Below are positions 1-24,062 of a stretch of 24,062 nt of DNA, piece by piece. Under the pieces are notes generated by a model, which searched no databases, had not been told where the DNA came from, and worked only from the letters and a program-made list of their open reading frames with translations. Location: the IMG/VR virus record IMGVR_UViG_3300042868_000545, positions 1 to 24,062 of that record. One strand, written 5' to 3'. The first letter of the stretch is position 1; the number at the start of each line of letters is the position of its first letter. Origin of the DNA: a virus. The translations under genes and the position numbers were made by a program.

Positions 1-360
1 ATGGTGGAAACCATCTTCATCCACGAATCAGGCGAAACATTAGATTGCGGTGTGTTGCATTTCCCTGTAACCAAGAATGACCCGCCTGCGTATATGTCTG
101 CCCTGACCTATGCCCGCAGGGGTTCGCTGATGGCCGCCTGCGGCATTGCACCAGAAGATGATGATGGCCAGATGGCCACCGCGGCCACCAAAGGTGTAGA
201 TGAAAACGCCCTTGCAGACCACTTGGCCGCTATTGAAGCATCAACAGACCAAGAAGGTTTAAAGGCCGCCTACAAAGCCGCCTATGCCGCCTGCAATGGC
301 AATGCTAATTGGCAGACAAAAGTTATTAACGCCAAAGATATAGCAAAGGCCAAATTATGA
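1..360 (+). CDS. erf: ERF-family single-strand annealing recombinase, 5'-truncated by the window edge
   Basis: C-terminal part of an ERF-superfamily protein, which anneals complementary single strands in phage recombination together with an exonuclease. The visible stretch contains the family's signature: SALTYARRGSLMAACGIAP followed by an acidic EDDDG (about residues 33-55), preceded by a beta-strand region (TIFIHESGETLDCG). ERF proteins normally have about 50 or more residues ahead of this point, so the ATG at base 1 is probably an internal methionine and the true start lies outside the window. The tail (residues 60-119) is Ala/Lys-rich and helical. The stop overlaps the next start as ATGA, showing translational coupling. 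The YqaJ exonuclease two genes downstream supports a recombination role. Family call is good; the boundary is unknown. Confidence 0.8.
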   Translation: MVETIFIHESGETLDCGVLHFPVTKNDPPAYMSALTYARRGSLMAACGIAPEDDDGQMATAATKGVDENALADHLAAIEASTDQEGLKAAYKAAYAACNGNANWQTKVINAKDIAKAKL

Positions 361-605
361 AATACGCAACAGAAGCATACGATGTGTTGGTTGAACAGTT
401 AAAAAAAGAAAAGCAAGAACTGCACGACAAATTAGATGAAGAATGTGGCACAAATTCAACAATCATTTTGGGTTTGCTTGAATACATTGCAAGCAATCTT
501 AATTTGAAATCTGCAATTGAAGTTGCCAAAAAATATGATGCCCAATACCCAGAAGAACAATTGGTTCGTTATGTCAAAGAAGATTTAGGGGGTAAATATG
601 ATTGA
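357..605 (+). CDS. Small helical hypothetical protein in the recombination operon
   Basis: 82-residue, largely alpha-helical, charged protein that I do not recognise. Residues 5-30 are Lys/Glu-rich (LVEQLKKEKQELHDKL) and may form a short coiled coil. Residues 35-70 contain a second helical pair. There is no signal peptide, membrane segment or metal-binding cluster. The start overlaps the ERF stop by 4 nt (ATGA), and its stop lies 8 nt inside the following exonuclease gene, so it is embedded between two recombination genes. A cofactor or regulator of that pair is possible but not shown by sequence. Its 3' end (GGGGGT) supplies the ribosome binding site of the next gene. Confidence 0.72.
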   Translation: MKYATEAYDVLVEQLKKEKQELHDKLDEECGTNSTIILGLLEYIASNLNLKSAIEVAKKYDAQYPEEQLVRYVKEDLGGKYD

Positions 606-1221
606 ACAGGGAACGCCTGAATGGTTTGCCGCCCGCTTGGGAAATGTTACGGCATCCCGCGTTGCAGATGTGATTGCCAAAACCAAAAGCGGTTATTCAG
701 CATCACGCGATAACTACATGGCCCAACTTATTTGCGAACGAATGACAGGCACAGTTGCAGAATCGTACACAAACGCGGCAATGGCTTGGGGTACTGAAAC
801 AGAACCTTTTGCCCGTGCCGCTTATGAATCTTTAACAGATGTATTGGTCGATCAAGTAGGGTATGTTGCACATCCATCAATTGACCACGCAGGGGCTTCG
901 CCTGATGGTTTGGTTGGCCTGTTTGGTTTACTGGAAATTAAATGCCCAAACACTGCCACGCACATTGATACCTTAATCAGTGAACAAGTGCCAACCAAGT
1001 ACATCACGCAGATGCAATGGCAAATGGCCTGCACTGCCCGTGCTTGGTGTGATTTCGTATCGTTCGACCCGCGATTGCCAAAAGGGTTGCAACTGTTTGT
1101 TAAACGGGTTGAATTTGATATGGAATATGCGGCAACGCTAGAAACAGAAGTGGTGAAGTTCTTAACCGAATTAGATGCCAAAATTAGTAAACTTAATGAA
1201 AGATTAAATCATGTCCAATAA
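598..1221 (+). CDS. YqaJ-type viral recombinase / lambda Exo-like exonuclease
   Basis: 207-residue PD-(D/E)XK nuclease of the YqaJ family, expected to degrade one strand of duplex DNA and hand single strands to the ERF annealing protein. The N-terminus EWFAARLGNVTAS (residues 8-20) is the family's DNA-end-binding motif. WGTETEPFAR (64-73) is the conserved acidic helix. GASPDGL with D103, followed by LEIKCP with E113 and K115, forms the metal-binding core. Length is usual for the family (about 200 aa). The start is preceded by GGGGGT at good distance and overlaps the upstream gene by 8 nt. The pairing with ERF upstream and an SSB-like protein downstream makes a complete recombination module. 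Confidence 0.93.
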   Translation: MIEQGTPEWFAARLGNVTASRVADVIAKTKSGYSASRDNYMAQLICERMTGTVAESYTNAAMAWGTETEPFARAAYESLTDVLVDQVGYVAHPSIDHAGASPDGLVGLFGLLEIKCPNTATHIDTLISEQVPTKYITQMQWQMACTARAWCDFVSFDPRLPKGLQLFVKRVEFDMEYAATLETEVVKFLTELDAKISKLNERLNHVQ

Positions 1222-1453
1222 ATTAGACCTTATCGCTGTTGTAGGTGAATACACAGATGCCCAAGGCAACAACAAAAAACGCTTTTCTAAAATTGGTACG
1301 CTTTGGGATAAAGGCCAACAGGGCATCAGTTTGAAGATTGACCACATACCCGTTAATTGGGATGGTTGGTTAAGTGCAAAGCCACCACTTGAACCACGCG
1401 CAACAACACAACAAAAAGCGCCTGTGTTCATTGATGAAGATGCCCCATTTTGA
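1211..1453 (+). CDS. SSB-like (OB-fold type) DNA-binding protein with acidic C-terminal tip
   Basis: 80-residue protein starting 11 nt before the exonuclease stop. The first 55 residues alternate as expected for a small beta-barrel (LDLIAVVGEYTDAQGNNKKR, then SKIGTLW, then ISLKIDHIPVNWDGW). A Pro/Gln/Ala-rich linker (57-70) leads to the tip IDEDAPF. That tip resembles the acidic xDDDxPF end of bacterial SSB proteins, which recruits replication and recombination enzymes. I infer single-strand binding within the ERF-YqaJ module. The barrel is short for a complete SSB (about 110 residues before the linker), so a reduced OB fold or a YqaJ-accessory protein are alternatives. No strong ribosome site is visible, so coupling to the upstream gene is likely. 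Confidence 0.72.
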   Translation: MSNKLDLIAVVGEYTDAQGNNKKRFSKIGTLWDKGQQGISLKIDHIPVNWDGWLSAKPPLEPRATTQQKAPVFIDEDAPF

Positions 1454-1506
1454 TTGATGCAGGGGGAACGCAAACGCTAGTACCCCTAAATATAGGACAC
1501 TACAAA

Positions 1507-2001
1507 ATGTTTGATTTATTTGAAGCAGATATCTTAAAAAAATTGCGTACTGACTATTTCGAAAAGTTAGAAGGCGAAGGCGGTGATTGCCCATGTTGCA
1601 ATCGGTTTGGAAAGTACAACGGCTATTCCATCACCAAAACAGATGCAAAATTTTTGGTTTGGCTTTTCATTAATGGTGATAAAGATGGTTGGGTTCATAC
1701 ACCAACGCAAGCACCACGCGAATTTATGCGGGCAAAAAGTTTCACTAACTTGCGCTATTGGGCATTGATTGAAAATTACCCAAACGATAATAAAGATGTA
1801 AAAGGTTCTGGCCTTTGGCGTATCACCAACAAAGGCATTAAATATATGCGGGGCGAAATGCAGTTGCCTAAAAAGGCATTTGTGTTTGACAGAACGCTAG
1901 TTGGCTTTAGTGAACATCAAGTTTACTTTAGCGAATGTTTTAAAGATCACTTCGATTTAGAACAAGTGATGAATTCACGATTTAACAGGGAAACAATATG
2001 A
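1507..2001 (+). CDS. Hypothetical protein with CPCC cysteine cluster and winged-helix-like region
   Basis: 164 residues from the ATG at 1507, which has an AGGA ribosome site about 9 nt upstream. A TTG start at 1450 would add 19 unconvincing residues. The N-terminus is helical (FDLFEADILKKLRTDYFEKL). CPCCNRFGKY (about 29-38) is a knuckle-like cysteine cluster. Residues 60-120 resemble a winged helix, with a helix AKSFTNLRYWALI and a wing SGLWRITNKGIKYMRG. This pattern suggests a metal-stabilised DNA-binding protein, perhaps a phage transcription or replication regulator. I know this type of protein from uncultivated freshwater phages only as a hypothetical. It follows a 53-nt gap, the largest in this operon, and its stop overlaps the next start as ATGA. 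Confidence 0.75.
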   Translation: MFDLFEADILKKLRTDYFEKLEGEGGDCPCCNRFGKYNGYSITKTDAKFLVWLFINGDKDGWVHTPTQAPREFMRAKSFTNLRYWALIENYPNDNKDVKGSGLWRITNKGIKYMRGEMQLPKKAFVFDRTLVGFSEHQVYFSECFKDHFDLEQVMNSRFNRETI

Positions 2002-2303
2002 GTTACGCAGATGTACAAATGAAGGTTATTCAATGGGGTGAAGCCCGCGGCATTGTGCAAAACAGCACTGCCTACGCCCAAGCGGTTAAAACCCGTGAAG
2101 AACTGCAAGAACTTTTCACCGCGATTGCCAAAGGCGACAGGGCCGAAATGGCAGATGCTTACGGGGATATTCTTGTTACCCTCATCATGGGTTGTGCCTG
2201 CGCTGATTTAGATTTGGTTGAATGCTTCAAAGGTGCTTATGAAGAAATCAAAGATCGCAAAGGCTATCTAAACAAAGAAGGCATCTTTGTTAAAGAAGTT
2301 TAA
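1998..2303 (+). CDS. MazG-like nucleotide pyrophosphohydrolase
   Basis: 101-residue all-alpha protein of the MazG/dUTPase-like superfamily. EELQE (E34, E35, E38) followed by EMADAYGD (E50, D53, D57) reproduces the EExxE...ExxD Mg2+-binding signature. Family members hydrolyse (d)NTPs or related alarmones to monophosphates and pyrophosphate. Phages may use them to clean the nucleotide pool or to lower ppGpp, and the sequence does not say which substrate is used here. The length fits a single-domain phage MazG. A ribosome site (AGGGAAAC) lies within the upstream gene, and the start overlaps its stop. It is the last gene of the rightward operon; its stop overlaps the stop of the oppositely oriented lysis gene. 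Confidence 0.86.
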   Translation: MSYADVQMKVIQWGEARGIVQNSTAYAQAVKTREELQELFTAIAKGDRAEMADAYGDILVTLIMGCACADLDLVECFKGAYEEIKDRKGYLNKEGIFVKEV

Positions 2304-2728
2304 GAATAAACGCGTGTGCCCTGCTTATCAATAATTAGCGATTGTTTGCGGGGTGTTGCGCCTGCTTGGTTGGGGATGCTTATATGTGTCCATCTGTCGA
2401 ATTCTCGAATCACTTGGTCATAACCTAAACCAGATGCAATAACTGCCTTAACAACTTGGTCAGGGGTCATTGATGGCACTCTGATATCTGCCGCGCAACC
2501 AATGCGATGTTGTGATGTGTCTTTACTGCCTACGGCATCGTTTACGGCTTTCGACCTGAACGCACTGTTGACCATAATCGGCTTACCACCAAGTACAGTT
2601 TTGAGTTCTTCCAAGAATTCTGCCAATCTTTGAATGTTTGCAAGTTCAGTTTCATTTGGGGTGTTGTCCAAGGTTCGGTGGTCGGTGTGTGTTAATTCTT
2701 CTAATGTGAAGTGTGGTGTTAAGTTCAT
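2300..2728 (-). CDS. M15-family peptidoglycan peptidase (endolysin)
   Basis: 142-residue zinc peptidase of the Peptidase_M15 type, expected to cut peptide cross-links in peptidoglycan during lysis. SQHRIGCAADI places zinc ligands H74 and D81, WTHISI supplies H115, and E109 in VIREFDRW is the likely general base. The N-terminus FTLEELTHTDHRTLDNTP and the SAFRSKAVNDAVG segment (55-67) are also typical. There is no signal peptide, so export depends on a holin, which is the adjacent upstream gene (overlap of 4 nt). It is the most distal gene of the leftward late unit. Its stop codon overlaps that of the convergent MazG gene. M15 peptidases can also be virion-associated, but next to a holin the endolysin role is more likely. 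Confidence 0.9.
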   Translation of the reverse strand: MNLTPHFTLEELTHTDHRTLDNTPNETELANIQRLAEFLEELKTVLGGKPIMVNSAFRSKAVNDAVGSKDTSQHRIGCAADIRVPSMTPDQVVKAVIASGLGYDQVIREFDRWTHISIPNQAGATPRKQSLIIDKQGTRVYS

Positions 2729-3228
2729 TTTTTCCCCTGCATTGCTTCAGTTTTTGCCGCACTACTAGATGAAGAACCATAGTAATAATAAATCACTGCC
2801 ATTAGCACCGCATCCAAAGTTCCCAATGCACGGGCAACAAGTTCCCGCATATCGTTGTTGATTGTGCCGTTAAACAATTTGTAGTTAACTGCGCCCCAAA
2901 CAATAAAAACAACCAAGGCCATAATTCTTGGTGTCCACACATCACCAGTTCTAGCGGCCATTTCACGCGCAGAATTTCTGTCTCCCGCGTGTACCTTTTC
3001 CATGTCGATTTCTAGTTCTTTCATGCGAACTTTTAAACTTGCATCTGCTTGTTTAATGCTTGCCATTTGGTCGCTAGTTAATGTGCCGCTTTCCAACAAA
3101 TCTTTTACTTGTTCTTTGGTCGCGTCTTTCATGCCCAAGGCGTTACCTATGGCATCAACCGCCATGCCCGCCAAAGGGCCACCTAGTGCGGTAGCAATCG
3201 TAGGTGCAATAGTTTTTAACCAATCCAT
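2725..3228 (-). CDS. 3TM-type holin
   Basis: 167-residue membrane protein resembling the gene-transfer-agent/phage 3TM holin family, which opens the inner membrane and lets endolysin out. An Ala/Gly-rich hydrophobic segment (8-32) is followed by a charged helical region with AGDRNSAREMAA (81-92), a motif characteristic of this family. Two membrane helices follow (101-118 and about 137-151), then a Ser-rich tail. The order and length agree with known members. A good ribosome site (AAAGGA) lies 6 nt before the ATG. Its stop overlaps the endolysin start. Confidence is high for a membrane lysis protein and somewhat lower for the holin mechanism. Confidence 0.85.
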   Translation of the reverse strand: MDWLKTIAPTIATALGGPLAGMAVDAIGNALGMKDATKEQVKDLLESGTLTSDQMASIKQADASLKVRMKELEIDMEKVHAGDRNSAREMAARTGDVWTPRIMALVVFIVWGAVNYKLFNGTINNDMRELVARALGTLDAVLMAVIYYYYGSSSSSAAKTEAMQGKK

Positions 3229-3247
3229 AACTATCCTTTAATTAAAT

Positions 3248-3397
3248 TTACAAGCCAATCATTCCAAGAAGTTTATCTACGATTTTTGAAGCCAACTCAT
3301 CAGGTAGGTGCTGTAGCAGACCAAGCACCCACCACGCAATGCAAAGCCTTACGAAAATTTTTAACCATTGGTCAAACTGTTTTTGGTATTCATTCAC
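3248..3397 (-). CDS. 49-residue single-pass membrane microprotein in the lysis cassette
   Basis: Short ORF that starts with GTG overlapping the TGA stop of the upstream gene (GTGA), so it is translationally coupled. Visible features are a basic-polar N-terminus (NEYQKQFDQWLKIF), one membrane segment of about 17 residues (VRLCIAWWVLGLLQ, about 16-29) and an amphipathic C-terminus ending KLLGMIGL. The alternative ATG in another frame gives only nine codons, which supports the GTG start. It lies 19 nt upstream of the holin gene. The setting suggests a lysis accessory such as an antiholin, pinholin or lysis regulator. No known family is recognised, and the function is inference from position alone. 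Confidence 0.68.
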   Translation of the reverse strand: MNEYQKQFDQWLKIFVRLCIAWWVLGLLQHLPDELASKIVDKLLGMIGL

Positions 3398-3888
3398 CGC
3401 CCGCACCTTGATTTAGCACATAGTTCGGCAACCTCATTGATGCCCCAACCAATTGCGCCAAGAAGCATCACAATAACGACAATAGCAACTGCCAATTCCA
3501 TTTGTTCTTGTTGGGCTTCTTTGCGTTTTTTTTCTTCTTCTTTTAACTTACGCGCTTCAATGGCATCATCCCTATCCATTTCCGCTTTACGCGCCATCAT
3601 CTTGTTATATACATCAATATTTCCCGTCTGCATATAAAGCAATTGAAGTTGTTTTTGCAGATTCCTACTATTCATCAATGCGTTTTCAATACGCATCGCA
3701 ATTTCAAAATTGGATTTGCCGCCATTGCGTTTAACAGCAAGCATTGATTTAGTCGCTTGGCTTTCTGCATCAAACAAGCGCCCAACCATTACCGATAAGC
3801 CGCCAATATCTTTGGCTACGGCTTGCGCCTTTTTAACAAGGCTAACGGCTTTTTCTAAACCTTCTAGTGCGGTGATTGGATCAATCAT
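3394..3888 (-). CDS. Tail-anchored coiled-coil membrane protein of the lysis cassette
   Basis: 164-residue protein starting MIDPITALEGLEKAVSLVKK. Residues 1-100 are mostly helical. Residues 100-130 form a strongly charged helix (EARKLKEEEKKRKEAQQEQM) likely to be coiled coil. A single hydrophobic segment (about 132-152) is followed by a short tail with two cysteines (C157, C162). This gives a large, probably cytoplasmic domain anchored by its C-terminus. Similar proteins occur beside lysis genes in environmental phages but remain without known function. An Rz-like inner spanin normally has an N-terminal anchor, so this is not a standard spanin. Both ends overlap neighbours by 4 nt (ATGA and GTGA), making it the centre of a coupled four-gene block. 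Confidence 0.78.
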   Translation of the reverse strand: MIDPITALEGLEKAVSLVKKAQAVAKDIGGLSVMVGRLFDAESQATKSMLAVKRNGGKSNFEIAMRIENALMNSRNLQKQLQLLYMQTGNIDVYNKMMARKAEMDRDDAIEARKLKEEEKKRKEAQQEQMELAVAIVVIVMLLGAIGWGINEVAELCAKSRCGR

Positions 3889-4031
3889 TTTCGTTCAACC
3901 TTGCGCCACTCTAGGCAGATAACCTTGCGGTTATAAACATCACCCGACCATTTCCATCGGATACATCTGTATTCTGTCTTATCAGTTGCGGCTATGGTTG
4001 CCGAAAAAAACACAATAAAAAGCCACCGCAT
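3885..4031 (-). CDS. 48-residue secreted microprotein with two cysteines
   Basis: Short ORF beginning MRWLFIVFFSATIAATDKTE, a compact signal-peptide-like start with a basic residue, a hydrophobic core and small residues before a plausible signal peptidase I site near residues 14-15. The mature part would be about 33 residues, basic and aromatic, with C23 and C39 able to form a disulfide in the periplasm. No lipobox is seen, so it is not an obvious Rz1-type lipoprotein. Its stop overlaps the start of the tail-anchored gene as ATGA, which argues strongly that it is translated. Position suggests a lysis or envelope role. The family is not recognised. Confidence 0.66.
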   Translation of the reverse strand: MRWLFIVFFSATIAATDKTEYRCIRWKWSGDVYNRKVICLEWRKVERK

Positions 4032-4044
4032 GATGGCTCATTTA

Positions 4045-4224
4045 TTATTTGAAATGAATCATTGAAGAATAAATAACGCCACTCATGGCCACCAACATAA
4101 CACCGCAAGCCTTAATCAAAATACCTTCAAGGCGTTTCAATCTTGCATTGATTTGTTCATAGCGAAACGCGCAGATTTCTTCATGCGAATTTAGCCGTGC
4201 TTCTGTTTCGTTGATGGTTGCCAT
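4045..4224 (-). CDS. 59-residue XhlA-like coiled-coil/TM protein
   Basis: N-terminal heptad-like amphipathic helix (TINETEARLNSHEEICAFRY and on to about residue 35) followed by one membrane segment (about 36-55, ACGVMLVAMSGVIYSS) and a very short tail. This matches the architecture of haemolysin XhlA-type proteins, which are short coiled-coil plus C-terminal anchor partners of phage holins. The family call is by architecture only. It is separated by 13 nt from the downstream secreted microprotein and 11 nt from the upstream tail gene. The start ATGGCAACCATC has no strong ribosome site; TCTAAGAGTTT lies upstream. Confidence 0.7.
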   Translation of the reverse strand: MATINETEARLNSHEEICAFRYEQINARLKRLEGILIKACGVMLVAMSGVIYSSMIHFK

Positions 4225-4235
4225 GTTTAAAACTC

Positions 4236-4820
4236 TTAGAAAATAACTTCAACAGATATCACAACAGATTTTGTTGCAACGATATTAGCACCACCGCTAT
4301 CAGTTGCAATTTGGGCGGTATATGTTCGGCTACTTCCACCATTGGCTGTTTTAGATAGGCCAAAGGTTGGAACACTTGACAATTGAATCCAAGTATTTCT
4401 AGCGTTACCAGTTTCGGTGCTAGGGCCGAAACTAGCAGTTTGAGTAAATCTAATCCAATAGTTTGAACCAATCCCCGCTGTAGTTGGCGATGCCCAATTA
4501 CTTAGTGTTCCATTTCCACTGCTACTAAAATAACTTGTTGCCCCATTTGAATTGAACACATATTCAGCGTAAGCAGTACCTCCGGGGTTAATGTCCCCAT
4601 AAATATCACTTAATGATGCTAAAGAAATAGTGATGGCAGATTTGCCCCAAAAATCACTCATGTTAATTTGAGTACCAGAACCGCCCGCACCCGCCAATGA
4701 ACGAAAGTTCGCCTGATCCAAATTTGAATTGGCAGTAGGCGACAAATTAAGTTCAACATTGATTGAACGATTTGCCACTGTACCGCCAATACTTATTTCA
4801 CCAGAACTTGCAAGCGTCAT
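4236..4820 (-). CDS. Putative tail/adhesin accessory protein with C-terminal Ig-like domain
   Basis: 194 residues. The N-terminus (SGEISIGGTVANRSINVELN, then LDQANFRSLAG and INMSDFWGKS, residues 5-60) is a module I associate with environmental phage structural proteins, ending in the recurring MSDFWGKS/MSDFYGKS motif. Residues 65-194 are beta-rich, Ser/Thr/Gly-rich and end in repeated strands (ATKSVVISVEVIF), consistent with an Ig- or fibronectin-like fold. There is no catalytic motif or signal peptide. It sits between the lysis cassette and the oxygenase gene, 3 nt from the latter, at the distal end of the adhesion module. A minor tail or receptor-binding accessory is the best guess. Confidence 0.7.
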   Translation of the reverse strand: MTLASSGEISIGGTVANRSINVELNLSPTANSNLDQANFRSLAGAGGSGTQINMSDFWGKSAITISLASLSDIYGDINPGGTAYAEYVFNSNGATSYFSSSGNGTLSNWASPTTAGIGSNYWIRFTQTASFGPSTETGNARNTWIQLSSVPTFGLSKTANGGSSRTYTAQIATDSGGANIVATKSVVISVEVIF

Positions 4821-4823
4821 ACC

Positions 4824-5363
4824 TTACCTAAATCTTGGGCCACTAAACCACATTGTTGCCGAATAGCGTAATCCTGACAATACTGGCAGAACTCGATGTT
4901 CAAGAATACTTGGAAACGCAATCATCGTTCCCTTTGCCAATGGTGCTTTGTAATCGTTGTACAAACGAACTTCAAATTCACCGCCTTCGAATCCATCGTT
5001 TAACAAACAGACCACTGACACTTTGCGATCAAGCGGATTGCCTGCCAAAGTGAAAGTGTCTGTGTGCCATGCGTAATGGTGGTTTACATCGTATTCAGCA
5101 AATTGAATATTCTCTTTCTGCGTGATTTCGTAATTCCACCCGCAAACCTGATTGGCTTCTAGCGCAAACTTTTCAAGGTCTTGGCCTAACCAATAATCAG
5201 GTTCAGCAAAACGCACTTTTGTATTTCGCGTAACTTTATTTTCTTGTTCGCCTTTAGCCCCCATCTTGGCATCGTTAACTTCGATGTTAGACAGTTCAGC
5301 AATCACTTGGTTGCAAGAATCGTTATCAAGGCTACCTAAATACCAGATGGGTAAATGGCTCAT
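4824..5363 (-). CDS. 2-oxoglutarate/Fe(II)-dependent dioxygenase (prolyl hydroxylase-like)
   Basis: 179-residue double-stranded beta-helix oxygenase. The iron triad is H100 and D102 in YAWHTDTF plus H156 in LEHRVLPV. R166 in GLRYSATMWF is the 2-oxoglutarate anchor. The strands VVCLLNDGFEGGEFEV and KGTMIAFPS are typical of PKHD-type/P4Hc hydroxylases. It should couple oxidation of 2-oxoglutarate to hydroxylation of a protein, nucleotide or small-molecule substrate. It lies beside genes for collagen-like Gly-Pro-Thr fibres, which makes proline hydroxylation an attractive but unproven role. Ribosome site AAAAGGA is 7 nt before the ATG. All key residues are present, so it is probably active. Confidence 0.9.
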   Translation of the reverse strand: MSHLPIWYLGSLDNDSCNQVIAELSNIEVNDAKMGAKGEQENKVTRNTKVRFAEPDYWLGQDLEKFALEANQVCGWNYEITQKENIQFAEYDVNHHYAWHTDTFTLAGNPLDRKVSVVCLLNDGFEGGEFEVRLYNDYKAPLAKGTMIAFPSILEHRVLPVLSGLRYSATMWFSGPRFR

Positions 5364-5379
5364 GTCTTATCCTTTTATA

Positions 5380-5562
5380 TTATTGTGCAAATGGTGGTGG
5401 TGGGCGAATTCCGCCTTGCTGTGCTTGATGGAATTCTTGGCCTAACTTGCTTAACTTCATAAACAAATCAATGCACTCACCTAACTGCCCATTTGATAAC
5501 TGTTTCATAATTACATTAAATTCAGCAACAGTTACTTCACCAATGTTTATCTTATCGTTCAT
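5380..5562 (-). CDS. 60-residue hypothetical protein with Pro-rich tail
   Basis: Small, mainly helical protein. Residues 8-48 form two amphipathic helices (VAEFNVIMKQLSNGQLGECI and LFMKLSKLGQEFHQAQ), followed by the tail GGIRPPPPFAQ. No known family is recognised. The ribosome site AAAAGGATAAAAC is almost identical to that of the oxygenase gene 16 nt downstream, which supports the start. It sits inside the adhesion module between the oxygenase and the fibre-associated protein, so a chaperone or adaptor role for fibre assembly is conceivable. Confidence 0.7.
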   Translation of the reverse strand: MNDKINIGEVTVAEFNVIMKQLSNGQLGECIDLFMKLSKLGQEFHQAQQGGIRPPPPFAQ

Positions 5563-5573
5563 GTTTTATCCTT

Positions 5574-5933
5574 TTAAGGGGTTGGGGTTGGGGTTGGGGG
5601 TGTGGGTTCTGCCCAAGGCAAATCGGGCTGTGTCACGGGATCAATTTTAACTGCAATTTGTTTAGCAATTTCATCATTTACATGAGTTTCATAATCTCCT
5701 GTAACCACGGGCTGAATCCAACCTAAAACAATTTCTTGCGTCAGTTGGTTGTACGGCACAAAATCAGTTTGGTCTGGGTTTGGATCAAGTGGCGTAGCAC
5801 CATTAAAAACACCAGTGTTGCCGTTTTCATCTGTGCCTGTTTTTGTCCAAAAGGTTTGAATTACATAATCGGATTCAGTACCAACTGTAGTTACCTTCAT
5901 GCCTGTTACGGCCCATGTGTAAGTGATTGCCAT
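5574..5933 (-). CDS. Fibre-adjacent hypothetical protein with Pro-Thr repeat tail
   Basis: 119 residues, starting immediately after the fibre stop (TAA then ATG, no gap) with a GAGG ribosome site inside the fibre's last codons, so the two are translationally coupled. The body begins AITYTWAVTGMKV, with beta-strands to about residue 45 and a DPNPDQTDFVPYNQLT segment. A helical region (85-100) is followed by a Pro-Thr tail (WAEPTPPTPTPTP). Similar proteins occur next to tail fibre genes in environmental phages; the function is unknown, and a fibre assembly factor or capping protein is possible. Its C-terminal codons create the G-rich tract noted separately. Confidence 0.75.
   Translation of the reverse strand: MAITYTWAVTGMKVTTVGTESDYVIQTFWTKTGTDENGNTGVFNGATPLDPNPDQTDFVPYNQLTQEIVLGWIQPVVTGDYETHVNDEIAKQIAVKIDPVTQPDLPWAEPTPPTPTPTP
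5578..5606 (+). other. G-quadruplex-forming tract (GGGGTT repeats)
   Basis: On the plus strand four G-runs of 4, 4, 4 and 5 are separated by TT, with a fifth GGG after TGT. This is a strong quadruplex pattern with 2-nt loops. It encodes the Pro-Thr tail of the leftward gene 5574-5933 and is in the template strand for leftward transcription, just before that gene's stop. Confidence 0.75.
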
Positions 5934-8900
5934 TTAAAACCTCGCTTCCAATTGTTTAATGCGTTCTTCTAACGCTGTTACATATTTTGCCAGTTCTACG
6001 GCAGAAACCAAAGCGGCACTACCATAATTTACAACTAACTTTCCATCTACACCTTCAAAAACTGAATTAGGCAATAAAGGTTGCAATGATTGTGCTGAAA
6101 CACCTTCTTGCGTTAAACCCGTATCAATTCGATCATAAACACCATGTTTAACTAATGAAAGTTTTTCGACAAAATTATCAGGCAAATCACGCCAATTTGT
6201 TTTTAATGTTTCGTCTGAATATGCAGTGACATTGCCCCGTGAAACAAAATCGTAAGTACTCCAATAACCAGAATAAACGCCTGCCGCGGCAAAATACAAA
6301 ACAGCGCCATCAGTTCTTAATGTTGGATATGTATTGGCCGCATATCCGGGTAATGAACCTGTTAAATAAATACGGCCTTGCGAAATGTTTGTACGAACAA
6401 TATCCCCTTTGGCAATAACAACACCACTGTCGGAATCTAAGAAAATTGTTGATACCCCCGCAGATGCAACATATAGACCCCAACCAGTTTGTCCAAGTCC
6501 GGGGTTTGCTGATCCATTACCAACTGTGTAGCCAATACCATACATATTGCCAAGGCTTGTTGTTGCGGGTTGATAATTACCGCCAATCGTGTAAATACAA
6601 GAAGAACTGTTGGAATCAGTAGAACTTGGATAATTACCATCTAAATACCCTGCCGCAGAAGTAGTTCTTACTATGCGATTAGTCAAATTTAATTGGTATA
6701 AGTTTGAAGTGCTTGCTGGGTCTAAGTAATAGCCTGTGTTGTTAGCATCGTAAAAAATAGTGCCATCTACACGACCATCAAAATAACCGCCTTTAACAAC
6801 ATAAATGCCGTAAGTAGAAGGTGCAGTTGCCGTTCCAACACCCATACAGTTGTTGGCAACATTGTGATACCAATACCATCTGCCAATTCCCTCTCGGTAA
6901 ACACCTCCATTACCGCTACTGTCATACATCATGCCATTGACAGCACTATGCGAAAGAAACATACCACTATAGGAATTTTTACTGCCGTCTATTTGTAATT
7001 GCGTATAAGTAGAACTAGCATTTGGGTAAAGATGTGCCCCATAAAGGGTAGGCCAATATATTCCATATGACCCATCCATTTGAATCCAACTGTTAGGTCG
7101 GAAATACATATTCCCAGACAAAACAATTCCATACAAAAGCGAACTGCCGTTTGGATTTAAATAATAGCCTGTATCATCACTATCATAAAAAATTGGTGCT
7201 CGCCATGAACCAGTCGCCAAACCATAACCAAGAATCCATGTGTTTAATGCGTTACCTTCTGCACCAAATACACCAGTAAAACCGCCTGCCGCGGCAGTGT
7301 ACATCCCCCAACCAGAACCTCTAGAAGCACCAAAAAAGTTTGTATGTGAATAACCAATTCCATACATATTGCCTAAACCAGTATCGGTGGGATTGTATGA
7401 AGAACCAATCGTATAAATTGGGTTTGATTTATCACTATTGTTGCCTACATTGTTAAAAGTGCCTTCAAGCCATCCCGCTACAGATGAGTTTCTTCGAATT
7501 GGGCCTATGAACAATGCAACATTTAGTCTTGAACTGCCTGCGCCATCAAAATAATAAGATGTGTCGTTGCTGTCGTAAAAAATTGGTGCGCGTAAAGAAG
7601 AATCGGATTGCAAATAGTTTCTTGGTATTTGAACTACGCCAACATGGTCAATCGACATTGAAGTTTTTGAACCCGTTGCAAACGAATCGGTTGTACCAAA
7701 ATACATCTTAGTGCCGTAAGCACCAGATGATTGAACATAGATACCCGCCTGCGCGTCAGTGCTGTTCCACCCCCAAGTAACGCCCTGCGCGTAATCAGCA
7801 ATACCACTACCTGAAAATGCCATTCCATAAGTTATAAGTCCGGGGGTTGTGGTGTTAATACTTCCTGAATAATTAGTCTGAATCCCTGTTGATGTTGTTG
7901 CACTAACAGATGTTGCGGCAAACGATGCAGGGCCGGGGGGGCCAACAGGGCCAGTTGGGCCTGTAGCACCCGTTGGGCCTGTAGCGCCTGTTGGGCCTTG
8001 TGGGCCTGTCGGGCCAACAGGGCCAGTTGGGCCAGTTGGGCCAATGCCACCAGTAGGGCCAGTAGCGCCTGTTGGCCCTGTTGGGCCTGTCGCACCCGCA
8101 GGGATACCAAAGTTAAATACTGCCGCGCTAGATGTGCCGCTGTTGGTTACTGTTGCAGGGCTTCCCGCTGACAAAGTTGTAGTTGTACCAACAGCAATGG
8201 TTGCGGCTGATCCTGTAGGGCCTGTAGGGCCAGTTGGGCCTGTAGGAATAACAAAGTTAAGAATTGCCGCAGATGATGTGCCTGAGTTAGTCACATTAGC
8301 CGCACCACCCGCAGGGCTTGTTGAAGTTGAACCAACAGTAATCGTTGCCGCTGTGCCTGTCGGGCCTGTTGGGCCTGTCGGCCCTGTAGCACCCGTTGCG
8401 CCTGTTGGGCCAAGTTGGGTGTACATGATTTGACCAAGGTTGGCAATAACAGATGGTGTTGCAGGCGTAACGGGTGAAGTGCCTGCCGCACTGTGTTGCA
8501 AACTTACATCTGTGCTTGTTCCTGTCCACCACAATTCAATGTAATCATTTGCAGAAACAGAAGTGCCAATGATTGAAACAGTAACCAATTGGCTACTTGG
8601 ATTACCAACAGATTTTCTTGGTTCTAAGTCAATTTGAACTGCCGAATTAGGATAGTCAGCGCCATTTAATCTTATCCAAAATGTTGCAGTCTGAACATCG
8701 TTTGATAGGTTATGAACTGCCGCAACAAATGTAAATTGGTAAGTGCCAATAGTAGATAGAACCAGTTGGCTAGTTCCATTGCGAGAAATACCATTTGCAG
8801 AATAAGTTGAATTGATTGTTACAACTTGCGCTGTGTTAGCAGTAACAATTGATTGGTCTGTTGTATCGTAGAACGCGCCAAAGTTACCTAATGCACCGCC

Positions 8901-9164
8901 TGCACCAGTTGGGCCAGTAGGCCCTGTTGGGCCTGTCGGGCCAGTGTTACCTATAGGGCCTTGCGGGCCAGTTGGGCCAGTTGGGCCTGTTGGCCCTGTT
9001 GGGCCAATTTGGTTAATCTCAATAATTGATTGTGTGCCATCATCCTTTTTCAAGAACAATTTGCCATCAAATGTATTGATTGCGATTTCGCCCAAATCAA
9101 GATCGGCAGTTGTTGGAACTTTTGCCGCAACCGCTGATCTCTTAACCTGAATTTTATTAGCCAT
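5934..9164 (-). CDS. Collagen-like tail fibre with C-terminal self-cleaving S74 chaperone
   Basis: 1076-residue adhesin. Residues 1-50 (ANKIQVKRS...[19 protein letters not shown]) form the virion-attachment module resembling the Mtd N-terminal domain. Gly-Pro-Thr type triplets occur at about 53-88, 250-272, 305-315 and 357-413, separated by a globular beta domain (90-245) and two copies of a [10 protein letters not shown] spacer. From about 415 on lies a beta-rich receptor-binding region with three FYDSxDTxYYxDP repeats (about 525, 655 and 800) and two LGNMYGIGY repeats. The end is an intramolecular chaperone/S74 peptidase: S983-D984-E-T-L-K988 gives the Ser/Lys dyad, with cleavage expected before S983, and the final helix is coiled coil. 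It should trimerise and bind the host surface. Confidence 0.92.
7930..9010 (-). repeat. Collagen-like Gly-Pro-Thr coding repeats in the large fibre
   Basis: Four tracts of 9-nt-periodic Gly-X-Y codons (about 8900-9008, 8350-8415, 8215-8245 and 7925-8100) encode mainly GPT, with GAT, GPV and GPQ triplets. Between the inner tracts are two copies of a spacer of about 45 residues containing [10 protein letters not shown]. Gly and Pro codons are varied (GGC/GGG, CCA/CCT/CCC), which lowers exact DNA repetition. Confidence 0.88.
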
Positions 9165-9205
9165 GTGGCCGCCCTTTCGTTGCTATGTAGCAGGGTGAAT
9201 TTTAT

Positions 9206-10300
9206 TTAGTATGTGCCGCCATCAACATTAATGTCGTATGTATTTGCCGCAGTCAATTGGCCTTGCGCGTTTACAGTAAACGAAACAGTTTTTTGGCCTG
9301 TGTTGTTGCCGTAAGAAGCCGCGCTAACACCAGTGTTTGTGATGCTGAATGTAGTGCCTGTAAGTGTCAATCCTGTGCCTGCACTGTATGTGCCTGCACC
9401 TGAGAATTGAACCCAAGTAATAGCAGTAACACCCAAAGTGCCGCCTGCATTGATTGAACAGACCCAACCAGTATCAGCAAGCGTTGAACCATCTTCCACA
9501 AAGGTGAAAGCAGAAACTAATTCATTCCAAGTGTTTGCATCAGAACTGCGCGACCATGCGGTTGCAGAAGCAACATAAATGCCGTTTTCTGCGGGTGCAT
9601 TTTGGCTTCTAACCAAAACCCTGTCGCCATCTGCAACAGTGTAGCCATCAATTGTTAACAAGCCTGAAAGCGTAATGTTGCCTGTAGTGCCAACAACGCA
9701 AGAAGCCTTAACATCTAAACCTTGCGCTACATTGTCAACATAACTTTTGGTTGTTGCATCTTGCGCGTTTACAGGGTCTGCCAAGTTGGTTAGCAGTTGG
9801 CCACCAAAACCAAATGCGGATGTAGGCGCAGACAAATCACTTAGGCTTGCTTGCGTTCCCGCGGTGGCCAAACCCTTGGCGTTAATTGTGATCTTTGTGT
9901 AAGCACCAATGTTGGTGTTAACAGTTGCCAATGTGGTTGTGATGTTTGCGTTGGCAGAACCATCAAACGATGCTGAACCAGTTGCATCACCATTCAAAGC
10001 AATATCACGGGCAGTGGCAAGTTTAGTTGCAGTTCCAGAATTGCCTGTTACAGAACCAATGATCGGGTTGCTAAATGTCTTGTTGCCACCAATGGTTTGG
10101 TCTGTAGAGTTATCAACAAAAGCGCCATTACCCGCAATTGGAATAATGGTTGTTGCAGTACCGCCTGCACCGCCTGTGCCTGTGCCGTAATAAAGAACAT
10201 TTGTTTGTTCGTTAAACGCCAACTCAGCATTTGCCAAAGTTGTTGGCGCGCCTGCACCACCACCATTTGCCCTGCGTTTAATGCGGATAGTATTGCTCAT
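9206..10300 (-). CDS. Second tail fibre protein with Mtd-N-like attachment module
   Basis: 364-residue beta-rich fibre. The N-terminus NTIRIKRRANGG...LANAELAFNEQTNVLYYG (residues 3-40) matches the attachment module of the next fibre, suggesting both dock on the same tail site or on each other. The middle contains phage fibre repeats (QTIGGNKTFSNP, ATARDIALNGDATGS, ATTKSYVDNVAQGLDVK). The C-terminal half has a VLVRSQNAPAENGIYV strand set common in tail fibres, and it ends ANTYDINVDGGTY. No collagen triplets and no S74 domain are present. Ribosome site AAGGA lies 6 nt before the ATG. A 41-nt gap separates it from the S74 fibre. It could be a connector or alternative receptor-binding protein. 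Confidence 0.85.
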   Translation of the reverse strand: MSNTIRIKRRANGGGAGAPTTLANAELAFNEQTNVLYYGTGTGGAGGTATTIIPIAGNGAFVDNSTDQTIGGNKTFSNPIIGSVTGNSGTATKLATARDIALNGDATGSASFDGSANANITTTLATVNTNIGAYTKITINAKGLATAGTQASLSDLSAPTSAFGFGGQLLTNLADPVNAQDATTKSYVDNVAQGLDVKASCVVGTTGNITLSGLLTIDGYTVADGDRVLVRSQNAPAENGIYVASATAWSRSSDANTWNELVSAFTFVEDGSTLADTGWVCSINAGGTLGVTAITWVQFSGAGTYSAGTGLTLTGTTFSITNTGVSAASYGNNTGQKTVSFTVNAQGQLTAANTYDINVDGGTY

Positions 10301-10309
10301 ATCAATTCC

Positions 10310-10615
10310 TTAAAAATTTCCACCATCAGTGATTTCGGTTTGTGGCACATTGATCCAATCGCCATCCATCCACATCAACACATCGCGGTTATTTGCGTCT
10401 GTAATCACAATAGGATAACCACCAATATTGGATTCACCAGACGGGCCTACAGGGCCAACAATGCCACGATTTAACTGAATAACATTGTCGGGTAACTGTG
10501 TAATAACTGCGTTAATGGCCGCAGGGTTTTGAACAACAAGTTTGAGATTGTTCGGGTCTTGAACCTGAACATTTACGCCATTAGTGTTCCCAACATTAAC
10601 CCTAATGTTTGCCAT
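10310..10615 (-). CDS. Small fibre-associated protein with a short collagen-like stretch
   Basis: 101 residues. The N-terminal half is beta-rich and Asn/Val-rich (ANIRVNVGNTNGVNVQVQDP). A mini-collagen stretch, GIVGPVGPSGES (about 51-62), joins it to a small C-terminal domain containing VLMWMDGDWINV, a pattern typical of fibre-tip modules. It lies one base after the stop of the upstream gene and 9 nt before the next fibre gene. Probably a minor structural part of the adhesion apparatus; the exact role is unknown. Confidence 0.72.
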   Translation of the reverse strand: MANIRVNVGNTNGVNVQVQDPNNLKLVVQNPAAINAVITQLPDNVIQLNRGIVGPVGPSGESNIGGYPIVITDANNRDVLMWMDGDWINVPQTEITDGGNF

Positions 10616-10616
10616 A

Positions 10617-11105
10617 TCAAGTCACCACAATTCCATCAGAACGAACCAAGAACAACAAGAAAATAATTGAATCATCTTGCGGGTTTGTTGCATTGGCAGG
10701 GAAACCAATTTTGATTCTTCCAGAAAAGCCAACGCAATCTTCTGCATTGATGTTTAGTTCTGGGTCAGAATTGATTAAATCCCATGTGTAATCATTGATA
10801 ACAAGCGTGAAAAATCCTGTGGCATCACTTCTGTTTGTAATGCTTAAAGCAATGGGTGTTGGTGTAGGCGTATAGTTGCCGATATCGAACGACAAACCAT
10901 TTCTTGTATCTTGAATATTAGATACAGACCTTCTAACGATTTGAGCATCAATAGAAGCACCGCCAAGGTCGATAGGTGTTACGCCATCTGCGGCTGTCAT
11001 TGTCATGTTCCAGTAGGTTTTTTGTTGCCAAACCAACTCGCCCGCAATGATTTCGTTATCGAAACCGCTAACTTGAAGTAGCGTGTTTTTGTTAAAAATA
11101 GCCAT
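10617..11105 (-). CDS. Putative baseplate/tail adaptor protein, BppU-N-like
   Basis: 162 residues using the ATG at 11105, which has an AGGGA ribosome site 6 nt upstream. A longer frame start at 11144 would run through the leader hairpin and is rejected. The sequence is beta-sandwich-like. LVWQQKTYWNMTMTAADGVT followed by PIDLGGASIDAQIVR resembles the N-terminal domain of phage baseplate upper proteins, which carry a strand, a polar turn and a DLxGA-type strand. A TPTPTP linker sits near residue 100. It is the first gene after the predicted internal promoter, so it heads the adhesion transcription unit. Family assignment is tentative. Confidence 0.7.
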   Translation of the reverse strand: MAIFNKNTLLQVSGFDNEIIAGELVWQQKTYWNMTMTAADGVTPIDLGGASIDAQIVRRSVSNIQDTRNGLSFDIGNYTPTPTPIALSITNRSDATGFFTLVINDYTWDLINSDPELNINAEDCVGFSGRIKIGFPANATNPQDDSIIFLLFLVRSDGIVVT

Positions 11106-11134
11106 GTGTTTCCCTGCACTCAGGTTGTGACGAT

Positions 11135-11153
11135 CCCCGCGCACTCGCAGGGG
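11135..11153 (-). promoter_or_regulatory. GC-rich leader hairpin next to the predicted transcript start
   Basis: CCCC-T-GCG-AGTG-CGC-GGGG folds into a 7-bp GC stem with one bulged T and an AGTG loop. If transcription starts near 11157, this hairpin begins within about 4 nt of the RNA 5' end, an arrangement that can protect mRNA from decay. It is not followed by a T-tract, so it is not a terminator for the gene upstream. Confidence 0.6.
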
Positions 11154-11163
11154 TACGATTGCT

Positions 11164-11192
11164 ATCTTATCTTGTTTAAATTTTACTGTCTA
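11164..11192 (-). promoter_or_regulatory. Candidate sigma70 promoter for the adhesion/lysis segment
   Basis: Read leftward, a -35 box TAGACA (11192-11187, 5 of 6 matches) and a -10 box TAAGAT (11169-11164, 4 of 6) are separated by 17 nt, in the only intergenic region over 100 nt in the late cluster. The start would be near 11157, about 50 nt before the gene starting at 11105. The flanking DNA is AT-rich. Predicted from sequence only. Confidence 0.6.
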
Positions 11193-11223
11193 AATTAAAT
11201 TGACGCAATAAAAATTTACCAAT

Positions 11224-11436
11224 TTACTGCGGGTAATCTGGGCTAGGTTTCCCGTTGGGGTCATAAACAATAACCCCATCAACATACTTATAAAGGTACG
11301 CATCACCAAAATATTCTGTCAAAACAAACAAAGAAGTTGGTTTTGTAGTTTTCAAATATTCAAGAACTTGCGGGCTTGAAAAATCTAGCATTTGAACTAC
11401 CAATCCATTTGCATCAACTTCAGCGTATCTAGGCAT
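11224..11436 (-). CDS. 70-residue hypothetical protein coupled to the tip protein gene
   Basis: Starts with ATG one base after the J-like gene stop (TAA-A-ATG). The ribosome site GGGAG/AAG lies in the end of the J-like gene, which favours this start over an upstream one within that gene. The sequence PRYAEVDANGLVVQMLDFSS, then TEYFGDAYLYKYVDG, is a compact alpha/beta protein without a recognised family. It is the last gene before the 118-nt intergenic region holding the internal promoter. A small tail-tip accessory is the most likely role. Confidence 0.7.
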   Translation of the reverse strand: MPRYAEVDANGLVVQMLDFSSPQVLEYLKTTKPTSLFVLTEYFGDAYLYKYVDGVIVYDPNGKPSPDYPQ

Positions 11437-11437
11437 T

Positions 11438-14400
11438 TTATCTTCTCCCAATAAAAGCATTAACCAATAAATTACGCATACCAAATGCTTGCGTTCCACT
11501 GTAATTATTGATTTGCGTATTTGTATTTAAACTAATTGTTTGTGTCCCTGTGAATGGGGCTGTGTACAAACCTTTAATTGATTGTGTGAAATTTTGTGAT
11601 GATTGAATTTGATTCCAAGGTAAAGAATAACCATTGAAAACTAATGAACCATTGCAATAAATTTGTGGTGTCAGAATCCAAGGTTGATTTGCATCATTTT
11701 CCACCCTGTAATAATAAGTGCAATCAATCAAAATCTGATCGCCTGCATTTGCATAGATATAAGATGTTGCAAAAGTATCATCTACAGTAACAATAATATA
11801 ACCAGATGCAAACCTTTGGAAACCATTAGACCCCGCAAATGATGAAGATGTTATAGCCTCATTTGCAACCTTCAATGTAGTGATTTGGGCCGTGCCAATC
11901 AGGGCTGTTGTGATGGCGGCATTTTGAATATATGCAGTGCCAATTGCGGCCGCACCAATGTAAGTTGAAACATTTGCAGATGTGATTGGATTGGCTGAAC
12001 GAACAATGCTATTGTCCAGACCCGGAACAGTAACAGCACCACCCCCCGCGCCCGACAATGTGCCATTAGAGTTAATAGAAATATTGTTATTTAACCACCC
12101 CGATGCAGGCGTGATATTTCCAAAGTTCAAAGGCGTTCCATTGCCCAAGATCACATTTCCTGAACCATCTTTCAATGTCAGATTATTTGAATTAATGTTG
12201 GATGGGAAAACAACAGTGCCGTTCAGCGTAATTGCTGACCCGTTATATGTGATGTTATTGGTTGAATTACCAACTGCGAATTGCCCGTTGGAATAAATAA
12301 CAGCACCTGAACCCGTCATTGTTGTGCCGCTTAAAGCGGCATTGTTAGATTGGATAGTTCCAGAAACAGTTAGGTTGCCTGTGTTTGTGCTGATAGCAGA
12401 AAGGCTACCAACCTTTAGCGCAGACAAATACGGCACATTCCAAACTGTTAAACCAGTTGCAGGGTTATAGATGCCATCTGATTGATAAACAGATTCGCCC
12501 GCTGAGATTGTTTGGGGCGTTGCTTGCCAAACAGTTCCACCACCCCATGAATCATTTGGCGGGAATGAACTTGGGCCAGATGTTGTAATGGTTGCAGGCG
12601 TTGAAGCCAAAGAAGTTAGCGTTGTTTTGGAATAACAGATTCGCGCAGAAGCGCCCTGATTTCCTGTGCCGCCCGTAGGCCCTGTAGCGCCCGTAGGCCC
12701 TGTTGGCCCTGTTGGCCCTGTAGCGCCATTGTTGCCCGCGTAGCCTGCCGCAATAATGCTTGCTAGTGTCCAATTAATTGATGTTGTGGTGGCCGTAGCC
12801 GTATCAGAAATATTGACAGAAGCCGCCCACAATGTATAGCCCGCACTTGGCGCAGAAGTAATTGATGTACTCCAACCAGATGGCACGGGTGTAAATGAAG
12901 AACTCGACCATGTATATGTTGAAGTTCCTGTTGGGCCTGCGGGCAAAGTTACCGCCCACTGATAAACAACTGGCCGCGCAACTTGCAAACCATTTAAACC
13001 ATTAGTGCCGTTTGTGCCATTTGCGCCATTCTGGCCATTTAAGGTAACAGAAGCAATTGAATAACCGCTTGTCCAACTAATTGTTGAAGTTACAGTGCCA
13101 ACAACAGCAACCACGGGTTTTGTTGCTGTCCATAGTTGGATTAATGGAATACCCGGATTTGCAGGGATTGTTGTTGTCCATCCACCACCGCCCGTATAAC
13201 TTGCATTGGTTGCAGTTGCCCAAGTATAAGTTGATTGCCCACTTGGATTTGATGGCGTTGCAGTTGACCATTGATATAGCGTTGGCGTTGCGGATTGGTT
13301 GCCATCAGTACCCGCATTTCCCGTTGCGCCTTGATCTACAAATACAAATTGCAAAATAGATGATGCACCTTGCGACACAACACCAAGCGCAGATTTATAA
13401 CGCACTGGCACTGTCATTGTTGCAGGCGATGCACTCATCGCAGTGGGAATGCCCCATTGTGCAAATGTTCCACCATCAGTTAATGAACCCATCACCAAAC
13501 CATTTGTTGTGGTGATATCTGTATAGCCCGTAGTTGATGAACCGCCAATGCGCCAAGTGTTATTTACAAATGAAGCATCACTGTCATTTTGTGCTGTAAC
13601 AAAATCAATAGCACCGCCTGCGGCAGAACCATAAAGTTGCGTAATTAATCCCGTGAACGATGGAACAAATGAAGAATTCCGCGGCACTTGCATAACCACG
13701 GGTGAAAAGGTGGCCAAGAAAGTACCCGCAACCGCAGATGTAGTTGGGTTAGGCGACCAACTGAAACTTGTAGATGTTGGAGAAAGCGCAGAACCACCTA
13801 GTTCGTTTGCAACTTTATATGAGAAATAATAAGTGCTTGTCGGCAGATTAATGTTTTGAAAAACAAGATTTGTAGATGGCGCAAATGGTTGTGAGTTTGC
13901 TAATGTTTGTACACTCCAAACTTCCCAATCAGTTGTTGTTGGGCTACTAACTGTTGTATAAAACAAAGTGATTTGAGTTACGCGGCCTGTTGATGGCACT
14001 AAACAAACAACATCAAAATGTGGAATTGTTGCAGTGGTGTTTACATTGGTAACTGTTGGGGCTGTCAGATTGCTAAAAAAGTTAGGGTTTGACAGATTGC
14101 TATTTGGTGAAGGCGAAAACGCGGTGATATCTTTATCATCATAAACTTGCGCGTTGTATTCGTTCAATTCAAGTGATGCACCCAAGTTTCCATCAGGCAA
14201 TGAAACTTCAGAAACCTTCATCACTCTAAACAACTTATCATCCCAACCATATGCAGAATTAGTTACGGCTATAACATCGCCCGCATCAACTTGAATGCCG
14301 TTGTAAGTTGTAGAGAAATTAACAATCAAATCTTCCCGCGCTTGTTCAAGCATTCTGTTTGCAATGTATTGCGCTTGCACAGAATCATTGACCATGCTTA

Positions 14401-15583
14401 GATCGAATGTGTATTTATTAACGGGTTCGTTAGCAAACAACAATTCTTCAGGCGTATTCAGATAAACATAATCTGATTGGTCGCGGTTTAACTTGCTTGG
14501 GAACTGCGCTTGTATTTGGTTAATGCTTGCAGAAATATCAAAAGCACTAACGCGGATTTCACCAACAATGTTTGAATCGTCAAAATAGAAATTAGTGGCT
14601 TGGGCTTTGTTGATAACAATTGCCCATTGACCTTTAGAAGCGTTGTATTGATTCCAAGAATCGCAAGCCAACATGATTTGATCTAGGTTGGACAATACAT
14701 TTTGCCCTGTATCTAAAACGCCATTGATTCGATAACGCGGCTGTGTTGCACTGCCACCCGCGGCAGGCGTATAAGTAATTAATTCATCAGAATAAGCGTT
14801 CAGTGCTGTGGCTGTATCAGCGTCAACAATGGTGGCATCCATAGCACAACCATATTTCTGATTTGTAATGTAGTCGTACCAAACATCTCCGGGTTTTGCA
14901 ACGCCCTGATTATTTAAATAATGCGATGCCCTGAATGTCAACGCCTGCATTTGTGTTGTGCCTGCATCCCTGTTGTAAATCATCTTCACAATAGCGAACG
15001 CCAAGCCATTCATTTGGCGGCCCGTAGAAGGCCATTGTTGTGCCGCGGCTATGTCACTGCCACCCATTACAGAACTAGGCAATGCAGTGCCGTTTAAGGC
15101 CGTTATAACGCCTGCTTCACTTGATCTGTACAGATTGATATAAAGGTTGCCCGCAATCTTTGTTTGAACATTGCCTGCGCCATCAGTTAGGCTTGCAACT
15201 TTGGTTGGGTCTGTTCCATCAAATGTAATGATTTGATCTTGCCAATACATCTTTGTCGTATCAAAAGAGAATTGGCCATTGGGGCTAATCTGAGAAACCG
15301 CCAAAACATAGTACATAGTTTTTTGGTCGGTTGACAAAACGGCATCAACGAATGTGCCCCCCATATAGGCATCGCCATAAACAATTGGCAAACTGTTTGT
15401 TGTGGCAGGGGGAACTTGTTGGCGAACGCCATTATCAACACTTTGGTTGGCGCTTCCAGAACTAAACACCCTAGAAACAATCATTGAAACGGCAAAGTTA
15501 ACCGCAAATGTTGCCGCGGCCAATGATAGGCCCGTTGCTGTTGCAAGCGATGCCGCGGCTGTTGCCAATAGTGTAAAAACCAT
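11438..15583 (-). CDS. J-like central tail tip / host specificity protein
   Basis: 1381 residues. The first 42 are hydrophobic and Ala-rich (ATAAASLATATGLSLAAATF). Residues 60-500 form the conserved tip hub: PIVYGDAYMGG, then ITFDGTDP, an Asn/Asp-rich middle, and LIVNFSTTYNGIQVDAGDVI followed by LFRVMKVSEV, as in the Phage-tail_3/J family. A fibronectin-like domain spans about 515-610. Two tandem modules beginning YQWS and YQWA (about 769-845 and 872-948) surround a Gly-x-Asn collagen-like stretch (846-866) and precede a Gly-Pro-Thr stretch (949-976). The C-terminus has IGTAYIQNAAITTALIG repeats and a beta-rich end domain. It should form the tail's distal hub, contact the receptor and carry the fibres. 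Confidence 0.88.
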   Translation of the reverse strand: MVFTLLATAAASLATATGLSLAAATFAVNFAVSMIVSRVFSSGSANQSVDNGVRQQVPPATTNSLPIVYGDAYMGGTFVDAVLSTDQKTMYYVLAVSQISPNGQFSFDTTKMYWQDQIITFDGTDPTKVASLTDGAGNVQTKIAGNLYINLYRSSEAGVITALNGTALPSSVMGGSDIAAAQQWPSTGRQMNGLAFAIVKMIYNRDAGTTQMQALTFRASHYLNNQGVAKPGDVWYDYITNQKYGCAMDATIVDADTATALNAYSDELITYTPAAGGSATQPRYRINGVLDTGQNVLSNLDQIMLACDSWNQYNASKGQWAIVINKAQATNFYFDDSNIVGEIRVSAFDISASINQIQAQFPSKLNRDQSDYVYLNTPEELLFANEPVNKYTFDLSMVNDSVQAQYIANRMLEQAREDLIVNFSTTYNGIQVDAGDVIAVTNSAYGWDDKLFRVMKVSEVSLPDGNLGASLELNEYNAQVYDDKDITAFSPSPNSNLSNPNFFSNLTAPTVTNVNTTATIPHFDVVCLVPSTGRVTQITLFYTTVSSPTTTDWEVWSVQTLANSQPFAPSTNLVFQNINLPTSTYYFSYKVANELGGSALSPTSTSFSWSPNPTTSAVAGTFLATFSPVVMQVPRNSSFVPSFTGLITQLYGSAAGGAIDFVTAQNDSDASFVNNTWRIGGSSTTGYTDITTTNGLVMGSLTDGGTFAQWGIPTAMSASPATMTVPVRYKSALGVVSQGASSILQFVFVDQGATGNAGTDGNQSATPTLYQWSTATPSNPSGQSTYTWATATNASYTGGGGWTTTIPANPGIPLIQLWTATKPVVAVVGTVTSTISWTSGYSIASVTLNGQNGANGTNGTNGLNGLQVARPVVYQWAVTLPAGPTGTSTYTWSSSSFTPVPSGWSTSITSAPSAGYTLWAASVNISDTATATTTSINWTLASIIAAGYAGNNGATGPTGPTGPTGATGPTGGTGNQGASARICYSKTTLTSLASTPATITTSGPSSFPPNDSWGGGTVWQATPQTISAGESVYQSDGIYNPATGLTVWNVPYLSALKVGSLSAISTNTGNLTVSGTIQSNNAALSGTTMTGSGAVIYSNGQFAVGNSTNNITYNGSAITLNGTVVFPSNINSNNLTLKDGSGNVILGNGTPLNFGNITPASGWLNNNISINSNGTLSGAGGGAVTVPGLDNSIVRSANPITSANVSTYIGAAAIGTAYIQNAAITTALIGTAQITTLKVANEAITSSSFAGSNGFQRFASGYIIVTVDDTFATSYIYANAGDQILIDCTYYYRVENDANQPWILTPQIYCNGSLVFNGYSLPWNQIQSSQNFTQSIKGLYTAPFTGTQTISLNTNTQINNYSGTQAFGMRNLLVNAFIGRR
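12985..13045 (-). repeat. Gly-x-Asn collagen-like repeat inside the tip protein
   Basis: Encodes NGQNGANGTNGTNGLNG, a run of Gly-x-Asn triplets between two tandem modules of the J-like protein. A separate Gly-Pro-Thr/Gly-Ala-Thr run lies at about 12655-12735 in the same gene. Confidence 0.8.
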
Positions 15584-15585
15584 TT

Positions 15586-16032
15586 CTATTCCCTAACAAA
15601 AGTTGCGCCAACAGGCTTGTAGCCCCTGCGCGTGTAATCAATCAATGGCCCATTTGCTGAAATCGATGTGTATATTAAATCAACGCTTCCAATTTCCAAC
15701 ATCTTTTTTGCGTGTGCATCAAACTCTTTCCAAAGTCTGCCGCCCAATGTTCCATTTCTATGTTCAGGTTCTACCCACCACAAAAGTTCATGCAATTCAC
15801 GAACCTTGGGCGACCATATGTTGTTTTGTTTTATAGCAATGATTGCACCACGCATATGGTTATCAATGTAAATAAAACCTTTGCCCTGTAATATCCCAAA
15901 CAATAATTCTTCAACATATTTTGGAAAATGATTGTTGCTGTCTCCAAGTTTTGTAATTGTGTTTTCTTTGGCGTATGCCTCAACAATTTCTAATAATCTT
16001 GGTATGTCATATCTTGTTGCCTGTCTTATCAT
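15586..16032 (-). CDS. GNAT-family N-acetyltransferase in the tail module
   Basis: 148-residue acetyltransferase-like protein: MIRQATRYDIPRLLEIVEAY is the standard first strand-helix. GFIYIDNHMRGAIIAIK forms the central strands. VEPEHRNGTLGGRLWKEF (88-104) is the CoA pyrophosphate-binding loop and helix (R92 to G98). DLIYTSISANGPLIDYTRRGYKPV is the usual C-terminal strand with the NxxxxxYxxxGF-like ending. It should transfer acetyl from acetyl-CoA to an unknown amine. It lies 2 nt from the J-like gene and 2 nt from a distal tail gene, where lambda carries genes K and I. Similar phage GNATs occur near structural genes, but their substrates are unknown. Confidence 0.84.
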   Translation of the reverse strand: MIRQATRYDIPRLLEIVEAYAKENTITKLGDSNNHFPKYVEELLFGILQGKGFIYIDNHMRGAIIAIKQNNIWSPKVRELHELLWWVEPEHRNGTLGGRLWKEFDAHAKKMLEIGSVDLIYTSISANGPLIDYTRRGYKPVGATFVRE

Positions 16033-16034
16033 AT

Positions 16035-16679
16035 TTATGCTTCTTGAGTACCAAATCCAGAATCAGAAGGCGCAGAAGTTGTTGATTGACTGCCCTGCAA
16101 AGGTGGTGAACCAAAATCAAAAAATGTTGAAGCAATTACAGGCACTCTATTCATGCTTGCATCATTTGGATAAAAGTTTTTCCAAACAGTTGGATTTGTT
16201 TTTAATCCGCTAATTCTGTTTTGCAAAATCATCCTGAATGATGAACAACTGATAGAACAAGTTGCAATGCGTGTTCTTGCTTCTTCGTTCCAATCTTCAG
16301 TTACAGAAAAGTTATTTACATACCCTTGGTATCGCTTAAAGAATTGCAGTGTTGGCGTTGTGATGATTTGATTGTTTGAATCAAAGAAACCGCGCCAAAC
16401 TTCTACCAAAGAACCTTTGATATCAGAATCAAGAATAACAGCCACATTAGCGCCATCAACACCAGTCAGGGCAATTGTTAAATCGCCACTTGTTGCTTTG
16501 GTTTCGCGCTTGATATCGCCAATGCTAAGAAGGCTACCAAGGTTTGTGTATGTCGTACCATCAACAGTTATTGGCGATGCCGCGTTACAAAAAGTGTAGG
16601 TGTCGCTTGCGGTGGTCAATTTAATGAACTCACCATAATTAATTGATGGGCTTGATAAAGCCGCAATTGTTGTGCTCAT
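16035..16679 (-). CDS. Distal tail protein, gpL/DUF2163-like
   Basis: 214 residues, beta-rich. SDTYTFCNAASPITVDGTTYTNL is the kind of N-terminus seen in minor tail proteins of the lambda gpL/GTA tip group. It is followed by SGDLTIALTGVD and VEVWRGFFDSNNQ, and a strand QFFKRYQGYVNNFSVTEDW. CSISCSSF (about 141-148) gives two close cysteines; lambda gpL binds an iron-sulfur cluster, but I cannot establish matching ligands here. The C-terminal 40 residues are Ser/Pro-rich and probably disordered. The start overlaps the upstream tail gene by 4 nt. Position between the tape-measure-proximal gene and the tip fits a tail-tip adaptor. Confidence 0.72.
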   Translation of the reverse strand: MSTTIAALSSPSINYGEFIKLTTASDTYTFCNAASPITVDGTTYTNLGSLLSIGDIKRETKATSGDLTIALTGVDGANVAVILDSDIKGSLVEVWRGFFDSNNQIITTPTLQFFKRYQGYVNNFSVTEDWNEEARTRIATCSISCSSFRMILQNRISGLKTNPTVWKNFYPNDASMNRVPVIASTFFDFGSPPLQGSQSTTSAPSDSGFGTQEA

Positions 16680-17326
16680 CCTGTAATATCCTCACGAAAT
16701 ACAAATGGTTCATCCCATTGAACAAATGCGCCATTGGGGGCAGGGTTTAGTGTGTATGTTGGGCATCGTTCTGCCAACATGAAAAAACTACAACCAACAC
16801 CAATACCAGACAAAGGGCCTACTGTCGGTGTACCAATAACAGGCCGATGCAAACTTACAGTAACAGTTGAACCAGAACCCCGCGGCACATCTGCGGTTAC
16901 TTTATATGGATAAATGCCCAATTGCAAAAAATCGCCTGCTTTAAAAATATACGCAGAAGAAGAAATACTAGGCAGATTGCCCACAGTGATTGTTTGAGAG
17001 TTAGCCGCAGGCAAACTAGCCAAAGTTAAAGCATTTTGTTGCAAGGTTGATAAGTCGCCTTGGTATCTAACAAACCAAGAAAGATTATTACTTGCAAACG
17101 AAATAGTTTCAGGCAATTGCCTATCTTTGTTATCAATGGCTTGAATGACATTTCGAACTTGCGGATAGTACAAATACGAATGTGGTTCAACAACAAAAAC
17201 CCAAGGCACAGAAGTTAAATATTGAGCAACGCGCACTTGTCCTGAACGGCTGTATTGTTGGCCAACAGTTCTGCGGTTTTGCACAGTCATTGACTGTTGG
17301 ATTTCAAAGATGGTCTGAAATGACAT
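16676..17326 (-). CDS. Minor tail protein downstream of the tape measure
   Basis: 216 residues, in the place where siphoviruses encode the distal tail (Dit/gpM-type) protein. The N-terminus is helical to extended (FQTIFEIQQSMTVQNRRTVG). A middle part (PWVFVVEPHSYLYYPQVRNV) precedes beta strands (FKAGDFLQLGIYPYKVTADV, TVTVSLHRPVIG), and it ends in TYTLNPAPNGAFVQWDEPFVF, a strand pattern typical of gpM/GTA distal tail proteins. It lies 2 nt from the tape measure stop, and its stop overlaps the next gene by 4 nt. Assignment is by position and fold pattern. Confidence 0.74.
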   Translation of the reverse strand: MSFQTIFEIQQSMTVQNRRTVGQQYSRSGQVRVAQYLTSVPWVFVVEPHSYLYYPQVRNVIQAIDNKDRQLPETISFASNNLSWFVRYQGDLSTLQQNALTLASLPAANSQTITVGNLPSISSSAYIFKAGDFLQLGIYPYKVTADVPRGSGSTVTVSLHRPVIGTPTVGPLSGIGVGCSFFMLAERCPTYTLNPAPNGAFVQWDEPFVFREDITG

Positions 17327-17328
17327 TC

Positions 17329-19317
17329 TTAGGTTCTCCCGTAATTTGTGGCCAAGTTCTTTTCGCCATATTTGTTAGCCGCCCAAATCGCTTTTGAACT
17401 ACCAAGCAACCTATCTTCAAATGATTTAGTGTCGATAGCGTTAATGTAATTGTTCGTCACATTGGTTGTGCCGCCCATGCCGCCCAAAGCGTGATTTGGA
17501 ATAATTGTGCCTGCTGTACGGGGAACGAATAATTCAGGCCCGCGTTCTCCGACAATACTTAATTGTCCAACTGCGGGGTTTCCACCATCTGCATATCCGG
17601 GCATTCCCGTCACTGCCGCGGGTTGATATGGCGAACCACCAAACAAAGAACTTAAAAATCGTACTGCCGCGGCCTTCATTTGCATTGCAACAATATCTTG
17701 AATGATGCTACGCGCCAAATCTTTAAAGTTCATTTTGCCTGTGCGAACGAATCTATCAATTGCAGATTCCATGTTGCCCATCAACGAATCAAAAGCCTTT
17801 GCGCCTTGTTCTAATTCAGTTGGCATATTTCGCAAGAATTCACCCATGCGTTTTGCCATACCTTCTTCGTAAGTGCCTTCGCGCAAACCTCTTGTTAAGC
17901 GGTGTTTTTCTTTTGCAATTGACAATGATCTTTCTGCAAGCGCGTTTTCGCGGGCTTCTGCTTCTGCCCTTGCGGTTGCTGTTAAATCTCTACGCGCGTC
18001 TATTTCTTCTAAGTTTCTTGCAAGTTGTTGGCGAATCTGCATCTGTTCGCGTTCAAGGGTGTAATCCTCTTGTCGCATAGTGCTAGATTTCATTTCTAGT
18101 TGCATTAGTTCGCGTTCGTTATCTAACGCAATACCCATCAACCTTTGGCGTTCTGAAACCGCTTGATTGCCTTTGTCATACATTGCAAAAAAATCAGCAC
18201 GGGCCTTGGCATCTTCTTCGGCAGATTTCTGCGCGTTTGCCGCACCAGACGCGTAAAGTTGCATTTGTTGTTTGCGTAATTTTTCTGCTTCTTTGGATTC
18301 TGAAACAACTCTACCGCCACCACCCTTGGCAGGCTTTTTATTATCTGTTCTGCGTTCATCAGTGCCACCGCGGCCCATGCTAACGCCCATCACCTGACCT
18401 TGATAAAAGTCTAAGTTTTGTCGGCTTGCTTTAACAGAAGCGTTATATTTTTCGTTGGCCGCAATAGCCGCATCAACGCCTTCTGTTACTAATATTTTTG
18501 CGTTTTGATATGTGTGAGCAAGTTCATTAAAAATCGTACTAAAAAACCATTGAACTTCAGAACCCAAAACTGCAACTGTTTGAAATACAGTTTTAAAGAT
18601 GCCGCTAAGTGAAACACCGCTATCACTTAATGTTTTGAAATAGTCAACTGTGTTTTTAAGTATTGGCCCAAGTTCTGTAGCCAAAACCAACATCACATCA
18701 CGCGATGTTTTCTCGAAAAATTCCATTACATCTGCCGCGGCTTTGATTGCTTTTTCTTGTTCTTCAATCAATGGGTTGGCTTCTGCCATTTTTTCAGCAA
18801 AGCCAACAATGTCAACGCCTTTAGCGGCCTTGGAAAATATTTCCATTGCTTGCGCGTTGCGTGTAATTGGATCTTCAATTTTTGCTAGATTGGCAACTAC
18901 TTTGTTTAGTAATTCTTCTTGGGAAAGTTTGCCCAAGTCTTGCAAACTAACACCTAACGCCTTTGCGGTTTTCTGTGCTTTATCTGAACCACTTGCGGCT
19001 TCATCAATAAACTTTGCAAATGCTGATAGCATTTTGCCCGCGTTATCGGCTTTGCCGCCTGAATCTTGCAAAGCATTTGATAATTGCAAAACTGTACCAA
19101 TTGCAACTTCATTGGCTTCTGCTACATCAGCAAGTTCATCAGCGTATTTGATCGCGGCAACGCCTGCGGCAACCATACCAACTGCGGCAATCTTTCCATA
19201 TTTTTCTGCGGCTTGGCTAAACTGTTCAAGTTTTTTACCCGCGGATTCAAGCCCTTTGCTGAACTCCGCAGAATCTAACCCTAGCACTACGCCAAGGCGG
19301 GCAATCATATTAGCCAT
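17329..19317 (-). CDS. Tail tape measure protein, lambda type
   Basis: 662-residue, Ala/Lys/Glu-rich, mostly helical protein that sets tail length and is ejected with DNA. The start LGVVLGLDSAEFSKGLESAG is a classic tape-measure opening. A hydrophobic segment (AAVGMVAAGVAAI, about 44-57) follows. Coiled coil covers about 340-520, and the C-terminal lambda-type domain is RTGKMNFKDLARSIIQDIVA (about 525-545), continuing to about 564. GERGPELFVPRTAGTIIPN (590-608) is another hallmark of this type. At about 0.15 nm per residue the tail would be near 100 nm, an inference. The start overlaps the end of the GT frame by 8 nt, as expected for the chaperone-tape order. Confidence 0.92.
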   Translation of the reverse strand: MANMIARLGVVLGLDSAEFSKGLESAGKKLEQFSQAAEKYGKIAAVGMVAAGVAAIKYADELADVAEANEVAIGTVLQLSNALQDSGGKADNAGKMLSAFAKFIDEAASGSDKAQKTAKALGVSLQDLGKLSQEELLNKVVANLAKIEDPITRNAQAMEIFSKAAKGVDIVGFAEKMAEANPLIEEQEKAIKAAADVMEFFEKTSRDVMLVLATELGPILKNTVDYFKTLSDSGVSLSGIFKTVFQTVAVLGSEVQWFFSTIFNELAHTYQNAKILVTEGVDAAIAANEKYNASVKASRQNLDFYQGQVMGVSMGRGGTDERRTDNKKPAKGGGGRVVSESKEAEKLRKQQMQLYASGAANAQKSAEEDAKARADFFAMYDKGNQAVSERQRLMGIALDNERELMQLEMKSSTMRQEDYTLEREQMQIRQQLARNLEEIDARRDLTATARAEAEARENALAERSLSIAKEKHRLTRGLREGTYEEGMAKRMGEFLRNMPTELEQGAKAFDSLMGNMESAIDRFVRTGKMNFKDLARSIIQDIVAMQMKAAAVRFLSSLFGGSPYQPAAVTGMPGYADGGNPAVGQLSIVGERGPELFVPRTAGTIIPNHALGGMGGTTNVTNNYINAIDTKSFEDRLLGSSKAIWAANKYGEKNLATNYGRT

Positions 19318-20154
19318 CTTTTACCCCAAACTTTGTTTTATTAAATCCCTGTGCCTGTGACATAAAGCCAATCAGGCTATCGTTTACTGCCGCTTTTTTC
19401 TGTTCTTCAGACAAAGGCGGGTATATGTAATCATACGCATTACCCAAAATGTTGGCTAGTTTATAAGTTGGGGAATTTGGCGGGCGCATATAGTTAAACA
19501 CCCCGTTGGTCAGGGATGCTATTTGCGTTAAAAGCCCGTAGTTGCCAATCAATCCATCTGCATACATCGTTTGGATGTTTGCCATAGTGATATCGTCAAT
19601 TTCGGCTACTGTATCTAATGTATGCCCGTTAAAAACCATTGCCGCAATGCACTGCGTTTTTAACGAGCCAATTAGTTTCCCCGCGCTTCCTTATAGGTCG
19701 GGCTAATAACTTCACCAATTTTTTCCACAATCTGCATCTGTACAGAAATTGGGAATTCTTCTTGAATATCTTTATAAGTTAAATCTTCTAGCGTTGCACC
19801 TTCTAGTTCAGGAACAAGCAGTTTGAAAAACTCAGTAATTCTCGCTTCTGTGATGGCTTTGTTTTTGGCCGCTTCACGCATAGACCTACCTTCAACCAAA
19901 ACATCATTTTCAGTAAATTGAAATTCGTCTGTTTGGTTGCCTTCAAATTGGCGCAATGATGCCGTGATTTCTTGATAAACTTTTTCTACTGTTTCTTCAT
20001 CAGGGTTTGCAACCTTTTGGTAGATTGCTTCGGATTCTGCAACCAGTGGAATGCGAACCTTAAAGATGTGGCCGCCCAATTCAAATGTGCGCGTTAAAAG
20101 ATTCTTCTTATTACTTTGGTACTTGTCGCCAAATGCGCTAGAAAATTTTGTCAT
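19310..20154 (-). CDS. Tail assembly chaperone GT, made by -1 programmed frameshift
   Basis: Fusion of the G protein (160 residues) with a second frame of 121 residues, giving about 281. The zero frame ends CGG-GGA-AAC-TAA. A -1 slip on GGGAAAC (19681 down to 19675) continues as CTA-ATT-GGC, giving LIGSLKTQCIAAMVFNGHTL, with no stop until 19310. The T part contains NIQTMYADGLIGNYGLLTQI and FNYMRPPNSPTYKLANILG, and is helical. GT proteins coat the tape measure and recruit tail tube subunits during tail assembly and are absent from the virion. The frame overlaps the tape measure start by 8 nt, the canonical position. The ATG at 19639 inside this frame is not needed as a start. Confidence 0.87.
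19627..19665 (-). promoter_or_regulatory. Frameshift-stimulating hairpin
   Basis: Read leftward, CGTTAAAAAC pairs perfectly with GTTTTTAACG (10 bp). Inside it a second stem CATTG/CAATG closes a CGG loop, with six unpaired bases on the 5' side. The outer stem starts 9 nt after the slippery heptamer, the usual spacing for a stimulator. Confidence 0.8.
19672..20154 (-). CDS. Tail assembly chaperone G (unshifted product)
   Basis: 160-residue protein made by ribosomes that do not shift. The N-terminus KFSSAFGDKYQSNKKNLLTR is followed by a beta region (FELGGHIFKVRIPLVAESEA), then acidic helices (ETVEKVYQEITASLRQFEGN) and EARITEFFKLLVPELEGATL, consistent with a G-type chaperone (lambda gpG, HK97 gp13-like). 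It acts in the cytoplasm with GT in assembling the tail around the tape measure. The start overlaps the stop of the upstream HK97-gp10-like gene (AATGA). The terminal GGA-AAC codons form the slippery site. Function is inferred from position, frameshift and composition, since these proteins are very divergent. Confidence 0.84.
   Translation of the reverse strand: MTKFSSAFGDKYQSNKKNLLTRTFELGGHIFKVRIPLVAESEAIYQKVANPDEETVEKVYQEITASLRQFEGNQTDEFQFTENDVLVEGRSMREAAKNKAITEARITEFFKLLVPELEGATLEDLTYKDIQEEFPISVQMQIVEKIGEVISPTYKEARGN
19675..19681 (-). promoter_or_regulatory. Slippery heptamer GGGAAAC for -1 frameshift
   Basis: The heptamer fits the X-XXY-YYZ rule in the G reading frame (G-GGA-AAC) and directly precedes the G stop codon TAA. 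Slipping places the ribosome in the frame that reaches 19310. The lambda G/GT site GGGAAAG differs only in the last base. Confidence 0.9.
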
Positions 20155-20699
20155 TTCTGTTTTGCCCTGTATTGATTTAACCGCCTACCTAAAATTTCCC
20201 CAAGCCTTCTTGCGGTTTCACTTGCTTGGGATTCTATTGCGGGCCGCAAATATGGTTGTGCACCATTCTTTGCATTCCCGAATTCTTGTGCTATGGCACG
20301 GGCATCGCTTTCAATTCCCGTAAAAGATTCCGCTTGTTCTACGCCTAGTTTTTTTAATTTTTTACGCGCCCTAACCAACCCCGCGCCTTCACTCATAGCC
20401 TGTAATTTCTTGCCTGATGCTGTTGTAACTGCGGCAATCACTGTGTCGTTTTCAGTGATGTATTTAGAACGCCTGTCGCGCCTTGTTGGCCTACGGGCTT
20501 CAACTTGAAGCGATAGACGCAAACCGCCTGTATCCATTGGCGCGTTAGATATTGCTTGATTTAAAACGGGTTGCATTGCTTCCCGTGCGGCAGGGATAAG
20601 AATTTTACTCTGCGCTTTTTTGTCGCCAATCTCTGCGGCTAATTCTTCAAATGCGGCATATACATCTTTCAAACCTTCAACTTTGAAAGTAACGCCCAT
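20151..20699 (-). CDS. HK97 gp10-like tail completion protein
   Basis: 182 residues. VTFKVEGLKDVYAAFEELAA (3-22), with a long helix up to about 50 and the SNAPMDTGGLRLSLQVEARR strand (about 51-70), is the HK97 gp10-family pattern, with the conserved P-x-D/R-T-G-x-L motif. A C-terminal helix contains AQPYLRPAIESQASETARRL (about 146-165), also typical. Such proteins close the tail at the head-proximal end. In many phages this gene precedes the tail terminator; here it follows the tail tube gene. Basic insert RRPTRRDRRSK may contact DNA. The start is 2 nt after the upstream stop. Confidence 0.8.
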   Translation of the reverse strand: MGVTFKVEGLKDVYAAFEELAAEIGDKKAQSKILIPAAREAMQPVLNQAISNAPMDTGGLRLSLQVEARRPTRRDRRSKYITENDTVIAAVTTASGKKLQAMSEGAGLVRARKKLKKLGVEQAESFTGIESDARAIAQEFGNAKNGAQPYLRPAIESQASETARRLGEILGRRLNQYRAKQK

Positions 20700-20701
20700 A
20701 A

Positions 20702-20929
20702 TTAACCCATTGGTTTAATGATCTTTTGATACAACGCGTTATTTAGCGTGTACACATAATCAACGATTTCATCAGGCGTGAATTTATCCGCATGGTTAGC
20801 GGCAATTTCATGCGCTAATGAAATCGCTGTTAATTTCTGTTGTGTAAACCCAAACCAATCCTTTCGTGAATCGGATTGGGTTATCAGAAAGCCTAGAAGG
20901 TCGTTAGTGTCTTTTATTGTACTTTGCAT
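20702..20929 (-). CDS. 75-residue helical hypothetical protein between tail tube and gp10-like genes
   Basis: Mostly alpha-helical protein starting MQSTIKDTNDLLGFLITQSD. The ATG at 20929 leaves a 5-nt gap after the tail tube stop. An alternative TTG at 20953 would add eight residues and overlap the tail gene. Neither has a strong ribosome site, so the start is uncertain. Helices LTAISLAHEIAANHADKF and EIVDYVYTLNNALYQKI suggest a small helical bundle. No family is recognised. Position suggests a tail assembly factor or small chaperone. Confidence 0.68.
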   Translation of the reverse strand: MQSTIKDTNDLLGFLITQSDSRKDWFGFTQQKLTAISLAHEIAANHADKFTPDEIVDYVYTLNNALYQKIIKPMG

Positions 20930-20934
20930 ATTGT

Positions 20935-21459
20935 TTAGGCGTTGTTTGACCAACCATATGAATTGCCGCCAACGGGGTGGATGGTAAACATAAATTTACC
21001 TTCGGCAGATGGGGACATATCCCACTGCAAACCACCAACGCGGCCATTAAAGGCGTAGGCAACAGTATCTTCGCCATCATAAACAGCGATAACATAAGTG
21101 CGAATGATTGTGCCGTTATAGCCATCATCACGAATCAGCAATTGTGCTGTGTCTGCGGGATTCCATGCAGAAGTAATAGTTAGCGATGTAACTTGATTCT
21201 GTGTGGTGATCTTTGCACCAGTACGAGCACCCGCAACAGAGAATGCCGCGAAAGCATCATCAGAACCAAAAGCAGGCACGGCCTCAACAGGAACTTGAAT
21301 GCCATCACCACCAGTGCCGCCCGCAGATGTGCCAACGATGTTGGCAACTTGGCCTGTCCATGTTTCCAATTGTGCATCAGTCAACGCAGTTGGGTTTGCG
21401 CCTTCTTGACACCACAGTGTTGCTACATAGCCGGGTAAAATTTTGTTAATTAAAGCCAT
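20935..21459 (-). CDS. Major tail tube protein
   Basis: 174 residues, ordinary length for a siphovirus tail tube subunit. ALINKILPGYVATLWCQEGA begins the protein. The middle is Gly/Ala/Thr-rich (GTSAGGTGGDGIQVPVEAVP). The C-terminal part has the strands AQLLIRDDGYNGTIIRTYVI, YDGEDTVAYAFNGRVGGLQW and KFMFTIHP, compatible with the tail tube beta-sandwich. It precedes the tail chaperones and tape measure and follows the tail terminator, the standard place. A clear ribosome site (AAGGAAG) sits in the 35-nt gap upstream, one of the larger gaps here, as expected for a highly expressed gene. Confidence 0.82.
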   Translation of the reverse strand: MALINKILPGYVATLWCQEGANPTALTDAQLETWTGQVANIVGTSAGGTGGDGIQVPVEAVPAFGSDDAFAAFSVAGARTGAKITTQNQVTSLTITSAWNPADTAQLLIRDDGYNGTIIRTYVIAVYDGEDTVAYAFNGRVGGLQWDMSPSAEGKFMFTIHPVGGNSYGWSNNA

Positions 21460-21494
21460 TTTGAATCTTCCTTGAAAGGGTTAAAAAAGATATC

Positions 21495-21917
21495 TTATGT
21501 TGGAATATCAATAGTGCAATCCAAAAAGATTTGCGCTAAATTTTCTTCGTTGCTATAACTGTTGTAAAGCCAAAACACATCTGCTTTAGCGATAAAAAAA
21601 CCGCCATCATCAGGGTTGCCAAACATACCGCTATAGCCATGCAATGATTGTAATATTTGGTTAGATAAAGTAAAGCCATCTTCAATATTCTGCGAAAAAA
21701 TCGATATTTGAAAAACTGGCCTGTCGATACCTTTATTAGATTGTGTTTGTCCAGTGTAAACGGGCTGATGCACATTACGCAACATCCAAGTTAGAAACTT
21801 AGGTTGGTTGGCAAAGTTCCTGTTAAATGCCGCGTACACAGGCACGGGCGTAACGATATTTGCCAATTGATATTGGATCGATTTTCCGTACTGAACGACA
21901 TTGTTTTGTGTTGCCAT
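21495..21917 (-). CDS. Tail terminator / tail-head joining protein
   Basis: 140 residues from ATG at 21917, two nt after the upstream stop (TAA-AA-ATG). A longer in-frame start at 21953 would overlap the upstream gene by 34 nt and is less likely. FANQPKFLTWMLRNVHQPVY, IDRPVFQISIFSQNIEDGFT and LAQIFLDCTIDIP give the alpha/beta pattern of gpU/HK97 gp10-neighbour terminators: an edge strand with a conserved Q-x-S/D-I-F and a final strand. Located between the head closure and tail tube genes. The call is mainly by position and pattern. Confidence 0.74.
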   Translation of the reverse strand: MATQNNVVQYGKSIQYQLANIVTPVPVYAAFNRNFANQPKFLTWMLRNVHQPVYTGQTQSNKGIDRPVFQISIFSQNIEDGFTLSNQILQSLHGYSGMFGNPDDGGFFIAKADVFWLYNSYSNEENLAQIFLDCTIDIPT

Positions 21918-21919
21918 TT

Positions 21920-22264
21920 TTAAACCGATGTAACTGGGTCTGAACGATAGCATAAGAAAGTAACGCGCATTCTGTCGTTAGATTCTCTTGCATCAGTGAT
22001 TCGCCAATCAACATTACGCCACCTGATTGAATACAGTTGTTGGCTATCAACAATGGCCTTCATGTTGGGTGTGTAGTTCAAAGTAAAGTTAACCAAGTCT
22101 TGATATAGCCTGTACTTTTCAGAAATACGAACGCTATTTGAAACATCGCCAACAAGCGCACGGGTTGTAAACCATTTTGTTTGCGTTGTGTTTTGTTCAC
22201 CAAAACTTGACGCGCCAAAAGTCAAATTATTTACATCGATGTTTTCAAACCGCTTGATTGCCAT
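21920..22264 (-). CDS. Head closure protein (head-tail stopper, SPP1 gp16-like)
   Basis: 114 residues. TQTKWFTTRALVGDVSNSVRISEKY and LYSIRWRNVDWRITDARESN, followed by RMRVTFLCYRSDP, give the small beta-barrel of head closure/stopper proteins (SPP1 gp16, HK97 gp7 group), in which the Y/W-x-I-x-W-R-I strand is frequent. It starts directly after the connector gene stop (no gap) and ends 2 nt before the tail terminator gene. This is the usual order of connector, stopper, terminator. Confidence 0.78.
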   Translation of the reverse strand: MAIKRFENIDVNNLTFGASSFGEQNTTQTKWFTTRALVGDVSNSVRISEKYRLYQDLVNFTLNYTPNMKAIVDSQQLYSIRWRNVDWRITDARESNDRMRVTFLCYRSDPVTSV

Positions 22265-22936
22265 TTACATCACCAAAGGTTTGTAAGGGCGCAACAATGT
22301 TGCAACACCAAATGGAATTTCTTTCAACTGAATATCTGTTGTATTGCTTCGATTGTTGTAAAGGTGTGTAAACAACAATAAGCCTGCCTGCTTAATAACA
22401 GGGTAAGTTGACAATGGGTTAGAAACAGTTGTGTATTCGCAAATAATTGGCGCAGTCATTTCGCTATTGATGCTAGTTGGCAAAGTCTGAACAATAACTT
22501 TATTGCCGCTTGCATCATAGTAATATTCGCTTGGGGAAACCACAGTTAAAACTGATGGTGTGCTATTGTCCCAATACGCAACAGAATTGATTGTTACGCC
22601 TGCCAAATTTGATGATTGGTTTTGCGATACTTCGGGCAAATCTAAACAAACAGGCGATGTGGCCAAGTTTTCAGCACCATACCAAACGCGATATGTTACT
22701 GGAAAGATTGAAAGCCCTAAGTAATCTTCAATTGCAAAACGAACTGCAAGTTCTAATGACAGAACATAGCCATCTTGCGATGTATCATCAAATAAGTTAA
22801 TTTGGTTTGTCAGTTCATCCAAAGTTAACCATTGTGTTGTTACATCGCGACCGATCTGTTCAAACTTCACATAACTGAACGGGTTGCGTGTAGCCGCCCC
22901 GTAGGGCGCACCAAGTAATTGGTTATTTACTGACAT
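22265..22936 (-). CDS. Head-tail connector adaptor (HK97 gp6-like)
   Basis: 223 residues. WLTLDELTNQINLFDDTSQD followed by LSLELAVRFAIEDYLGLSIF is the helical signature of HK97 gp6/SPP1 gp15-type adaptors that extend the portal ring. A beta-rich insert (SPSEYYYDASGNKVIVQTLP, VNPLSTYP-like region) precedes the final helix IKQAGLLLFTHLYNNRSN and the LKEIPFGVATLLRPYKP ending, typical of this group. A strong ribosome site (AAAGGGG) is 6 nt before the ATG. It lies between the capsid and head closure genes. Confidence 0.85.
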   Translation of the reverse strand: MSVNNQLLGAPYGAATRNPFSYVKFEQIGRDVTTQWLTLDELTNQINLFDDTSQDGYVLSLELAVRFAIEDYLGLSIFPVTYRVWYGAENLATSPVCLDLPEVSQNQSSNLAGVTINSVAYWDNSTPSVLTVVSPSEYYYDASGNKVIVQTLPTSINSEMTAPIICEYTTVSNPLSTYPVIKQAGLLLFTHLYNNRSNTTDIQLKEIPFGVATLLRPYKPLVM

Positions 22937-22946
22937 TTAAGCCCCT

Positions 22947-23963
22947 TTAGGCGGCAGACATACGAACGCCTGCGAATGGATCGCGCACAGAACTGACCAC
23001 GCGTTTTTCTGCGTACATGGTCACAAAGCCTGCTTGGGTTTGTTCAAACATTTGCACAGACATTTGTTCAGTGTCGCCAATCGTCAAAAAGCGATTCCAG
23101 TTTGCCAAGTAAATTGGGAAAGCATCAGACAAATAAGGGTTGGGGATAACTGGCCAACCAAATACCCGACCAACTGCCGCGCCATCAGCATCACCAATTT
23201 CTAAGAACAATGGCAAACCTTGGCTGTCTTTCAATTGACGCAAAGTCTGAATCATTGTCGGGGTCATATGCCAAGCGGTTGTTGGCAGTGACCAATATTG
23301 GGCAGGCAACGCATTGGCCATGTTGGTCATTTTATTGTAAGTAACCGCAACACCGCCATTGCTAACTGTAGCGATACTGTGAATACCATTTGTAATAGCC
23401 GTGCCGCTAGTACCATAAGCACTAGCAGAAGCGCTAGTGTAACTATCCAAACCGCGCAGGCCATTAGTAGCACCAGTTGAAGTAGTTGTGCTACCCGCTT
23501 GGTCGCTATTAAGCACCATTGATTGACCTTCCAATTGGGCGAATTCAAGCGCCAAATCTTCAACCAATGTTGCATCCAAATTATTAACATCGCTTAACAC
23601 CGCAGTTCTGATTGGCAATTGTGCAACCAATACGCGCACAGGCAATTGCCAAATGCTTGTATTCACATTAGGTGAACCGCTGTTAGGCGTAAATGTGTAA
23701 CCCCAAGGGTTAGTGCTGTTTGCGGCATTACCAGTTTTGGCAACGAATTGAGCATCAGAACCATTCACTGCGATTTGGCGCGAGCCTTGACGCAATGGGT
23801 TGGCTTGACGCAGTGCGGCAAACGCATCATCAAAAACAACATTACCACCAACACCCGAACCCGAACCAGTAATGGCGCTTGCTTCACGCAAATCGATATT
23901 TACTTTGCCGCCTTCGGTGATGGCTTGTTTGATTCCGTTCAAGATTTTTTCGGTGATAGTCAT
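22947..23963 (-). CDS. Major capsid protein, HK97 fold
   Basis: 338 residues. The N-terminal helix ITEKILNGIKQAITEGGKVN leads to a Gly-rich arm (SAITGSGSGVGGNVVFDDAF). Downstream pieces recognisable as the HK97 fold are RQIAVNGSDAQFVAKTG and WQLPVRVLVAQLPIRTAVLS (E-loop to spine helix), LALEFAQLEGQSMVLNSD, NKMTNMANALPAQYW, AWHMTPTMIQTLRQLKDSQG, GRVFGWPVIPNP, and ADGAA with the final strand QAGFVTMYAEKRVVSSVRDP. A long scaffolding delta domain as in HK97 gp5 is not seen, so a separate scaffold may exist outside the window. The ribosome site AGGA is 6 nt upstream. An intrinsic terminator lies immediately before it. Confidence 0.9.
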   Translation of the reverse strand: MTITEKILNGIKQAITEGGKVNIDLREASAITGSGSGVGGNVVFDDAFAALRQANPLRQGSRQIAVNGSDAQFVAKTGNAANSTNPWGYTFTPNSGSPNVNTSIWQLPVRVLVAQLPIRTAVLSDVNNLDATLVEDLALEFAQLEGQSMVLNSDQAGSTTTSTGATNGLRGLDSYTSASASAYGTSGTAITNGIHSIATVSNGGVAVTYNKMTNMANALPAQYWSLPTTAWHMTPTMIQTLRQLKDSQGLPLFLEIGDADGAAVGRVFGWPVIPNPYLSDAFPIYLANWNRFLTIGDTEQMSVQMFEQTQAGFVTMYAEKRVVSSVRDPFAGVRMSAA

Positions 23964-23977
23964 AAGAATTCCTGTTT

Positions 23978-24007
23978 AAAAAAAGCGGGGGATTTTCGCC
24001 CCCCGCT
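23978..24007 (-). terminator. Intrinsic terminator before the capsid gene
   Basis: Read leftward, an 8-bp perfect GC-rich stem (AGCGGGGG pairing with CCCCCGCT) with an 8-nt loop is followed by six further T residues. It sits 16 nt after the upstream gene's stop and 14 nt before the capsid ATG. There is no space for a promoter between it and the capsid gene. Confidence 0.9.
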
Positions 24008-24023
24008 AATGGCAACGCAACTA

Positions 24024-24062
24024 TTAAGCCGCTGTGCCTGTGGAACGATAACGAACCAAGGC
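24024..24062 (-). CDS. 3' end of a head-region gene (partial)
   Basis: Only the last 12 codons are in the window, reading ALVRYRSTGTAA and a TAA stop. The frame agrees with the terminator that follows 16 nt later and with the leftward late operon. Position directly before the capsid gene suggests a decoration, scaffolding or protease gene, but the fragment is too short to identify. Confidence 0.6.
   Translation of the reverse strand, partial: ALVRYRSTGTAA

Follow-up and report, generated by a model that had tools for sequence, protein, structure and literature searches.

A probable programmed -1 ribosomal frameshift near the stop codon of a tail assembly chaperone-like gene in a group of largely uncultured phages

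Two open reading frames that stand just before the tape measure gene of an uncultured tailed phage raise the question of whether they are two genes or a single gene that is read in two frames. The window analysed here is a virus stretch of 24,062 nt from a metagenomic record (IMG/VR record IMGVR_UViG_3300042868_000545), and all the features given below lie on its minus strand. The first frame, G (19672..20154), is the zero frame and encodes 160 aa; it is considered tail assembly chaperone-like from the open reading frame, its place before the tape measure gene and its structural model. The second called frame begins after a gap of 32 nt (19671-19640) and is followed by the tape measure protein (17329..19317; PF09718, 1.2e-14; phrog_1538, 4.9e-17). 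In chaperones of the G/GT class the extended product GT is made at a few percent of G, and both proteins are needed for tails and are absent from virions. Read from CTA at 19675-19673, the -1 frame of our locus is free of stops until the TAA at 19312-19310 and overlaps the tape measure ATG (19317) by 8 nt, and two frames placed in this way constitute the G/GT arrangement. This extension, the T part of GT (19310..19675), comprises 121 aa, the first of which are LIGSLK, and with C19675 read twice the predicted length of GT is 281 aa. The initial annotation of the window had proposed a G/GT frameshift at this place; the gap between the apparent genes, the -1 frame open to 19310 and overlapping the tape measure start, and every other coordinate that it gave proved right when read on the minus strand.

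We consider it about 95% probable, judging from sequence comparison, that the end of G is a site of programmed -1 ribosomal frameshifting. The comparison of relatives reveals a slip site, its frame, a downstream stem, an upstream Shine-Dalgarno-like (SD-like) element and -1-frame coding that precedes every possible start codon; that ribosomes slip there, how often they do so and what G and GT do are inferred. Most ribosomes would decode CGG-GGA-AAC and terminate at UAA, producing the 160-aa G. A minority, slowed or strained by the contact of the upstream UAAGGA with 16S rRNA and by a stem of 11-13 bp located 6 nt downstream, would let their tRNAs re-pair from G_GGA_AAC to GGG_AAA and would go on reading CUA-AUU-GGC. 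The product would be the 281-aa GT with the junction EARGN-LIGSLK, and the junction GGN-LIGSLK suggested initially is to be corrected. By analogy with lambda, G may form a coat on the tape measure protein, with the tail tube protein being recruited by the T part of GT and both G and GT departing before the virion is complete.

The slippery heptamer G_GGA_AAC (19675..19681) is read directly from the sequence in the frame of G, and the G stop TAA (19672..19674) follows directly 3' of it. The 3' end of G is AAG GAA GCG CGG GGA AAC TAA, and the -1 reading is CTA ATT GGC TCG TTA AAA. The motif, correctly recognised at the outset as GGGAAAC ending on GGA-AAC-TAA, is a canonical X_XXZ_ZZN in the zero frame, as a heptameric -1 frameshift requires. 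Among 25 scanned genes, with 50 in-frame heptamers in 6,854 slots, it is the only in-frame X_XXY_YYZ site adjacent to a stop (about 0.18 such sites expected by chance), and CGG-GGA-AAC has zero synonymous diversity over 68 distinct G genes.

The search with G returned 206 relatives among the scanned IMG/VR stretches, 80 of which were kept, and more were obtained through an alignment headed by phage P19250A and through T. In all 144 loci assembled the slip site is located right before the G stop (GGGAAAC in 88, AAAAAAC in 9, GTCAAAG in 46 and GTCAAAA in 1), but some of these loci are one contig fetched twice, and the 113 distinct junctions are the better count. A scan with the stem arms, which left free the slip site and the purine/pyrimidine choice at two wobble-wobble pairs, gave at least 120 matches and added CTCAAAG, TTCAAAG, GGAAAAG and GGGAAAG; it imposes much of the stem and of a second stop, and so is no independent evidence on these for the loci that it added. 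As a control of the spacing, the same scan with the gap one base longer yielded 3 unrelated matches. All complete loci have an open -1 frame. A slip site that would fuse T in the -1 frame abuts the stop at the G end in 113 of 113 distinct junctions, and the core common to all of them is AAA-N-stop plus the stem. The stop itself may be TAA, TGA or TAG, its identity having switched at least 18 times on the tree with its position invariant. The conservation of the heptamer, which the initial annotation had proposed to check in related phages as its loss would speak against frameshifting, is thus found in a wider sense: the site alters to other slippery forms, always at the stop.

These forms fall into two builds. 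Sites with AAC have an XXX triplet in 77 of 77 distinct junctions and the SD-like element in 76 of 77, and the sites with AAG or AAA have them in 1 and 5 of 36, respectively. The 35 of the 36 AAG/AAA junctions that are devoid of XXX retain at least 10 of the 11 stem pairs and qualify as A_AAG tetramer sites; they include the sister phages such as P19250A with N-UCA-AAG-stop, while the window itself has the full heptamer. In E. coli, A_AA.G slips as a bare tetramer, and G_GG.A_AA.C and A_AA.A_AA.C are of low efficiency (PMC4066793). The low efficiency of the heptamer of the window in that bacterium counts against our reading (PMC4066793), and competition from the release factor at the adjacent stop may lower the shifting further. 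The two builds agree with the E. coli rules in that low-efficiency AAC heptamers would need help. This agreement is suggestive only, since the association of AAC, XXX and SD represents essentially one deep split on the tree, on which Z changes twice, XXX twice and SD four times.

Some relatives deserve separate mention. In the P19250A group (L083-L122) the G end carries tandem A_AAG tetramers, ATA AAG TCA AAG stop, both within the -1 open window; in L221 the first tetramer is gone (AGG) and the stop-adjacent one is kept. Another relative, L162, has GGGAAAC-TAA; its contig was assigned to the bin of a Crocinitomicaceae MAG, in which it is probably a virus contig.

The strict adjacency of the slip site and the stop invites a different view of the moment of slippage. 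The ribosome may slip once translocation has brought AAC or AAG into the P site and the stop codon into the A site, the wait for the release factor giving the necessary time and the stop being a working part of the signal; the initial annotation, too, had suggested that slow termination may be coupled with slipping. The invariance of the stop position over changes of its identity is in line with this possibility, as is the AAG clade, which keeps just the AAA triplet and the stop of the site, and E/P-site slippage at a stop-adjacent site in bacteria was proposed by Tate and co-workers (PMC4373837). On the other hand, a stop in that place lowers frameshifting and RF2 abolishes it (PMC4373837), the release factor competing with frameshifting at the stop-adjacent HIV-1 site both in bacteria and in human cells (PMC4373837). 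The adjacency may also do no more than shorten the dual coding or limit the share of GT, and the full XXX triplet retained throughout the AAC clade is what tandem slippage would be expected to preserve. We regard slippage after translocation as less likely than not. An extension of this thought to the whole family is offered as a speculation: one chaperone family with two builds, SD plus XXXAAAC and A_AAG mostly without SD, would share AAA-N-stop and the stem, the stop would be the invariant element at which ribosomes slip while awaiting the release factor, and the speed of termination would set the chaperone ratio.

Programmed frameshifting at the heptamer would be assisted by two further elements, the first of which, the SD-like element conserved just upstream of the heptamer, was overlooked initially. 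In the window it is UAAGGAA (19687..19693), 6 nt before the heptamer, with AGGA 7 nt before it. The form A(A/G)GGAA is kept in relatives and precedes the heptamer, as AAG GAA or AGG GAA, in 97 of 97 loci with XXXAAAC in the first set, where its pairing with the 16S tail amounts to -5.1 to -6.2 kcal/mol in the AAC clade. Arginine at the element is encoded by AGG in 40 of 40 cases among the 68 distinct G sequences, and elsewhere in these genes AGG accounts for 10 of 448 Arg codons. Of the 77 distinct AAC junctions, 76 have an anti-SD dG of -5 or lower; these junctions are not independent of one another in the phylogeny. The weight of the element lies in the AGG bias together with this count. With 17% of synonymous shuffles reaching the observed SD mean, the pairing strength is just moderately unusual, and the AGGGAA form present in many relatives is absent from the proven list of PMC4066793.

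The second element is a putative stimulatory stem-loop (19624..19668) with the arms 19668-19656 and 19636-19624, which form 13 pairs in the window and 11 in the consensus. Its spacer of 6 nt from the heptamer conforms to the rule that the RNA structure starts 4-10 nt after the slip motif (PMC4066793). The perfect 10-bp stem noticed initially, CGTTAAAAAC (19665-19656) with GTTTTTAACG (19636-19627), does begin 9 nt past the heptamer, but it is the core of a longer structure: in the best fold it is lengthened at its base by G-C, C-G and U.G, which gives the 13 pairs of the window, and the tenth pair of the core is formed in just 28 of 64 sequences. A nested 5-bp stem proposed along with it turned out not to be conserved, 52% of the cells being able to pair, and was dropped as an element. 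The folding energy of the 77-nt element (19681-19605) is -24.2 kcal/mol, compared with -12.8 +/- 2.5 in shuffled sequences (z -4.56; 0 of 200 shuffles as stable), and Rfam gave no match in the window.

Compensatory changes, another of the checks suggested at the outset, were found at four stem pairs of alignment A4 (20-62, 23-59, 26-56 and 29-53). Independent contrasts were applied to the two wobble-wobble pairs, on a tree from which the last ten G codons and the first two T codons were omitted and for which branch support is SH-aLRT only. The A-U/G-C switch at pair 26-56 was concordant in 9 of 9 contrasts (p 0.004), and pair 23-59 was concordant in 7 of 8 (p 0.016), the eighth being unchanged. 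Inside the 5' arm of the stem, 12 nt past the first stop, the G frame has a further one (TAA or TGA; 19662-19660 in the window); it is present in 64 of 64 rows of alignment A4 and could simply reflect the Leu-Lys/Arg codons of T.

If T were instead a separate protein, the locus would comprise two genes with a 32-nt gap, and translation of the second would begin at ATG 19639, alone or by termination-reinitiation coupling. This codon (19637..19639, codon 13 of T) is the likely T start for gene callers; all 138 of the 138 first-set loci have it, and the deposited annotation of P19250A has two genes. The sequence ahead of it is, however, under purifying selection as T-frame code: along a minimum spanning tree, the 12 codons from the G stop to the ATG have a pN/pS of 0.26 when read in the T frame, for which the G frame gives 0.80 and the third frame 2.41; the values of the T body and of the G end are 0.19 and 0.17. 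The median anti-SD energy ahead of the ATG is +0.1 kcal/mol, whereas the starts of G and of the tape measure gene have -4.1 and -6.1, respectively. The ATG also adjoins the 3' arm of the stable stem, and a start there would cut into the first helix predicted for T (residues 2-15). In two relatives, L272 and L305, the ATG is replaced by CTA or CTT and there is no T-frame ATG, GTG or TTG before codon 31. Since it has no SD and is replaced in these two loci, ATG 19639 is judged to be no start. The Methylophilaceae phage P19250A, about 50% identical, has the same -1-frame peptide across the break (VVGSLRTQVRAAMVFNGH vs LIGSLKTQCIAAMVFNGH). From the pre-ATG coding, this peptide, the startless loci and the missing SD, T is considered to be made as an extension of G, and its independent synthesis is highly improbable. 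The conserved start and ribosome site of its own that would have favoured a separate T is thus not what the relatives display, and the frameshift put forward initially is strongly supported by the slip sites, the pN/pS values and the compensatory stem changes taken together. That the break arose through faulty sequencing or assembly, as might happen with a metagenomic virus record, or is bypassed by slippage of RNA polymerase and not of the ribosome, is scarcely credible: more than 100 contigs have the same break, as does the genome of the isolate P19250A, no long homopolymers are present (4 G, 3-6 A), and the conserved RNA stem and SD-like element suit a ribosomal event.

Neither G nor T has a convincing family in Pfam, PHROGs or NCBIfam, and a PDB sequence search with the G profile gave nothing relevant. 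For the AlphaFold model of G (pLDDT 86.7) the best alignment, over 101 residues (rmsd 3.6), was with 2ob9_A, the tail assembly chaperone of HK97; its Z of 6.1 is at the top of the list yet moderate and below the level safe on its own; the T model (pLDDT 76, pTM 0.48) had no usable structural match. The neighbours are major capsid, HK97 gp10-like, distal tail and tape measure proteins. From these neighbours and the structural model of G we place the function and the mechanism with lambda G/GT, as a likeness that does not imply common ancestry.

Other genes of the window are also worth recording. A GNAT acetyltransferase-like gene (15586-16032; phrog_1249, 2e-12) lies inside the tail operon, flanked by a baseplate-hub-like gene and a large J-like tail gene. 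Collagen-like GPTGPT repeats occur in the tail proteins 5934-9164 and 11438-15583, the former having at its end a Peptidase_S74-like chaperone domain just under the Pfam cut-off. A 2OG-Fe(II) oxygenase-like protein (4824-5363; PF13640, 1e-16) adjoins the tail fibre genes.

The locus shares with lambda G/GT its place before the tape measure gene, the -1 direction, the G_GGA_AAN heptamer and the T stop overlapping the tape measure start, although there is no detectable sequence similarity to G or T of the window. According to our measurement, 15 nt separate GGGAAAG from the G stop in lambda, whereas GGGAAAC of the window abuts it and is accompanied by the conserved SD-like element and stem. In lambda the G:GT ratio is about 30:1 and neither protein is in the virion (PMC5009743). 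A direct parallel in slip site placement is the chaperone frameshift of coliphage T1, annotated as a -1 fusion, where AAAAAAC abuts TAA as in the window; AAAAAAC-stop also occurs among the relatives, and G and T of the window had no sequence match in T1 in the phage search. HK97 gp13/gp14 has G_GAA_AAG in frame near the gp13 end, the same letters as in the relatives L253 and L281, but its slip site is inside the overlap and not at the stop, and it too has no detectable sequence similarity to the window. The three-part design of SD-like element, slippery heptamer and downstream stem is shared with E. coli dnaX (PMC3711429), which differs in its AAAAAAG heptamer, its shortened product and its unrelated protein. 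The A_AAG tetramers of the IS3 type (PMC4066793) resemble the N-UCA-AAG-stop with a stem and without XXX in the sister phages, where the stop follows directly. The mean slip-to-stop distance given for PRFect is 26 nt in the SEA-PHAGES set and 36 nt in the Xu set (PMC10885494); the zero distance of our locus is at the short end of the range and has a direct precedent in T1, the distance having been checked in lambda, HK97 and T1. The kind of signal is thus ordinary and not new, and it is its support by comparison that is unusually strong.

These results correct the reading of this locus in uncultured phages that form a widespread group, and in P19250A as the only cultured relative found here. 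In P19250A (L082, KX815270.1, 9904-10715) the genes P19250A_0013 and P19250A_0014, deposited as two hypothetical proteins separated by the same 32-nt gap, are G and T of this system, and the deposited annotation misses the frameshift. In the open-access literature we found no paper on this frameshift in P19250A or OM43 phages, an absence that is weak evidence. What were two hypothetical genes would be one frameshifted chaperone gene, adding a chaperone family that goes unrecognised in Pfam, PHROGs and NCBIfam. The relatives provide a natural series, in which the stem and the position of the stop are constant but the slip site, the SD and the identity of the stop differ, and this series may be useful for asking if -1 slippage is aided or hindered when a stop codon occupies the A site.
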